Positions 1 through 64,000 of a stretch of 64,000 nucleotides of DNA are shown here, in pieces; position 1 is the first letter of the stretch; each line of letters begins with the position of its first letter. The stretch is from the NCBI GenBank assembly GCA_018242295.1, contig JAFECE010000008.1, positions 48,314 to 112,313 on the forward strand, given 5' to 3'. The notes under the pieces are model-generated. The model was not told where the DNA came from and ran no database searches. It saw nothing but the letters and a program-made list of their open reading frames with translations. Both the position numbers and the translations under genes were made by a program. Source of the stretch: Pseudomonadota bacterium. GTDB taxonomy: Bacteria; Pseudomonadota; Alphaproteobacteria; Rhizobiales; Hyphomicrobiaceae.

Positions 1-65
1 AAAACCAGAACTTACGGGCCCTCTGGCGGTAACGCGAATGGCCCCAACGATAGGAAGGAATGCAG

Positions 66-767
66 ATGCGTTCCGGAGTAATAGCACAGAAGATCGGTAT
101 GACCCGGATCTTCACCGACGCGGGCGAACATGTTCCCGTAACGGTGCTGCGTCTCGAGAACCTGCAGGTTCTCGCGCACCGCACCGAGGAGAAGAACGGT
201 TATACCGCCATCCAGGTCGGCGGCGGCACGAGGAAGCCCTCGCGTCTGACGAAGTCCGAGCGCGGCACTTTCGCGAAGGCCGAAGTCGAGCCGAAGCGTA
301 AATTGGCAGAGTTTCGTGTCAGTCCTGAGAACCTTATCGATGTTGGCGCGGAAATTACCGCAGACCACTTCGTTCCGGGCCAGTTCGTCGATGTGACGGG
401 CACCACCCAGGGTAAGGGCTTCCAGGGCGCCATGAAGCGCTGGAACTTCGGCGGTCTGCGCGCAACCCACGGCGTTTCGGTCACGCACCGCGCCCACGGT
501 TCGACGGGTCAGCGTCAGGATCCCGGCAAGGTGTTCAAGGGCAAGAAGATGGCCGGTCACCTCGGCGACGAGCGCGTCACGACGCAGAACCTCGTCGTTG
601 CCAAGATCGACAAGGAGCGTGGTCTCGTGATGGTGCGAGGCGCGGTTCCGGGTTCAAAGGGCGGCTGGGTCGTTGTTCGCGACGCCGTCAAGAAGGCTGC
701 GCACGCTGATGCTCCGAAGCCCGGCGCATTCAAGGCGCGCGGCGAAGCTAAGAAGGAAGGCGCGTGA
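66..767 (+). CDS. rplC: 50S ribosomal protein L3
   Basis: Large-subunit protein that binds 23S rRNA early in assembly and reaches towards the peptidyl transferase centre. The 233-residue product opens [14 protein letters not shown] and carries the glutamine-bearing central loop ([20 protein letters not shown]), the site of PrmB methylation in this family. An in-frame ATG lies two codons upstream at 60, but the Shine-Dalgarno AGGAAGG at 52-58 would then touch it, so the ATG at 66 is preferred. A charged tail of about 20 residues follows the family core. It is first in the window of the S10 operon; rpsJ should lie just to the left. The TGA overlaps the rplD start. Confidence 0.97.
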
Positions 768-1387
768 TGAAAGCCGAAGTCACCAGCCTCGAGTCCGGCA
801 AAGCCGGCGACATTGAGCTTGCCGACGATATCTTCGGGCTTGAGGTCCGCAGCGATCTCATTCACCGCATGGTGCGCTATCAGACCCTGAAGCGCATGGC
901 CGGGACGCATCACGCTCAGGACCGCTCGGAAGTCGCGGTCACGGGCAAGAAGATGTACAAGCAGAAGGGCACCGGCGGTGCTCGTCACGGCGACAAGTCG
1001 GCTCCGCAGTTCCGCGGCGGCGGCAAGGCGTTCGGTCCGAAGCCGCGCTCGCATGCGATCGATATGCCGAAGAAGGTTCGCGCTCTGGCTCTCCGTCACG
1101 CGCTGTCCTCGAAGGCCAAGGCCGGCGAGATCGTCGTCATCGACAAGGCGACGTCGTCGGAAGGCAAGACGGCTGCGCTGAAGGCTCAGTTCGCCAAGCT
1201 CTCGCTCGTCAACGCGCTCATCATCGATGGTACCGAGCTCGAGCCGACGTTCGCACGCGCCGCTCGCAACATTCCGAACATCGACGTGCTTCCGGTTCAG
1301 GGCATCAACGTCTACGACATCCTTCGTCGTAAGAAGCTGGTTCTGACACGGGCCGCCGTCGCAGCGCTGGAGGCGCGCTTCAAATGA
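767..1387 (+). CDS. rplD: 50S ribosomal protein L4
   Basis: Large-subunit assembly protein lining the nascent-peptide tunnel. In E. coli L4 also regulates the S10 operon, but whether it does so here cannot be seen. The 206-residue product has the long basic internal loop (about residues 45-85, [16 protein letters not shown] and following) that penetrates 23S rRNA. The ATG at 767 overlaps the rplC stop as TGATGA and sits six bases after AGAAGGAAGG; a GTG one codon earlier is less likely. The 3' end overlaps rplW by four bases, suggesting coupled translation. Confidence 0.97.
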
Positions 1388-1680
1388 CGAGCAAACGTTC
1401 CGCATACGACGTCATCGTCGCGCCGGTCATCACCGAGAAGGCGACGCTCGCCTCCGAGGCGAACCAGGTGATCTTCAAGGTCAAGCGTGACGCGACGAAG
1501 CCCGAGATCAAGTCGGCAGTCGAAGGCTTGTTCAAGGTCAAGGTGAAGGCCGTCAATACGATCGTCCGCAAGGGCAAGCAGAGAACGTTCAAGGGCGTCA
1601 AAGCGCTGTTGAGCGATACGAAGAGGGCCGTCATCACGCTCGAGGAAGGCCATTCCATCGACGTGACGACCGGGCTCTGA
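1384..1680 (+). CDS. rplW: 50S ribosomal protein L23
   Basis: L23 sits at the tunnel exit, where it docks signal recognition particle and trigger factor. The 98-residue product has the usual opening ([18 protein letters not shown]) and the basic extended loop [17 protein letters not shown]. The start codon overlaps the rplD stop (ATGA), and rplB follows after 12 bases, so it belongs to the same transcript. Confidence 0.97.
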
Positions 1681-1692
1681 GGATAACGCATC

Positions 1693-2517
1693 ATGGCGCT
1701 TAAGACATACAACCCGACTTCGCCCGGACGCCGCCACCTGATCCAGGTCGACCGTTCGATGCTTTGGAAGGGCGCTCCGCTCAAGACGCTCGTCGAGGGC
1801 AAGACGAAGAGCGGTGGCCGCAACAGCGACGGCCGCATCACGTCACGCCATATCGGCGGCGGCGCGAAGCAGTCCTATCGCCGGATCGACTTCCGCCGCC
1901 GGAAGTTCGATGCGCCGGCGAGCGTGGAGCGCCTTGAGTACGATCCGAACCGGACCGCATTCATCGCTCTGATCAAGTATGAGGACGGCACCCAGGCCTA
2001 CATCCTGGCGCCGCAGCGTCTGGCCGTTGGCGACAGCGTCGTCTCGGGACAGAAGGTCGACGTGAAGCCTGGCAACGCCATGCCGCTGTCGGCTATGCCG
2101 ATCGGCACGATCGTGCACAACGTCGAGATGAAGCCCGGTAAGGGCGGTCAGGTCGCACGTTCGGCGGGCTCTTTCGTTCAGCTCGTCGGCCGCGACTCCG
2201 GTTACGCCGTGTTGCGCTTGAACTCGGGCGAGACGCGCAAGGTCAGCGCCGAATGCATGGCGACTGTCGGCGCGGTTTCGAACCCCGACCACATGAACAC
2301 CGTCACCGGCAAGGCTGGCCGCACGCGCTGGCAGGGTCGCCGTCCGACGGTTCGCTCGATTGCGATGAACCCGGTCGACCATCCGAACGGCGGTCGTACG
2401 AAGGGCGGTAAGCACTGGGCGACGCCGTGGGGCAAGCCGACCAAGGGCTTCAAGACTCGCAAGAACAAGACGACCACGAAATACATCGTACGCTCGCGCC
2501 AAAAGGCGAAGAAGTAG
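1693..2517 (+). CDS. rplB: 50S ribosomal protein L2 with an altered PTC-proximal loop
   Basis: Universal L2 binds 23S rRNA domain IV and is needed for subunit joining and peptidyl transferase activity. The 274-residue product matches the family along its length ([18 protein letters not shown] near the N-terminus, [16 protein letters not shown] near the C-terminus). In the most conserved stretch, which reads MNPVDHPHGGGEGRT in most bacteria, this protein reads [12 protein letters not shown]. The second His is replaced by Asn232 and three residues are missing, which explains a length three below the usual alphaproteobacterial 277. The first His (H230, equivalent to E. coli H229) and D229 remain. 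The frame is intact on both sides, so this is not a frameshift. Confidence 0.97.
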
Positions 2518-2540
2518 CGGCGAACTGAAGGAGATCGACT

Positions 2541-2819
2541 TTGACACGTTCAGTCTGGAAAGGTCCGTTCGTTGACGGCTACCTCCTTAAGAAGGCGGAC
2601 AAGTCACGCGCATCGGGGCGCAATGAAGTAATCAAGATCTGGAGCCGTCGCTCCACGATCCTGCCCCAGTTCGTTGGACTGACCTTCGGCGTGCACAATG
2701 GCCAGAAGCATATCCCCGTCAACGTGACGGAAGACATGATCGGCCACAAGTTCGGTGAATTCGCTCCGACCCGTATTTTCCACGGGCACGGCGGCGACAA
2801 GAAAGCGGTGAAGAAATAA
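2541..2819 (+). CDS. rpsS: 30S ribosomal protein S19
   Basis: Small-subunit head protein contacting 16S rRNA helix 42 and the A-site finger region. The 92 residues include [18 protein letters not shown] at the start and the conserved [23 protein letters not shown] end. The start is a TTG at 2541, after GAAGGAG at 2527-2533; no in-frame ATG fits the family N-terminus. The TAA overlaps the rplV ATG (TAATG). Confidence 0.97.
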
Positions 2820-3265
2820 TGGGCAAGCCAAGCCACGAGCGGCGCCTCCCTGACACCGAGGCCCAAGCAGTTGTCAAATCGCTGCGCATTTCACCGCAGA
2901 AGCTCAACCTCGTCGCGGGCCTGATCCGTGGCAAGAAGGTCGACCAGGCTTTGGCCGTGCTCGAGTTCAGCGAGAAGCGCATCGCGGGCGATGTCCGTAA
3001 GTGCGTGATGAGCGCTGTTGCCAACGCCGAGAACAACCACTCGCTCGACGTCAACGATCTGATCGTTGCGGAAGCGTTTGTCGGCAAGAACCTGGTCATG
3101 AAACGCTTCCACGCTCGTGGCCGCGGCCGTGGCGCTTCTATCCTGAAGCCTTTCTCGCAGTTGACCGTCATCGTCCGTCAGGTCGAAGAGGAAAAGGCCG
3201 AGAAGAAGAAAGCCGCAAAGAAGCCCGCGAAGAAGTCCGCCGCGGCGGCCAAGGAGGCCAAGTAA
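2819..3265 (+). CDS. rplV: 50S ribosomal protein L22
   Basis: L22 spans all 23S rRNA domains and its beta hairpin lines the exit tunnel, the site of macrolide-resistance mutations in other bacteria. The core (about residues 15-125) is typical, with the hairpin around [21 protein letters not shown] Lys/Ala/Glu-rich tail of about 25 residues extends beyond the usual end, giving 148 residues. It overlaps rpsS by one base, and rpsC begins two bases downstream of the stop. Confidence 0.97.
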
Positions 3266-3266
3266 T

Positions 3267-4100
3267 ATGGGTCAAAAAGTCAATCCCGTCGGCCTCCGTC
3301 TCGGTATCAACCGGACCTGGGACAGCCGCTGGTTCGCTGCTCGCGGCGAATACGGCAAGCTGCTTCATGAGGACCGTGCGATCCGCGCTCACATCATGAA
3401 GGAGCAGCGCGAGGCCGGCATCTCGAAGGTCGTCATCGAGCGTCCGCACAAGAAGTGCCGCGTCACCGTCATGACGGCGCGCCCCGGCATTCTGATCGGC
3501 AAGAAGGGTGAGAAGATCGAGCGCCTCCGCGCTGACCTCGCAAAGCTGACGAGCTCGGAAGTTCATCTGAACATCCTCGAGATCCGCAAGCCCGAGATCG
3601 ACGCGACGCTAATTGCCGAAGGCATCGCCCAGCAGCTCGAACGCCGCGTCGCGTTCCGCCGTGCCATGAAGCGTGCCGTTCAGTCGGCGCTCCGCCTCGG
3701 TGCAGTCGGCATTCGTATCAACGTCGCGGGCCGCCTGGGTGGCGCTGAAATCGCCCGTACCGAGTGGTATCGCGAAGGTCGCGTGCCGCTGCACACGCTG
3801 CGCGCCGACATCGACTTCGGTTACGGCGTTGCGCGTACGGCCTACGGCATCATCGGCATCAAAGTTTGGGTCTTCAAGGGCGAGATCATCGAGCACGATC
3901 CGATGGCGTCCGACCGGAAGCTCACGGAAATGCAGGAAAGCGGTGCACCGCGCCCGCGTCGCGACGATGACCGTGGCGAGCGCCGTGATCGTCGTCCGGG
4001 ACGTGGCGGACGTGGTGGTGGACGTGGCCAGGGCGGTGGTGGCGGCGGCGGTAACGCGCCTGCGGCCTCGGATGCCGGCTCGTCGACGCCAGAAGCGTAA
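3267..4100 (+). CDS. rpsC: 30S ribosomal protein S3 with Gly/Arg-rich tail
   Basis: S3 forms part of the mRNA entry site and helicase. The N-terminal KH domain ([15 protein letters not shown], about residues 75-90) and C-terminal domain are standard. After about residue 222 the protein continues in a low-complexity tail of [12 protein letters not shown] and then poly-Gly repeats, bringing it to 277 residues against about 230 for the core. The tail is probably disordered and RNA-binding; that is inference from composition only. Confidence 0.97.
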
Positions 4101-4121
4101 GGATTCCAGAGGCAACTCATC

Positions 4122-4532
4122 ATGCTGCAACCGAAACGGACGAAGTTCCGCAAACAGTTTAAGGGCCGCATCCACGGCGCCGCCAAGTCGGGCACAACGC
4201 TCGCTTACGGCGAAGTGGGTCTCAAGGCCATGGAGCCGGAGCGCCTGTCGGCGCGCCAAATCGAAGCTGCTCGCCGCGCCATCGCCCGTCATACGAAGCG
4301 TGCCGGCCGCATGTGGCTGCGCATCTTTCCGGACGTGCCGGTGTCGAAGAAGCCGGCCGAGGTCCGCATGGGCTCTGGTAAGGGTTCGCCCGAGCTTTGG
4401 GTGGCACGCGTTAAGCCGGGTCGCATCATTTTTGAGCTCGGTGGTCTCAATCAGCAGGTGGCGAAGGAAGCGCTCATTCTCGGAGCCGCCAAACTTCCCA
4501 TCAAGTGCCGCGTCGTTACGCGGATCGAATAG
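4122..4532 (+). CDS. rplP: 50S ribosomal protein L16
   Basis: L16 organises the A- and P-site tRNA elbows on the large subunit. The 136-residue product has the family landmarks [36 protein letters not shown] and [20 protein letters not shown]. It lies between rpsC and rpmC in standard order with gaps of about 20 bases. Confidence 0.97.
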
Positions 4533-4549
4533 GCGAGGTGAGGATAGTC

Positions 4550-4756
4550 ATGGCCGACGATTTAAAGGGCATGTCGCTCGATCAGCTCGACGACCAGCTG
4601 GCGAAGCTCAAGAAAGAGCAGTTCAACCTGCGCTTTCAGCGGGCCTCGGGCCAACTTGAAAACACGGCGCGCATCCGGCTCGTCCGTCGAGATATCGCGC
4701 GCATTAAGACCGCAGCCGTTGCCCGGCGCGGTGGCAGCGTCAAAAAAGGCGCGTAA
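4550..4756 (+). CDS. rpmC: 50S ribosomal protein L29
   Basis: Small two-helix protein next to L23 at the tunnel exit. The frame is open from 4505, but the family N-terminus and the AGGTGAGGA signal at 4535-4543 place the start at ATG 4550, giving 68 residues ([17 protein letters not shown], then the ELFNLRFQ-like [20 protein letters not shown]). Confidence 0.95.
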
Positions 4757-4770
4757 GGGAGAACGAGAAT

Positions 4771-5001
4771 ATGCCGAAGCGCGTGCTGCAGGGTGTCGTG
4801 GTATCCGACAAGAACGACAAGACGATCGTCGTTCAGGTTGAGCGTCGCTACACCCATCCGCTGCTGAAGAAGACTGTGCGTCGTACGAAGAAGTACCACG
4901 CGCACGACGAAAAGAATTCGTTCAAGGTTGGCGACCAGGTCTCGATTGAAGAGACCCGGCCGATTTCCAAGAACAAACGTTGGATTGCAATAGCGTCTTG
5001 A
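4771..5001 (+). CDS. rpsQ: 30S ribosomal protein S17
   Basis: Primary 16S rRNA-binding protein with an OB fold. The 76-residue product shows [21 protein letters not shown] and the [24 protein letters not shown] core. It is the last gene of the S10 segment; a 163-base untranslated gap then separates it from rplN and the spc segment. Confidence 0.97.
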
Positions 5002-5164
5002 GGTTATAAGCCTCGATTCGCGAGATGCGATCGAACGCCGGGAGCCGCCTTTCGAGCCGTCGGAGAGTTGGGAGTTATCCCAAGACCCCGCGAGCCAGAT
5101 TGGCAAATGTAGAGATGGGCATCGAGAGCACGACTCTTGAAGCCATGAAAGAAGGAACGCCGCG
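5002..5164 (+). promoter_or_regulatory. S10/spc junction leader with small hairpins
   Basis: This 163-base gap is the longest untranslated stretch in the first 9.6 kb and lies where many bacteria carry the spc promoter. It contains a hairpin around GAGG-TTATAA-GCCTC just after rpsQ and a six-base-pair hairpin TTGGGA-gtta-TCCCAA at 5068-5083. No convincing -35/-10 pair or terminator U-tract is visible, so a promoter here is inference from position. Confidence 0.35.
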
Positions 5165-5533
5165 ATGATCCAGATGGAGAGCAATCTCGACGTCGCCGAC
5201 AACTCGGGCGCGCGCCGCGTTCAGTGCATCAAGGTGCTGGGCGGCTCGAAGCGCAAGTACGCGACGGTGGGTGACACCATCGTCGTCTCCGTCAAGGAGG
5301 CGATCCCGAAGGGACGCGTCAAGAAGGGTCAGGTGATGAAGGCCGTCATCGTCCGCGTCGCGAAGGGTATCCGCCGCGCCGATGGCTCGCTGATCCGCTT
5401 CGATCGCAACGCCGCTGTGCTGATCAACGCGAACGGCGAACCGGTTGGCACGCGTATTTTCGGACCTGTGACGCGTGAACTTCGCGCCAAGAACCATATG
5501 AAGATCGTATCGCTCGCGCCGGAGGTTCTCTGA
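5165..5533 (+). CDS. rplN: 50S ribosomal protein L14
   Basis: L14 forms an intersubunit bridge with 16S helix 14 and is a target of RsfS silencing. The 122-residue length and the sequence [27 protein letters not shown] are fully typical. GAAGGAA lies upstream of the ATG. It is the first gene of the spc segment, and its TGA overlaps the rplX ATG. Confidence 0.97.
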
Positions 5534-5859
5534 TGTCGGCATTTAAAATCAAGAAGGGCGACAAGGTCGTCGTTCTCGCCGGCCGCGACAAGGGCAAGCG
5601 GGGCGAAGTGATCGAAATCCGCCCGAAGGAGCACCGCGCGCTCGTCCGCGGCGTCAACATGGTGCGCCGTCATCAGCGCCAGTCGGCGTCGCAGGAAGGC
5701 GGCATCATTTCCAAGGAAGGTCCGATCGACCTCTCGAACCTCGCGATCGAGGATCCGAAGGACGGCAAGCCGTCCCGCGTCGGCTTCAAGGTCCTTGAAG
5801 ACGGCAAGAAGGTCCGCATCGCAAAGCGCTCGGGCGAGCAGATCCCGGAGAAGAACTAG
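5533..5859 (+). CDS. rplX: 50S ribosomal protein L24
   Basis: Assembly-initiating large-subunit protein with a KOW motif ([20 protein letters not shown], residues 5-24). Length is 108 residues. The start overlaps the L14 stop, and L5 follows after three bases, consistent with translational coupling. Confidence 0.97.
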
Positions 5860-5862
5860 GCC

Positions 5863-6546
5863 ATGGCTAAAGACACAGCAAAAGGCGCCAAGCCTCAGGG
5901 CGGCTCACCGCAGGGTGCTGGCGAAACCAAGAAGGCGCGCGCCGACAAGAAGGCCGCAGCATCTGCAGCTCCGCGCGAGCCCGCAGCTCCGCGCCCGGCC
6001 GATTACAAGCCGCGCCTCAAGTCGCATTACGAGAAGGTCGTCCGCGCCGCTCTCAAAGAGAAGTTCGGCTATGCGAACGTGATGCAGATCCCGCGTATCG
6101 AGAAGATCGTGATCAACATGGGCGTCGGCGAAGCCGTCAACGACCGCAAGAAAGTCGACGTCGCTGCAGGCGATCTCGCTTTGATCGCCGGTCAGAAGCC
6201 GGTCATCACGCGGGCCCGCAAGGCCATCGCGACCTATAAGGTTCGCGAAGGCATGGCGATCGGAGCCAAGGTCACGCTTCGCGGCGACCGCATGTACGAA
6301 TTTCTGGACCGGTTCGTGACGATCGCACTGCCGCGCGTGAAGGACTTCCGCGGCCTGAACCCGAAGAGCTTCGACGGCCGTGGCAACTATGCGACCGGCC
6401 TCAAGGAGCACCTTGTGTTCCCCGAGATCGACTACGACAAGGTCGACAACGTATTGGGCCTCGATGTGATCGTTTGCACGTCGGCCAGAACCGATGACGA
6501 AGCCCGTGAATTGCTCAAGGGCTTTAACTTCCCGTTCCGTAGCTAG
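5863..6546 (+). CDS. rplE: 50S ribosomal protein L5 with N-terminal extension
   Basis: L5 binds 5S rRNA and contacts P-site tRNA. The family core begins near residue 47 ([21 protein letters not shown]) and continues normally through [20 protein letters not shown]. In front lies an Ala/Lys/Pro-rich stretch of about 45 residues that bacterial L5 normally lacks, giving 227 instead of about 180 residues. The ATG at 5863 sits three bases after the rplX stop and is the only upstream ATG, so the extension appears genuine, though an internal start cannot be excluded. Confidence 0.94.
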
Positions 6547-6587
6547 AGGACCTCGGCAGACGCCGAAAGGCCTTTGGAGGAGATGAA

Positions 6588-6893
6588 ATGGCTAAGACCA
6601 GTTCGATTGAGAAAAATAACCGTCGCCGCAAGATGACGGCCGAGCAGGCTCCGAAGCGCAAGCGCCTGAAGCTGCTTGCCAAGGACAAGACGAAGACGCC
6701 GGAAGAGCGTTTCGCCGCTCGCCTGAAGCTTGCCGAAATGCCGCGTAACGGCTCGAAGGTTCGCATCCGCAATCGTTGCGAGATCACCGGCCGTCCGCGC
6801 GGCAACTACCGCAAGCTCAAGATGTGCCGCAACCAGCTCCGTGAGCTGGCGAGCCAGGGGCGCATCCCGGGCATGGTCAAGGCGAGCTGGTAA
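6588..6893 (+). CDS. rpsN: 30S ribosomal protein S14
   Basis: Small-subunit head protein. This is the long, zinc-free type (101 residues, no CxxC pairs) with the conserved [20 protein letters not shown] segment. GGAGGAG at 6577-6583 precedes the ATG. Confidence 0.97.
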
Positions 6894-6905
6894 GAGGAAG
6901 CATCA

Positions 6906-7304
6906 ATGTCCGTGAATGATCCGTTGGGCGATATGCTGACCCGCATCCGGAACGCTCAGTTGCGTCGCCGGCCGAAGGTCGCCACCCCTGCTTCTAGCCT
7001 CCGCGCCCGCGTCCTCGACGTGCTCGCCGAGGAAGGCTATATCCGCGGCTACAGCCGCGTCGAATTGAAGGGCGAACTGCCTCAGTTCGAGATCGAGCTC
7101 AAGTATTACAATGGCCAGCCGGCCATCCGTGAGATCGAGCGCATCTCGAAGCCCGGCCGTCGCGTCTATTCGGCGGTAAAGGGAATTCCAGTCGTCGCCA
7201 ACGGCCTCGGTGTCGCGATCCTGTCCACGCCGAAGGGCGTCATGTCGGACTCGAAGGCGCGCGAAGCCAACGTCGGCGGCGAAGTCATCTGCAACGTATT
7301 CTAA
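6906..7304 (+). CDS. rpsH: 30S ribosomal protein S8
   Basis: Central-domain 16S rRNA-binding protein, and the translational repressor of the spc operon in E. coli. The 132-residue product begins [18 protein letters not shown] and ends with the family's [23 protein letters not shown] block. It follows rpsN by 12 bases. Confidence 0.97.
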
Positions 7305-7346
7305 GGCTGGGGCTTCGGCCTCGGCGAAACAAGGTTTGAAGAAGCC

Positions 7347-7889
7347 ATGTCGCGCATCGGTAAGAAACCCGTTCCGGTCCCGTCGAACGTGACGGCGACG
7401 ATCGCCGGTCAGACCGTCAAGATGAAGGGTCCGAAGGGCGAGCTCGCCTTCACGGTTCCCGACGCCTTGAAGGTTCAGCGGACGGACGAAGGCATCGACG
7501 TCAGCCTTCTCGAAGACACGAAGCTTGCTCGCTCCGAGTGGGGAATGTCGCGGACTCAGATCGCGAACCTCATCAAGGGCGTGACCGAAGGCTACAGCCA
7601 GGATCTCGAGATCCACGGCGTCGGCTTCAAGGCGTCGATGAAGGGCAAGGATACGCTGACGCTTTCCGTCGGCTACAGCCACGACGTCGTACTGAAGATC
7701 CCGGCGGGCGTGGACGTCAAGGTCGGCGGCGCAAAGAGCGAACTGGTGTCGGTCTCCGGCATCGACAAGCAGGCGGTCGGCCAGGTGGCATCCGTCATCC
7801 GTGCCTCTCGCAAGCCGGAGCCCTATCAGGGCAAGGGCGTGCGCTATAAGGGCGAATACATCCTCCGCAAGGAAGGCAAGAAGAAGTAG
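7347..7889 (+). CDS. rplF: 50S ribosomal protein L6
   Basis: L6 sits near the factor-binding site beside the sarcin-ricin loop. The product has 180 residues with the duplicated L6 fold. The second repeat ends in the signature [20 protein letters not shown]. The standard neighbours rpsH and rplR flank it. Confidence 0.97.
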
Positions 7890-7900
7890 GACCGGCACCG

Positions 7901-8263
7901 ATGGCCAACAGCAATCAGAAATTTACGAACCGCAAGGCGCGTGTTCGTCGAAGCCTCAAGGCCGCCGCGAATGGCCGCCCCCGGCTTTCCATTCACCGCT
8001 CGTCGGAGAATATCTACGCGCAGGTGATCGACGACGTGAAGGGCGTAACGCTCGCATCGGCTTCGACGCTCGAGAAGGACGTCAAGGGCTCGCTGAAGAC
8101 GGGTGCCGACAAGGCGGCAGCCGCTGCCATCGGCAAGCTCGTCGCCGAGCGCGCCGTCAAGGCTGGCGTCACCGAGGTCGTCTTCGACCGCGGCGGCTTT
8201 CTGTTTCATGGGCGCGTCAAGGCGCTCGCCGATGCCGCCCGCGAGGGCGGACTGAAGTTTTAA
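7901..8263 (+). CDS. rplR: 50S ribosomal protein L18
   Basis: 5S rRNA-binding protein of the central protuberance. The 120-residue product has the basic N-terminus ([21 protein letters not shown]) and the C-terminal [26 protein letters not shown]. It lies between rplF and rpsE. Confidence 0.97.
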
Positions 8264-8287
8264 GAGATACCCGAGAGGAACCGAAAC

Positions 8288-8863
8288 GTGGCACGTGGAC
8301 CCCAGAGAGACCGTGGCAGAGATCGCGAGGAGCGCGACAGCGAGTTTTCCGATAAGCTCGTTCACATCAATCGCGTCGCCAAGGTCGTCAAGGGCGGTAA
8401 GCGCTTCGGCTTTGCTGCGCTCGTCGTCGTCGGCGACTTGAAAGGCCGCGTCGGCTTCGGCCACGGCAAGGCCCGTGAGGTTCCGGAGGCGATCCGCAAG
8501 GCGACCGAAGGTGCAAAGCGCAACCTTCTCCGTGTGCCGCTTCGCGACGCGCGCACGCTTCATCACGATAGCGTCGGCCGTCACGGCGCCGGCAAGGTGA
8601 TCCTGCGCTCGGCTCCGGCCGGTACCGGCATCATCGCAGGCGGCGCGATGCGCGCCGTTTTCGAGATGGTCGGCGTGCACGACATCGTTGCGAAGTCGAT
8701 GGGCTCGACGAACCCCTATAACGTCGTCCGCGCGACGTTCGATGCGCTCAAGGCGCAGGAAAATCCGCGCGGCGTCGCAGCGCGCCGCAACAAGAAGGTT
8801 TCCGACATCGTGTCGCGTCGTCGCGACGGCTCGGCCGCTGCCGAGGCTGGTGCGGACGTCTGA
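8288..8863 (+). CDS. rpsE: 30S ribosomal protein S5
   Basis: S5 lies at the mRNA entry channel and affects decoding accuracy. It starts at GTG 8288 after GAGAGGA at 8272-8278. The 191 residues show the double-stranded-RNA-binding N-terminal domain ([20 protein letters not shown]) and the S5 C-terminal domain ([19 protein letters not shown]). The first 20 residues are rich in Arg, Glu and Asp. Confidence 0.97.
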
Positions 8864-8924
8864 AGCAAATAACGGAAGCGCTGCAGCAAATCTGCCGCTT
8901 CACAAAGGGACCTGAGGTTACGAT

Positions 8925-9116
8925 ATGGCGACGAAGAAGACGATCACGCTGAAGCAGGTGCGGAGCGCCAACCGGCGCCCCGAGCGGCAGGCCGACACGC
9001 TGATCGGCCTCGGGCTGAACAAGATCGGTCGCACCTCGACGGTTGAAGACACGCCGGCTGTTCGCGGCATGCTGAAAAAAGTTCAGCACCTCGTTCAGGT
9101 CGAAGAAGGGAAATAA
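8925..9116 (+). CDS. rpmD: 50S ribosomal protein L30
   Basis: Short large-subunit protein of 63 residues with the core [18 protein letters not shown] and [12 protein letters not shown]. The CTGAGG upstream of the ATG is a plausible ribosome-binding site. rplO begins five bases downstream. Confidence 0.96.
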
Positions 9117-9121
9117 CGGTT

Positions 9122-9676
9122 ATGCGGCTCAACGGTATTAAGGACAACCCAGGCGCCAAGAAGACGCGCGTCCGCATCGGTCGCGGTATCGGCTCGGGAC
9201 TGGGCAAAATGGGCGGCCGCGGCGGCAAGGGCCAGACGGCTCGTACCGGCGTCGCGATCGGCGGCTTCGAAGGCGGTCAGATGCCCTTGCATCGCCGTCT
9301 GCCGAAGCGCGGCTTCAACAAGTGGCGCCCTGAGCATTTCAACGAGATCAACATCGGCTCGCTGCAGCAGGCGATCGAGGACAAGCGTCTCGACGGCTCG
9401 AAGCCTGTCGATCTGGCGTCCCTGATTGAAGCTGGCATCGTGCGCCGCGCGAAGGACGGTCTTCGTCTCCTCGCCGACGGTGAGATCAAGGCCAAGATCT
9501 CGATCACGGTCAACCACGCCTCCGCAAAGGCAAAGGCAGCGATCGAAAAGGCTGGCGGCACCGTCACCGTGATCGAGCGTAAGATCCTCGCCGCGGACGA
9601 AGAGAAGCGCAAGAAATCGGCTGACAAGAAGGCCGCCCGTGGCAAGAAGCCCGGCGCTGCGAAGTCGGAGGAATAA
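9122..9676 (+). CDS. rplO: 50S ribosomal protein L15
   Basis: Late-assembly 23S rRNA-binding protein. It has the basic glycine-rich N-terminal arm (RIGRGIGSGLGKMGGRGGKG) and an L15/L18e C-terminal fold. A Lys/Ala-rich tail of about 25 residues gives 184 in total. It is followed by a 136-base gap before secY. Confidence 0.97.
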   Translation: MRLNGIKDNPGAKKTRVRIGRGIGSGLGKMGGRGGKGQTARTGVAIGGFEGGQMPLHRRLPKRGFNKWRPEHFNEINIGSLQQAIEDKRLDGSKPVDLASLIEAGIVRRAKDGLRLLADGEIKAKISITVNHASAKAKAAIEKAGGTVTVIERKILAADEEKRKKSADKKAARGKKPGAAKSEE

Positions 9677-9725
9677 CGCGGACGCGCGATTTGGCCTGGG
9701 GGACCAGCCTGATTGAGCGTTCGAG

Positions 9726-9759
9726 GCCGGAAGGCGCCGGAAACGGCGCTATCCGGGCC
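9726..9759 (+). other. GC-rich hairpin with GAAA loop between rplO and secY
   Basis: A perfect six-base-pair stem GCGCCG (9734-9739) / CGGCGC (9744-9749) closes a GAAA tetraloop. It is extended across a small internal loop by a GGCCGGA/TCCGGGCC outer stem. No U-run follows, so it is unlikely to be a simple terminator. It could be a processing site or stabiliser between the ribosomal genes and secY. Confidence 0.4.
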
Positions 9760-9812
9760 CAAGTTGCGACGACGCCACTTGGCAGGGTCGCAACGGTTAG
9801 GAGAAGAGACCA

Positions 9813-11156
9813 ATGGTTTCCGCTGCTGAGCAGCTTGCTTCGAATCTGAACTTCAGCGCCTTCGCCAAGGCGGAGGATTTGAAGCGGCGCCTGTGGTTCA
9901 CGCTTGGCGCACTGATCGTTTTCCGGCTCGGCACGTTCATCCCGCTGCCGGGCATCAACCCGGCTGCATTCGCTGAAACGTTCAAACACCAGGCCGGCGG
10001 CATCCTGGGCATGTTCAACATGTTCTCGGGCGGCGCACTCGAGCGTCTCGCGATCTTCTCGCTGAACATCATGCCGTACATCTCGGCGTCGATCATCATG
10101 CAGCTGATGAGCTCGATTTCGCCGAAACTCGAAGCCCTGAAGAAGGAAGGCGAGGCCGGTCGTAAGCAGATCAACCAGTACACGCGGTATCTGACGGTCA
10201 TTCTCGCAGCGCTGCAGGCCTATGGCATCGCCGTTGGCCTTGAAGGCTCGCGCAACGCGGCCGGCGCCGTGGTTCTGGACCCGGGCATGTTCTTCCGCAT
10301 GACGACGGTGATTACCCTCGTCGGCGGCACCGTTTTCCTGATGTGGCTCGGCGAGCAGATCACGCAGCGCGGCGTCGGTAACGGCACGTCGCTGATCATC
10401 TTCGCCGGTATCGTCGCGGGACTGCCGAACGCGCTCGTACAACTCTTCGAGCTGTCGCGCACTGGCTCGATCTCGCCCGGCATTCTAGTGTTCTTCCTGG
10501 TGCTGGCTCTGGCTGTCGTCGCCGCAATCGTGTTCTTCGAGCGCGCCCAAAGGCGTCTGTTGGTCCAGTATCCAAAGCGGCAGGTCGGGAACAAGATGTT
10601 CCAGGGCGAAGCTTCGCATCTGCCGCTGAAACTCAACTCTTCAGGCGTCATTCCGCCGATCTTCGCGTCCTCGCTGCTGCTGTTGCCGATCACGGTTGCG
10701 CAGTTCACGGCAGGGCAGGGCCCGGAATGGCTCAACGAGGCAGTCGCGGCGCTTGGCTCGGGCCAGCCGCTGCACATGCTCGTTTATTCGTTGCTGATCC
10801 TGTTCTTCGCGTTCTTCTACACCGCGGTCGTGATCAACCCGAAGGAAACCGCGGATAACCTTCGCAAGTACGGCGGCTTCCTTCCCGGTATCCGCCCTGG
10901 CGAGAAGACGGCCGAATATATCGACTATGTCTTGACCCGCATCACTGTCGTCGGCGCCCTTTATCTGGCAGCGGTCTGCGTCCTTCCCGAGATCCTGACG
11001 TCGTATGCCGGCATTCCGCTCTATTTCGGCGGCACCTCGCTGCTCATCGCCGTCAGCGTCACGATGGACACCGTCGCCCAGATCCAGAGCCACCTCATCG
11101 CTCAGCAGTATGAGGGCTTAATCAAGAAGGCCAAACTCCGCGGGGCCCGGAGATGA
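9813..11156 (+). CDS. secY: protein translocase subunit SecY
   Basis: Channel-forming subunit of the SecYEG inner-membrane translocon. The 447-residue product has ten predicted membrane segments, the plug region after TM1 ([13 protein letters not shown]-like [17 protein letters not shown]), and the conserved cytoplasmic loop region [16 protein letters not shown]. It is preceded by GGAGAAGAG at 9799-9807. The stop overlaps the adk start by four bases. Confidence 0.98.
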
Positions 11157-11746
11157 TCCTGATACTGCTTGGGCCGCCAGGAGCGGGCAAGGGTACCCAG
11201 TCTCAGCTGATCTCCGAGCGCCTCGGGCTGCCGCAACTTTCGACCGGCGACATGCTGCGCGCCGCCGTCAAGGCAGGCACGCCGGTTGGTCTCAAGGCGA
11301 AGAAAATCATGGAGGCGGGCAGCCTCGTCAGCGACGAGGTCGTCATCGGCATCATCGCCGACCGCATTTCGGAGCCCGACTGCGCCAAGGGGTTCATCCT
11401 CGACGGGTTTCCGCGCACGCTGGCCCAGGCCGATGCCCTGGACGAGCTGCTGAAATCCAAGGGCCGCCATCTCGATGTCGTCGTCGAGCTTAAGGTCGAC
11501 GATACGAAGCTGATCGAGCGGATCGAATGCCGCGCCCGCGAGACGCTCGCGGCCGGCGGCACGGTCCGCGCCGATGACAACGCCGAAGCACTGAAAACGC
11601 GCCTGATCGCCTACTATCGCGAAACGGCGCCGCTCATTGGTTATTACTACGCCCACCGGCTGCTCAAATCGGTGGACGGCATGATGCCCATTCCGGAGGT
11701 GAGCCGCCAAATCGGTGAACTTCTGGACCAATTCCAGCATGCGTGA
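11153..11746 (+). CDS. adk: adenylate kinase (short-LID type)
   Basis: Interconverts ATP + AMP and two ADP in the cytoplasm. The P-loop GPPGAGKGT is at residues 7-15, the AMP-binding STGDMLR at about 31-37 and [10 protein letters not shown] at about 79-88. The LID is the short form (around [16 protein letters not shown]), with no zinc-binding cysteines, giving 197 residues. It overlaps secY by four bases, the usual alphaproteobacterial arrangement. Confidence 0.97.
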
Positions 11747-11762
11747 CACAAAGAAGCACGGA

Positions 11763-11791
11763 TTGACGGAAGGGATGACCCGCGGTAGAAC
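11763..11791 (+). promoter_or_regulatory. candidate sigma-70 promoter for the rpsM-rpoA segment
   Basis: TTGACG at 11763-11768, a 17-base spacer and TAGAAC at 11786-11791 form a reasonable -35/-10 pair in the 192-base gap between adk and rpsM. Transcription would begin near 11798 and leave a leader of about 140 bases before rpsM. Matches are five of six (-35) and four of six (-10). Confidence 0.4.
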
Positions 11792-11938
11792 ACACAACTT
11801 TCTTTTAGGGCTCAACTTGATCCGGACCAGGGCACGAAACCCCGGTACTGCGGTCGTTGTGCCTATTTGCACTTGAGAATCAACAAGATCGCATCGTTAT
11901 TCGGCTCGAGATTTAAAGTTTAAAGGCAGGAGACTGAA

Positions 11939-12316
11939 GTGGCCCGCATCGCAGGCGTCAACATTCCAACGGGCAAGCGCGTCGAAATCGCGCTTCGCTA
12001 CATCCACGGCATCGGGCCCAAATTCTCGAAAGAGATTTGCGCGAAGTGCAACATCCCGGCCGAACGTCGCGTCAACCAGCTGACGGACGCCGAGGTTCTT
12101 CAGATCCGTGAGACGATCGACCGCGATTACACGGTTGAAGGCGACCTGCGCCGCGAAGTTCAGACCAACATCAAGCGTCTGATGGACCTCGGTTGCTACC
12201 GCGGTCTCCGTCACCGCAAGGGTCTGCCCGTCCGCGGTCAGCGCACCCACACGAACGCCCGCACCCGTAAGGGCAAGGCCGTTCCGATTGCAGGCAAGAA
12301 GAAGGCGACGAAGTAG
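11939..12316 (+). CDS. rpsM: 30S ribosomal protein S13
   Basis: Small-subunit head protein bridging to L5 and touching P-site tRNA. It starts at GTG 11939 after GCAGGAGA. The 125 residues include [21 protein letters not shown] and the C-terminal [22 protein letters not shown]. It is first of the alpha segment, after a long untranslated leader. Confidence 0.97.
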
Positions 12317-12404
12317 TTCGTCACCACACAGGTTTCATGCACGCCGGCTGGCGCGCGCAACGATTTACGCCTCTGCTTAAACGAGGCATGGAGCATCGAC
12401 GGTA

Positions 12405-12806
12405 ATGGCCAAGGAAGCAGCGGCAGCGCGCGGCAAAGTTAAGAAGCGCGAGAAGAAGAACATCACGTCGGGCGTCGCGCACGTCAACGCGTCGTTCAAC
12501 AACACGATGATCACCATCACGGACGCTCAGGGCAACACGATCGCGTGGTCGTCTTCGGGCACCAAGGGCTTCAAGGGCTCGCGCAAGTCGACGCCTTATG
12601 CCGCTCAGATGGCTGCCGAAGATGCGGGCAAGAAGGCCCAGGAGCACGGCATGAAGGTGCTCGAGGTCGAAGTTTGCGGTCCGGGCTCGGGCCGTGAATC
12701 GGCGCTTCGCGCTCTCCAGGCAGTCGGCTTCCAGATCACCTCGATCCGCGATGTGACGCCGATCCCGCACAACGGCTGCCGGCCGCGCAAGCGCCGCCGC
12801 GTCTAA
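12405..12806 (+). CDS. rpsK: 30S ribosomal protein S11
   Basis: Platform protein contacting mRNA in the E-site region. The 133-residue product ends in the family's [18 protein letters not shown]. The gap of 88 bases from rpsM is longer than usual in this cluster and holds no visible feature. Confidence 0.97.
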
Positions 12807-12820
12807 ACGAGATTTTGCAC

Positions 12821-12840
12821 GCGCCGGGATGCCCCGGCGC
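12821..12840 (+). terminator. hairpin between rpsK and rpoA (weak terminator or attenuator)
   Basis: GCGCCGGG (12821-12828) pairs with CCCGGCGC (12833-12840) around a four-base loop, followed by GGCTCTATTTG, a poor U-tract. It may reduce read-through into rpoA or stabilise the upstream mRNA; rpoA has no clear promoter of its own. Confidence 0.4.
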
Positions 12841-12916
12841 GGCTCTATTTGTAAGTTACCGCCAAGAGATTCCGCGGCCCGCTCCCCCGTCCGCGCTAAA
12901 CTAAACGAGGTTTCTC

Positions 12917-13939
12917 GTGAACGTTCTCCAGAAGAACTGGCAAGATCTGATCAAGCCTTCGAAGCTTGAAATTCAGTCCGGCCGCGACCGCTCGCGCATC
13001 GCGACCGTTGTGGCAGAACCCCTCGAACGCGGCTTCGGCATGACGCTCGGCAACGCGCTGCGCCGCGTGCTGCTGTCGTCGCTCCAGGGTGCCGCCATCA
13101 AGACCGTCCAGATCGACGGCGTGCTGCATGAATTCTCGTCCGTCCCCGGCGTCCGTGAGGACGTGACGAACATCATTCTCAACATCAAGGAAATTGCGCT
13201 TCGCATCCATTCGGAAGGCGTGAAGCGCATGGTGCTGAAGAAAGAAGGCGCAGGCCCCGTTACGGCCGGCGACATCGAAGCTTCCTCCGAAGTCGAAGTT
13301 CTGAACCCCGATCACGTGATCTGCCACCTCGACCAGGGCGCAGCGATCCGCATGGAATTCACGTCCGACATCGGTAAGGGCTACGTCGCCTCTGACCGCA
13401 ACCGTCCTGAGGACGCGCCGATCGGGCTGATCCCGGTCGACAGCCTTTATTCGCCGGTCAAGAAGGTGTCCTACAAGGTCGAGAATACGCGCGAAGGCCA
13501 GATCCTCGATTACGACAAGCTGACGATGGTCGTCGAAACGGACGGCTCGATCCGTCCCGAGGACGCGGTCGCTCTCGCAGCCCGTATTCTCCAGGATCAG
13601 CTCGCCGTCTTCATCAACTTCGAAGAGCCGAAGAAGGCCCAGGAAGAGCAGCGTCATCCGGAGCTCGCGTTCAACGCCGCGCTCCTCAAGAAGGTCGACG
13701 AGCTCGAGCTTTCGGTCCGCTCTGCGAACTGCCTCAAGAACGATAACATCGTCTACATCGGCGATCTCATTCAGAAGACCGAAGCCGAAATGCTTCGCAC
13801 GCCGAACTTCGGCCGGAAGTCGCTGAACGAGATCAAGGAAGTTCTGGCGACGATGGGTCTTCACCTCGGCATGGAAGTGCCGAACTGGCCGCCGGATAAT
13901 ATCGACGAGCTGGCGAAGCGCTTCGAAGACCAGTACTGA
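12917..13939 (+). CDS. rpoA: RNA polymerase subunit alpha
   Basis: Dimerises to nucleate RNA polymerase assembly, and its C-terminal domain contacts UP elements and activators. The 340-residue product has the alphaproteobacterial start [17 protein letters not shown] and the N-terminal assembly motif [18 protein letters not shown]. The C-terminal domain includes the helix-hairpin-helix around [17 protein letters not shown]. The start codon is GTG at 12917. Confidence 0.98.
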
Positions 13940-13945
13940 GAATTT

Positions 13946-13974
13946 CAGCCGGCTTGCGTCTCGCGGGCCGGCTG
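13946..13974 (+). other. hairpin downstream of rpoA
   Basis: CAGCCGGC (13946-13953) pairs perfectly with GCCGGCTG (13967-13974) around a 13-base loop seven bases after the rpoA stop. There is no U-tract, so it is better read as an mRNA-stabilising or processing stem than a terminator; rplQ follows about 150 bases on. Confidence 0.4.
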
Positions 13975-14126
13975 TAATCGATCCGGATAGCTCAACAGCA
14001 CCGGAAAATGTGACGGCGAAGGTGAGGCCATAGAACCTCCCGCGCCGAACCGGATGGCGAAGGCCAACGGTCAATACAAGCCTTGCGGCATGTGCCGCGG
14101 GCCAACAATGTAAGGATGAAGACACT

Positions 14127-14555
14127 ATGCGACACAAGAAGCTTGGCCGCCGCTTCGGCCGTCACGTCGGCCACCGTCAGGCAATGTTCTCGAACATGGC
14201 CGCAGCCCTTATCAAGCACGAGCAGATCATCACCACGCTGCCGAAGGCGAAAGACCTGAAGCGCGTTGTCGACAAGTACATCACGCTCGCAAAGCGCGGC
14301 GACTTGAATTCCCGCCGCCTGGCGATTGCCCGCCTCCGCGACGAAGACATGGTCAAGAAGCTATTTGACTTGCTTGGACCGCGCTACAAAACCCGCAACG
14401 GTGGCTATACGCGCGTGCTGAAAGCTGGCTTCCGCTACGGCGACAATTCTCCGCGCGCCGTGATCGAACTCGTCGATCGCGATGAGAGCGTGAAGGGCGC
14501 CGAAGACAAGGCCCGCCACGAAGCGAACCTCGCCGAGCAGGCAGCTTCGAACTGA
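14127..14555 (+). CDS. rplQ: 50S ribosomal protein L17
   Basis: Exit-tunnel-side protein and last gene of the superoperon. The 142-residue product starts [21 protein letters not shown] and has [16 protein letters not shown] in the middle. A C-terminal extension of about 20 residues is rich in Glu and Ala. It is followed by a strong terminator. Confidence 0.97.
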
Positions 14556-14600
14556 GCCTCATAAGCCGCGAGCGTCCGTCTCGCGAGGATCCGTCCAATC

Positions 14601-14634
14601 AAAAACCCCGGCGCTGAAAAGCGCCGGGGTTTTG
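14601..14634 (+). terminator. rho-independent terminator of the ribosomal superoperon
   Basis: Nine perfect GC-rich pairs, CCCCGGCGC (14606-14614) with GCGCCGGGG (14621-14629), around TGAAAA. It is flanked by AAAAA on the left and TTTT on the right. The flanking A-run means it could also terminate leftward transcription. Confidence 0.9.
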
Positions 14635-14905
14635 CTTTGAGAGCCGTGGCGCGATCGGATAGCAGGCGCGGGATGTGTTCTGCAGGCGATACGCGTGAAA
14701 ATTGGCCCTCTTCAGCCAGGCGGAGACTAATTCCCTGGCTGTTACAGCCGTGTGACGCCTGGCAGGGCGATCGCCAATGCCTTGAAATTACTGAGGCGCC
14801 GCCTGTTTGTTGCCGATCGGACATTGCCTTGGGCAAGCGTTCCGATGACTATCCGATCGATCGGAGCGCACGGGGCGCACCGTTGACCGATAGGTGGTTC
14901 ACCAG

Positions 14906-15934
14906 ATGGCATCACATCCACCCGTCGTCGTCACGGGCGCCTCCGGGCTCATCGCCAAGCACACGATCGCCGAATTCCTGCATCGCGGTTTCGCCGTGCG
15001 AGGCACGCTGCGGAGCATGGAGAAGGCGGAGGAGGTCCGTCGCGCCGTCGCTGCGCTCGGCTGCGATGCCGGCAAAGTTTCGTTTATCGTCGCTGACCTA
15101 TCGAGCGACGGCGGCTGGAACGAAGCCGTCGCAGGTAGTCAGATCGTCGTGCACACCGCGTCGCCATTCCCCATCGCTCAGCCGGATGATCCGGAAGAGG
15201 TGATAGCCCCGGCGCGCGACGGAACCTTGCGCATCCTCCGCTCCGTGACGGCCGCGGCCGTTGCACGCGTCGTCCTGACCTCGTCGACGGTCGCGATCTT
15301 CTATCCGAGCGGCGTCGCCAAGGGTCACGTTTATTCGGAAGACGATTTCACGGACGAAACGCGCAGCGATCTGACGCCCTACATCAAGTCGAAGACGATC
15401 GCCGAAAAGATCGCCTGGGACTTTATCGAGTCGACGCCCGGCGCCCCCGGACTCGCCGTCATCAACCCGAGCTTCGTGCAAGGCCCCGCACTCGACGGCG
15501 ATCTTTCGACCTCGCACGAACTTTATCGCATCATGGCGCGCGGCACCTACCCAGCCGTCCCGAAAATCAGCTTTCCGGTCGCGGACGTTCGCGATGTCGC
15601 CGCCGCGCACGTCGAAGCCGCGCTTAGACCGCAGGCTGCTGGAAACCGCTATCTGATCGGAGAAGGCGTCCTCAGCCTTTATGATCTCGGTCAGATCCTG
15701 GCGCGCGAGTTGCCGGACCTTCGCTCCAAGGTTCCCAAATTCGAGCTGCCCGATGCCGCCGTCAGAGCCTTGGCGCTCGTCGATAAGAAGATGCGGACAA
15801 TCCTCCCGGAACTCGGCGAGAAGAAAGATTACACGAATTTAAGGGCGAAGACGGATCTCGGCCTCGAACTCCGGCCCGCCGATGCGGCTGCGACAGCCGC
15901 GATCCGGTCATTACGAGAGCTTGGGTTGGTCTAG
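14906..15934 (+). CDS. NAD-dependent epimerase/dehydratase-type reductase (extended SDR)
   Basis: Rossmann-fold oxidoreductase resembling dihydroflavonol-4-reductase and aldehyde reductases; substrate unknown. The nucleotide-binding motif reads VVVTGASGLIAKHT (residues 6-19), with Ala in place of the last Gly of TGxxGxxG. An active-site Ser region (VVLTSSTVAIF) and YIKSK provide the YxxxK pair. Length is 342 from ATG 14906; an in-frame GTG at 14894 is an alternative. It is a lone gene between the ribosomal terminator and htrA. Confidence 0.8.
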   Translation: MASHPPVVVTGASGLIAKHTIAEFLHRGFAVRGTLRSMEKAEEVRRAVAALGCDAGKVSFIVADLSSDGGWNEAVAGSQIVVHTASPFPIAQPDDPEEVIAPARDGTLRILRSVTAAAVARVVLTSSTVAIFYPSGVAKGHVYSEDDFTDETRSDLTPYIKSKTIAEKIAWDFIESTPGAPGLAVINPSFVQGPALDGDLSTSHELYRIMARGTYPAVPKISFPVADVRDVAAAHVEAALRPQAAGNRYLIGEGVLSLYDLGQILARELPDLRSKVPKFELPDAAVRALALVDKKMRTILPELGEKKDYTNLRAKTDLGLELRPADAAATAAIRSLRELGLV

Positions 15935-16030
15935 CCGCCTTCCCGAACATATTTCTTCCGTTCGATTCGACTTGATTGAGCCCGTTCGATATTTGATCGG
16001 CACCGTGTTCCCACCTGGAAAAGCTCATCG

Positions 16031-17467
16031 ATGAAATTGAAAAACGTCGTCATGGTTTGCGCCGCAGCCGTTGCCGGCTTGAGCGTTGCGCCGAAGCTCT
16101 TCAGTCCGGCGGAAGTCTCCTTCGCGCAGGAGAAGCTCCCGCCGCCCTCGCGCGAGGCCACGCAGTATTCGTTCGCCCCGATCGTGAAGAAGGCCGCGCC
16201 TGCCGTCGTCAACGTTTACGTTCGAACGCGCGTTCAAACGTTCGACTCTCCGTTCGCCAACGATCCGTTTTTCCGCCAGTTCTTTGGCCGGGCCCTCGGC
16301 CGCCCGTCGGAGCGCGTGATGAGCTCGCTCGGCTCGGGCGTCATCGTCAGTCCTGACGGTTTGATCGTAACGAACACCCACGTGATCAAGGGCGGCGGCG
16401 ATACGGCGATCCGCGTCGCGCTGTCCGACAAGCGCGAATTCGACGCGAAGGTTATCGCGCAGGATGAAAAGGCCGACATTGCCGTGTTGAAGATCGACGG
16501 TGCCGGCGCGGAGAGTTTTCCGTTTCTGCGGTTCGACGATTCCGACAGCCTCGAGGTCGGCGACCTCGTGCTCGCCATCGGCAATCCGTTCGGTGTCGGC
16601 CAGACCGTAACGAGCGGCATCGTCTCCGCTTTGTCGCGCTCTGAGGTCGGACAATCCGACAGCCAGGTCTTCATTCAGACCGACGCCGCTATCAATCCTG
16701 GTAACTCCGGCGGCGCGCTCGTCGATATGACCGGCCGTCTCGTCGGCATCAACACGATGATTTACTCTCAGTCCGGCGGCTCGGTCGGCATCGGCTTCGC
16801 GATCCCCTCGAACCTCGTTCGTATCTATGCCGAGAGCGCAGCCGGCGGGCGGAAAGTCGAAAGGCCCTGGATCGGCGCCAAGCTCGAAGCCATGTCGCAC
16901 GATATCGCGGAAGGCCTCGGCCTCAACCGTGTATCAGGCGCAGTCGTAACCCGCCTTTACGACAAGGGACCGGCGGCGGCCGCGGGCCTCCAGGCGGGCG
17001 ATGTCATCACCCATGTCGATGGCGTCGAAGTGATCGACGCGCGCGCCGTCTACTATCGCTTGACGACGAAGGGCATCGGCCAGACCGTTCGCTTGACTGT
17101 TCTTCGCAACAATAAGCCGGTCGATGTCAATCTGCCCCTCGTCGGCGCGCCGAAGCCCGGCAAGGACGACGCGAAAAACCTGTCGGGCAATCATCCCCTC
17201 GACGGCGCGAGAATTTCGAACATCCTGCCGTCGGTCGCCGATGAATACGGCTTGGATCAGACCGATGGCGTCGTCGTTACGTCCGTGCGAGACGGGTCCA
17301 CGGCCCAGACGTTCGGCTTCCAGCCGGGCGATGTCATCGCCGCGATCGGCAAAAACCAGATCGCGAGCGTCGACGACGCGGAGAAGGCCCTCGCGAACCG
17401 CCAGCGGCTATGGCAGATCTCGGTCAGGCGTGGCGGACGTGTCCTGCAGCTTCAGGTGCCGGGCTGA
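16031..17467 (+). CDS. HtrA/DegP-family periplasmic serine protease
   Basis: Trypsin-like envelope quality-control protease. An N-terminal signal or anchor (residues 1-33, VVMVCAAAVAGLSVAP core) is followed by the protease domain with H117 (TNTHV), D149 (DEKADIAVL) and S226 (GNSGG) as the catalytic triad. Two PDZ domains follow, at about 285-370 and 395-470. At 478 residues it is normal for the family. It could be DegP, DegQ or DegS-like; two PDZ domains favour DegP/DegQ. The stop codon lies in an eight-base-pair hairpin. Confidence 0.93.
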   Translation: MKLKNVVMVCAAAVAGLSVAPKLFSPAEVSFAQEKLPPPSREATQYSFAPIVKKAAPAVVNVYVRTRVQTFDSPFANDPFFRQFFGRALGRPSERVMSSLGSGVIVSPDGLIVTNTHVIKGGGDTAIRVALSDKREFDAKVIAQDEKADIAVLKIDGAGAESFPFLRFDDSDSLEVGDLVLAIGNPFGVGQTVTSGIVSALSRSEVGQSDSQVFIQTDAAINPGNSGGALVDMTGRLVGINTMIYSQSGGSVGIGFAIPSNLVRIYAESAAGGRKVERPWIGAKLEAMSHDIAEGLGLNRVSGAVVTRLYDKGPAAAAGLQAGDVITHVDGVEVIDARAVYYRLTTKGIGQTVRLTVLRNNKPVDVNLPLVGAPKPGKDDAKNLSGNHPLDGARISNILPSVADEYGLDQTDGVVVTSVRDGSTAQTFGFQPGDVIAAIGKNQIASVDDAEKALANRQRLWQISVRRGGRVLQLQVPG

Positions 17468-17487
17468 ACGGCAATCCTTTTGCCGTT
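17467..17487 (+). other. hairpin overlapping the htrA stop codon
   Basis: AACGGCAA (17467-17474) and TTGCCGTT (17480-17487) form a perfect eight-base-pair stem with a five-base loop directly after the protease reading frame. No U-run follows, so termination would be inefficient; it may protect the mRNA 3' end. Confidence 0.45.
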
Positions 17488-17597
17488 AACCGTGATGCTC
17501 GACCGGACCGGCTTGTCGATAAGCTGACAAATTCATGGCCGAGGGTCGCTTCGCGGCTTCGCCGCCAAGGGGTGAGTTTGCGTCAGGGAGTTCGCCG

Positions 17598-18248
17598 ATG
17601 TCCGATAATCGTGGTGTGCTGATCATCGGCGAAGGCGCCGTACTGAAAGGCGAGGTCAAGGACGGCCGCAAGGTCGAGATCTGGGGCTACGTCGAGGGCA
17701 AGGTTTCCGCGTCCGAAGTCCTCGTCCAGGAAAGCGGTCAACTCTTCGGAACCGTCAACTCCGACACCGCTGAAATTCGCGGGCAGGTTCAAGGCGACGT
17801 GCGGGTATTGCAACTCATCCAGATCAAGAGCACCGGCCACGCGGCGGGCAAGATTAAATACGGCCGCCTGTCGATGGAGGAGGGCGGCGAATTATCGGCG
17901 CACGTCCGCAACATCCCGCCGACGATCAGTGGCGATCTCGATCTGACCGTCCTGAAAGGGCGCTCGGTCCGCATTACCACGGCCGACTTGAATGCCGTGG
18001 ATCCGGACGACAAGCCCGAGGATTTGCACTTCCAGATCTCGAACGCCGCCGGCGGCTACATCGCACTTGCAAGCGATCCGAAGCGGCCCGTCTCGTCGTT
18101 TTCACAAGCCGATCTCGAGAAGGGCACGGTCTATTTCGCTCACGACGGCTCGGACGCAGAGAAGGCCCGGTTCGACGTTCAGGTCACGGATCTCTCCGGC
18201 GCCAATTCCGGCCCCGCCAAGACCGTCAACGTCGCGGTACGGACCTAA
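17598..18248 (+). CDS. bactofilin with C-terminal CSPG/cadherin-like domain
   Basis: Bactofilins are cytoplasmic filament-forming scaffolds of short beta-helix repeats. Residues 7-105 show that pattern (LIIGEGAVLKGEVKDGRKVE, then EIRGQVQGDVRV). After PPTISGDLDLTVLKG the sequence changes to a beta-sandwich-like block (about 112-214) with FQISN, GGYIAL, SFSQADLEKGTVYFAHDGS and VQVTDLSG, the hallmarks of CSPG/NG2 (cadherin-3-type) repeats, which are normally extracellular. The start at 17598 follows AGGGAG at 17585-17590 and gives 216 residues; the frame is open from 17535. No signal peptide is seen. Confidence 0.8.
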   Translation: MSDNRGVLIIGEGAVLKGEVKDGRKVEIWGYVEGKVSASEVLVQESGQLFGTVNSDTAEIRGQVQGDVRVLQLIQIKSTGHAAGKIKYGRLSMEEGGELSAHVRNIPPTISGDLDLTVLKGRSVRITTADLNAVDPDDKPEDLHFQISNAAGGYIALASDPKRPVSSFSQADLEKGTVYFAHDGSDAEKARFDVQVTDLSGANSGPAKTVNVAVRT

Positions 18249-18377
18249 TCCTCGCATCGTCATCCTCGAACGCGAGATCCGGCTAAGGGCCGAGCGCGCT
18301 AGTTGCGCGTCGATGGCCGAGGATGACGGCCATCTTGCCATTTGGACTGCGGCCGCTGAGCCTTATATAACCCCGGC

Positions 18378-19691
18378 ATGACCAACCTCTTCGAAGCTGC
18401 CGGACTGGAGAAAAGCGCACCGCGTCCGCTTGCGGACCGGCTGCGCCCGAAAACGCTCGCCGAGGTCGTCGGCCAGGACCATATCGTCGGACCCGACGGC
18501 ACGCTGACGCGCATGCTGAAGAACGGCCGCGTCCCGAGCCTCATCTTTTGGGGACCGCCCGGCTCGGGCAAGACGACAATCGCCCGCCTTCTCGCCAATG
18601 AAACGAAGCTGGCTTTCGAGCAGCTCTCCGCAATTTTTTCTGGCGTCGCCGACCTTCGCAAGGCCTTCGATCGCGCCAAGATGATGCGCGAGCAGGGCAA
18701 AGGCACGCTGCTCTTCATCGACGAGATCCATCGTTTCAACCGGTCCCAGCAGGATAGCTTCCTGCCGTACATGGAAGATGGCACGATCACGCTCGTCGGC
18801 GCGACGACCGAGAACCCGTCGTTCGAACTCAACGCCGCCGTTCTTTCGCGCGCCAGCGTTCTCGTACTGAACCGCCTTGATGATGCGAACCTCGAAACGA
18901 TCCTGGCACGCGCCGAAACCGAGGTTGGTCGTCCGCTCCCTCTGACCGACGACGCTCGCACTGCGCTGAAGGGCATGGCCGATGGCGACGGCCGCGCCAT
19001 TCTCAATCTCGTCGAGGACGTCTTCGCCGCCGCTCCGGCAAAGGCCAAGCCGCTCGATCGCGAAGCTTTGGTGAAGCTCGTGCAGCGCCGCGCGCCGCTC
19101 TACGACAAATCGCGCGAAGGCCATTACAATCTGATCTCTGCACTGCACAAAGCCGTCCGCGGCTCCGATCCCGACGCGGCGCTCTATTATTTCTGCCGCA
19201 TGCTCGACGGCGGGGAGGACCGCCTTTTTCTGGCGCGGCGATTGGTGCGCATGGCGGTCGAAGACATTGGCCTTGCCGACCCGCAAGCGCTCGTCGTCTG
19301 CAATGCGGCGAAGGACGCCTTCGATTTTCTCGGCAGCCCTGAGGGCGAGCTGGCCCTGGCGGAAGCCGTCATCTATGTAGCGACGGCGCCGAAATCCAAC
19401 GCCAACTACGTCGCCTTCAAAGCCGCGATGCGGGCGGCCAAGGAGCACGGATCGCTGTCGCCGCCAAAGACGATTCTCAATGCGCCGACGAAGCTGATGG
19501 AGGAGGAGGGCTACGGCTCCGACTACCTCTATGATCACGATCAGCCGGACGCCTTCTCGGGCCAGAACTATTTTCCGGACGAGTTCCGGAAGCGCCCGCG
19601 ATACTACGATCCGCCCGAGCGCGGCTTCGAGCGCGAGATCAGGAAGCGTCTGGATTACTGGGCAAAGCTCCGCGCCGAACGGAATAAATAA
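18378..19691 (+). CDS. rarA: replication-associated recombination protein A (AAA+ ATPase)
   Basis: RarA/MgsA acts at stalled forks and single-stranded gaps, interacting with SSB. The 437-residue product has RPKTLAEVVGQDHIVG at the N-terminus, Walker A GPPGSGKTT (about 56-64), Walker B LLFIDEIHRFN (about 112-122), sensor 1 GATTENPSFE, and the C-terminal MgsA tetramerisation domain. It lies beside htrA, a frequent arrangement in this order. Confidence 0.95.
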   Translation: MTNLFEAAGLEKSAPRPLADRLRPKTLAEVVGQDHIVGPDGTLTRMLKNGRVPSLIFWGPPGSGKTTIARLLANETKLAFEQLSAIFSGVADLRKAFDRAKMMREQGKGTLLFIDEIHRFNRSQQDSFLPYMEDGTITLVGATTENPSFELNAAVLSRASVLVLNRLDDANLETILARAETEVGRPLPLTDDARTALKGMADGDGRAILNLVEDVFAAAPAKAKPLDREALVKLVQRRAPLYDKSREGHYNLISALHKAVRGSDPDAALYYFCRMLDGGEDRLFLARRLVRMAVEDIGLADPQALVVCNAAKDAFDFLGSPEGELALAEAVIYVATAPKSNANYVAFKAAMRAAKEHGSLSPPKTILNAPTKLMEEEGYGSDYLYDHDQPDAFSGQNYFPDEFRKRPRYYDPPERGFEREIRKRLDYWAKLRAERNK

Positions 19692-19853
19692 TCACAAAGT
19701 CCGATCAAGCGTCCCGCCGGACAGGCGATCTTTAAGTTTTGGTAAGTCCGTTGGCGGCCGAATTCCGCTACAAGCAAACGGCTGGCGAAATACGCCTGCA
19801 AATTTTCTATACTATGCCTTCTGTGCTCCCTTTGCGTCTTCGCGTTTTTCTGG

Positions 19854-20510
19854 ATGGTCAAGATGGCTCAAGCAGATTCAACGACCGCGTCGCAATCGCC
19901 GACGCCGATGCTGCACCCGGTTTCGATCTCCGATCTCCGGCCAACTCAGATGACCGTCGGCATGCGGGAGGTCGAGCAAAAGCGCCAGGACTGGCGCGGC
20001 CTGGCGCCCACCAAGTCGGGCCAATTTCTCGGCCATCACATGATCCCCGTCGTTCGCGGTCCAAAAGGCCGCTACTACGTGATCGATCATCACCATCTCG
20101 CGCGTGCGCTGTACGAAGAAGGCGTCGAGCAAATTCTCGTCTCACCTGTCGCCGATCTCCGCGCCCTGGAGAAGGATGAGTTCTGGACGTTCATGGACAA
20201 TCGCAATTGGATGCATCCCTTCGATGCTGACGGCCAGCGCCAGCCCCGCACATCTCTACCCAAAAGCGTTGCCGATCTCGTAGACGATCCCTATCGCAGT
20301 CTGGCGGGCGAGCTGCGGTTCGCGGGCGGATACGCGAAGGACACGACGCCCTTCAGCGAATTTCTCTGGGCTGACGCGTTGCGCCGCCGGATCGACGTCA
20401 AGACGGCAAAAAACGATTTCGAAACGGCACTGCAGAAAGCTATCGAATTCGCTAAGAGTGCCGACGCTGGCTATCTGCCGGGCTGGTGTGGCCCGCACGC
20501 ACGCACGTAA
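19854..20510 (+). CDS. ParB-like nuclease-domain protein
   Basis: Small protein of 218 residues resembling the ParBc_2 family rather than chromosome-partitioning ParB: there is no helix-turn-helix or C-terminal dimer domain. It contains HPVSISDLRPTQMTVGMREV and a histidine-rich YYVIDHHHLARAL motif typical of the fold. ATG 19854 and ATG 19863 are both possible starts. Function unknown; it lies nine bases before a VIT-type transporter and may be co-transcribed with it. Confidence 0.75.
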   Translation: MVKMAQADSTTASQSPTPMLHPVSISDLRPTQMTVGMREVEQKRQDWRGLAPTKSGQFLGHHMIPVVRGPKGRYYVIDHHHLARALYEEGVEQILVSPVADLRALEKDEFWTFMDNRNWMHPFDADGQRQPRTSLPKSVADLVDDPYRSLAGELRFAGGYAKDTTPFSEFLWADALRRRIDVKTAKNDFETALQKAIEFAKSADAGYLPGWCGPHART

Positions 20511-20519
20511 TCCAAAGCC

Positions 20520-21239
20520 ATGGACTTGGAAATGGAAGCGAAGCAAGCTGGGGCCGCAGCCGAACAGCACGTCGTCGAACGATTGAACTGGCTCCGCGCC
20601 GCGGTGCTCGGCGCAAACGACGGCATCCTCTCCACCGCGAGCTTGATAGCTGGCGTCGCCGCTGCCGATTCCTCACCCAAATCGGTTATAATTGCCGGCA
20701 TCGCCGGGCTCGTCGCGGGCGCGCTCTCGATGGCGGCTGGAGAATACGTATCCGTCAGCTCGCAAGCCGATGCCGAAGGGGCGGACCTCGCGCGCGAACG
20801 CAAGGAGCTTATCGAACAGCCGGAATTTGAACTGCAGGAGCTTGCTGATATTTACACTAAGCGCGGTGTCGAGCCTGCGCTGGCCCGTCAGGTTGCCAAG
20901 CAGCTCATGGCGAACGATGCCCTCGCCACCCATGCGCGGGAGGAGCTTGGAATTTCAGAAATAACGACAGCCCGACCCATCACCGCCGCCCTTGCCTCGG
21001 CAGCGTCCTTCGCCGTCGGCGCCGCCGTGCCCCTGCTGGCCGCGATTGCCGCATCCGGAGGCCACGTGACGTTGATTGTGACCGTCGCCTCGCTCGTATG
21101 CCTCGCGGGGCTCGGAGCGGTCGGAGCGCGCATTGGCGGGGCAAACGTCTGGCGCGCAATGACCCGGGTCACGTTCTGGGGCGCGCTCGCCATGGCTTTG
21201 ACGGCCGCGATCGGACACCTTTCCGGGACGGCAGTTTGA
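20520..21239 (+). CDS. VIT1/CCC1-family iron/manganese transporter
   Basis: Inner-membrane protein of 239 residues in the vacuolar-iron-transporter family, expected to move Fe2+ or Mn2+. It has the N-terminal family signature LRAAVLGANDGILSTASLIAGVA (membrane segment 1), GALSMAAGEYVSVSSQ (segment 2), a cytoplasmic helical linker rich in Glu and Arg at 82-150, and three further C-terminal membrane segments. Substrate direction is inferred from the family. Confidence 0.88.
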   Translation: MDLEMEAKQAGAAAEQHVVERLNWLRAAVLGANDGILSTASLIAGVAAADSSPKSVIIAGIAGLVAGALSMAAGEYVSVSSQADAEGADLARERKELIEQPEFELQELADIYTKRGVEPALARQVAKQLMANDALATHAREELGISEITTARPITAALASAASFAVGAAVPLLAAIAASGGHVTLIVTVASLVCLAGLGAVGARIGGANVWRAMTRVTFWGALAMALTAAIGHLSGTAV

Positions 21240-21584
21240 CTACGCTGACGGTTCGCCGTCGCCATAGCGCAGCACCTTGACGTTCTCGAGCGTGACGAGA
21301 CCGCTTCCCATCAGTTTCTCGAGCTCAGGCAGAAACGCGTCGATTTTCTCCTTGGAGTCCACGATCTCTATGATCATCGGCAAGTCTTCCGATAAACGCA
21401 GCACCTTAGCCGTGTGCAGCCGGCTCGATTTGCCGAAGCCCATAGGCCCCCTCAAGACGGTGGCTCCGGCAAGGTGCATCTCGCGCGCCTTGAGAACGAT
21501 GGCTTCGTAGAGGGGCTGGCGACCCGCCTTGTCGTCCTCGCCAAAAAAGATCCTGAGCAGCACGGCATCGCGCGGGATCTGCAT
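21240..21584 (-). CDS. DUF190 protein, CrcB partner
   Basis: Small cytoplasmic protein (114 residues) of the DUF190 family, which is repeatedly found next to crcB. Family features are FFGEDDKAGRQPLYEAIV, HLAGATVLRGPMGFGKSS and LPMIIEIVDSKEKIDAFLPEL. The frame is open to 21695, but the family N-terminus MQIPRDAVLLRIF fixes the start at 21584, or at 21596 if MGVT is included, which would overlap crcB. Role in fluoride response is inferred from the neighbour. Confidence 0.85.
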   Translation of the reverse strand: MQIPRDAVLLRIFFGEDDKAGRQPLYEAIVLKAREMHLAGATVLRGPMGFGKSSRLHTAKVLRLSEDLPMIIEIVDSKEKIDAFLPELEKLMGSGLVTLENVKVLRYGDGEPSA

Positions 21585-21586
21585 GG

Positions 21587-22009
21587 TCACACCCATTTCA
21601 GCGAATTGACGTGGACGGCGGCGACGTGCCCCAGCCAAACCGCAACAAGGCACAGGAAAACCGACGCGCCGATATTGAGAGCAGCATAAAGCCACTGCCC
21701 GTTATTCATCAGATTGAGCGTTTGCAGGCTGAACGACGAGAACGTCGTGTATCCGCCGCACAGCCCAATCATCATGAATTGACGCGTCGTGGAAGACACG
21801 AGCAGGCGCCCATCGGGGCCAGTCAGCGTCGCGATAAATCCGATGACGAGCGATCCGGAGATATTGACGATCAGCGTGCCCAAAGGAAAGGTTTCGCCGG
21901 CAAGGACGGCAATCACGCCTGAGAGCCAGTAGCGTCCCACCCCGCCGATTGCGCTGCCGATGGCGATCCATATGTAGTTTTGCATGAGCGAACCGATTAG
22001 AGCTGACAT
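21587..22009 (-). CDS. crcB: fluoride channel CrcB/Fluc
   Basis: Dual-topology inner-membrane channel that exports fluoride. The 140-residue product has four membrane segments, with GGVGRYWLSG in the first, FPLGTLIVNISGSLVIGF (the Asn lines the pore) in the second and CGGYTTFSSFSLQ (the TTFSSF phenylalanine box) in the third. GAGGGA lies directly before the ATG. The DUF190 gene follows immediately on the same strand. No recognisable fluoride riboswitch precedes it. Confidence 0.94.
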   Translation of the reverse strand: MSALIGSLMQNYIWIAIGSAIGGVGRYWLSGVIAVLAGETFPLGTLIVNISGSLVIGFIATLTGPDGRLLVSSTTRQFMMIGLCGGYTTFSSFSLQTLNLMNNGQWLYAALNIGASVFLCLVAVWLGHVAAVHVNSLKWV

Positions 22010-22204
22010 TTCCCTCAGCCGCGGGATAAAGGTGCCGGGTCGTTAACGGAGTGGCGATCGGAAAGAGGATAACAAAAGTCAGAGTAGACGGCCGAAGTCA
22101 AATCTGCCGGATGCCGCTGTCTAAAGGCGGGTCCGTCGCCCGGCAAGTCGGTCCTGACAACGTGACCCTTGACCTCCGGTTGAAATCAGGGCTCACCCTT
22201 ATTC

Positions 22205-23185
22205 ATGAGTGTCGAAACAATCAAAGTCGCCGAGAGCGAAGACGATATGCGTCTCGATCGCTGGTTCCGCGTGCATTTCCCGGAAGTCGGCTACACGTAT
22301 CTGCAAAAGCTCCTGCGCTCCGGCCAAATTCGCGTCGATTCCAAGCGCGCCCAAGCAAACGATCGCCTGCGCGCCAAATCCGAGATCCGCGTTCCGGCGA
22401 TCGTCCGTCAGCCGAAAAAAACGGCTCCCGGATTGCAGGCGCCCCCCGGCGTCTCCAAGGGCGACCGCGACGCCATCGAAAAAATGATCCTGTTCGAGGA
22501 CGAGCATGTGCTCGTACTCAACAAGCCGTTCGGTCTCGCCGTACAGGGCGGCACCGGCACCAAGAAGCACATCGATGGAATGCTCGAAGGCATGGCTGAC
22601 CGTTTCGGCGGTGAACGCCCGCGCCTTGTTCATCGCCTCGACCGCGATACGACCGGCGTGTTGCTCGTCGCGAAAACCCGCGACGCCGCCGCGAAACTCG
22701 GCAAGACGTTTCAGACACGTTCCGCCGCAAAGACCTATTGGGCGCTCGTCAAAGGCGTGCCGAAGCCACCGCAAGGCAAGGTTGAGGCTGCGCTCGTCAA
22801 AGCCTCGGGTCCTGACGGCGACCGCGTGCGTAAGGCGAAGCCCGGCGAGCAGGACGTCGCCATGCACGCGACGACGCATTATTCCGTCATCGACCGCGTC
22901 GCGCATAAGGCAGCATGGGTATCGCTAAAGCCCGTAACGGGCCGCCAGCACCAGCTGCGTGCGCACATGCATCTCATCGGCCACCCGATCGTCGGCGACA
23001 ATAAGTACGAGGGCGACGTGAACATGCCGGCCGAAAACATCGAGAAGAAGCTACATCTTCACGCCCGCCGCCTCGTCATTCCGCACCCCAAGGGCGGCAA
23101 GACGATCGATGTCACCGCGCCATTGCCCGCGCACATGCGGGGGACGTGGGAACTCTTGGGCTTCGATGAGGAAAAGTTCGAGTAG
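22205..23185 (+). CDS. RluC/RluD-type 23S rRNA pseudouridine synthase
   Basis: Modifies uridines in 23S rRNA. N-terminal S4 RNA-binding domain (about residues 12-75, MRLDRWFRVHFPEVGYTYLQ) and catalytic domain with the RluA-family motif HRLDRDTTGVLLVAK around residue 145, whose Asp is the nucleophile, plus VKPVTGRQHQLRAHM. The 326-residue length fits RluC (positions 955/2504/2580 in E. coli) best, but RluD cannot be excluded. Confidence 0.9.
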   Translation: MSVETIKVAESEDDMRLDRWFRVHFPEVGYTYLQKLLRSGQIRVDSKRAQANDRLRAKSEIRVPAIVRQPKKTAPGLQAPPGVSKGDRDAIEKMILFEDEHVLVLNKPFGLAVQGGTGTKKHIDGMLEGMADRFGGERPRLVHRLDRDTTGVLLVAKTRDAAAKLGKTFQTRSAAKTYWALVKGVPKPPQGKVEAALVKASGPDGDRVRKAKPGEQDVAMHATTHYSVIDRVAHKAAWVSLKPVTGRQHQLRAHMHLIGHPIVGDNKYEGDVNMPAENIEKKLHLHARRLVIPHPKGGKTIDVTAPLPAHMRGTWELLGFDEEKFE

Positions 23186-23188
23186 CGT

Positions 23189-23222
23189 GGGCTCCAGAAA
23201 CTAGGTTTAGCGCCTGGAGCCC
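23189..23222. terminator. bidirectional hairpin between convergent genes
   Basis: GGGCTCCAG (23189-23197) is perfectly complementary to CTGGAGCCC (23214-23222) with a 16-base loop. It lies between the pseudouridine synthase and the oppositely oriented tautomerase. No T-run flanks it on either side, so its efficiency is uncertain. Confidence 0.4.
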
Positions 23223-23228
23223 GACACA

Positions 23229-23450
23229 TTATCGGGTCTGGACCTGTAGGGCTTTCACGTCAGCCGTCGTCAGACCTTTGCCAGCGATGCCCCAGTTTCC
23301 GCTGGCGACCTCGTGGACGCGCACCCAGGTCACGCCGCGCATGGCTTCGCCTTCGATTTCGACCATCGCATCCGTAACCTTTTTGATCATGGCCTGCTTC
23401 TGGCTTTTGTCGAAGACGCCTTCGATAAGCTGAATGTCGACGAGTGGCAT
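23229..23450 (-). CDS. 4-oxalocrotonate tautomerase-family protein
   Basis: Small enzyme of 73 residues with the catalytic N-terminal proline expected after Met removal (MPLVDIQLIEGVFDKSQKQ). The frame extends upstream, but AAGGAAC ahead of the ATG at 23450 and the family N-terminus fix this start. Substrate unknown; these enzymes isomerise keto-enol compounds. It is transcribed divergently from the HxlR regulator. Confidence 0.85.
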   Translation of the reverse strand: MPLVDIQLIEGVFDKSQKQAMIKKVTDAMVEIEGEAMRGVTWVRVHEVASGNWGIAGKGLTTADVKALQVQTR

Positions 23451-23639
23451 TAGCTGTTCCTTTTGAACGTTGATTTGCTTGGCGCTTCGGGATTTGCCCC
23501 GCCGCGTGGGCCAAAACATTCCACGTACGCTGACGAAGCGGCTAGTTCTGGAACTGAATCGTCCTGGTACAGATCTTGAACTGGCGCTGCCGCCCCGCCA
23601 CGCTTAGTTATGATGCCAACGGAACGTCAGGAGCCGCCC

Positions 23640-24338
23640 ATGGCTGAAGCCAGTTACAATCAGTTCTGCCCGATTGCGATGGCCGCGGAAATTATCTGCT
23701 CGCGGTGGACACTCGTTGTTCTTCGCGAACTCGTCGTCGGATCGAGCCGCTTCAACGAGCTGCGGCGTGGTGTTCCGCGAATGTCGCCGGCACTTCTCTC
23801 GAAGCGCTTGAAAGACCTCGAAGCGGCGGGCATCGTCTCGCGCGTTCCTGTTCCCGGCGAGCCCGAGACATTCGAGTACCGCTTGACAAAGGCAGGGGTC
23901 GATCTGCGACCAGTCATCGAGGCCGTTGGCGTCTGGGGTCAGCGTTGGATCGAGACCGAGGCGTCGTTAGCCAATCTCGATCCCAATCTTTTAATGTGGG
24001 ACATGCGCCGACGTATCGACCCGAAGCCTATGCCGCGTCGCCGAAGCGTAATCCAGGTGATGTTCAACGATCAGAAGGAGGTCCACCGGAATTGGTGGCT
24101 CATCGTCGAGCCCGGAAAGCCTGTCGATTTGTGCTGGGTCGATCCGGGCTTCGACGTCGATCTTTACCTCTCAACCGATCTCAGGACGATGACCGAGGTT
24201 TGGATGGGCTACACCACGCTCGCTCAGGCCAAGGAGGCGGATAGATTGATCGTAACAGGCAGTAAGCAGCTCGCGGCCAACTTGAGTACCTGGCTGTGCC
24301 TCAGCACGTTCGCGAAGATCGACAAGCTCGTCGCATAG
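23640..24338 (+). CDS. HxlR-family transcriptional regulator with C-terminal SCP2-like domain
   Basis: Winged-helix regulator. Residues 5-100 contain the HxlR pattern (FCPIAMAAEIICSRWTLVVLRELVVG, then RMSPALLSKRLKDLEAAGIVSR). The remaining 120 residues resemble a sterol-carrier-like ligand domain (QVMFNDQKEVHRNWWLIVEPG) often fused to this type. The start at ATG 23640 follows AGGAGCC; the frame is open 30 bases further upstream. It may control the divergent tautomerase; that is inference. 232 residues. Confidence 0.85.
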   Translation: MAEASYNQFCPIAMAAEIICSRWTLVVLRELVVGSSRFNELRRGVPRMSPALLSKRLKDLEAAGIVSRVPVPGEPETFEYRLTKAGVDLRPVIEAVGVWGQRWIETEASLANLDPNLLMWDMRRRIDPKPMPRRRSVIQVMFNDQKEVHRNWWLIVEPGKPVDLCWVDPGFDVDLYLSTDLRTMTEVWMGYTTLAQAKEADRLIVTGSKQLAANLSTWLCLSTFAKIDKLVA

Positions 24339-24349
24339 AAGGTGGTCTG

Positions 24350-24658
24350 ATGCTTGAGCTGAGACCAACCTGTGAGCACTGCAATCGAGCCTTGCCACCG
24401 GAATCGACCGAGGCGCGCATTTGCTCCTACGAATGCACGTTCTGTGCGGAGTGCGTGGAGAGTGTCCTAGAAAACGTATGCCCCAATTGCGGAGGCGGAT
24501 TTGCGCCGCGGCCGGTCCGGCCATCGGTAAACTGGCGGAACGATAATTATCTTGGGAAGGACCCCGCCAGCACCGTGATTAGGCACAAACCGGTGGACGT
24601 CGCCGCACATGCAATATTCCTATCCAAAATCAATAAGATACCTCCAGAAGAGCGCTGA
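24350..24658 (+). CDS. DUF1272 zinc-ribbon-like protein
   Basis: A 102-residue protein whose first 50 residues hold four cysteine pairs: CEHC, CSYEC, CAEC and CPNC. This cysteine-rich block, opening MLELRPTCEHCNRALP, identifies DUF1272, a predicted zinc-binding family of unknown function. The frame is open from 24296 but the family start is ATG 24350. It lies 11 bases behind the HxlR gene and is probably co-transcribed. Confidence 0.85.
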   Translation: MLELRPTCEHCNRALPPESTEARICSYECTFCAECVESVLENVCPNCGGGFAPRPVRPSVNWRNDNYLGKDPASTVIRHKPVDVAAHAIFLSKINKIPPEER

Positions 24659-24695
24659 CGTTGCACAGCGGCGCATGCGTCGCTAAATACCCCGC

Positions 24696-25376
24696 ATGAA
24701 GCTCGTTGTTTTCGATTGCGACGGCACGATCGTCGATAGCCAGGCTGGCATCGTGTTGTCGATGGATCACGCCTTTTCATCGCTGGGTCTGGTCGCTCCG
24801 ACGCGCGCCGCAACGCTCTCGGTCGTCGGCTTGTCGCTGCCTGAAGCGTTTACAGCTCTTGCGCCTGATCACGACCGCACGACGCGAGCCAAACTCGCCG
24901 AGCGCTACAAGTCCGCCTTCCGCGAATTGAAACACGACCCCTCGGAATCCGAGATTCTGTTCCCGAAGGCGAAGGAAGTGATCGCCTGCATTGCCTTGCG
25001 CGACGACCACCTCCTTGGCATCGCGACGGGAAAATCGCGCCGTGGCGTTGACCGGCTGTTCCAGCGCGAAGGCTGGTACGAGAGCTTCGCGACAATTCAA
25101 ACGGCCGACGACCACCCCTCGAAGCCGCATCCTTCGATGCTTCTGCGCGCGATGCTCGAAACCGGCACGACGCCGGATCTGACTGTCATGGTCGGAGATA
25201 CGACCTACGACATGGCGATGGCCCGCGCCGCGGGTGTCGCGGCAATCGGTGTTTCATGGGGCTATCATGAAGTCGCGGCGCTGCAGGAAGCAGGCGCGCA
25301 TCTGATCATCGAGCGTTTCGAGGATCTTCCCGACGCAATCGATCGCGTGCTCGCCATGGAAAGATGTGAAGCATGA
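24696..25376 (+). CDS. HAD-superfamily hydrolase (phosphoglycolate phosphatase-like)
   Basis: Cytoplasmic phosphatase of 226 residues with motif I FDCDGTIVDS (D8 nucleophile, D10 general acid/base), motif II around IATGKS, motif III Lys in HPSKPHP-like HPSKPHPSML, and motif IV GDTTYDMAMA. It has the cap type of phosphoglycolate phosphatases. The exact substrate is not evident. It overlaps the ATP12 gene by four bases (ATGA), a pairing common in Alphaproteobacteria. Confidence 0.88.
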   Translation: MKLVVFDCDGTIVDSQAGIVLSMDHAFSSLGLVAPTRAATLSVVGLSLPEAFTALAPDHDRTTRAKLAERYKSAFRELKHDPSESEILFPKAKEVIACIALRDDHLLGIATGKSRRGVDRLFQREGWYESFATIQTADDHPSKPHPSMLLRAMLETGTTPDLTVMVGDTTYDMAMARAAGVAAIGVSWGYHEVAALQEAGAHLIIERFEDLPDAIDRVLAMERCEA

Positions 25377-26179
25377 GCGTCGGCAACGGAAATGGCAATG
25401 CCGGTCCGGGTTCGGGCGCGGCGCGTCCGTCGGGTGGTCCTCGCAGTCCCATTACCGACAGCCTCGCAAAACCGCTTCCCAAACGTTTCTATAAGGAAGT
25501 GACGGTCGGAGACGTCGCGCCATATCAGATCCTTCTCGACGGCCGGCAAATCAAGACGCCGAAGAAGCGCCCGCTCGTGGTTCCGGCGCGTCCGCTGGCT
25601 GAGGCCATTGCCGAGGAGTGGCGGGCGCAGACGGACGTCATCAATCCGGCGAATATGCCGCTGACGCGCTTTGCCAACACCGCGATCGATGCCGTGGCCG
25701 ATACACTCGATGCTGTCGCCGCCGACATCACCGCCTACGCGGGAAGCGATCTCGTTTGCTATCGAGCCGAGACGCCTCACGAACTCGTAGAAAAGCAATC
25801 CGAGCACTGGGATCCGATCGTCGCCTGGGCGAACGAGACGCTGAATGCGCATTTTCAGGTCATCACGGGCATCGTTCACGTGGCCCAGCCCGAAGCATCA
25901 CTTGTTGCGTTCTCGAAAGCTTTGCCCCGCGACGCGTTCCGGCTTTCGGCAATGCACGTTATCACCACGCTGACGGGATCAGCGTTGATCTCCTTGGCGT
26001 TGTTCCGGCAATGGCTGAGCCCCAAAGCCGCGTGGGATGCCGCCCACGTCGATGAGGATTATCAGATCGCACTTTGGGGCGAGGATGCGGAAGCCGCCGC
26101 TAGGCGGCGCGGCCGTCATGCGGAATTCGACTCCGCCGACCGTTTCCTCGCACTCCTGGGCCCGTCCCCGTCTACTTAG
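25373..26179 (+). CDS. ATP12-family F1-ATPase assembly chaperone
   Basis: In mitochondria Atp12p binds the F1 alpha subunit during assembly; alphaproteobacteria carry homologues. The 268-residue product has KRFYKEVTVGDVAPYQILLDGRQIKTPKKR-type N-terminal block and the ATP12 core (WRAQTDVINPANMPLTRFANTAID, then SEHWDPIVAWANE). The first 30 residues are Gly/Ser-rich. The gene ends convergently with the CNNM gene, and the two stop codons overlap at 26176-26179. Confidence 0.9.
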   Translation: MSVGNGNGNAGPGSGAARPSGGPRSPITDSLAKPLPKRFYKEVTVGDVAPYQILLDGRQIKTPKKRPLVVPARPLAEAIAEEWRAQTDVINPANMPLTRFANTAIDAVADTLDAVAADITAYAGSDLVCYRAETPHELVEKQSEHWDPIVAWANETLNAHFQVITGIVHVAQPEASLVAFSKALPRDAFRLSAMHVITTLTGSALISLALFRQWLSPKAAWDAAHVDEDYQIALWGEDAEAAARRRGRHAEFDSADRFLALLGPSPST

Positions 26180-27513
26180 GAAGCTTGCCGCCGTAGCGGC
26201 GTCGAGCGAGTTGCCAGCACCTTGTCGATCCGCCTGCTGTCGAGATCGACCACCTCGAACCGCCATCCACTGATGTCGATGTATTCGCCGGTCTTTGGGA
26301 TGTGCTGCAGTTTGGCGAGCACGAAGCCGGCGACCGTCTCGTACGAACGGTTTTCCGGAAGCAGGATGCCGATCTTGTCCGCCATCTCATCGACAGGCAT
26401 GGCGCCAGACAACAGCCAAGAGCCGTCGTCGCGCTCGACCGCATAAGGCTCCAGGCCCTCTGCGTCGGATTTGAAGACGCCTGCGATAGCCTCGAGAATA
26501 TCGGCGGGCGTGACCAACCCTTCGAAGTCCCCATACTCGCCATGGATGAGGGCCATGGGAACTTCGGCATCGCGCAGCACGGACAAGACATCCATGGCCG
26601 CGCTTGTCTCAGGGATCATCGGCGCCTTTCGGACGTAGGCCGCGATGTCGAACGGCTTGCCAGCAAGGAGACCCGTCAGAAGCTCGCGCGTCTGCACGAC
26701 GCCGATCATTTTGTCGGGCGAGCCTTCGCCAGCGGGCAGGCGCGAATGCGGCGTTGAGATCAATCGTTCCTTGATGGCAGCCTCGGTCGCGGTGATGTCG
26801 ATCCAGTCGACATCGGTGCGCGGCGTCATCAGGCCGACGACGGCGCGGTCTGCGAGGCGCATGACACCCGAGATGAGTTCGCCTTCGCCGCTCTCGAGCA
26901 CGCCTGCCGTTTCCGCCTCGGCGATGAGCGTTTTGATCTCTTCGTCGGTGACCTTGTTCTCTCGCTCAGGCGACAGCCCGAGTATGCGAAACACAAAACG
27001 CGTCGATGTGTCGAGCAACGAGACAATCGGTCCGGCTGCTTTAGCAAACCCGGTCATGATCGGCGCGACGACGCACGCGATGCCCTCGGCATTACGCAAG
27101 GCCAGGGTCTTCGGCACCAGCTCGCCGGCGATAACCGAGAGATAGGTGATGGTCGCGATAACCGCGCCGAAGCCCAGCGAACTCGCAACCGTCTCGCTCA
27201 ATCCGAGATTGCGGAGATAGGCGGATGCATATTCGCCGAAAGTCTCGCCCGAATAGGCGCCGTTGATGATGCCGATCAGCGTAATCCCGATCTGAACGGC
27301 CGATAGAAAGCGCCCAGGATCGGCAGAGAGGGCTATGGCGCTGTGGGCTCCAGGGCGGCCCGCGGCCGCCATCGCCTTGAGACGGGGGTGGCGGGCGGAG
27401 ACAATCGCCAGCTCGGAGAGCGCGAAAAGGCCGTTAACGAGGATAAGGGCCAGGACGATGAGTAATTCGGTCACAAAACTGTCGGCCGACGGACTGCGTC
27501 CAAGCCACTCCAT
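26176..27513 (-). CDS. CNNM/CorC-type membrane protein with CBS pair (hemolysin-C family)
   Basis: Inner-membrane protein of 445 residues. Three to four membrane helices of the DUF21/CNNM domain lie in residues 15-190 (LLIVLALILVNGLFALSELAIV). Tandem CBS domains (about 210-335, VGLMTPRTDVDWIDI) and a C-terminal CorC_HlyC domain (350-440) follow. Family members act in Mg2+/Co2+ efflux or ion homeostasis; the hemolysin name is historical. A GTG at 27474 is an alternative start. It overlaps the convergent ATP12 gene by four bases. Confidence 0.9.
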   Translation of the reverse strand: MEWLGRSPSADSFVTELLIVLALILVNGLFALSELAIVSARHPRLKAMAAAGRPGAHSAIALSADPGRFLSAVQIGITLIGIINGAYSGETFGEYASAYLRNLGLSETVASSLGFGAVIATITYLSVIAGELVPKTLALRNAEGIACVVAPIMTGFAKAAGPIVSLLDTSTRFVFRILGLSPERENKVTDEEIKTLIAEAETAGVLESGEGELISGVMRLADRAVVGLMTPRTDVDWIDITATEAAIKERLISTPHSRLPAGEGSPDKMIGVVQTRELLTGLLAGKPFDIAAYVRKAPMIPETSAAMDVLSVLRDAEVPMALIHGEYGDFEGLVTPADILEAIAGVFKSDAEGLEPYAVERDDGSWLLSGAMPVDEMADKIGILLPENRSYETVAGFVLAKLQHIPKTGEYIDISGWRFEVVDLDSRRIDKVLATRSTPLRRQAS

Positions 27514-27674
27514 ATTATTGAAATCGAAATCTATGGCCTTGCCGCCCTCAAATCAAGGGAGTGCCCAGGGGCACTATTCTTGCGCGTTTCGGCATCGAAC
27601 GAACCATCGAGGCTTGCTCTTAGGCCGCCTTTCGAGAAAACTTGCGCAGTGATTCGGTTAAGGGTCAGTGCCCG

Positions 27675-28370
27675 ATGCTCCATGCGCCGCGCATCCCAGA
27701 GCTTGCGCAACGCGACCGGTTCGTACGCCGGGCGGTCGCTGAAGGGCGCGTGCTGACGCTCGCGGACGAAGAAAACGCCTCCGTGCCATCGCAGAAAGTC
27801 TCGGGCAGGACTGTGCAACTCTTCTGGTCGAGCCCGCTCGAAGCCGAGCGCTGGGCCGAGGCATTGGCGGGCAATAGCGAGCTTCAGGATATCTCGCTGG
27901 AAGTCTTCGCCACCGATATTCTGCCGGGCATCGCCAAGGCGAAAGGGTTCGCCGGTACCGATTGGGTTTCCGACCCCATCGAGGCCGAGATCGATCCGCG
28001 CGATCTCCTGATCCGGTTGCAGACGGAGGCTGTGCCCCCCTATGCCGCCGCCGCCCGGGCAAAGGGCGAGGTCTATTACGTCGGCGGGGAGGACAGCCCC
28101 CTGGTGACGCCGGGCACTCAGAAGCCCCGGTCGGTCGACCGGCTGCATGTCTTTTCCACCCGTGCCGACGCCGAAGCTCACATGAAAAAGCTTGCCGGGA
28201 AGAAGGTCATCGCTGATCCGATCGCCGACTTCGTGGGGTCGACACTCCCATGGGCGGCCAAGATGGGGCATGCGGTCGTGATCGAGCCGATCCGTGGCGC
28301 CGGTTTCGTCGAGGTAAAGACCGCCGATTTCGCGGCGCATCTCGGCAAAGTGGCTGCCGGCACCCCTTAA
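27675..28370 (+). CDS. DUF2750-like protein
   Basis: A 231-residue soluble protein without signal peptide or membrane segment. The first half (RIPELAQRDRFVRRAVAEGRVLTLADEE, then VQLFWSSPLEAERWAEAL and EVFATDILPGIAKAKGFAGTDW) resembles the DUF2750 fold. The second half adds a related strand-helix pattern ending VIEPIRGAGFVEVKT, so it may be an internal duplication. Function unknown. The frame is open from 27642, but ATG 27675 matches the conserved start. Confidence 0.65.
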   Translation: MLHAPRIPELAQRDRFVRRAVAEGRVLTLADEENASVPSQKVSGRTVQLFWSSPLEAERWAEALAGNSELQDISLEVFATDILPGIAKAKGFAGTDWVSDPIEAEIDPRDLLIRLQTEAVPPYAAAARAKGEVYYVGGEDSPLVTPGTQKPRSVDRLHVFSTRADAEAHMKKLAGKKVIADPIADFVGSTLPWAAKMGHAVVIEPIRGAGFVEVKTADFAAHLGKVAAGTP

Positions 28371-28505
28371 AACCGGCCATTTTCGTGCCCAAGGCGGCCT
28401 CCGGCACCGCCCTTCGCTCATCGCGACAACTCAGCGTTTGCGCCGTGAGGGAGCCATGCTAGAGAGCCGTTTCGGCACATTTTTCCGAGCCAGCCAAGGG
28501 GTTCC

Positions 28506-30038
28506 ATGAAAGACATCATCGACGAGCTTGAGAAGCGTCGCGACAATGCCCGTCTCGGTGGCGGCCGCGCCCGGATCGACGCCCAGCACGCGAAGGGTAA
28601 GCTGACGGCGCGCGAACGCATCGAGCTCCTGATGGATGAAGGCTCGTTCGAAGAGTTCGACATGTACGTCGAGCACCGCTGCACCGACTTCGGCATGGAA
28701 AAAACGAAGGTCCCGGGAGACGGCGTCGTGACCGGTTGGGGCACGATCAACGGCCGCGTGGTCTACGTTTTCGCCAAGGACTTCACGGTGATGGGCGGCT
28801 CGCTTTCCGAGACGCACGCGAAGAAGATCACGAAGATCCAGGATATGGCGCTGAAGAACCGCGCCCCGATCATCGGCGTCTTCGACGCCGGCGGCGCTCG
28901 CATCCAGGAGGGTGTCGATGCCCTCGGCGGCTACGGCGAAGTGTTCCAGCGGAACGTGCTGGCATCCGGCGTGATACCGCAGATCTCGGTCATTATGGGC
29001 CCGTGCGCGGGCGGCGACGTTTACTCGCCGGCAATGACCGACTTCATCTTCATGGTGAAGGACACGAGCTATATGTTCGTCACCGGCCCCGACGTCGTGA
29101 AGACCGTGACGAACGAAAACGTCACAGCAGAAGAGCTCGGCGGCGCCAAGGTACACACCACGAAATCGTCGATCGCCGACAAGGCCTACGAGAACGATCT
29201 CGAAGCGCTGCTGCAGATGCGCCGGCTGATGGACTTCTTGCCCTCGAGCAATAAGGCTGGCGTGCCGGTTATTCCAAGCCACGACAGCCCGGACCGTCTC
29301 GACCACTCGCTCGATACGATCATCCCGGACAATCCGAACAAGCCCTACGACATCAAGGAGCTGATCCTGAAGGTCGTTGACGAAGCCGATTTCTTCGAAA
29401 TTCAGGAAGCCTTCGCCAAGAACATCGTCACCGGCTTCGCACGCATGGAAGGCTCGACGGTCGGCATCGTGGCGAACCAGCCGATGGTGCTTGCAGGCGT
29501 GCTCGACAGCGATGCCTCGCGCAAGGCCGCGCGGTTCGTGCGCTTCTGCGATTGTTTCGACATTCCGATCGTGACGTTCGTCGACGTCCCGGGCTTTCTG
29601 CCGGGAACGGCGCAGGAATATGGCGGCTTGATCAAGCATGGCGCCAAGCTGCTCTTTGCTTACGCCGAAGCCACCGTTCCGAAGGTGACGGTCATCACCC
29701 GCAAGGCCTACGGCGGCGCCTACGACGTGATGAGTTCGAAGCACATCCGCGGTGACGTGAACTATGCTTGGCCTACCGCCGAGATCGCGGTCATGGGTGC
29801 GAAGGGCGCAGCCGAAATTCTCTATCGCTCCGAGCTGTCTGATCCCGTGAAGATCCAGTTGCGCATCGACGAATACAAGAAGCGCTTCGCCAATCCCTTC
29901 GTTGCAGCCGAGCGTGGCTACATCGACGAAGTCATTACGCCGTCAGCAACGAGAAAGCGCCTTTGCCGCGCGCTCAACATGCTGCGCAACAAGACGCTCG
30001 AAAATCCGTGGAAGAAACACGACAACATTCCTCTGTAG
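28506..30038 (+). CDS. pccB: acyl-CoA carboxylase carboxyltransferase subunit (propionyl-CoA carboxylase beta)
   Basis: Transfers carboxyl from carboxybiotin to propionyl-CoA or a related acyl-CoA. The 510-residue product has the two crotonase-fold halves with oxyanion-hole glycines: [19 protein letters not shown] with [16 protein letters not shown] in the N-terminal half, and [17 protein letters not shown] with [13 protein letters not shown] in the C-terminal half. The Asp in [20 protein letters not shown] is part of the substrate-selecting region. No biotin carboxylase alpha subunit is adjacent. It ends in a strong terminator. Confidence 0.93.
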
Positions 30039-30064
30039 TCGTCGCCAAAGCTCTGACATCGAAA

Positions 30065-30096
30065 GCCATCCTCGGACCACCGAGGATGGCTTTTTT
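30065..30096 (+). terminator. rho-independent terminator after pccB
   Basis: Eleven perfect pairs, GCCATCCTCGG (30065-30075) with CCGAGGATGGC (30080-30090), a four-base loop ACCA and TTTTTT at 30091-30096. Confidence 0.92.
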
Positions 30097-30124
30097 ACGC
30101 GGCGATTGCAGTAAATCGCGCTCT

Positions 30125-30382
30125 CTACAGATCGACCCACACGCCTCCGCGCCAATAGCCGCGGCCTTCGTGCTCGCGCCACCGGTAATGCGTTGCATCG
30201 GAATCGCGCCACTTCCAGCTATCGGGGTGCACGCGAAGGTGTAGATCGGGCGCGTATTTGTGGCGCTCCTTCATGTGCCAGCAGTCGCCGTCGCCGTTGC
30301 AAACGATGTCGGCCGATGCCGTCGTCGCGGTAAAGGCAAGCATGCCTGTGCCCAAGAGAGCCGCAGCCGTCACAAACTTCAT
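30125..30382 (-). CDS. small secreted protein of unknown function
   Basis: An 85-residue protein with a clear signal peptide (KFVTAAALLGTGMLAFTATTASA, cleavage likely after ASA-24/25). The mature part is about 60 residues, rich in His, Trp, Arg and Asp (GDCWHMKERHKYAPDLHLRV, then HYRWREHEGRGYWRGGVW), with two cysteines that could pair. This resembles the short RcnB/YHxxW-type periplasmic proteins common in Hyphomicrobiales, but no function can be given. AAGGAGAT precedes the ATG. Confidence 0.7.
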   Translation of the reverse strand: MKFVTAAALLGTGMLAFTATTASADIVCNGDGDCWHMKERHKYAPDLHLRVHPDSWKWRDSDATHYRWREHEGRGYWRGGVWVDL

Positions 30383-30663
30383 GAGCCATCTCCTTTTCTC
30401 TCTGCTTCAACCTCAAGGCAAACCAGCTCAGGGCGCGATGGTTTCCGTGACCAGAACAAGTTTCATCTCTTTGACCAACGCAATTGAGAAAACGGAAAAA
30501 AGAGATTTTAGCTCGCGACGAGCGGACACAATCGCGGCAAAAATCCGTCGGCGGAGTGGTGCAACGCTAGCACCGACAACCATCCGATGAATTGCCGCAT
30601 GAATTTCCGGAAAGTTCAAAAATGCCAGGTTTTACAGGCAGAAATGGCTCCTCTATCTGCTGC
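30383..30663. other. intergenic region without recognised gene
   Basis: About 280 bases separate the small secreted protein from the EcfG-type promoter at 30664. An open frame runs rightwards from 30587 but shares no family resemblance before the DUF1328 start at 30722. No tRNA, hairpin terminator or repeat is visible. Confidence 0.4.
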
Positions 30664-30689
30664 GGAACTCAATGAGTCCGGTGTGCGTT
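30664..30689 (+). promoter_or_regulatory. EcfG-type general stress promoter upstream of the DUF1328 gene
   Basis: GGAAC at 30664-30668, a 17-base spacer and CGTT at 30686-30689 match the alphaproteobacterial EcfG consensus GGAAC-N16/17-CGTT exactly. The predicted start of transcription is near 30696, about 25 bases before the ATG of the small membrane protein. Both the match and the distance are good. Confidence 0.75.
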
Positions 30690-30721
30690 GCCTCCCCAAA
30701 CATAGTGATATGGAGGACCGC

Positions 30722-30901
30722 ATGGGTGGTAATCTCATTTACTACGCGATCGTCTTTTTGATTGTCGCGATCGTCGCAGCCGCTCTTGGTTTTGGCGGCG
30801 TGGCAGGCACGGCGATTTCCGGCGCTCACCTCCTGTTGATGGTCGCCGTCGTGTTTATCGTCGTCGGCCTTCTCGCAAGCGTTCTTCGCAGAGGCGTCTA
30901 A
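30722..30901 (+). CDS. DUF1328 (YtjA-type) small membrane protein
   Basis: A 59-residue protein with two membrane helices: LIYYAIVFLIVAIVAAALGFGG and a C-terminal LLLMVAVVFIVVGLLASVL. The sequence matches DUF1328, small inner-membrane proteins often linked to stress. The start at 30722 follows GGAGG at 30712-30716; in-frame ATGs at 30710 and 30587 are less likely. An EcfG-type promoter lies upstream and a hairpin downstream. Confidence 0.85.
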   Translation: MGGNLIYYAIVFLIVAIVAAALGFGGVAGTAISGAHLLLMVAVVFIVVGLLASVLRRGV

Positions 30902-30961
30902 ACATCGATATCCTTGGCGATGAGCTAAGGAGGCGGTTCTCTGTCCGATGGGGCCGCTGAA

Positions 30962-30990
30962 GCCCCGGCGTGCAACAGCGTCGGGGCCTT
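30962..30990 (+). terminator. terminator-like hairpin after the DUF1328 gene
   Basis: GCCCCGGCG (30962-30970) pairs with CGTCGGGGC (30979-30987), nine pairs with one G-U, around an eight-base loop. The following CTTGTATTG is only a weak U-tract. Confidence 0.5.
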
Positions 30991-31005
30991 GTATTGCGAA
31001 ATATC

Positions 31006-31881
31006 CTAGTTGGATATGGGCCTGAGCATCGCGTAGCCCGTTGCATTTCGAAATCGATCCCGGCGGGCTTTCGACATGAACATCGATTGCAGGATGAACA
31101 TCAGCTTCACCGGCAGGGGCAACTCGACGGGCCTACCGAGGCGATCCGCCTCCTCGCCGAGGTAGCGGATATCAGCGGCACGCCAACCACGCGCCGCGAA
31201 AAATTCGGACCAGTCATCGGGCCGAAATCGGAATGGCGCATTTTTCAAGCGCCCTCTCATCATCCGCTCGCGCGCCTTGATCAGCTCCGGTGAGAAGAAG
31301 TCGACGATCCAACCTGCCGCATGATCAAGACCGCGCAGATCGTCGGCGAGCGCGGCGACTTGCTCTTCCGTCAAATACGGAACGACACCTTCGGTCAGCA
31401 CCAGCAATTTCTTCGCGCGCGCATTTGTATCCGCTAAGAGCTGACGCCGCGCCACCGCATTAGCCAGATCGCACTTCACCCGCGTCAACTTGAAACGCGG
31501 CGCCTCTCGCGCGAGCCGCTCTTCCTTGTATTCGATGACATGAGGATAATCCGCTTCGATCCAGGTAAGCGAAGCGGGAAGATCCATGCGGTAGGGCCGC
31601 GTATCGAGTCCCGCACCGAGGTTGAGAACCGTGTCCACCCCTTCATCGACAGCCGTGCGAATGAAATCATCGATGATGCGCGTGCGGATAGCGATGACCC
31701 AGCACGACATGAAGCTGCGCGGCATGGCTTCGGCAATCGACTTTCCGCGGTCGCCCGCAAGGGTCCCGGCATGCGGATCGCGAAAAAGGGCGTCGTTCCG
31801 CCTCGTCTCGACGCTCCGGTAATGCGCAACCCAAAATGCCGTGTCGGAGACGTTGTCGATCGTCGCATGTGTCACGTGCAT
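31006..31881 (-). CDS. LCMT/PPM-type SAM-dependent methyltransferase
   Basis: A 291-residue class I methyltransferase of the leucine-carboxyl-methyltransferase-like group, which in bacteria usually O-methylates small molecules. The SAM site is VLNLGAGLDTRPYRMDLP (about residues 86-103), with LTWIEADYPHVIEYKEERL after it and the family's VLTEGVVPYLTEEQVAAL. The ATG at 31881 gives the typical start (VTHATIDNVSDTAFWVAHYR); eight further codons are open upstream. The P450 gene lies 111 bases upstream on the same strand and may share a transcript. Confidence 0.85.
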   Translation of the reverse strand: MHVTHATIDNVSDTAFWVAHYRSVETRRNDALFRDPHAGTLAGDRGKSIAEAMPRSFMSCWVIAIRTRIIDDFIRTAVDEGVDTVLNLGAGLDTRPYRMDLPASLTWIEADYPHVIEYKEERLAREAPRFKLTRVKCDLANAVARRQLLADTNARAKKLLVLTEGVVPYLTEEQVAALADDLRGLDHAAGWIVDFFSPELIKARERMMRGRLKNAPFRFRPDDWSEFFAARGWRAADIRYLGEEADRLGRPVELPLPVKLMFILQSMFMSKARRDRFRNATGYAMLRPISN

Positions 31882-31992
31882 CGTCCTCGTCCGTGTGCGT
31901 GACAAACCGTATAAGCTGGAATTGAGGTGCCATTTCGAGCGTGCGAGCGACTTTATCGGTGCGCCGCGATTGGCGGAAGCTTCGTGAAGCCA

Positions 31993-33342
31993 TCAACGGA
32001 GTTCGAGCGTTGCCGGCATGCCGTACTTCGGCGGCATCGTAATCTGCGGCTTGATGTCGATGACCGCATCAGGGGCGAGGGTGAACTTGTATTTTTGCCC
32101 GATGGTGGCGAGAACGATCATCGCCTCCATCGTCGCGAAGTGACTTCCAATGCACAGCCGCTGGCCGCCGCCGAACGGGTAATAGGCGAACTTCGGCAGC
32201 CGCGCGGCCAATCCATCGAGCCAACGCTCGGGCAGGAATCGTTCGGGCTCCGGAAAGTATTTCGGATCGCGGTGGCTGACCCATTGGCTCATCAGGATCG
32301 TGTATCCGCGCTTGACGCGGTATCCCCCGAGTTCGAGGTCGGTCATTGCCTCCCGGCCAATGGCGTACACGGGTGGATAAAGCCGCATCGCCTCGTTGAT
32401 GACGGCCGACGTGTACGGAAGCGCAGTGAGATCCTCCGCGTTTGGGGACCTCCCGCCGAGCACGCGCCGCCACTCGTCAACAAGCCTTCGCTCGGCTTCC
32501 GGATACTGCGAAAGGAGGTACCAGCTCCAGGTGAGCGTCAACGCCGTCGTCTCATAACCAGCGAGATAGAGCGTCACGGCTTCATCGCGAAGCTGTTGGT
32601 CGCTCATGCGCGATCCGTCTTCGCGCTGAGCCATGATCATCGTTGAGAGGAGATCATTGGCCAGCGGACGAGACCGCTTCTGAGCGATGAATCCGTCGAC
32701 GAGCGCTTTGACGTTCGCGATGGCACGGCACAGTCTCAGATTCGTCGGCGTCGGCATCCAGAGCGGCAGTCGAATGGGTGCGTCGAGGCGTGTCGTCAGG
32801 GAATCGAATGTCTCGATCAGGCTCGCATCCACCTTCGCGCGTTCGCCGTGATCATCGAGGCCGAAAAGCGTTTTGAGAGCGATTGCGCTCGTAAGGCCGC
32901 TGAATTCGAATTCGAGATCGACGGCCTTTCCGGGGGCCCACTCCGCAAGCATCGCCGTCGTGAGCTCGGCCATGATCGGCGCATAGGACAACACCAGCGC
33001 CTTCAGGAACGACGGTTGCATCATGCGCCGCTGACTGAGCCAGAAATCGCCCTCGCTCGTCACCAGTCCGTTGCCGAGTATCGGTTTGAATGCGCGCGCG
33101 CCGAAATGCTTGATGTAGTGCCGCGCATCGGTCACCAGAACCTGCTGGATCAGCTCCGGATCGCTGACGAGAAAGATGCGCCACCGGCCGACGCGAAAGC
33201 TCGCGACAGACCCATATGTCTGCGCAAGATCGAGAAAGAAATCGACCCTGCGAGGTCCCATCTGAGCGATATTGCCGCCGATCAGAGTCCCTTTGGGACC
33301 AGGCGGCAGACCGGCTTTCGCGAATGTGATCGATCTGCTCAT
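31993..33342 (-). CDS. cytochrome P450
   Basis: Soluble haem monooxygenase of 449 residues. The I-helix oxygen-activation motif is AGYETTALTLTW, the ExxR motif is in NEAMRLYPPVYAI, and the haem ligand loop is FGGGQRLCIG near residue 400. The N-terminal GLPPGPKGTLIGGN matches the proline-rich hinge, and there is no membrane anchor. It resembles the CYP102/CYP4-like fatty-acid or terpenoid hydroxylases, but substrate is unknown and no dedicated ferredoxin or reductase is adjacent. Confidence 0.93.
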   Translation of the reverse strand: MSRSITFAKAGLPPGPKGTLIGGNIAQMGPRRVDFFLDLAQTYGSVASFRVGRWRIFLVSDPELIQQVLVTDARHYIKHFGARAFKPILGNGLVTSEGDFWLSQRRMMQPSFLKALVLSYAPIMAELTTAMLAEWAPGKAVDLEFEFSGLTSAIALKTLFGLDDHGERAKVDASLIETFDSLTTRLDAPIRLPLWMPTPTNLRLCRAIANVKALVDGFIAQKRSRPLANDLLSTMIMAQREDGSRMSDQQLRDEAVTLYLAGYETTALTLTWSWYLLSQYPEAERRLVDEWRRVLGGRSPNAEDLTALPYTSAVINEAMRLYPPVYAIGREAMTDLELGGYRVKRGYTILMSQWVSHRDPKYFPEPERFLPERWLDGLAARLPKFAYYPFGGGQRLCIGSHFATMEAMIVLATIGQKYKFTLAPDAVIDIKPQITMPPKYGMPATLELR

Positions 33343-33492
33343 GACAGCATCGCAACAGCAGTAAAATCGATGTTCAAAAATTACGTTCGCAAATTTCCAG
33401 TGCGTCGAAGTTCATGAAATGAGGCAAATGCCGAATATCCGTTTTCAGTTGTGACCAAACCTCTGGGTTTGCGCACATTCCTGCAAGCAAAA

Positions 33493-34371
33493 TTACGCTT
33501 CGCCCGCGTCCTTTGCAGCGAGTGATCCGACGGCCGACCAATCGAGATTGTCGCCACCATTCGCGAGCAACGTCAAAAAGCGGTCGCGCAGCAGGCTGGC
33601 GAGCGGCAGGGGCACGCGCAAGTCCTGCCCCGCAGCGAGCGCCAGTCCGACGTCCTTCAGTCCGAGCGGAGCGGCAAAGCCCGGCGGCTCGAATTTCCCG
33701 TCTGCGATCAGCGTGCCGTAAGTCTTGTAGACGGGCGCGCCGAACAACGTCGACGTCAGGATCTCGAGATACTGGTGCTTGTCGATGCCCGCTTTGCCAA
33801 CGAGCGCCATGGCTTCGCCGAGCGATTCAATCACGGCGGCGATAAGAAAATTGCCGCTGAGTTTTACGACGTTCGCTGCTTCCGCCTGCTCGGAAATCGG
33901 GAACGTCTTTTGTCCGATGGCGTCCAAGAGGGGGAAAACTGCCTTGATGGCGTCGCTCTTCCCGGCGGCGACGACGAAGAGCTTTCTTGCCGCCGCGGCT
34001 TCCGGTCGGCCGAATACTGGGGCGGCAACGTAGAGTTGACCTTTTTTACCGTGGTCTTCAGCCAGCCGTTTCGAAAGCGCGACGCTGATCGTGCTCAACG
34101 AGATATGGACGGCACCCTTATTCAGCGACGCAAACAGGCCGCCGTCCCCGTACACCACCGCCTCGACGGCCTTATCGTCCGCCAGCATAGTAAAGACGGC
34201 TTCGCCCGTGCAGGCGTCGCTCGGCGTCACCGCGATTTTGGCCCCTTCGGATGCCAGAGCCTCGGCCTTTGCGCGCGTGCGGTTATAGACGGTGACATCG
34301 TGTCCGGCCTTGAGCAGGTTGGCCGCGATGCCGGAACCCATATGCCCCAAGCCGATAAATCCGACTTTCAT
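33493..34371 (-). CDS. NAD(P)-dependent beta-hydroxyacid dehydrogenase (3-hydroxyisobutyrate dehydrogenase family)
   Basis: Oxidoreductase of 292 residues. Rossmann motif GFIGLGHMGSGIAANLLKAG (4-23) is followed by TVYNRTRAKAEAL. The catalytic Lys is in EAANVVKLSGNFLIAAVIESLGEA (about 165-190). The substrate motif region reads VHISLSTISVALSKRLAE. It could be a 3-hydroxyisobutyrate, glyoxylate or tartronate-semialdehyde reductase. The start is at ATG 34371, four codons inside the open frame. It lies 150 bases upstream of the P450 on the same strand. Confidence 0.85.
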   Translation of the reverse strand: MKVGFIGLGHMGSGIAANLLKAGHDVTVYNRTRAKAEALASEGAKIAVTPSDACTGEAVFTMLADDKAVEAVVYGDGGLFASLNKGAVHISLSTISVALSKRLAEDHGKKGQLYVAAPVFGRPEAAAARKLFVVAAGKSDAIKAVFPLLDAIGQKTFPISEQAEAANVVKLSGNFLIAAVIESLGEAMALVGKAGIDKHQYLEILTSTLFGAPVYKTYGTLIADGKFEPPGFAAPLGLKDVGLALAAGQDLRVPLPLASLLRDRFLTLLANGGDNLDWSAVGSLAAKDAGEA

Positions 34372-34768
34372 GCGTCCTCGCAACTTGGCCGTGGTTCGGC
34401 CGATCGCGCCAAATGGCCATTTTCCGGCTTATCCGAAGCCAGGAAGCCCGTCACGCGGGGGCCTGCTGCCATCAAACTCTCCCTTAGACAATTAGGCTTT
34501 ATGGTTTGTTCCGGAAGACGTACATTGGCCCGCTTTTCAGGGGTACGGGCCGAAAAGTTGATCGATGGCCGGAAACTAGCGGTATCCATCGAGCTTTATG
34601 CGTGCTATCGACGGCCAATCGAACTTTGGCCGGATATTGCGAGGCACTCAGCCTCTGGCGCAGCCAAGCGCACAGACGTCTTTCCAAAATCGAACTGTGA
34701 GGCCGGCGTATGCGTCCGCATTGACGCATGTGACAGCCTCAACCATCAGAGCCTAAAGGGAACATTCT
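34372..34768. other. intergenic region between dehydrogenase and cold-shock gene
   Basis: Nearly 400 bases without a convincing gene. Short open frames on both strands lack any family resemblance and ribosome-binding sites. Part of it is probably a long untranslated leader of the cold-shock mRNA, as is usual for csp genes, but no conserved cold-box is recognised. Confidence 0.4.
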
Positions 34769-34978
34769 ATGATCACGGGTACCGTGAAATTCTATAACGA
34801 TCAGAAGGGCTACGGCTTCATTGCGCCGGACCAGGGCGGAAACGACGTGTTCGTTCACGCAACGGCTCTCGAGCGCGCCGGCATGCGCGGCCTTTCGCAG
34901 GGCCAGAAGGTCGCTTTCGAAACCGAAACCGATCGTCGGTCGGGCAAGATTGCCGTCAGCGTCATCCAGAACGCTTAA
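34769..34978 (+). CDS. cold-shock domain protein (CspA family)
   Basis: Single OB-fold RNA chaperone of 69 residues. Both RNA-binding motifs are present: RNP1-like KGYGFIAP (residues 13-20) and RNP2-like DVFVHATAL (25-34). AAAGGGAAC lies in front of the ATG. A terminator-like structure follows. Confidence 0.96.
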   Translation: MITGTVKFYNDQKGYGFIAPDQGGNDVFVHATALERAGMRGLSQGQKVAFETETDRRSGKIAVSVIQNA

Positions 34979-34987
34979 GTGACATCG

Positions 34988-35035
34988 CGCTGCGGGTAGG
35001 GCCGATGGCCTTCCCAGCGGTGTTTTCGCTTTTTT
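34988..35035 (+). terminator. probable terminator after the cold-shock gene
   Basis: An imperfect stem begins CGCTG (34988-34992) and closes CAGCG (35015-35019), with an inner GGCC/GGCC pair around GAT. It is followed by TTTT and then TTTTTT at 35030-35035. Confidence 0.65.
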
Positions 35036-35093
35036 GATCTAGGTCGCATAGGCCGCGGGTACGCATGCGTATTCGCGGCTTTTGCTTTTCACG

Positions 35094-36884
35094 TCATGCC
35101 ATCCCGCGGCTCAAATCTGGCTGCGCGCGAAGTTCCGCGATCGTCTTGCGAAGCTTCTCGGTCTCGGCGCGCGCATACGCATCGGCCGCATGCTGTCCAA
35201 GATTGACCAGCATTTTTCGCTCGTTGGAATCGATGTCGGTGCCTGCCTCATGCGGGCCGTAAAGCATCACGGCATACGTGTGAACACGGTTCGCAGCAGG
35301 AACCGCGAGGATCGGCAAATCGAACTCAGCCGGAAACCCGGCCTCCTCGGCCGCGGCCTTTTCGAAGCTGCTCGGCTCGCCCCTGAGCAGACTTTTCATC
35401 GCTCCCTCGCCGGGACGTAAATCACGCACCGCCTTGTCATCCCAGCCGACGCTGGCCTCGAAGCGATGAAATCCGCTCTCCGTCCCTCGAAATGTCGCCG
35501 CCGATGCAAGCTTCAGGGCTCTGGCGACGCCATCCGACAGAAGCCGGTCAATCTCTTCCGCCGTCTTCGCCCGGAATATGGCGCCGGTGATTTCTTTTTC
35601 CGTCTTGTCGAGCGAGCGATTGAAAAAACTGTCCGCAAGCTCGACCGACCATTCATGCAGTCTGCTGATGAGGAAGAGAACGAGGGCGCCGATGACGAGC
35701 CACGACCAGCCTGGGAGATCGACGAACTCGTGCAGATGTTCCGCTTGCTGATGAAGAAGCAGCGCAGGCAAGCTCGTCATCAGTGCCAGAACGGTAACGC
35801 GCCTCAGCGGTATCGCGACGTTGACGACGCGCTGGCGGCGTATGGCTTCGACAACGAAAAGGCACAAGATGCCGTTCACAAGATAGAGAAGCCCAACGAC
35901 ATCCTCCGGCAAGACGAACCCGTCCCAATTTGCAAAAAGCGTCGTGTATTCGTTGAGATCGGCGATGACGAACGCGGGCAGGCCGATCAGGCATCCCCAC
36001 ATCACCCATCTGAGACGCTGATTGTCCTTGGGTGAGAGCGAACTGCGTCGTTTGAGTAGGATCGCGACGGCGGCGACGCTCACGATAATTCCGAAGAGGA
36101 TCGTTGCCCGCATCAAGAGTTCGGTATGAAAACCGAATGCGTTGCCGTAGGCGGCCATCAGAACAACGGCAACGACAGCGGCGAGCGCGGGCAACGCCCG
36201 TTCGAAACGTTCCCACGGCGGCTGAATCGCCCCGGTCGGCGCCCGCATCACGAACACGAGCAGGCCCGCGTAGCCCGCGGCTTGTGAAATGCTGCCGAGC
36301 ACGTTTTGCGCCAGAAGCAACAAGGGCCACCGCTGCAATTGCGCATAAAACTCGTAGGCCTGCCCGGGATTGTACCAGATCACGTAGAGGAAAAAGCCCC
36401 AGGTCATACGGCTCGGTCGCGTCCAGACCAGCCAGCCGGCGGCGAGTATGACGGCAATGCCCGCGATCTGATCGAGGACCAAAACCAGACGGGCGAACCA
36501 GTTCGTCGGGCGCGGCTCGGCGATAAGCGTCACGTCCCGCGCACCTTCCGTCGCGGTCGGCAGGAGATCGATGGTCGTCTGCCGTCCGGGCAGCACATAT
36601 TCGTTGCCACCGACCGCCGCTATCGTGCTCGCGCAAACATAGGCGTCATATGGAATGCAGCGCATGCGCGTGAAGTCGAGATGATCCCCGGCGCGCACCC
36701 CGGCCTTCCAGGCGGGTGATTGGGTCTCGCTCTCGAACGGTCCGGCGACGTCATAGATCAAGCCGTTGCTGTCGGCGTAAAAGCCGAACGAGCCGAGTGT
36801 GCGAACCGCGCGCACGAAGTCCGGCACGACCATCGCGAGAGCCCAGATGAGCAGTGCGAAAAAGATGAGGCGGTGGCGTGTCAT
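35094..36884 (-). CDS. PDZ-multi-TM-GAF-like membrane sensor lacking a kinase domain
   Basis: A 596-residue integral membrane protein. In order: TM1 (LIFFALLIWALAMVVPDFV), a periplasmic PDZ-like module (about 40-130, SPAWKAGVRAGDHLDF), seven or eight more membrane helices (about 135-430), a short linker beginning HEWSVELADSFFNRSLDKTE, and a C-terminal cytoplasmic GAF-like domain (about 455-560) ending in a helical tail. The PDZ + TM layout resembles the input module of ComP-like histidine kinases and the linker resembles their dimerisation stem. No H-box, ATP-binding or other output domain follows. The start at 36884 begins MTRHR; 37 further codons are open upstream. Function unknown. Confidence 0.7.
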   Translation of the reverse strand: MTRHRLIFFALLIWALAMVVPDFVRAVRTLGSFGFYADSNGLIYDVAGPFESETQSPAWKAGVRAGDHLDFTRMRCIPYDAYVCASTIAAVGGNEYVLPGRQTTIDLLPTATEGARDVTLIAEPRPTNWFARLVLVLDQIAGIAVILAAGWLVWTRPSRMTWGFFLYVIWYNPGQAYEFYAQLQRWPLLLLAQNVLGSISQAAGYAGLLVFVMRAPTGAIQPPWERFERALPALAAVVAVVLMAAYGNAFGFHTELLMRATILFGIIVSVAAVAILLKRRSSLSPKDNQRLRWVMWGCLIGLPAFVIADLNEYTTLFANWDGFVLPEDVVGLLYLVNGILCLFVVEAIRRQRVVNVAIPLRRVTVLALMTSLPALLLHQQAEHLHEFVDLPGWSWLVIGALVLFLISRLHEWSVELADSFFNRSLDKTEKEITGAIFRAKTAEEIDRLLSDGVARALKLASAATFRGTESGFHRFEASVGWDDKAVRDLRPGEGAMKSLLRGEPSSFEKAAAEEAGFPAEFDLPILAVPAANRVHTYAVMLYGPHEAGTDIDSNERKMLVNLGQHAADAYARAETEKLRKTIAELRAQPDLSRGMA

Positions 36885-37101
36885 TGCATTAGCCCAGACA
36901 ATAGGTCTGTTGTTGCATGGGGCGTACCAAACCTTTCCCCCCGTCGCGGCATGGTAAGATGGAGCCGGGACCAGCGGCAAGGCAACGCGAAACATCCCCT
37001 CGTGGCGGAGTTAACAGTTTCCCGTCGCCGAGGCCGATGAAATGTTCAGCCTACAGTCGCATAAGATCATTTTTATGCGCTCGACCGTTTAAGAATGGAG
37101 A

Positions 37102-37824
37102 ATGTCCGCAATGGAAATGCAGTTACACCCAAGCGTGCTCGATATAACGGCGCGTCTTGGCCTGACGCTGATAGCCACCATCCTCATCGGTCTGAATAGG
37201 GAAAGTGCCGGCCACGGAGCGGGACTGCGCACCGTTGTCCTCGTTGGCCTTTCGGCCTGCATCGCCACGAGCCAGGCCAATATCCTGCTCGGCGTCACCG
37301 GCAAAACCCCCGACCTGTTCGCGACCTTTGATGTGATGCGTCTGCCGCTCGGCATTCTCACCGGCATCGGCTTCATCGGCGGCGGCGTCATTCTGAAACA
37401 CGGCAGGAACGTCTCGGGCATAACGACCGCGGCAACGATATGGGCGGTGACCGTCATTGGCATCTGCTTCGGAGGCGGTCAGCTTCTGCTCGGCAGTGCG
37501 GGCGCCGCGTTGATCATTCTAACGCTGTTGACCCTACGCTGGATCGATATCCGCGTACCCCGCGACCATCGCGGGGAACTCATCGTCGCCTCCAGCTTGG
37601 ACCAACCTCCCTTTCCGGATTTGGGAGAGCTTTTGCGCGGCTCGGGTTACTACGCCCAATTGCAGGGCTTGAGCCGCAGCGCGGGTACCGGAGAGACCTT
37701 ACTGAGGTTCGAGCTACGCTGGACGCAAAATGAAGTCGAGGACCCGCCTCTCGACATCCTGAAGCAAATCCGGCCGGTCTACGACGTGAGAAGCTTCGAG
37801 GTGTTCAAGGAGGCGGAACACTGA
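37102..37824 (+). CDS. MgtC/SapB-family membrane protein
   Basis: A 240-residue inner-membrane protein. The MgtC domain (residues 10-145) has four to five membrane segments and family motifs ARLGLTLIATILIGLNRE, GAGLRTVVLVGL and GIGFIGGGVILKHG. An ACT-like soluble C-terminal region (about 160-240) follows. MgtC proteins support growth at low Mg2+ and modulate the F-ATP synthase in pathogens; the role in a free-living bacterium is not known. Confidence 0.88.
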   Translation: MSAMEMQLHPSVLDITARLGLTLIATILIGLNRESAGHGAGLRTVVLVGLSACIATSQANILLGVTGKTPDLFATFDVMRLPLGILTGIGFIGGGVILKHGRNVSGITTAATIWAVTVIGICFGGGQLLLGSAGAALIILTLLTLRWIDIRVPRDHRGELIVASSLDQPPFPDLGELLRGSGYYAQLQGLSRSAGTGETLLRFELRWTQNEVEDPPLDILKQIRPVYDVRSFEVFKEAEH

Positions 37825-37849
37825 AGTTCCTTTCCGCCACCAAGTCCTA

Positions 37850-40258
37850 TTAGCTGATATCCACGTTTCGAAGTCGAAGCGCGTTCCCGATCACACTGAC
37901 GGACGATAAGGCCATCGCCGCCGCCGCGATGATCGGAGAGAGAAGCAATCCGAAGACGGGGTAGAGAATGCCCGCCGCAATCGGCACACCGCCGGCGTTA
38001 TAGATGAACGCGAAGAAGAGGTTCTGCCGGATGTTCGACATCGTCGCCTGCGAGAGCTGCCGCGCCCGTGCGATCCCTTCAAGGTCGCCTTTGACGAGGG
38101 TAATGCCGGCGCTTTCGATGGCAACATCGGTGCCGGTTCCCATTGCAATACCGACATCGGCTGCCGCGAGCGCCGGCGCATCGTTGACGCCGTCGCCGGC
38201 CATCGCCACCGCGTGACCTTGTCTCCGGAGTTCGGAAACGAACTTGGCCTTATCCTCAGGCAGAACGTCGGCCTTGACGTCGTCGATGCCAAGCTTAGCG
38301 GCGACGGCCTTTGCTGTGGTCGCGTTGTCGCCCGTAAGCATGACGACGTGCACGCCGCTTTCCTTGAGCTTGCGAACCGCTGACGGCGTCGTCGCCTTGA
38401 TCGGATCGGCGACCGCGATGATGCCGGCAGCTTTGCCGTCAATGGCAACGTAAACGGCCGTCGCGCCGTCGCCACGAAGCTTTTCAGCATCGGCGGCAAG
38501 AGCGGACGTATCGATGCCCGCCTCGTCGAAGATCGTTCGATTGCCGATGACGACGTTGCGATTGTCGATATTGCCCGACACGCCCTTGCCCGACGGCGAA
38601 GCGAAATCGCGAACCCCCGAAAGGGCGATATTGCGCTCCCGAGCGGCTGCAACGATCGCCGCCCCGAGCGGATGCTCGCTCGCCTGCTCGAGACTGGCCG
38701 CGAGCCTGAGAAGCTCCGCGTCGCTGATCGGAGGCGCCGTCCGGACAGCCGTCACCGTCGGTTTGCCCTCGGTGAGCGTCCCAGTCTTGTCAACCACAAG
38801 CGTATCGATTTTCTCCATTCGCTCGAGCGCCTCGGCATTCTTGATCAGTACGCCGGACTGCGCACCGCGGCCGACGCCCACCATGATGGACATCGGCGTC
38901 GCAAGGCCGAGCGCACACGGACACGCAATGATCAGAACCGAAACGGCGGCAACGAGCGCATACGAGAAACGCGGCTCGGGACCGAACGTCATCCAGGCGG
39001 CGAAGGCAAGGATCGCAACTCCAATGACGAGCGGCACGAACCAACCGGCGACTTGATCGGCGAGGCGCTGAATGGGCGCGCGGCTGCGCTGGGCTTCGGC
39101 GACCATCTGCACGATGCGCGCGAGCATCGTATCGCGGCCGACCTTTTCGGCGCGAATGATGAGTGCACCCGATCCGTTGATCGTCCCGCCGATGACTTTC
39201 GATCCGGCACTTTTCGAAACGGCAAGCGGTTCGCCAGTCACCATCGATTCATCGACGTTGCTTTTGCCGTCGGTCACGATGCCGTCGACGGCGATCCGCT
39301 CACCGGGCCGCACGCGCAAGAGTTCGCCGACCGAAATCGTATCGATCTGCACCTCTTCGTCCGAACCATCGGGCTTGAGGCGCCGCGCCGTTTTAGGCGC
39401 GAGATTGAGAAGCGCGCGAATGGCGCCGCTCGTTTGCTCGCGAGCTCTGAGTTCCAAGACCTGCCCGACGAGAACCAGCACCGTGATGACGGCAGCAGCC
39501 TCGAAGTAGACCGGAACGGCGCCGTCCATTCCGCGAAGCGATGCCGGAAAAATTTGCGGAAACAGGGTCGCGACAACACTGTAGATCCACGCGACGCCAG
39601 TCCCGAGAGCAATCAGCGTGAACATGTTGAGATTGCGTGTTTCGAGCGATTTCCAGCCGCGCTCGAAAAACGGCCATCCTGCCCAGAGCACGACAGGCGT
39701 CGCCAGCGCTAGCTGCACCCAGTTCGAAACGGTCGGACTGATGATGTGATGCAAATTGAAAAGATGGCTGCCCATCTCGAGGATGAAAACGGGAAGGGCA
39801 AGCGCCGCGCCAATCCACAGCCGCCGCGTCATGTCCTGAAGCTCGGCATTCGGGGCGGCGTCGGCGGTGACAAGCTCCGGCTCGAGCGCCATGCCGCAGA
39901 TCGGGCAGGAGCCCGGGCCGACTTGCCGGATCTCGGGATGCATCGGGCATGTGTAGATGGTGCCCGCGGGGACCGGCTCTGCCTTTGCGGCCTCCGGCTG
40001 CAGATATCGAGCAGGATCGGCGACGAACTTCGTCCGGCATCCGGCGGCGCAGAAGTAATAGGTCTTTCCGTCATGCTCGGCAGTGTGCTTCGCCGTGCTC
40101 GGATCGACGGTCATGCCGCAAACTGGATCTATCGCCTTGGCTGACGTGTGGGCCGCATGCTCGTGCGTGGAATGTCCGTGTGCAGCGTGATTATGCGAGC
40201 AGCAGCTCTTCGCAGGAATGTTTGGTTCGGGCCCGGTTTTCGGCGTATCGGCGGTCAT
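37850..40258 (-). CDS. copA: Cu+-exporting P1B-type ATPase with YHS and HMBD metal-binding modules
   Basis: Inner-membrane copper pump of 802 residues. The N-terminus has a His/Cys-rich stretch ([16 protein letters not shown], about 17-32), a YHS domain (DPVCGMTVD ... [12 protein letters not shown]) and a heavy-metal-binding HMBD (YTCPMHPEI ... [11 protein letters not shown]), in place of the usual HMA domains. The core has TGEP, the CPC membrane motif ([13 protein letters not shown]), phosphorylation site [19 protein letters not shown] and the class 1B-1 ending [11 protein letters not shown]. The start at 40258 excludes 34 upstream open codons. Divergent from csoR with a shared operator. Confidence 0.94.
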
Positions 40259-40308
40259 AACGCAATCCCTTGCTGAACCCCGGTCATCATCCGAGGCTAT
40301 CCTCGAAG

Positions 40309-40341
40309 TTGACTCGTATACCCCCATAGGGTATAGGTCAA
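40309..40341. promoter_or_regulatory. divergent copA/csoR promoter-operator
   Basis: The palindrome TATACCC-N5-GGGTATA occupies 40317-40335 and matches the form of copper CsoR operators. For csoR, TTGACT (40309-40314) and TATAGG (40332-40337) are 17 bases apart. For copA on the other strand, TTGACC (40336-40341) and TACGAG (40313-40318) are also 17 apart. The whole 33-base block is nearly mirror symmetric, so repressor bound at the centre would cover both promoters. Confidence 0.75.
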
Positions 40342-40344
40342 GGC

Positions 40345-40620
40345 ATGGAGAAACAAACAAAAGCCGCCTGTCTCAAACGCCTCAACCGCATCGAGGGCCA
40401 GGTTCGCGGCCTCGCGAAGATGGTGGAGGAGGGGCGGTACTGCATCGACGTCGTGACGCAGATTTCGGCCGTTCGGGCAGCGCTTCGGCGCGTCGAGGAA
40501 GAAGTGCTGCGTGATCACGTCGCCCATTGCGTCGAACATGCGATCGCGAGCGGCGATGCAGCCGATCAGCGCCGCAAGGTGGCCGAGCTGATGGACGTGC
40601 TCGCCCGAACCTCCCGTTGA
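40345..40620 (+). CDS. csoR: CsoR-family copper-sensing repressor
   Basis: All-helical DUF156 repressor of 91 residues that leaves DNA on Cu(I) binding. The Cu ligands fall at C33, H58 and C62, exactly the C-x24-H-x3-C spacing of M. tuberculosis CsoR (C36, H61, C65), which favours copper over the nickel/cobalt (RcnR) or formaldehyde (FrmR) types. Other motifs are [20 protein letters not shown]. It is divergent from copA, 86 bases apart. Confidence 0.93.
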
Positions 40621-40868
40621 GCCGATATCGCGACCGCAAATAAGGCAGCCATGGACGCGTCTTGAAATGCGCGATGGCGTGCGCACTCAGTCATCCAAAC
40701 CTTTGCCAGTACGCAAAGTTCGTAATGCGATTTGAATTGCAGGCCGCGCCCTTTGCCATTTGTTTGCCACGCCAATGACGACTTCGCGAGCGAAGCTATC
40801 GCGATGGAGCCGGACAGACTTCATGACTGTTGGGCCGGTGCGAGTGAGCTATGGGTGCGCGGGGTTCT

Positions 40869-41924
40869 ATGAAATCTTTTCTCTTTGCGATCATTGCAGC
40901 GTCGGCGACGGCCGGTGCCTCAAGTCATGTCTTCGCGCAGCAGTGGGACCCCTGGGACGGCCCCCGGCGTCCACCCCTGCAAGTCGTGCCCGACGACGAC
41001 GATTCCTATGCCGATCGTCAGGACGATCGTTACTTCAACGAACGCGGCTACGATAATCGCGAAGGACCGCGCGTCGACAACCACCAGAATTATCGCGATG
41101 ACGATCCCCGGAGATACGATCCACGCTACAACGGCGATCCCGGCTATGGCGGCGACGATCGCGACGGCCCGCGCTACGACGATCAGCGCGACGGCGAACC
41201 AAGTTCCGCCGGCCGGGCCTATTTCAACGATCGAAGAGCGCCGGCTTCGCGCTATTACGACGAACGCGACGATTATGGCGCCTGGGATGCGGCGCCTTCG
41301 CCCGACGACGAAGCACGCCTTAGCAAGACGCCCGGAACCACCGGCGGTGACAGGCCCTACATCGGACCGGTCGCCCCCGCGCAGGTAGCCTTCAGCGGGC
41401 CCTATTCACCGGGATCGATCGTCATCGATACCGGCGCGCGAAAACTCTATTACGTCCTGAGTTCGACGTCGGCTTATGCATATTCGATCGGCGTCGGGCG
41501 CCAGGGCTTCACGTGGACCGGCAAGGAAAAGGTTTCGCGCGTCGCCGATTGGCCGGATTGGTATCCGCCGGCGGACATGCGGCGGAGAAAGCCTGAGCTG
41601 CCTGAGCGCATGCTTGGCGGCATCCGCAATCCGCTCGGCGTCAAGGCGATCTACCTCGGGAATACGCTCTACCGCATTCACGGCACCAACGATCCGAAGT
41701 CGATCGGGAAGGCAGAATCGTCCGGCTGCTTCCGCATGCTGAACGAGAACGTGCTGCATCTGGCGTCGCTGGTGCGTGTTGGAACCGAAGTCACCGTCGT
41801 CCGCTCGCTCAGCGGCAAGATCGCAGCGAATGCGAAGGCAAAAGCCGCGTCGCCGCCGCGATCGTATGCGCGCGGCGCGAACGCTCCGATGGATGACTAC
41901 GATCCCTATAACGGCTGGCACTAA
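40869..41924 (+). CDS. L,D-transpeptidase (YkuD) with long disordered N-terminal region
   Basis: Secreted peptidoglycan-modifying or outer-membrane-anchoring enzyme. A signal peptide (residues 1-24, SFLFAIIAASATAGASSHVFAQ) is followed by about 120 residues very rich in Asp, Arg, Tyr, Asn and Gly (repeats of DDRYF, RYDPRY, RDGPRYDDQRDG), then the YkuD domain (about 170-310). The catalytic motif is HGTNDPKSIGKAESSGCFRM, with the active-site Cys. ATG 40869 is chosen for the signal peptide; ATG 40851 is in frame. The stop overlaps the convergent cupin gene. Confidence 0.88.
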   Translation: MKSFLFAIIAASATAGASSHVFAQQWDPWDGPRRPPLQVVPDDDDSYADRQDDRYFNERGYDNREGPRVDNHQNYRDDDPRRYDPRYNGDPGYGGDDRDGPRYDDQRDGEPSSAGRAYFNDRRAPASRYYDERDDYGAWDAAPSPDDEARLSKTPGTTGGDRPYIGPVAPAQVAFSGPYSPGSIVIDTGARKLYYVLSSTSAYAYSIGVGRQGFTWTGKEKVSRVADWPDWYPPADMRRRKPELPERMLGGIRNPLGVKAIYLGNTLYRIHGTNDPKSIGKAESSGCFRMLNENVLHLASLVRVGTEVTVVRSLSGKIAANAKAKAASPPRSYARGANAPMDDYDPYNGWH

Positions 41925-42379
41925 GTGCGCTGAGCGGCATGGAGGGCCTTGAATTCCTCCATGCCGAGCGTCGCAACCGTGTTCAGATTGTCGTCGAGAA
42001 TCTCGTAGACGAGGTTTTCGACGTTCCGGTTGCTGAAGAACGCGATCACGTCTTCGTCGCCACCGCCCTCGCGATGCGGCTCGCCGTCCGCTGTACCGGA
42101 AACGTAGGCCCCGGTTGGCCGGATTTCCTTCAATTCGCCGTTCGGCCGGTAAATGCGCAGTTCGCCGCGAAGGGTCAGCGTGATGTAGTCGGCCTTGTGC
42201 CGGTGCAACGCGATCTGTGAATTGGCGTCGAACTTGAACAGAATATCGACAATGCGCTTTTTCTCGTCGACCGCGCAGATGTAATAGGCGAGGTGCGGAA
42301 AGCCTTCGAGCGTATGCCAATCAATATGGTCTTCGAACGGAACCGTCATCGCGGGCTTCGCGTGCAAGGCTGTGGTCAT
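41921..42379 (-). CDS. cupin-domain protein (acetylacetone/2,4'-dihydroxyacetophenone dioxygenase-like)
   Basis: A 152-residue single-cupin protein. Metal-ligand candidates are the histidines in IALHRHKADYITLTLRGE and the C-terminal GEPHREGG. The arrangement resembles ChrR-type and small aromatic or diketone dioxygenases. No signal peptide. It could be a dioxygenase or a metal-binding regulator. It lies 136 bases from the divergent AraC-type regulator. Confidence 0.7.
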   Translation of the reverse strand: MTTALHAKPAMTVPFEDHIDWHTLEGFPHLAYYICAVDEKKRIVDILFKFDANSQIALHRHKADYITLTLRGELRIYRPNGELKEIRPTGAYVSGTADGEPHREGGGDEDVIAFFSNRNVENLVYEILDDNLNTVATLGMEEFKALHAAQRT

Positions 42380-42515
42380 CGGTTTCACCGGTTTCTTGGT
42401 TTGGGTAGCACGCGCATAAACCGTGCGCGCTCATAACGCTAACGTGACTTGAAGCCGCCTCCGCTGCTTGCCATTTTGCGCCACGTTCGAGGGAAAATTG
42501 AGCCCGGCAGCAGCG

Positions 42516-43529
42516 ATGGCACCCCGTCTTTCAGGAGTTACCAGGGCAAGCTCGCTTGGCCCGATAGCAGCATTCATGGAATGCCATGGCGGCTCGATTG
42601 CGCGGGTGCTTCGCAAGGTCGACCTGCCGTTTGCAATTCTGGAGCAGCGCGAATTGATCGTGCCGCTTCGGGAGCAATTTCGCCTGCTCGAGAAAGCCGC
42701 CCGCGAGACCGGGGATGCGTACTTCGGCGCCCGTCTCGGCCAAGCCGTGAAGAGTGAAGACCTGAGCGCGTTCGGTGCCTGGGTATGCAAGGCCGAGACG
42801 CTTCGCGATGCGATGCTTCGCGCTCACGCCGGTCTGAACGTGATGCTGCAGACGTCGACCGTTCTTACCGTCTCGCATCACGGACCGCGCGTGCGCTGGT
42901 CGATTGAGTTCATTGAACCGGAAACCGACGGGCGGCACCACAACGAGTTTCTCGCGCTTGGCTACGCGATGGACGTCGTCCGCGGTTACGCCGGTCCAGG
43001 TTGGCGGCCGAACGTAGTGATGACCGCGCTGCCATCGGGCTCGCCCCGCGCGCAGCTTGAAGACATCTTTTCAGCGAATATTTCGCACGGCCACGCGGTT
43101 CCGGCGATCGAGTTCGATGCCGCCCTGCTCGGGAACACGATCTATTCGGGACGATCGGCATCGGACGAATGTGCTGCCGGCAGCGAGCCCCCTGTTCCCC
43201 GTCAAAGCGATGTTCTTGCGACGACGGCAGCGGTGACGGAGCTCGCTCTGCACGAGGGCTATCCGCGCATCGCTTGGGTCGCTGCCAAGCTCGGCACGAC
43301 ACCCCGATCATTGCAACGCCGGCTCGGCGAGAACGGCACGTCCTTCGTCGATCTGGTCGACGATCTGCTAAGTCGCCACGCAATGCGGCTTCTGCAGGAG
43401 AGCCGGACGTCCGTGACCGATATCGCTTTGAATCTCGGGTATTCGGACCCTGCACATTTCACCCGCGCGTTCCGCCGGTGGACGGGACAATCGCCGCGCG
43501 CGTATCGACAAGCGGCGCTCCACGGCTGA
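42516..43529 (+). CDS. AraC-family transcriptional regulator
   Basis: A 337-residue regulator with an N-terminal arabinose-binding-like (PF12625-type) ligand domain (about 15-200, LLEKAARETGDAYFGARLGQA) and a C-terminal double helix-turn-helix (about 235-335). Recognition features are IAWVAAKLGTTPRSLQRRL and TSVTDIALNLGYSDPAHFTRAFRRWTG-type ending. The frame begins at TTG 42468, but ATG 42516 is more plausible. It may control the divergent cupin gene; inference from position only. Confidence 0.85.
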   Translation: MAPRLSGVTRASSLGPIAAFMECHGGSIARVLRKVDLPFAILEQRELIVPLREQFRLLEKAARETGDAYFGARLGQAVKSEDLSAFGAWVCKAETLRDAMLRAHAGLNVMLQTSTVLTVSHHGPRVRWSIEFIEPETDGRHHNEFLALGYAMDVVRGYAGPGWRPNVVMTALPSGSPRAQLEDIFSANISHGHAVPAIEFDAALLGNTIYSGRSASDECAAGSEPPVPRQSDVLATTAAVTELALHEGYPRIAWVAAKLGTTPRSLQRRLGENGTSFVDLVDDLLSRHAMRLLQESRTSVTDIALNLGYSDPAHFTRAFRRWTGQSPRAYRQAALHG

Positions 43530-43531
43530 AA

Positions 43532-44014
43532 TCAGCGATGGCTCCAGGTGGTGAAAGGCGAACGGGCGAGGCTTGAGTTCTCGTAGCGCGGATCGCTCGT
43601 CACTTCTTCGCCGATCCACGGAGGCAGCGTGATCGATTGATCGACGCTCTCGAGTTCGACTTCAGCCAGAACCAAGCCGGCGTTCGCCCCTTGGAAAACG
43701 TCCACGGTCCAGATGTTGCCTTCAAAGGGAACGTCGTAGCGAACCTTCCTGATCGGAGACTCCATGCTGAACTGCCGTAGCATCTCCTCGGCATCGGCTT
43801 TCGGTATCTTGTATTCGAATTCCTGCCGCGACAGCGCACCCGACGCATTCGCGCTCTTCAGCGTCACGTAGCCGTTGTCGCCATAGATGCGTACACGCGC
43901 TTTCACCAGCGGCGTGCGCGCGAAGTAGCCCTGCTCGATGGGCGCGCAGCCGATCTCAAACTGCCGCCAGCCGTCGTCGTGCACGACAAATTTTCGTTCA
44001 ATTTCGATTGCCAT
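43532..44014 (-). CDS. CYTH-domain protein (triphosphate tunnel metalloenzyme)
   Basis: A 160-residue member of the CYTH family, which hydrolyses triphosphates such as tripolyphosphate or thiamine triphosphate inside an eight-strand tunnel. It shows the N-terminal ExExK signature in MAIEIERKFVV and the alternating charged strands (VKARVRIYGDNGYVTLKS, RQEFEYKIP, KVRYDVPF, TVDVFQG, LAEVELES). The frame is open to 44284, but GGAG and the signature place the start at 44014. The 3' end lies two bases from the AraC gene's stop. Confidence 0.9.
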   Translation of the reverse strand: MAIEIERKFVVHDDGWRQFEIGCAPIEQGYFARTPLVKARVRIYGDNGYVTLKSANASGALSRQEFEYKIPKADAEEMLRQFSMESPIRKVRYDVPFEGNIWTVDVFQGANAGLVLAEVELESVDQSITLPPWIGEEVTSDPRYENSSLARSPFTTWSHR

Positions 44015-44265
44015 TCGATCTCCGCCGGAGAAGCGAGTGTTAAAGAAGTGTGACTCCAAACTAGGTAGGGCGCCTATGGGCCAAATCCACAGGTAGTGCA
44101 TGTATACGAAGTTAATGTATCGCCGCTCAGCTCGGCCGTGGATCGGTGAAATGCCGCTATGCATCTTACGGCTACCAACGGCGGCGCCGCGATGAAATAT
44201 ACCGAGCGGCCTGAAATAGTTCGAATTCGGGCTCTGACCCGTACAATTTGAAATGGATTGATCCG

Positions 44266-45060
44266 ATGAAAGTAGATCTGACAAACAAGACGGCCGTCAT
44301 TACGGGTTCGACGGTCGGCATAGGCCTCGCGATCGCAAAGGGCTTGGCGCGGGCAGGGGCCAAGGTGGTCATCAACGGCCGGCGTCAGGAAAGCGTGGAT
44401 AAGGGCATCGCAGCCGTCCACGATAGCGTCAAGGCAGCAGCGGTCTCGGGAGTCGCCGCCGACGTCTCCACTGCCGAAGGCTGCGCCGCCCTCGCCAAGG
44501 CGGCTCCGGCCGTCGACATCCTGATCAACAATGCCGGCATCTTCGAACCGAAACCGTTCTTTGAAATTACCGACGCCGATTGGATCCATTTCTTCGAGAC
44601 GAACGTGATGTCGGGCGTGCGCCTGTCGCGGGCGTTCATGCCGGGAATGCTCGAACGAAATTGGGGGCGTGTGATTTTCATATCGTCGGAATCGGCGGTG
44701 AACATTCCCGTAGAGATGATCCACTACGGCGTTACCAAAACCGCGCAGCTTTCGCTCACGCAGGGGCTTGCGCAGTTGACGGCCGGAACGAACGTCACCG
44801 TCAATTCCGTATTGCCTGGCCCGACGCGATCCGAGGGCGTCGAAGACTTTCTGAAAGCCATGGCCACCGCGAACAACAAGACACCCGACGAGATGGCCTC
44901 AACGTTCGTCCAGACCCACCGGCCGGCATCGCTCCTCCAGCGCTTCGCGACGGTCGAGGAGGTCGCTAATATGGTCGTTTATGCCGCGTCGAAGGAAGCC
45001 TCGGCGACGAACGGTGCCGCGCTACGCGTCGAAGGCGGTATTCTCCGAACGATCGGGTGA
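44266..45060 (+). CDS. classical short-chain dehydrogenase/reductase
   Basis: NAD(P)-dependent oxidoreductase of 264 residues. Cofactor motif ITGSTVGIGLAIAKGLA (11-27), NAG segment INNAGIFEP (about 90), and the catalytic Ser (FISSESAVN) and YGVTK (YxxxK, about 155-159). The frame opens six codons earlier. Substrate unknown; the closest functional label would be a 3-oxoacyl-ACP reductase-like SDR. A terminator-like stem for the opposite strand follows. Confidence 0.88.
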   Translation: MKVDLTNKTAVITGSTVGIGLAIAKGLARAGAKVVINGRRQESVDKGIAAVHDSVKAAAVSGVAADVSTAEGCAALAKAAPAVDILINNAGIFEPKPFFEITDADWIHFFETNVMSGVRLSRAFMPGMLERNWGRVIFISSESAVNIPVEMIHYGVTKTAQLSLTQGLAQLTAGTNVTVNSVLPGPTRSEGVEDFLKAMATANNKTPDEMASTFVQTHRPASLLQRFATVEEVANMVVYAASKEASATNGAALRVEGGILRTIG

Positions 45061-45063
45061 GGC

Positions 45064-45092
45064 AAAAGAAAAGCCACCCATCGTGCGACGGG
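45064..45092 (-). terminator. rho-independent terminator of the small repeat membrane protein gene
   Basis: On the minus strand CCCGTC pairs with GATGGG (one G-U pair) at 45077-45092, followed by TGGCTTTTCTTTT. It lies 30 bases beyond the stop of the 82-residue membrane protein gene. Confidence 0.65.
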
Positions 45093-45121
45093 CGAATCTT
45101 CCGTAAGGCCTTCATGAACGT

Positions 45122-45370
45122 CTAATGCGCTGGCACATCGACCTTGACGCCTGGTGCATCGACGCGCGTACCGCGCTCGTCCTTTTCGACGTGAGCGAAG
45201 GGCGCATCGACTTTCGTCTCGCCGGTGGCCTTGTTGGTTTCAATGCGCACGGCCGGGGCGTCGATCAATACGCTGGACTGCGAGCGCTGATAAGCAGCGA
45301 CGCCGCCCACAACGGCAATCACGGCCACAACACTCAAACCTACATAGATTATGAGCTGGCGTGCTTCCAT
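45122..45370 (-). CDS. small anchored membrane protein with three (I/V)DAP repeats
   Basis: An 82-residue protein. It has one N-terminal membrane helix (LIIYVGLSVVAVIAVVGGVAAY, residues 6-27) and a short soluble tail with three imperfect repeats, starting IDAPAVRIE at 36, VDAPFAHVE at 54 and VDAPGVKVD at 70. The tail is probably beta-rich and on the periplasmic side if the charge rule holds (Arg at residue 4, but also Arg after the helix, so orientation is uncertain). I do not recognise a named family. An EcfG-type promoter lies just upstream. Confidence 0.7.
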   Translation of the reverse strand: MEARQLIIYVGLSVVAVIAVVGGVAAYQRSQSSVLIDAPAVRIETNKATGETKVDAPFAHVEKDERGTRVDAPGVKVDVPAH

Positions 45371-45405
45371 GGTGTCTCCCATTCCGGTTCGTACCAGTTC
45401 GGGGC

Positions 45406-45431
45406 AACGCCTGAACCGGGGGAAACGTTCC
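45406..45431 (-). promoter_or_regulatory. EcfG-type general stress promoter
   Basis: Read on the minus strand, GGAAC (45427-45431), 17 bases, CGTT (45406-45409): an exact match to the EcfG consensus. The predicted transcript would begin near 45399, about 30 bases before the ATG at 45370 of the small membrane protein. Confidence 0.75.
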
Positions 45432-45443
45432 GCAACGACACAG

Positions 45444-46151
45444 TTAAGGAAGCGTCCGTTGCGCGGAAACTTCGAGCACCGTCCCGCCGATCGCAGTCGA
45501 TCTCAACGCATAAATCCTTTTATTTTCAGCGTTGGTCCGCGCAATTTCCACCGCATTTGAAAGGAAATTGCCAAGCTTCGACAACACGAGCTCACCCGGC
45601 GAACAGGCTGTGAGAACGGCCGACGTGCCCGGTTTCAGCTCCCGCGTCTTGCCCGCGAAGGAATAGCTGACGCCGCCATTCGATAGGTTCATCACTTTGA
45701 AGGAATAGATTTCTGTGGCGGGCCTGCCAAACAGCTCGACCGAAATGAATTTCGGCTTTGGACCGGGCGCACGCGCAACACCGACCCCGATCTCGGTGAC
45801 GGAAGCCCGCATCATATTGGCGCGATGCGGAGGTGAATTCATCCAGCCCGCGATCGCTTGAAGTGCAAGGGCGCCAGTATCGAAGCCCTGGCTGTTCTCG
45901 TCCATGGCGAGATTTTCGGCGATGTCGCAATGCTTGTAGCCGGCGCTCTCCGCGCGTTGGGCAGGCGTGCGTCCATCCGCGGAATGGGAGAAGGTTCCGC
46001 TACCCGCCACCCGTTCGGCGTAGGCGCGCGCGGCTTTTGCAAGTATCGCGTTGACCTTCAACGGCGCGAGCTTCTGGTCTTGTCGCGCCTTGTTCGTGAT
46101 TTCGACGATGTGCTGTTCGACCTGCGGCAGGTCCGGCACAAGAGCAGCCAT
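45444..46151 (-). CDS. CAP/SCP-superfamily protein without evident signal peptide
   Basis: A 235-residue protein. The CAP domain (about 8-130) includes ITNKARQDQKLAPLKVNAILAKAARAYAERVA-type helix, GTFSHSADGRTPAQRAESAGY and the MNSPPHRANMM signature; family members bind sterols, lipids or have protease-like roles and are nearly always secreted. The C-terminal 100 residues are beta-rich and unassigned. From ATG 46151 there is no hydrophobic leader. The open frame to 46313 includes a SAGC tetrapeptide but no hydrophobic core, so export is not supported. Divergent from parC. Confidence 0.75.
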   Translation of the reverse strand: MAALVPDLPQVEQHIVEITNKARQDQKLAPLKVNAILAKAARAYAERVAGSGTFSHSADGRTPAQRAESAGYKHCDIAENLAMDENSQGFDTGALALQAIAGWMNSPPHRANMMRASVTEIGVGVARAPGPKPKFISVELFGRPATEIYSFKVMNLSNGGVSYSFAGKTRELKPGTSAVLTACSPGELVLSKLGNFLSNAVEIARTNAENKRIYALRSTAIGGTVLEVSAQRTLP

Positions 46152-46376
46152 TACCCAATTACATCCCGCTGAGCTTGATAGTGCAGGAGATTTAGCTGCC
46201 GCCGTCCCTCGATGCCACCGGTCCCGGCGAGCGGCGCCCCCTCTTTGTGGAAGAGTGGCCGGCCGGCACCTGCGGCATGCCATTTTGCGTCCAAATGGCG
46301 CGGCGCAGCACACCCGCCGTAGGACGCAAGGTCGCCCAGGCTTGAGAGCGCCCCGGCGGCGCTGTAGGGAAGCGCC

Positions 46377-48626
46377 ATGACCACAAAACCGATTCTACCG
46401 GGCGAGGGCCCGATCGAGCCCGTCGAACTCCGGACCGCTCTCGAAGAGCGTTATCTGGCTTATGCTCTATCTACGATCATGCATCGCGCGCTACCCGACG
46501 TGCGCGACGGCCTGAAGCCTGTCCATCGCCGCATCCTCTACGCGATGCGCGAGCTGCGCCTCAATCCGGAGGGCAGCTACATCAAGTGCGCCAAGATCGT
46601 CGGCGAGGTGATGGGCGACTACCACCCGCACGGTAACGCCGCGATCTACGACGCCCTCGCGCGTCTCGCGCAGGATTTCGCGGTGCGTTATCCGCTCGTC
46701 GATGGGCAAGGCAACTTCGGCAACATCGACGGCGATAACCCGGCCGCCGAACGCTACACCGAAGCGCGCATGACCGAGATCGCCGCGCTCATACTCGAAG
46801 GCATCGACGAGGAAACGGTCGACTTCCGTCCGAATTACGATGGCCGCGTCGAAGAGCCGGTTGTGTTGCCGTCGGCATTTCCGAACCTGCTTGCCAACGG
46901 ATCGACCGGTATCGCCGTCGGCATGGCGACCAGCATTCCGCCCCACAACGTCGACGAGCTGTGCCACGCACTTCTGCATCTGATCAAGCACCCGAACGCG
47001 ACGATCGAGAAGCTCGTCGAGATGATCCCGGGGCCCGACTTTCCGACGGGAGGCGTCATCGTCGAGCCGCGGGAGCAGATCCTCGAAGCCTACAAGACCG
47101 GCCGCGGCGGTTTTCGCGTCCGTGCTCGCTGGAGCAAGGAAGAAACGACGCGCGGCGGCTATCAGATCGTCGTGACCGAGGTACCCTACGGCGTGCAGAA
47201 GGCGAAGCTCGTCGAAAAAATCGCCGATCTGATGAGCGAGAAGAAGCTGCCGCTCCTCGGCGACGTGCGTGACGAGAGCGCGGAAGAAATCCGTCTCGTC
47301 CTGGAGCCGAAGAGCCGCACGGTCGATCCCGTTCTGCTGATGGAAAGTCTGTTCCGGTTGACCGAGCTCGATGTCCGCGTCAGCCTCAACATGAACGTGC
47401 TTTCGGCCGGCCAGATCCCGAACGTGCTCGACCTGCGCGATGTGCTCTGGCAGTGGCTCGAGCATCGCATTGAAGTTCTCGTCCGCCGCTCGACGCATCG
47501 CTTGAAAAAGATCGAGCATCGCCTCGAAGTCCTCGACGGCTATTTGATCGCCTACCTCAATATCGACGAGGTGATCCGCATCATCCGTCGCGAGGATGAT
47601 CCGAAGGCGAAGCTGATCTCGAAATTCAGCCTCAGTGATGTTCAGGCCGAAGCCATCCTGAACCTGCGGCTCCGGTCGTTGTCGAAGCTCGAAGAAGTCG
47701 AGATCCGCGCCGAGCACGACAAGCTTTCGAAAGAACGCCGCGAGCTGAAGCAGCTTCTGAAATCGGAAGAGCTGCAATGGGAGCGCGTCGCGGGAGAGGT
47801 CAAGGAAACGCGCGAGAAATATTCGAAGAAGACGCCGCTCGGCAGGCGTCGTTCGACCTTCGATGATGCGCCGGAGCTGGAACTCGATCTCGCGGCCGCC
47901 CTGGTCGAGAAGGAGCCCATCACGGTCATCCTGTCCGAGAAGGGCTGGGTCCGCGCCATGAAGGGCCATCAGGACGACCTATCGAAACTCGAGTTCAAGC
48001 AGGGCGACGAGCTGAAGCGCGCCATCAAGGCTTTCACGACGGATAAGCTCGTTCTGTTCGCGACGAACGGCCGGTTCTTCACCCTCGAGGCTGGCGCGCT
48101 TCCAGGTGGCCGAGGCCACGGCGAGCCGTTGCGCCTGATGATCGATCTCGAGGAAAATCACGACGTCGCGGAAGTCTTCGTGCACGATCCGGCGCGCAGG
48201 CTGCTCGTCGCATCTACGGGCGGTTACGGGTTCATCGTCCCCGAGGAAGAGGTCATCGCCTCGACCCGGAAGGGCAAGCAGATCCTCAACGTCACCGAGC
48301 CCGAGGAGGCGCGCGTCTGCGTTCCGGTTGAGGGTGACCAGGTCGCCACCATCGGCGAAAACCGCAAGCTCCTGATCTTCAAGCTCGACGAGGTGAACGA
48401 GATGACGCGCGGTAAGGGCGTCATCCTGCAGCGCTTCAAGGACGGTGCGCTGTCTGACATTCGCGTCTTCAAGAAGTCGGTCGGCCTGACCTGGCTCGAC
48501 AGTGCGGGCCGCGAATTTACCTTGTCCTGGAGCGAATTGAAGGAGTGGGTCGGCGAGCGCGCGCAAGCGGGACGTGTGGCTCCGAAGGGATTCCCACGAT
48601 CCAATTCCTTCGGTCCGCGCTTTTAG
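46377..48626 (+). CDS. parC: DNA topoisomerase IV subunit A
   Basis: Cleaves and rejoins DNA to decatenate chromosomes, working with ParE. The 749-residue product has the catalytic Tyr127 in [10 protein letters not shown], the winged-helix [12 protein letters not shown] region (83-94), the coiled-coil gate and a beta-propeller C-terminal domain of moderate length. It is ParC rather than GyrA because the C-terminal domain lacks a clear GyrA-box (QRRGGKG). The quinolone-pocket serine (E. coli S80) is Ala88 here. Confidence 0.93.
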
Positions 48627-48686
48627 TTCGGGATGTTGATTGCTGGCGCTTGTCGCAATGCTTGAGCAAAGCTACGACTGCCGGCC

Positions 48687-49157
48687 ATGGGTGGGCTCAG
48701 AAAACGCGTGGCCATCGCCGCCGCCGGAATAGGACTTGCGATTGTCGGGGCCTGTCCCGGTCTTCGGGCAGATGAAACCCCGGCGACGTGCAGCAAGGAA
48801 GATTTCGAGTCCGCTGTCGAAGCGGCGGCCGGAAGCCTGCGCGACTTGAACAATCAGAACCGCCCCGTCTTTCAGGAAAAGCTGCGCGATCTGAAAGAAA
48901 AGCGCCACTGGTCGCATGACGACTTCATCGAGCAGGCAAAGCCGTTCGTGAAAGACGATAAAACCGCCGACTACGACAAGACAACGGACGAATTGTTATC
49001 GGCGATCGCTTCGATGGGGCAGGAAGGCTCCAATGCCGCGACGCCCGATTGCGCGTTGCTGCTCGAGCTTCGCGCGCGCATGAAAATGCTCGTCGACACG
49101 CAGTCGGCCAAATGGATTTACATGTTCGAGAAGCTCGATGCCGAGCTCGCAAAATAA
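48687..49157 (+). CDS. secreted protein of unknown function
   Basis: A 156-residue protein with a signal peptide (RKRVAIAAAGIGLAIVGACPGLRA, residues 5-28). The rest is helical and charged (FQEKLRDLKEKRHWSHDDFIEQAKPFVKDD), with two conserved-looking cysteines in TCSKEDF and DCALLLEL that could form a disulphide. I recognise no family. It lies 61 bases after parC and could be read through from it. Confidence 0.7.
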   Translation: MGGLRKRVAIAAAGIGLAIVGACPGLRADETPATCSKEDFESAVEAAAGSLRDLNNQNRPVFQEKLRDLKEKRHWSHDDFIEQAKPFVKDDKTADYDKTTDELLSAIASMGQEGSNAATPDCALLLELRARMKMLVDTQSAKWIYMFEKLDAELAK

Positions 49158-49169
49158 GCCCGACAGGCT

Positions 49170-49934
49170 TCAGTCTTCGTCGCCGCAGGAAACGACGCGT
49201 TCCCACCGGTCGGGCCCGAGACGCTCTTGCGGTTTGAAGCGCGTCTTGTAGGCCATTTTCCGCGAGCCATCGATCCAATAGCCGAGATAGACGTGCGGCA
49301 GTCCGATCCGCCGCGCGAACGCGATGTGCTCGAGGATCATGTAGGTGCCAAGCCCCGCGTCCGCATCCGCGGGATCGTAGAAGCTGTAGACCATGGAGAT
49401 GCCGTCGGTGAGCCGGTCGCAAAGCGCGACGGCCTTCAGCGGCCAGGAGTCGAAATCGAGATCGGTGGCGTCAGCAGGCTTCTGCCGGTATTCGGTAAGG
49501 AAGGTTTCGATCACCGTGTCTTCGACCATCATCCGATAGTCGAGGATCGTCATGTCCGCCATTCCGCCATCACTGTGGCGCGCATCGATATAGGCCCGGA
49601 AGAGCCTGAATTGCTCCATCGTCGGCGTTGGCGCCGTACGCTGAGCAATGAGTGATGAGTTCCTATTCCAGCTCCTGCGCATCGAGCGGTCTGGTTGGAA
49701 TTCATCGACGAGCACGCGCACCGAGATGCAGGCTTGGCAGCCTTCGCAGTACGGTACGTAGGCGATGTTTTGACTGCGCCGAAAACCTGTGGTGAGCAGC
49801 CGGTCGACAAGTTCCGGCGGCTTGTCGTGCGTTAGGTGCGTGAAGAGCTTGCGCTCAAGCCGGCCCGGCAAGTACGGGCAAGGCTGTGGAGCAGTGACAT
49901 AGAACTCTGGAAACTTTTTTTGCTGCTCCGTCAT
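49170..49934 (-). CDS. bpt: aspartate/glutamate leucyl/arginyl-tRNA-protein transferase
   Basis: N-degron enzyme that adds Leu (Bpt) or Arg (Ate) from tRNA to N-terminal acidic residues, marking proteins for ClpS/ClpAP. The 254-residue product has CPYLPGRLERKLFTHL at 19-34, the YCEGCQACISVRV cysteine motif (about 62-74) and the C-terminal GNAT-like block with YLGYWIDGSRKMAYKTRFKP. Family and length match bacterial Bpt. Confidence 0.92.
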   Translation of the reverse strand: MTEQQKKFPEFYVTAPQPCPYLPGRLERKLFTHLTHDKPPELVDRLLTTGFRRSQNIAYVPYCEGCQACISVRVLVDEFQPDRSMRRSWNRNSSLIAQRTAPTPTMEQFRLFRAYIDARHSDGGMADMTILDYRMMVEDTVIETFLTEYRQKPADATDLDFDSWPLKAVALCDRLTDGISMVYSFYDPADADAGLGTYMILEHIAFARRIGLPHVYLGYWIDGSRKMAYKTRFKPQERLGPDRWERVVSCGDED

Positions 49935-50294
49935 TCCGACGCGTCCCTCGGGCTCGAACCGACCAACGATGATTGGAGTAAGGATGGTCCAAATTCAAGG
50001 TATCCGAGCTTACTACGCAGCATCAAAGGTAAACCGCAGGCAAATTTATCGAATTCCTTCAGAAAAGATCAGTTATTTCAAAAGTTGGAACAACGGACAA
50101 ACTTGTACCCACTGAAATTTTACAAGCAAAACTCTCTCGCGGGCAAAGTAAGTTTGTACCATGCCAAGTCGGTCCTGAACACGGGATGAAGCCTTCACAA
50201 GCCGGCAACAGAAAATTGCGCCGCGGCGCGATCTCATCGCGCACGCAGGGTCTCGGAAAATCCGGCTTGGCAAGTAGGTAAAACTCGAGACGCC
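49935..50294. other. AT-rich intergenic stretch
   Basis: About 360 bases with no convincing gene. Roughly 49990-50170 is visibly richer in A and T than the surroundings and contains two similar segments, AAACTTGTACC near 50098 and AAGTTTGTACCAT near 50152. No terminal repeats, transposase remnant or tRNA is visible. Confidence 0.4.
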
Positions 50295-50516
50295 TCAAAC
50301 CTTCAGCGTCGGTTCCACGGTTCTCGGAACGCGAATGGCGTCCGCTCCGACTTGGCTCGCTAGCGCATAGAGCGTGCAAGCGAACACGATGGCGATGGTG
50401 ATGATCCCGATCCAGAGCGCCGAGCGCCGGACGAACCAACCGACGGTCGGTGCAGGAGTTGCGTGCACGCCGTCGAACGCTGCACTTTGGGCTGCCTCAG
50501 CCCCCTGGTTAATCAT
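50295..50516 (-). CDS. small single-helix membrane protein
   Basis: A 73-residue protein with one membrane helix (ALWIGIITIAIVFACTLYALA, about residues 34-54), a Pro/Ala-rich cytoplasmic N-terminus and a short tail. The frame is open to 50609; ATG 50516 is chosen because the upstream part has no hydrophobic or conserved pattern, with AAGGCGG some 12 bases before it. No family recognised; existence as a gene is moderately supported. Confidence 0.5.
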   Translation of the reverse strand: MINQGAEAAQSAAFDGVHATPAPTVGWFVRRSALWIGIITIAIVFACTLYALASQVGADAIRVPRTVEPTLKV

Positions 50517-50926
50517 ATTCCGATCTGCCGCCTTACAAAGTCCGCCCCGCGACTCACCCCAGTCACATCGCTCCGACACCCCACCTTGCACAAGTTCGGT
50601 GTTGGCCATTTTGGCAAAAATCGAATCAATTGTTGCCTTCGCGCATGCTTATCGAATGCGATACCAATCCTGGCAAGGCGGAAGTGTGGCACAAGCGATA
50701 CGATTTGAGGGCCGATGCGGGGTCTTTCGGCCACATTCCAGCATCAACTGTCTCGTGACCTCAGAATAGGCAGGACGTGCGACAGCCGTGTTCTTGTGCA
50801 ATGTATAATTTCCTTCATACTCGACCCATTCTTCCCGCGAATGAACAAAAAGCAGACACGAGGAACCGCCCAGGGCTAACCGGACCGCTTTAACGAGCGG
50901 TCGGCCGACCAACACCTGGAGGTCCT
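50517..50926. other. intergenic region without recognised gene
   Basis: About 410 bases between a small membrane protein and a small hypothetical protein. Open frames on both strands are short and lack family features. I see no promoter of a known class, repeat or RNA gene. Confidence 0.4.
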
Positions 50927-51133
50927 ATGATTGAGCTTGTCTTCGCCGTCTGCATGGTTGATCAGCCGTCGCGTTGCAGAGATGTCACCCTGAATTTCGA
51001 AGGCGACAGGGTTAGCGCTCAGCAATGCATGTCGAACGGCCAGATCGAGATGGCCAAGTGGGCCGGTGAACACCCGAATTGGGTCATCCAGAAGTGGCAC
51101 TGCGGGATCGCTGGGCAGTTCGCAAAACTTTGA
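50927..51133 (+). CDS. conserved small hypothetical protein with four cysteines
   Basis: A 68-residue protein: MIELVFAVCMVDQPSRCRDV, then QQCMSNGQIEMAKWAGEHPNW and VIQKWHCG. Proteins of this shape (hydrophobic start, C-x(7)-C, QCM, W..C) recur as unnamed small proteins in Rhizobiales. There is no clear signal cleavage site. CTGGAGGTCCT precedes the ATG, a strong ribosome-binding site. Function unknown. Confidence 0.7.
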   Translation: MIELVFAVCMVDQPSRCRDVTLNFEGDRVSAQQCMSNGQIEMAKWAGEHPNWVIQKWHCGIAGQFAKL

Positions 51134-51169
51134 ATCGGTATTGACGAGCTTAACCGGTTGACAGGCTAG

Positions 51170-51219
51170 TCCTGACTCGGCTCCTCCTGCGCCGCAACTT
51201 CGCGACGAGGAGTCAGGAC
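51170..51219 (+). promoter_or_regulatory. metY leader hairpin that can sequester the ribosome-binding site
   Basis: TCCTGACTC (51170-51178) is perfectly complementary to GAGTCAGGA (51210-51218), which immediately precedes the metY ATG at 51220. An alternative pairing, CTCCTC (51181-51186) with GAGGAG (51207-51212), competes for the same bases and covers the Shine-Dalgarno GAGGAG. Two exclusive folds around the start codon suggest translational control. Confidence 0.5.
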
Positions 51220-52533
51220 ATGCCGTCAACGCCAACCCAGAAATTCGCAACCGCAGCGGTTCACGCGGGGGCGACACCTGATCCGTCGACCGGCGCGCGC
51301 GCGACGCCGATCTACCAGACCACATCCTACGTCTTTAACGATGTCGACCACGCCGCGGCCCTGTTTGGGCTGCAGGAGTTTGGAAACATCTACACCCGCA
51401 TAACGAACCCCACACAATCGGTGTTGGAGGCACGTCTTGCGGCGCTCGAAGGTGGTTCCGCCGCCCTCGCGGTCGCGTCCGGGCATGCGGCGCAGCTCTT
51501 GACGTTCCACACGCTTCTCGAGCCGGGCGACGAGTTCGTAGCTGGTCGGCAGCTCTACGGCGGCACGGTCAATCAGTTTAATCACGCATTCAAGAAGTTC
51601 GGCTGGCAAGTCGCATGGGCCGATGCAACGGATCCGGCATCCATCGCCGCCGCGATCACGCCCCGGACACGAGCCATCTTCTGCGAGAGCATCGCCAACC
51701 CCGGCGGAGTTGTCGTTGATCTTTCAGCCATAGCGGCAATCGCCAGGAAGGCCGGGGTCCCGTTCATCGTCGACAACACGCTTGCGACGCCCTATCTCTG
51801 CAAGCCCAAGGATTTCGGCGCGGATATTGTCGTCCACAGCCTCACGAAGTTCATCGGCGGCCATGGCAACTCGATCGGCGGGGCCATCGTCGATTGCGGA
51901 ACCTTCGACTGGCAGGCAAGCCGCCATCGCTATAAATCGTTGGTCGACCCAAACCCCTCCTACAATGGCGTGAAGTTGGCTGAAGCTTTCGGCCCGATGG
52001 CATTTGCTATTGCCGCGCGCGTCCTCGGACTGCGCGACCTCGGTCCCGCGATCTCGCCATTCAACGCCTTTCTCCTGCTCACTGGCATCGAGACTTTGCC
52101 GCTCCGAATGCAACGCCAGTCGGACTCCGCCCTGGCCGTTGCGAAGTGGCTCAATGCCCATCCGAAAATTGCCTGGGTCAGCTACGCTGGGCTTGCGGGA
52201 AGTCCGAGCCACGAAATCCAGAAAAAGATTTGTCCAAAAGGCGCGGGAGCCGTCTTCACCTTCGGCGTTAAAGGCGGATATGAAGCGGGCGTGAAGCTGG
52301 TTTCGGGGTTGAACCTCTTCAGTCTTCTCGCCAACATCGGAGACACGCGGAGTCTTGTTATTCATCCGGCATCGACGACGCATCGGCAGCTACAGGATGA
52401 CGAGCGAATAGCCGCCGGAGCGGGGCCGGACGTTGTCAGACTATCGATCGGCATCGAGGATTTGGACGATATTATCGGCGATCTCGAACAGGCGCTGACC
52501 GCCGTTCAGACGCCAGCAGGAAAGGGACCATGA
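51220..52533 (+). CDS. metY: O-acetylhomoserine sulfhydrylase/aminocarboxypropyltransferase
   Basis: PLP enzyme joining O-acetylhomoserine with sulfide or methanethiol to give homocysteine or methionine. The 437-residue product begins FATAAVHAGATPDPSTGARATPIYQT and has the PLP-lysine motif VHSLTKFIGGHGNSIGG (Lys about 206), GGTVNQFNHAFKKFG and the late LVIHPASTTHRQL typical of the family. The 3' end overlaps the next gene by four bases. Confidence 0.93.
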   Translation: MPSTPTQKFATAAVHAGATPDPSTGARATPIYQTTSYVFNDVDHAAALFGLQEFGNIYTRITNPTQSVLEARLAALEGGSAALAVASGHAAQLLTFHTLLEPGDEFVAGRQLYGGTVNQFNHAFKKFGWQVAWADATDPASIAAAITPRTRAIFCESIANPGGVVVDLSAIAAIARKAGVPFIVDNTLATPYLCKPKDFGADIVVHSLTKFIGGHGNSIGGAIVDCGTFDWQASRHRYKSLVDPNPSYNGVKLAEAFGPMAFAIAARVLGLRDLGPAISPFNAFLLLTGIETLPLRMQRQSDSALAVAKWLNAHPKIAWVSYAGLAGSPSHEIQKKICPKGAGAVFTFGVKGGYEAGVKLVSGLNLFSLLANIGDTRSLVIHPASTTHRQLQDDERIAAGAGPDVVRLSIGIEDLDDIIGDLEQALTAVQTPAGKGP

Positions 52534-52850
52534 ACCATCAGCTTGTCCTCCAGTTTCAGGGCGACGACGACGACACCCTCGAAAGGGTCATCGCACTCGA
52601 GGATCGCCTGATCGAAGTTTTGGGCAGCTCGACAGCCGCTGAAGTCGATGGCCACGAGCCCGGCGACGGCGTGATCAACCTCATTCTGCTGGCCAAGAAC
52701 GCCGCGAAAGTCTGGGAAAAGATCGAGCCGATCGTCGAGGATGCCTCCGACGAACTCGATATTAACGCCGTCGCGTTTCGCAACCTCGACGCGGAAGAGT
52801 TCACGGTGCTCTGGCCCGTCGACTACGAAGGCGAGTTCGAATTAGCCTGA
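52530..52850 (+). CDS. small acidic hypothetical protein coupled to metY
   Basis: A 106-residue soluble, strongly acidic protein (DDDDTLERVIALEDRLIEVLG, then KIEPIVEDASDELD and DAEEFTVLWPVDYEGEFELA). The ATG overlaps the metY stop (ATGA), so it is translationally coupled. The residue pattern suggests an alpha-beta sandwich fold. I cannot name a family or role. Confidence 0.75.
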   Translation: MNHQLVLQFQGDDDDTLERVIALEDRLIEVLGSSTAAEVDGHEPGDGVINLILLAKNAAKVWEKIEPIVEDASDELDINAVAFRNLDAEEFTVLWPVDYEGEFELA

Positions 52851-52889
52851 AGGCCCGGTCAACACTTTCCAACCGCGTATGATCGGTCG

Positions 52890-54698
52890 CTAGCGCGCCT
52901 TGACGTAGGAACCGGGTGCGTCCTCGATGGCGCCGAGTTTCGCTCCAGGCACGCGCCCTGGGACCCAGCCGCCGGACTGCTGCGACAGCCAATCGATCCA
53001 GTATGGCCACCATGATCCGGGATGCTCGGTGGCAGACGCTTCCCACGTGGCGACACTCATCATCGCCTTGCCGCCGGTCCAGTACTGGTATTTGACCTTC
53101 TCCGGCGGATTGACGACGCCCGCGATATGGCCCGACCCGGCAAGGACGAATTCCACCGGGCCACCGAACATTTGAATCCCGCGGAAGACGGAAGCCGCTG
53201 GCGCAATGTGATCCTCGCGCGTGGCGACCGAGAAGATCGGCAGCTTCACCTGCTTCAGATCGAGCTTGATGCCGCCGAGCGTCATCTCGCCTTTCGCAAG
53301 TCGGTTCTCGTTATAGAATTCGCGCAGATAGTATTTGTGGTTGGCTGCCGCCATCCGCGTCGAATCCTGATTCCAGTACAGGAGATCGAACGGAAACGGC
53401 TTCTTGCCGAGCAGGTAGTTGTTGACCACGTAAGGCCAGATGAGGTCGCGCGGCCGCATCATGTTGAAGACGTTCGCCATGCGCGAGCCGTCGAGGAAGC
53501 CGCGCTCGTTCATGAGCGCGTCCAAGCCCGCAAGCTGCATGTCGTCGGTGAACAGCAGAAGATCGCCGGCCAGCGAGAAATCGACCTGCGTCGTCAGCAG
53601 CGAGCAGCATTTGAAAGGCTCTTCGCCGCGCTGGGCGAGATAGGCGAGGCCTGTCGCCAGCGCCGTGCCGCCGACGCAGTAGCCGAGCGCGTTGATCTGC
53701 TCGATACCCGTCTCCTCTTGAACAGCGCGCACCGCTTCGAGAATGCCTTCAAGCACGTAATCCTCGAACGTCTTCTCCGCGAGCCGCTCGTCCGGATTGA
53801 CCCACGATACGACGAACACCGTGAAGCCCTGGTCGACGACATACTTGATGAGGCTCTTCGACGCCGTCAGATCGAGGATGTAATATTTATTGATCCATGG
53901 CGGCACCATGATCAAAGGCCGCGAGCGGACCCGCTCGGTGGTCGGCGCATATTGAATGAGCTGCAGAAGCTCGTTCTGAAAGACGATCTTGCCGGGTGTC
54001 GTGGCGAGGTTGCGGCCGAGTTCGAACGCGTTCGCGTCAGTCTGGCTGATCTTCATCAGATCACCCGAACGCTTCAGGTCTTCCGCCAGCAGGTCCGCCC
54101 CCTTGAGAAGGTTCTCCGCGTTGGTGGCGATCGTCTCCCGCAGCACCTCAGGATTTGTCGCAGGGAAGTTCGACGGCGAATAGGCGCTCGTCAGCTGCCG
54201 CAGATAGAACTCAGCGCGATGGCGCTCGTGCGGCTCGAGGCCCGGCGTCGACGCCAGCTGGTCCTCCGCCCACTTGCAGGCGAGAAGATAGGCCTGCTTG
54301 CAGAAGTCGAAGTACGGGTTGTTGTCCCAGTCCGGATCCTTGAAGCGATTGTCGTTGGGTGCGGGCTGAATGAGCGGCGGAACGGGGAGGCCCATCATGC
54401 GGAGGAACACGTTGTTCCAAAGCGCCGCGAATTGGCTGACGAATTCGGCCTGCGCCTCCGAAAGCTTGACCGGCTCGGAAAGCCATTTTCTCACGAGCGC
54501 CGAAACCGTCTCGGTCGCAGCCGAAAACTCGCTCGCCGGCGTGTAGGGCCCTATTTTCGAATCCGGGCGCTCGGCAAGCTGAGCAAATGCCGCGCTGCCG
54601 CGTTCGAAAGCCTTGAGGAGATTCGAGGCAAACGTTTCCGGGTCCGAAATGTGGTACGCAGAGAAAAGCGGCGGCAACTCGTGGCTGTCTTGCGGCAT
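52890..54698 (-). CDS. phaC: class I polyhydroxyalkanoate synthase
   Basis: Polymerises 3-hydroxyacyl-CoA into PHB granules. The 602-residue product has the N-terminal PhaC domain and an alpha/beta hydrolase core. The lipase-like box GYCVGGTALATG supplies the catalytic Cys (about residue 340), with Asp in ATREDHIAPAASVF and His in GSGHIAGVVNPP. WINKYYILDL and the VFVVSWVNPDERL block are typical. No phaA or phaB is adjacent; a large antisense open frame here is spurious. Confidence 0.95.
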   Translation of the reverse strand: MPQDSHELPPLFSAYHISDPETFASNLLKAFERGSAAFAQLAERPDSKIGPYTPASEFSAATETVSALVRKWLSEPVKLSEAQAEFVSQFAALWNNVFLRMMGLPVPPLIQPAPNDNRFKDPDWDNNPYFDFCKQAYLLACKWAEDQLASTPGLEPHERHRAEFYLRQLTSAYSPSNFPATNPEVLRETIATNAENLLKGADLLAEDLKRSGDLMKISQTDANAFELGRNLATTPGKIVFQNELLQLIQYAPTTERVRSRPLIMVPPWINKYYILDLTASKSLIKYVVDQGFTVFVVSWVNPDERLAEKTFEDYVLEGILEAVRAVQEETGIEQINALGYCVGGTALATGLAYLAQRGEEPFKCCSLLTTQVDFSLAGDLLLFTDDMQLAGLDALMNERGFLDGSRMANVFNMMRPRDLIWPYVVNNYLLGKKPFPFDLLYWNQDSTRMAAANHKYYLREFYNENRLAKGEMTLGGIKLDLKQVKLPIFSVATREDHIAPAASVFRGIQMFGGPVEFVLAGSGHIAGVVNPPEKVKYQYWTGGKAMMSVATWEASATEHPGSWWPYWIDWLSQQSGGWVPGRVPGAKLGAIEDAPGSYVKAR

Positions 54699-55096
54699 GG
54701 CGACTTTAGAAGCTTTCTGTTCTTGTCCCGCCGGCGCGGGGAGGGCTCGTTCCTGCCGAAACTATTCGAGACTGTGCAGTGAAGGCAGTGGTTGAATCAA
54801 GGGCGAATCGGACATGCCGGGGATCAGGATTAGGTAGGCAGAGATGGCATGATCAAGGCCGCGGCACGTTCGCTCCCGCGCTGCGAAAAATTGCCTGGAA
54901 GGCGGCCATTGATGCCATTTTTTGCTGCGGCGCGCTCCGGACTGGACGGGACGTAGGGCGCAAGCGTAAAGAGGCAAGCGCCGGGCTCGAACGCGAAGGT
55001 GCGCCTGGCTCCGGGCTTAGCCCAAGTGATACTTTTGGACCTTCGCTGAAGCCGACACAACTGCCGTTTTATTGCGGCGCCGAGGGGTAAAGATCT
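54699..55096. other. divergent intergenic region between phaC and the aminotransferase gene
   Basis: About 400 bases with no credible gene. The right part includes GGGCTTAGCCC near 55013 and an AGGGG Shine-Dalgarno at 55083-55087 serving the TTG start at 55097. No known riboswitch or promoter class was recognised. Confidence 0.4.
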
Positions 55097-56323
55097 TTGA
55101 ACGAAGAGTTCCACCGCATTAAGCGCCTGCCTCCCTACGTCTTTGCGGAAGTGAACCGTTTGAAGGCGGCTGCCCGCGCGCGCGGTGCGGATATTGTCGA
55201 TCTCGGCATGGGCAACCCCGATATGCCGACGCCGAAGCATATCGTCGATAAGCTTATCGAAACGATTAACAAGCCGCGCACGCATCGGTACTCAGCATCT
55301 AAAGGCATACCCGGATTGCGCAAGGCGCAGGCTGCTTATTACGAGCGGCGGTTCGGCGTGAAACTCGATCCCGAAACCGAGATCGTGGCGACGCTCGGGT
55401 CGAAGGAAGGTTTCGCCAATATCGCGCAGGCGATCGCGGCGCCGGGCGACGTGGTGCTGGTGCCCAATCCTACCTATCCGATCCACGCCTTCGGTTTCAT
55501 CATCGCGGGCGCCTCGTTGCGCCATCTTCCGGCGAGCAACGGCGACGATTTCCTCCGCGCCATGGAGCACGCGGTCAAGCACTCGATCCCGAAGCCCCTG
55601 GCAGTCGTGATATCCTTCCCATCCAATCCGACGGCAATGGTGGTCGGGCTCGACTTCTACAAGGAGGCGGTCGCGCTCGCGAAGAAGCTCGGCGTCATCA
55701 TTCTATCTGACATCGCCTATGCGGAACTCTACTACGACAACGAACCGCCGCCTTCGGTTTTGCAGGTTCCAGGCGCGAAGGACATCGCCGTCGAATTCAC
55801 GTCGCTCTCGAAAACCTACAACATGCCCGGCTGGCGCATGGGCTTCGCCGTCGGCAACGAACGCCTCATCGGCGCGCTGGCGCGCGTCAAGTCGTATCTG
55901 GATTACGGCGCCTTCACGCCGATACAGGTCGCGGCTGCCGCTGCCCTCAACGGGCCGCAGGATTGCGTCGATGAAATTCGTGCGATGTACAAGAGCCGCC
56001 GCGACGTGCTCGTCGAAAGCTTCGGCAAAGCCGGCTTTCCCGTTCCGCCGCCGCCTGCAACGATGTTTGCCTGGGCGCCGGTGCCCGAGCGCTATCGCGA
56101 TATGGGCTCGGTAGAATTTTCGAAAATGCTGATCGAGAAGGCCGATGTCGCCGTTTCTCCAGGCGTCGGCTTCGGCGAATACGGGGAGGGCTTCATTCGT
56201 ATCGCTCTCGTTGAAAACGAACAGCGAATTCGTCAGGCTGCGCGGTCGATCAAGAAGCTCTTTTCGGAATCAGCCGAACCCGTCCATCCAGTCTCCAGTC
56301 CCAGAAAATCCGCTAGCCGATAA
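55097..56323 (+). CDS. class I/II aminotransferase (alanine/aspartate-type, AlaC-like)
   Basis: PLP-dependent aminotransferase of 408 residues. The PLP lysine is in SLSKTYNMPGWRMGFAVG (about 238), with LGMGNPDMPTP and the Arg ligand in EGFIRIALVENEQRIRQA. The start is a TTG at 55097 preceded by GAGGGG, since the family opening EEFHRIKRLPPYVFAEVNRLK begins there. Its position directly before hom is conserved in Alphaproteobacteria and suggests a role in aspartate-family or alanine metabolism. Confidence 0.88.
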   Translation: MNEEFHRIKRLPPYVFAEVNRLKAAARARGADIVDLGMGNPDMPTPKHIVDKLIETINKPRTHRYSASKGIPGLRKAQAAYYERRFGVKLDPETEIVATLGSKEGFANIAQAIAAPGDVVLVPNPTYPIHAFGFIIAGASLRHLPASNGDDFLRAMEHAVKHSIPKPLAVVISFPSNPTAMVVGLDFYKEAVALAKKLGVIILSDIAYAELYYDNEPPPSVLQVPGAKDIAVEFTSLSKTYNMPGWRMGFAVGNERLIGALARVKSYLDYGAFTPIQVAAAAALNGPQDCVDEIRAMYKSRRDVLVESFGKAGFPVPPPPATMFAWAPVPERYRDMGSVEFSKMLIEKADVAVSPGVGFGEYGEGFIRIALVENEQRIRQAARSIKKLFSESAEPVHPVSSPRKSASR

Positions 56324-56332
56324 TCATCACCC

Positions 56333-57658
56333 ATGGAACCTCTCACACTTGGTATTGCCGGACTAGGCACGGTTGGCGGTGGCCTGCTGGGACTGCTTCA
56401 AGCCAACGGACCTCACCTCGCCAACATTATCGGCCGTGAAATTCGCGTCACGGGAATCTCGGCCCGCAACCACGCCAAGGAGCGGGGCATCGCCGTTGAT
56501 GGCGTCAAATGGTTCCACGATCCCGTCGCACTCGCGCGCGATCCCTCGAACACCGTTTTCGTTGAGTTGATCGGCGGCGAGGAAGGCGTCGCGAAAGATG
56601 CGGTCGAAGCGGCTCTCAACGCCAAGAAGCACGTCGTCACCGCCAACAAGGCGCTGCTTGCAAAGCACGGCATCGAGCTTGCGCGCCTCGCGGAGAAGAA
56701 CGGCGTCGCCTTGAATTTCGAGGCGGCCGTCGCGGGCGGCATTCCAGTCATCAAGACGCTTCGCGAAGCGCTGGGCGCCAATCGTGTAAAGCGCGTCTAC
56801 GGCATCTTGAATGGCACCTGCAACTACATCCTGACGCAGATGCAGACCGAAAAGCACACCTTCGCCGATGTCCTGAAGGAAGCACAGGCGCTGGGATACG
56901 CCGAAGCCGATCCGACGTTCGACATCGGCGGCTTCGACGCCGCGCACAAGCTCGCGCTTTTGACGAGCCTCGCTTTCGGCACGAGAGTTGCGTTCGAGCA
57001 AATTCATGTCGAAGGCATTCAATCGATCACGCAGGCGGATATCGAGGCGGCCGATAGCCTGGGCTATCGCATCAAGCTGCTCGGCGTTGCGACGGAGACC
57101 GAAAGCGGCATCGAAGCCCGCGTCTCGCCGGTTCTGATCGCTAAGGATTTCGCAATCGCCGAAGTTTCCGGCGTGACGAACGCCGTCGCAATCGATGGCG
57201 ATTTCTCCGGGAATATTCTGCTCGTCGGGCCGGGTGCAGGCGCGAAACCGACCGCGTCCGCCGTCGCCGGTGATATCCTCGATATCGCGCGGGGGCTTGT
57301 CGTGCCGCCCTTCGTCACGCCCGTCGCGCAGCTGAAAGCCCACAGGCGCGCCAAGCTCGATCAGCATTACGGCTCGTATTACGTCCGGCTGGCGCTGTAT
57401 GATAAGCCGGGCGCCATGGCGAACATCGCCAAGAGCATGGGCGACCAGAACATTTCGCTCGAAAGCATCGTGCAGCATCGCCCGCAGACGTTGCACGCCC
57501 CGCGCGTCGGCTCGCGCGTTCCGAAGAAGGCAGATCAGCCCGTCATCATCATCACCCATGAGACGACGGAAGAAGCCATGCGCAGGGCGCTCGATGCGAT
57601 CGAGAAAGACGGCAACGTCACCGAACGCCCGCAGATGATCCGAATTGAAGAGCTTTGA
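56333..57658 (+). CDS. hom: homoserine dehydrogenase
   Basis: Reduces aspartate semialdehyde to homoserine for threonine and methionine synthesis. The 441-residue product has the NAD(P) site GIAGLGTVGGGLLGLL (7-22), the signature ALGYAEADPTFDIGGFDAAHKLALL (split here: catalytic Asp/Lys around residues 208-230), and a C-terminal ACT domain (about 355-435) for feedback by threonine. Ten bases downstream of the aminotransferase. Confidence 0.95.
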   Translation: MEPLTLGIAGLGTVGGGLLGLLQANGPHLANIIGREIRVTGISARNHAKERGIAVDGVKWFHDPVALARDPSNTVFVELIGGEEGVAKDAVEAALNAKKHVVTANKALLAKHGIELARLAEKNGVALNFEAAVAGGIPVIKTLREALGANRVKRVYGILNGTCNYILTQMQTEKHTFADVLKEAQALGYAEADPTFDIGGFDAAHKLALLTSLAFGTRVAFEQIHVEGIQSITQADIEAADSLGYRIKLLGVATETESGIEARVSPVLIAKDFAIAEVSGVTNAVAIDGDFSGNILLVGPGAGAKPTASAVAGDILDIARGLVVPPFVTPVAQLKAHRRAKLDQHYGSYYVRLALYDKPGAMANIAKSMGDQNISLESIVQHRPQTLHAPRVGSRVPKKADQPVIIITHETTEEAMRRALDAIEKDGNVTERPQMIRIEEL

Positions 57659-57693
57659 TTTTCCCTTAGACCCCCGCGTGGAAGGACATCAAG

Positions 57694-58695
<1,002 letters not shown>

Positions 58696-58887
58696 GGGCA
58701 GAGAAGGTCCGGAACGGCGCAGCGCTTGCTTCTTAGTGGATACAACGCGAGCCCCCGCCGCTGGAGTGACCGAATCGACCTACAACCTGAGCCTTATCAA
58801 ACGCGCACGCGGCCGGCTCCCCGCAGGGGTTTAGCCGTGCGCCAACAAAGACTCTTGGGTGATCGATTGCGCACGAATCTCGCGACG

Positions 58888-60696
58888 ATGGAATTGGACG
58901 GCGGCGCAGAGCGTGCTTTTCTCGGTGTTGAGAAAAGCGCGCGCGGGTTCGCCTGGCGCGAGCGTCTGCCGCAACATCTAAGACCCCTCGGAACGGCCAT
59001 CAGCCAGCGCCACGGATTGCCCGAGCTGATGGGCCGCGTGCTCGCCGCGCGCGGTGTCCTGCTCGAAGACGTTGCGACCTTTCTTGATCCGACGCTCAAA
59101 GCCTTGATGCCCGACCCGAGTTCGCTCCGCGACATGGAGAAGGCCGCTGCGCGCCTCGCCGACGCGGTAGAGGCCAAACAGAATGTCGCGATCTTCGGCG
59201 ATTACGACGTCGATGGCGCCTGTTCTTCGGCCCTCATGAAACGCTTTCTCGAGCATCATGACACGCCCGCGCGCATCTACATCCCGGACCGCATTTTCGA
59301 AGGCTACGGCCCGAACGCAGCCGCGATCGAGACGCTCGTCAATGAGGGCGCAAAGCTAATCGTGACAGTCGACTGCGGAACGACAAGCCACGAACCGCTT
59401 GCGGTTGCGCCTAAGCTCGGCGCCGACGTCGTCATCATCGACCACCATCAGGCGGACGAGCGGCTGCCTGACGTCCAGGCGATCGTCAATCCGAACCGCC
59501 AAGACGACATTTCAGGGCAGGGGATGCTCTGCGCGGCCGGTGTCGTATTTCTCGTGCTCGTCGCAACGGTGCGCGAACTGCGGCGGCGCGGATTTTATGC
59601 ATCCTCTCGCGAACCCGACCTTTTGGCTCTTCTCGATCTCGTGGCGCTCGCGACGGTCGCCGACGTCGTTCCGTTGGTTGGCCTCAACCGCGCCTACGTC
59701 AAAAAAGGCCTTGCTGTAATGCGAGTGCGAGAGAACGCGGGCCTGACAGCTCTCGCCGATGCTGCAGGTCTCACCGTGCCGCCGACGCCCTATCATCTGG
59801 GCTACATACTCGGGCCGCGCATCAACGCTGGCGGCCGCATCGGCAACGCCGCCCTTGGCGCGACGCTGCTCTCGACATCCGACCCGGTCGAAGCGCAACG
59901 CATCGCCGAGCTGCTCAATCGCCTCAACAAGGAACGCAAGGACATCGAGACGGCGGTGCTAGAGGAAGCGCTCGCGATCGCCGATCACCAGGTTGCCGAA
60001 GACCCATCGCGGGCCATTCTCATCGTCGCTTCGGAGACGTGGCATAAGGGCGTGGTCGGTCTCGTCGCCAGCCGCCTTGTCGAACGTTTCCGCCGGCCTG
60101 CATGCGTCATCGCCTGGGAGGCGAGCGCAATGGGCACGGGCTCGCTCAGATCCGTCCCGGGCGTCGATCTCGGAGCCGCCATACGCGCGGCTGTCACGGC
60201 AGGCCTCTTGGCGAAGGGCGGCGGCCACGCAATGGCAGCCGGCCTGACGGTCAGCAGAGACGGCCTCCCGGCGCTGGAGACGTTTATGCTCGCTCACCTC
60301 GGCACGGCCGCGCAAGGCGTTGGCGACACGGCGCATCTCGACATCGATGCCTCGATCGTTGCCTCCGGCGCGACGCGCGAGCTGATGGATCTCATCGAAC
60401 GGGTGAGCCCATTCGGACAGGGCAATTCGGAAGCGCGTTTCGCGTTGCCGGCGCATCGCGTCAAGTTCGCCAAGTTAATCGGCGAAGCCCATGTCCGCGT
60501 TATTCTGGAAGGCGGCGACGGCTCTCGCCTCGACGGCGTCGCATTTCGGGCGGCAGGGCAGCCGTTGGGCGATCTTTTGACGTCGGCGGGCGGAATGCCG
60601 CTACACGTCGCGGGCCATTTACGGCGCGACACTTGGGGCGGCCGCGAGCGCATCGAACTGCAAATTGAGGACGCCGCCGACCCGCGCCGCCAATAA
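58888..60696 (+). CDS. recJ: single-stranded-DNA exonuclease RecJ
   Basis: 5'-3' ssDNA exonuclease of recombination and mismatch repair. The 602-residue product has the DHH-family motifs: DYDVDGACS (about 102-110), DCGTT, IDHHQADE (motif III) and the later GPRINAGGRIGN. A DHHA1 domain carries the GGHAMAAGLT signature, and an OB-fold C-terminus completes it. The frame opens at 58726, but ATG 58888 (MELDGGAERAFLGV) matches the family start. Confidence 0.94.
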   Translation: MELDGGAERAFLGVEKSARGFAWRERLPQHLRPLGTAISQRHGLPELMGRVLAARGVLLEDVATFLDPTLKALMPDPSSLRDMEKAAARLADAVEAKQNVAIFGDYDVDGACSSALMKRFLEHHDTPARIYIPDRIFEGYGPNAAAIETLVNEGAKLIVTVDCGTTSHEPLAVAPKLGADVVIIDHHQADERLPDVQAIVNPNRQDDISGQGMLCAAGVVFLVLVATVRELRRRGFYASSREPDLLALLDLVALATVADVVPLVGLNRAYVKKGLAVMRVRENAGLTALADAAGLTVPPTPYHLGYILGPRINAGGRIGNAALGATLLSTSDPVEAQRIAELLNRLNKERKDIETAVLEEALAIADHQVAEDPSRAILIVASETWHKGVVGLVASRLVERFRRPACVIAWEASAMGTGSLRSVPGVDLGAAIRAAVTAGLLAKGGGHAMAAGLTVSRDGLPALETFMLAHLGTAAQGVGDTAHLDIDASIVASGATRELMDLIERVSPFGQGNSEARFALPAHRVKFAKLIGEAHVRVILEGGDGSRLDGVAFRAAGQPLGDLLTSAGGMPLHVAGHLRRDTWGGRERIELQIEDAADPRRQ

Positions 60697-60754
60697 AATA
60701 TGAGGGCCGTCGTTGATGGCCCATCCTGTCGCAGGAAATGGAGGCGCACTCGGC

Positions 60755-60783
60755 TTGCCAAAGCCGGTCAAAGCCGCTTATAG
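60755..60783 (+). promoter_or_regulatory. candidate sigma-70 promoter of tRNA-Glu
   Basis: TTGCCA (60755-60760), a 17-base spacer and TTATAG (60778-60783) sit 24 bases before the tRNA 5' end, the right place for its promoter. Confidence 0.5.
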
Positions 60784-60806
60784 GGTGCCTCTTGTTGCCG
60801 ACGGCC

Positions 60807-60881
60807 GCTCCCTTCGTCTATCGGTTAGGACGTCAGATTTTCAATCTGAAAAGACGGGTTCGACTCCCGTAGGGAGCGCCA
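60807..60881 (+). tRNA. tRNA-Glu (anticodon UUC)
   Basis: Complete cloverleaf with encoded CCA. The acceptor stem GCTCCCT (60807-60813) pairs with AGGGAGC (60871-60877). The anticodon arm TCAGA-TTTTCAA-TCTGA has TTC at 60840-60842. The T-arm ACGGG-TTCGACT-CCCGT is at 60854-60870. Discriminator G then CCA end at 60881. It serves as the integration target of the element to its right. Confidence 0.97.
60854..60881 (+). other. predicted left attachment site (tRNA 3' end)
   Basis: The T-arm and acceptor 3' half of tRNA-Glu is a favoured attB core of tRNA-targeting tyrosine integrases. The integrase gene ends 53 bases away and points at the tRNA. The matching right copy (attR) would lie beyond the window; no second copy of this segment is seen inside it. 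Exact core boundaries are not determinable here. Confidence 0.5.
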
Positions 60882-60925
60882 TACCTGTCATCAGCGCAAG
60901 CAATTTCAATGTGTTAGGCGCGAAT

Positions 60926-60954
60926 TTGGCTAGCTAGGTAGTTTCGCTAGCCAA
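60926..60954. other. perfect inverted repeat at the integrase 3' end
   Basis: TTGGCTAGC (60926-60934) and GCTAGCCAA (60946-60954) form a nine-base-pair stem with an 11-base loop, straddling the integrase stop codon. It may be an mRNA 3'-end structure or an integrase accessory site near the attachment point. Confidence 0.45.
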
Positions 60955-62025
60955 TTTTGTTTGAGCTTCGTTCTCATTCGCGCTGGACGGGATCGAAGCC
61001 ATGGCCGTCTCGGCCGCCTTCTCCTTGTTGAAGTCGCGAATGTAGCGCTCGATGACGACGATGCTCTGGCCGGTGATCGCGGAGATTTGCTGCGGCGTGC
61101 AATCTCCATCCGTCAGGCGACGACACATGGCCTTCCGGAGCCCGTGCGGTGAGCGATTTGGTGGCAGACCAGCGTCGCGTGCCGCTTCGATGATGAAGTT
61201 CGTGAACGCTTTCTCTGAACGGGCCGCGCCGTACACCGTCGACAGGTAGACCAAATGATTGTGGAGCCCGGCGATGTGAGGCTCTAAGTCGGGGTGTACC
61301 GGGATGTAGACCGTCACCGTCTCACCGCTCTTGCGTAGATTGACGATGTGCCGGTTGCCGTCACGATGCTGCGGCCCAAGCTTCACGGCATCTGCGCGAC
61401 GCAATCCGGTGTTGAGCAGAATTTCGAGGGCGAGGCGTTGCGGCGTACCCTTGGCCCAATGGGCGCGATACTTCGCGATGTCCGCTTCGGTCCAGGGCTT
61501 CCAGCCCTTAGCCTTGTACTTGATCTTCGGTGCGAGCCGGGCGGGGTTATCTTTGCGGTAGCCATTGAGCACGGCCAAGTCGAGAAGCATAACCAGCCGC
61601 TTCCGCATCGTGTGGGCCTGTGGTTTCGACTCGGCAACGATCGGCTTTAAGATCACCTTGTCGATGATCTCCGGGGTCAGGCCAGCGACTGAACGGTCTC
61701 CATAACTGTTGCGAAGTCGCTCAATGAGGCTGCGATAACTGGTCTTGGTTGCGGCGGCGAGACCCGTGAATGCGGACGAAGCGTAGTAATCGGCGATCAA
61801 TGCTCCCATGCTGCCGGGTTTCGTTTGCTTCGCGCCGATCTCAGATTTTGCAATCGATTGCAAAGGGGCCGCCACCGCTTCGTGATAAGCAGTCCAAAAT
61901 TCCTTTGAGAAAACGGGGCCGGGCAGAGGAATTTTCTTGCGACCGGGCAAGCGAAGATAGATGCGCCGCTTGCCACGGTTGTCCGTGAAATCGTGGACGT
62001 ACTTAGGAAGCTTGAGGCGTGCCAT
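60934..62025 (-). CDS. tyrosine-type site-specific integrase
   Basis: Phage/ICE integrase of 363 residues. The N-terminal SAM-like core-binding domain covers about residues 70-170 (LIADYYASSAFTGLAAATKTSYRSLI-type). The catalytic domain has Arg in LNTGLRRADAV (I), HGLRKAM (H-x-x-R box) and the nucleophile Tyr in VIERYIRDF. ATG 62025 (ARLKLPKYVHDF) is chosen; the frame opens 16 codons earlier. The gene is oriented towards tRNA-Glu, as in elements that integrate at tRNA 3' ends, and overlaps the upstream small gene by 23 bases. Confidence 0.93.
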   Translation of the reverse strand: MARLKLPKYVHDFTDNRGKRRIYLRLPGRKKIPLPGPVFSKEFWTAYHEAVAAPLQSIAKSEIGAKQTKPGSMGALIADYYASSAFTGLAAATKTSYRSLIERLRNSYGDRSVAGLTPEIIDKVILKPIVAESKPQAHTMRKRLVMLLDLAVLNGYRKDNPARLAPKIKYKAKGWKPWTEADIAKYRAHWAKGTPQRLALEILLNTGLRRADAVKLGPQHRDGNRHIVNLRKSGETVTVYIPVHPDLEPHIAGLHNHLVYLSTVYGAARSEKAFTNFIIEAARDAGLPPNRSPHGLRKAMCRRLTDGDCTPQQISAITGQSIVVIERYIRDFNKEKAAETAMASIPSSANENEAQTKLASETT

Positions 62026-62215
62026 TGAGCAGGTCATCCCAATCGTCAGCAGGTTCGGGCTTCTTCGCGGCATCTAGGTCTGCGCGACACACGACGCGAA
62101 AGCCGCTATCGTCCGAGCAATGTTTGACGTAGGCCACATCCTTGCCTGCTGCCTCTACGGCAGTGACGAGGTACTTCACGTCAGACTGCGTGTAGTTCCG
62201 CTTCTTACGCGGCAT
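62003..62215 (-). CDS. small element-borne protein of unknown function
   Basis: A 70-residue protein: PRKKRNYTQSDVKYLVTAVEAAG, then VAYVKHCSDDSGFRVVCRADLD and an acidic tail. The frame opens at 62371 but MPRKKRNYT at 62215 is the likely start. It overlaps both the preceding gene (by 11 bases) and the integrase. Its basic N-terminus and small size would suit a recombination directionality factor, but that is only a guess. Confidence 0.6.
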   Translation of the reverse strand: MPRKKRNYTQSDVKYLVTAVEAAGKDVAYVKHCSDDSGFRVVCRADLDAAKKPEPADDWDDLLNGTPQAS

Positions 62216-62591
62216 CGGGCTCAATCCCCCAATCGGCTTTAATCCCGGCATCCGCTTCGGCGTGGCTCTCGGCCATGCACTGTGCAAACTCTTGGGCGTG
62301 GCGTCGATATTCAGCAGGCGAATTGCAGAAGCGTAGAAGCTCCTTGACCAGTTCGAGAACTTCGTCGGCAACTAACTCCGCGCTGCTATCAATCAAAACT
62401 TCGCTGCCATAAGCAAGGCTGTAAACGTCAGCACCCCAAACATCCTTGCCTGCCACGTACGCGATAAAACCGAACTCGGCGATGGCCGCTATTTCTGCCT
62501 TAGACTGGCGATCATATTTCGCCAAATCATCTTCAAGCTGTTTGAGCAGCCGTTCGGCCTTTACTTGCTTCAACTCGATGACGTTGCTCAT
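62205..62591 (-). CDS. element-borne hypothetical protein
   Basis: A 128-residue acidic, helical protein starting SNVIELKQVKAERLLKQLED and including GKDVWGADVYSLAYGSEV. No recognised domain. Its ATG overlaps the stop of the 66-residue gene (ATGA), so the leftward operon is tightly coupled. Confidence 0.6.
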   Translation of the reverse strand: MSNVIELKQVKAERLLKQLEDDLAKYDRQSKAEIAAIAEFGFIAYVAGKDVWGADVYSLAYGSEVLIDSSAELVADEVLELVKELLRFCNSPAEYRRHAQEFAQCMAESHAEADAGIKADWGIEPDAA

Positions 62592-62791
62592 CACGCAGCC
62601 TCCGACATATCAACGTAGACGATGCGAGCATTGCCGAGCTTCTTGAGAAGTTCGAAGCCGCGCGACCACGCCTTAGAGCGGCTCGTGAAAAGTTCCGATT
62701 TTGCGCCATGCCCAACGGTGTAATGACCGCGTGTGTGTTTGATGATCTTTATGTTGATCGGCCCCATCGTGCCGTCGCGCGTGCTTCTCAT
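62591..62791 (-). CDS. small element-borne hypothetical protein, first of the leftward operon
   Basis: A 66-residue basic protein (MRSTRDGTMGPINIKIIKHTR, then HGAKSELFTSRSKAWSRGFELL). The open frame reaches far upstream, but AGGAG five bases before ATG 62791 decides the start. Its alternating strand pattern recalls DUF1508-like small domains, weakly. It lies just downstream of the operator cluster and is divergent from the Arc-type repressor. Confidence 0.6.
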   Translation of the reverse strand: MRSTRDGTMGPINIKIIKHTRGHYTVGHGAKSELFTSRSKAWSRGFELLKKLGNARIVYVDMSEAA

Positions 62792-62830
62792 TTTTACTCC
62801 TGACAAGAAATGTACTTGGCGACCGTGCCA

Positions 62831-62880
62831 TATCCAGGATACTATCCCCGGGATAAGATTGAGGCAATATCCCTGGGATA
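62831..62880. promoter_or_regulatory. three-palindrome operator cluster with overlapping divergent promoters
   Basis: Three palindromes share the half-site TATCC: TATCCAGGATA (62831-62841), TATCCCCGGGATA (62843-62855) and TATCCCTGGGATA (62868-62880). Their centres are 13 and 25 bases apart. Leftward promoter: TTGCCT (62862-62867), 17 bases, TAGTAT (62839-62844). Rightward promoter: TTGGCG (62816-62821), 18 bases, TACTAT (62840-62845). The two -10 elements overlap almost completely under operators 1 and 2; operator 3 lies four bases before the repressor ATG. Confidence 0.75.
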
Positions 62881-62884
62881 ACCA

Positions 62885-63142
62885 ATGGCAAAAAAGGTTA
62901 AGGATGCGAGAGTTCGTGAGGGAGAACAGATACTTATACGCTTTCCGCCCGGCTCCGATTTGCGGTCGAGACTGGACGCGGAAGCTAAGGAAAATGGCCG
63001 CCGAACTACGGCTGAAGTGATCCATCGGCTTGAACAAAGTTTCAAGAAGCCGACGTCCGCTGAAGACGTCCGAGAGATTGCCTACCGCATTGAAGGAAGA
63101 GTGCAGGACTTGCTGAGAGCGCTCAATTCTTTGAAGTCGTGA
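62885..63142 (+). CDS. Arc-family ribbon-helix-helix repressor
   Basis: An 85-residue DNA-binding protein. The N-terminal half parallels phage P22 Arc. The DNA-contacting strand is Q15-I-L17-I-R19 (Arc has Q9, N11, R13), followed by helix A and AEAKENGRRTTAEVIHRLEQSF (residues 32-53; Arc has AEENGRSVNSEIYQRVMESF). A helical tail (58-83) may aid oligomerisation. No strong Shine-Dalgarno precedes the ATG; GGGA of operator 3 would serve. It probably represses itself and the integrase operon. Confidence 0.88.
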   Translation: MAKKVKDARVREGEQILIRFPPGSDLRSRLDAEAKENGRRTTAEVIHRLEQSFKKPTSAEDVREIAYRIEGRVQDLLRALNSLKS

Positions 63143-63210
63143 CGACGCGGTAGCGGGCTCGGAGCAAACCAACGAGCTTGCTCACGCAGAACAGCAAGCT
63201 GAAAAAGAAA

Positions 63211-63234
63211 AACCCCGCATTGGCGTGCGGGGTT
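63211..63234 (-). terminator. GC-rich terminator hairpin within the element
   Basis: AACCCCGC (63211-63218) pairs with GCGGGGTT (63227-63234). The run GAAAAAGAAA on its left gives TTTCTTTTTC after the stem on the minus strand, so it is a strong leftward terminator. On the plus strand only TT follows. It would insulate the Arc gene and switch region from leftward transcription entering from the rest of the element. Confidence 0.65.
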
Positions 63235-63330
63235 GAAATCTCACGCCGGTCGCGTCGGCGTTACGTAGTAGTCGGAATGCTGTCTACGTATCATCGACTG
63301 CGGCCGAACACAATTGGAGTTGTTCGACGC

Positions 63331-63942
63331 ATGTCGCGTTACACGGAGAAAATAATCAAGCTCGTTGAGCAGGGCCTGCATGAGTCGCCGTGGCCCTACG
63401 ACGGCGCTGTTTGGGTCGCCGCGCCTCAAGACGATTGGGCGGCAGAGTTAGGTTGCTCGACTAGGACGTTTCGAAGCATCATCAGCAAACCGCCCTTCGA
63501 TACAGCTCGCACGGTGGTCAACGGTAAAACAGTTTGCCTCGTCCGTATCGGAGAGCCGAGACCCAAGACGCCACGCCATCTCGCGAACATCATGGCGAAG
63601 ATGTTTCTGGCGAAGACCGGGAAAGTCGTCAGCCGCCACAACTTCGGTTGCTTGGTAGGATGCGCCGAACTGTGGCCCGCCGACTGCGCGATTGAAATTT
63701 TCAAATGCGTGCTCGCGAACTGGGGGCCGTTCGCGGGCTGCGCAAAAGACGTGCTGTACGTGACCGACAAGCTTGCAGGGAAGAAGCCTCGCACCAAGGA
63801 ATGGTTCTACGAGTTCCCGTGCTTGTCGTTCCTTCGTAAGGCGCACGGTGTGGCGGTCGATTTTTACATCATGGAAGCGCAGCACGCGGGCAAGGTTCTT
63901 CCGCCTTCGTTGGCGAATTGGAATGCCCCAGACGTGCTCTGA
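63331..63942 (+). CDS. element-borne protein with helix-turn-helix-like N-terminus, function unknown
   Basis: A 203-residue soluble protein. Residues 25-60 include DDWAAELGCSTRTFRSIISKPPF, which reads like a winged-helix recognition region. The rest (HLANIMAKMFLAKTGKVVSRHNFGC, then WPADCAIEIFKCVLANW and WFYEFPCLSFLRKAHGVAVDFY) is helical. The layout resembles small replication or regulatory proteins of integrative elements, but I cannot name a family. The start at 63331 follows GGAG at 63316-63319; the frame opens at 63178. Confidence 0.6.
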   Translation: MSRYTEKIIKLVEQGLHESPWPYDGAVWVAAPQDDWAAELGCSTRTFRSIISKPPFDTARTVVNGKTVCLVRIGEPRPKTPRHLANIMAKMFLAKTGKVVSRHNFGCLVGCAELWPADCAIEIFKCVLANWGPFAGCAKDVLYVTDKLAGKKPRTKEWFYEFPCLSFLRKAHGVAVDFYIMEAQHAGKVLPPSLANWNAPDVL

Positions 63943-64000
63943 CCGATTGCTTCCGAACGCATCTAAGATCGATACAGTATATAAGGATATAAGGGTGTAA
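63943..64000. other. AT-rich end of window, probable promoter of a following gene
   Basis: The last 58 bases hold TATATAAGGATATAAGG, a marked AT-rich run with two purine-rich AAGG segments, unlike the surrounding coding DNA. It is likely the leader of the next element gene, which lies beyond the edge. Confidence 0.3.

Follow-up and report, generated by a model that had tools for sequence, protein, structure and literature searches.

The closest precedent for the locus described here is the gap between mnt and arc of phage P22, in the mnt/arc-ant region that we take to be the one named immI. In the P22 record, overlapping annotated divergent promoters and both operators lie together in this gap, arc and ant are on one promoter, and the prophage repressor c2 is found elsewhere. 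The recognition strands of the two repressors read Q-F-N-L-R in Arc and H-F-N-F-R in Mnt. A second described system is Pseudomonas AmrZ. According to the AmrZ report (PMC3325190), AmrZ represses its own gene, and its crystal structure on amrZ1 holds a ribbon-helix-helix (RHH) dimer of dimers on 5'-GGC half-sites, with a 5-bp linker between the 3-bp cores. Lys18, Val20 and Arg22 read the half-sites, with Lys on two G and Arg on the G opposite C. The same report states that Mnt tetramers are stabilised by the C-terminal domain. Aligned by spacing, residues 18/20/22 of AmrZ correspond to Arc positions 9/11/13.

The locus that we compared with these systems lies in a 64-kb stretch of DNA, called the window below, and in contig C4 of the same genome. 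The features in the window are as follows.

60807..60881, + strand: tRNA-Glu; its 3' end (60865-60881) is one copy of a 17-bp repeat, putative attL/attR
60934..62073, - strand: tyrosine-recombinase integrase, closing the leftward operon; possible alternative start at a later ATG about 51 bases inside
62003..62215, - strand: leftward gene 3, 70 aa; 72% identical over 67 residues to a gene of the G045 relative
62205..62594, - strand: leftward gene 2, 129 aa; 60% identical to a gene of the G045 relative
62591..62791, - strand: leftward gene 1, 66 aa; AGGAG upstream, no family match
62816..62845, + strand: weak rightward promoter-like match, TTGGCG-18-TACTAT (8/12)
62831..62841, no strand: palindrome 1, TATCCAGGATA, TATCC-A-GGATA; half-sites 6 bp apart, non-canonical
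62839..62867, - strand: weak leftward promoter-like match, TTGCCT-17-TAGTAT (8/12)
62843..62855, no strand: operator 2, TATCCCCGGGATA, TATCC-CCG-GGATA; canonical 13-bp site
62868..62880, no strand: operator 3, TATCCCTGGGATA, TATCC-CTG-GGATA; canonical 13-bp site
62885..63142, + strand: Arc/Mnt-family RHH repressor gene, 85 aa; recognition strand Q-I-L-I-R
63178..63942, + strand: ORF of 254 aa, 3' of the repressor gene; a later start is likely
63966..64000, no strand: exact 35-bp overlap with the start of contig C4, on which the prophage continues

The element is a compact prophage of about 20.3 kb. The 17 bp at the 3' end of the tRNA-Glu gene, TCCCGTAGGGAGCGCCA, recur at C4:17196-17212. The window's contig ends at 64000, with its last 35 bases equal to the first 35 of C4, and the prophage measures 20,313 bp if the two contigs adjoin. 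Besides the repeat and the integrase, it has genes on C4 for portal, S78 protease, phage capsid, connectors, large terminase and a tape measure protein with an M15 peptidase domain. The whole (window 60865-64000 plus C4:1-17212) is a very small prophage of the tailed-phage type, and its large terminase gene stands behind the head and connector genes, not before the portal. Of the prophage ORFs, 26 were scanned with PHROGs and 16 of these also with Pfam (small ORFs covered only in part); neither a repressor-type HTH protein nor an antirepressor was recognised, and several of the 26 have no family match. For the 254-aa ORF, Pfam gave nothing at E 1 and PHROGs a single weak match (E 0.03), and it shows no similarity to the ORF in the corresponding position of the G045 prophage.

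The sequence-only reading had set a leftward operon ending in an integrase against a rightward RHH gene, and we found both, in divergent orientation. Within the leftward operon, starts overlap the preceding stops down to the integrase. The gap between the operon and the 85-aa RHH gene (62792-62884) is only 93 bp, and the operon starts 39 bp from palindrome 1. The locus resembles P22 immI in having divergent genes, operators in the same gap (O_mnt and O_arc in P22) and Arc/Mnt-family repressors. By contrast, P22 has two RHH repressors and an antirepressor, whereas the window has one RHH gene that faces an integrase operon. A terminator-like hairpin for leftward transcription is located just 3' of the repressor gene (63211-63234); three such hairpins were found in the stretch against 1.6 expected.

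The earlier assignment of the 85-aa protein to the Arc family is supported by a PF03869 (Arc) score of 27.2 bits against a cut-off of 20.4. Over 385 genomes of the organism's class, 8 had a match to this Pfam family, its own included. In alignments, the strand of the protein carries Gln, Leu and Arg at Arc positions 9/11/13. Matches to PDB sequences were weak (permuted Arc, E 5e-05; Mnt, 0.045; AmrZ, 0.16). The monomer model (pLDDT 84.5) shows the pair of helices of the RHH fold and a long C-terminal one, with helices at 26-36, 41-52 and 59-84, and DSSP calls no strand in it. Foldseek against the PDB placed Arc first (probability 0.99, E 0.14), and its top matches were mostly Arc and AmrZ, with probabilities up to 1.00 and E values of 0.14 or worse. 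Judged by the long C-terminal helix of the model, the protein seems to resemble Mnt at least as much as Arc.

Three palindromes with TATCC/GGATA half-sites had been noted within 50 bases, and all of them are present there. This 50-bp block holds 6 of the 72 TATCC/GGATA words of the window. The genome of 4,047,835 bases has three exact TATCC-N3-GGATA sites, of which the block holds two, and two exact TATCC-N-GGATA sites, of which palindrome 1 is one. In dinucleotide shuffles of the window, the mean number of one-mismatch matches was 0.61 (13-bp form) and 0.50 (11-bp form). In the rest of the prophage, the sites most similar to operators 2 and 3 have two mismatches in ten, and there are four of them.

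The further claim that all three are Arc-type operators holds for two of them. Operators 2 and 3, with centres 25 bp apart, each consist of two inverted 5-bp half-sites whose starts are 8 bp apart, as in Arc/Mnt/AmrZ-type sites. O_mnt of P22, which contains GTCCA-N3-TGGAC, has the same 13-bp geometry, and so does the AmrZ-DNA crystal structure (PMC3325190). By contrast, the half-sites of palindrome 1 start 6 bp apart. This is the sole such case among the 93 loci with a confident operator pair in the survey below, and in none of the 92 others does the locus's own half-site occur at 6-bp spacing. Isolated 11-base palindromes are not unusual upstream (72 in 205 loci), and the window is unique in using the locus's own half-site there. 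The block therefore reads as two canonical operators plus one odd element, palindrome 1, which may supply a single extra half-site or be a relic. Operator 3 had been placed at the start codon of the repressor gene; it does end 4 bases before the ATG at 62885, with the qualification that palindromes 1 and 2 also lie upstream of that gene.

The promoters are less clear. Opposing -10 hexamers had been proposed to overlap at 62839-62845, and they do overlap there, but each promoter reaches only 8/12. No promoter was found at 9/12. At 8/12 the gap contains five hexamer pairs (two rightward, three leftward); among 500 shuffles, 1.6% reach five pairs and 20.6% have pairs in both directions.

The survey of the family drew on viral contigs scanned with domain alignments, on searches of genomes and on records of phages and plasmids, which together gave 372 loci (some fetched twice). 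These provided 347 domain rows with readable strand positions and, after removal of similar upstream regions, 205 loci, P22 arc and mnt included; rows gapped at the strand positions were dropped, as were near-duplicate upstream regions. The viral scan with query A9 kept 80 loci, all at least 85% identical to P22 Arc, which were left out of the counts. No relatives were found in the 13 stretches from the viral scan with the single 85-aa protein or in the 48 stretches from that with query A3. A genome-contig scan of 159 stretches gave one match, which was rejected, its frame reading as a multihaem cytochrome.

A perfect h5-N3-h5' site lay upstream in 118 of the 205 loci, compared with 32.6 in shuffles (10 rounds) and 40 of 202 downstream stretches. 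At least two upstream 13-bp palindromes sharing a half-site were present in 93 of the 205 loci (2.3 in shuffles, 5/202 downstream), and at least three in 60 (0.2 in shuffles, 0/202 downstream). In 175 loci collected earlier, there were 141, 151 and 128 upstream arm-5 inverted repeats with spacers 1, 3 and 5, respectively, where shuffles gave about 29. Spacers 7, 9 and 11 were also raised, 10 and 12 less so, and even spacers 0-8 were near background. Since odd spacers are enriched and even ones from 0 to 8 are near background, the upstream sites have a single-base centre. The loci with at least two sites at spacers 0 to 8 numbered 5, 89, 7, 93, 9, 72, 11, 37 and 10, respectively, among the 205. 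Spacers 1, 3 and 5 represent registers of a single palindrome, from which we chose spacer 3 on the basis of the geometry of O_mnt and AmrZ. A confident operator pair in the 13-bp register was absent in 112 of the 205 loci, 37 of which have a pair in the 11- or 15-bp register (19 at spacer 1, 20 at spacer 5, two at both).

The 93 confident loci carry two operators in 33 cases, three in 52, four in 7 and five in 1. Their commonest operator spacing is 24-26 bp, and that between operators 2 and 3 of the window is 25 bp. More generally, most spacings fall into clusters at around 16, 25 and 35 bp, and a lesser group is found at 49; the steps of about 10 bp between the clusters suggest a helical-phase constraint between operators. 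In 128 exact half-site pairs the starts are separated by 8 bp, a count that is partly built in because the caller demands this spacing, and in one pair, palindrome 1, by 6 bp. A crude ORF count of the gene layout gave 15 divergent only, 16 co-directional only and 62 ambiguous loci. In five phage records (L406, L407, L411, L416, L419), from phages of several hosts, the layout is P22-like, with an antirepressor-type gene and a short Arc gene leftward and a longer Arc-type gene rightward. Loci L532 and L530 are divergent RHH gene pairs with one common operator array.

The confident loci allowed us to relate the residues at strand positions 9, 11 and 13 to the half-site. The combinations found among the 93 loci are given below with their half-sites and the share of loci that agree.

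Q-R-R: CCCCA, 9/9
Q-K-R: xACCA, 5/5
Q-H-R: TACCA, 2/2
R-T-R: CACCA, 4/4
Q-N-R: xAGCA, 6/6
Q-P-R: AATCA, 3/3
K-V-R: TGGCx, 13/13
K-I-R: TGGCx, 11/12
K-L-R: TATCG, 3/4; the fourth is ATCGA within TATCGA
R-I-R: TGCCx, 5/5
R-M-R: TGCCx, 4/5
K-M-R: xGTCx, 7/9
Q-M-R (7 loci) and Q-V-R (4 loci): mixed half-sites
Single loci: Q-L-R (the window), TATCC; Q-Q-R, TATCC; H-R-R, ACGCA; Q-I-R, TGCGA; Q-T-R, CATTA

These combinations suggest a rule for Arc/Mnt repressors in which Arg13 would go with C at base 4 of the half-site and residue 9 would mainly set base 2 (mostly G with Lys or Arg, mostly A with Gln). Residue 11, together with residue 9, would set base 3: C with Lys, His and nearly all Arg, G with Asn and most Val, and T with most Leu and Met and with the few Pro and Gln. 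The K-V-R row agrees with AmrZ, whose Lys-Val-Arg reads GGC (PMC3325190). AmrZ, a host regulator, differs from the window, where Gln-Leu-Arg goes with ATC. The P22 Arc half-site has A2 and G3 as Gln-Asn predicts, but A at base 4. It had been suggested that Leu in place of Asn11 fits a different operator, and the survey bears this out: while all six confident Gln-Asn-Arg loci have xAGCA, five of the seven dereplicated Leu11 loci (window included) have a perfect TATC-type 13-bp palindrome upstream. Of the other two, L023 has TATCGA-N3-TCGATA and L160 has neither a TATC-type nor a TATCGA palindrome upstream. This count demands perfect palindromes and is stricter than one of the short, common TATC/GATA words. 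The Q-L-R strand of the window, with its TATC, fits the residue-base pattern.

The tie of residues 9 and 11 to the operator is a statistical one, and how much the strand residues add beyond relatedness was quantified in several ways. A Fisher value, for which the groups had been picked with the table already known, was set aside. Pairs of loci 40-60% identical outside the strand have 4.24 of five bases in common if residues 9 and 11 agree (62 pairs) and 2.14 if they do not (1843 pairs). Leave-one-out prediction from relatives less than 70% identical was right for base 2 in 64/70 and for base 3 in 56/70 cases, compared with 24/93 and 21/93 for the commonest base alone. Base 4 is C in 85/93 confident loci, and residues 9 and 11 predict it no better than always choosing C; nor do they predict base 5 (31/70). 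At 20-40% identity outside the strand, the four pairs with the same residues 9 and 11 had no more bases in common than the rest. Relatedness contributes to the base 3 signal, because one column from outside the strand reaches z-scores in the shuffles as high as those of residue 11.

With the prediction fixed beforehand, small held-out sets gave 1/1 (17 phage loci) and 2/4 (65 genome loci), or 3/5 in all; a further 10 phage loci, at least 8 Lys-Val loci among them, and 34 genome loci were without a confident operator. The 2/4 of the second set was reached in 352 of 2000 shuffles. One of the two misses lacks Arg13, and the operator array of the other is common to a divergent Gly11 gene, as noticed after the fact. 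The loci with pairs at spacer 1 or 5 only were compared by hand with the rule as fixed beforehand, the core being defined by the common centre, and 24 of the 29 locus-register tests with a prediction agree (misses: L268, L232 in both registers, L210 and L160); since the rule was built from relatives of theirs, they lend support and are not an independent test. Among the matches listed, no residue-base rule for Arc/Mnt repressors was found in the open-licence literature. Comparable codes or residue-site correlations are reported for the LacI, MerR and IclR families.

Two relatives of the locus bear on what belongs together in it. Among 103 genomes of the organism's family, three (its own included) match the repressor at E 0.001, and the closest ortholog, in the same genus, is 55% identical. 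Upstream of its gene lies GTATATCCCATGGATATAC, which contains TATCC-N3-GGATA. This is one of only three such sites in that 4.2-Mb genome, and the only one at the locus, compared with two in the window. On the leftward side the neighbour is a gene of 103 aa; on the rightward side an HTH_17 gene is followed by a different integrase (Phage_integrase, 72.5 bits). The window's integrase has no match in that genome at E 1e-40. Since these neighbours differ, operator and repressor travel together without the window's integrase. The second relative is the G045 prophage of the same genus (locus L023, G045:C1:2026000-2044000), which keeps the divergent layout together with a related integrase (55% identical), two leftward genes (60-72%) and the portal (C4; 90%). 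It differs in its tRNA-Met site, in its first leftward genes and in its RHH protein, which has a K-L-R strand and a TATCGA palindrome upstream, scores above the TraY and below the Arc Pfam cut-off, and is not alignable with the 85-aa protein by BLASTP. By one count the G045 integrase has two stops in the matched stretch, yet an open 346-aa frame is listed.

The sites and their geometry, the tie of the half-site to the repressor type, the divergent genes and the prophage, as read from sequence and comparison, suggest how the locus may work. Quite probably, the adjacent Arc/Mnt repressor of this compact prophage has its operator array in the 50-bp block, and binding shuts both the repressor's own promoter and that of the leftward integrase operon. 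Most likely, every half-site would be bound by one dimer, and operators 2 and 3 would carry two dimers apiece. Binding would shut the promoter of the repressor gene itself, which amounts to autoregulation; since the divergent gap measures only 93 bp, it would also shut the promoter of the integrase operon. If the promoters proposed earlier are right, operator 2 would touch both -10 regions, and operator 3 would flank the leftward -35 and follow the rightward start. One repressor could then shut both directions, and repression of both promoters is likely. Loss of the repressor would lead to excision or induction. As the RHH-operator unit of the ortholog adjoins a different integrase, we infer rather than read off an excision/lysogeny switch, which is nevertheless plausible.

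That same ortholog, with its different integrase and different leftward gene, is what one would expect if the repressor used its operators for simple autoregulation only, the integrase operon being under its own control and no lysogeny/excision switch existing. Many family loci are also not clearly divergent (15 of 93 divergent only). Nevertheless, the 93-bp gap and a leftward start 39 bp from palindrome 1 mean that the operators probably overlap the leftward promoter, and the G045 prophage keeps the same divergent layout, so that we regard autoregulation alone as unlikely. Somewhat more credit is due to the possibility that the main lysogeny repressor is another, unrecognised protein and that the RHH protein is an early Cro-like regulator co-transcribed with the genes to its right in the manner of P22 arc and ant, although we still hold it doubtful. 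The repressor gene is indeed first in a rightward block, with the 254-aa gene behind it; P22 arc and ant share a promoter, with c2 elsewhere; and a 271-aa leftward ORF without family match (C4:15204-16019) looks winged-helix-like by eye. Against this stands the scan of 26 prophage ORFs, small ones covered only in part, which recognised no repressor-type HTH, with the reservation that several ORFs had no family match.

Two further explanations concern the palindromes themselves. Their distance to attL is about 2 kb at most and that to the integrase gene 0.8 kb, so they might be recombination arm sites for the integrase or an excisionase. We rejected this as very improbable: the attachment repeat is 2 kb away at 60865-60881, the RHH gene keeps this half-site next to another integrase, and many RHH genes of the family have such palindromes upstream. 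Chance palindromes, for which one could cite the one-mismatch matches to each pattern that turn up in shuffles of the window, were rejected as next to impossible on genome rarity and the ortholog site, two of the genome's three exact 13-bp sites being 25 bp apart here and the ortholog having one too.

The operator array of an adjacent Arc/Mnt repressor thus remains our preferred reading, and the locus is a clear example of an RHH repressor that appears to control a compact prophage. Its arrangement is of a known kind, and the residue-base rule is of more interest than the locus itself. We put forward, with less than even confidence, that a readable natural rule exists for Arc/Mnt repressors and that small prophages like this one use a single autoregulated repressor with its operators as the whole lysogeny switch instead of CI/Cro. 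If the rule is true, the operators of many uncharacterised phage repressors would be predictable from sequence, and the predictions would be directly testable.
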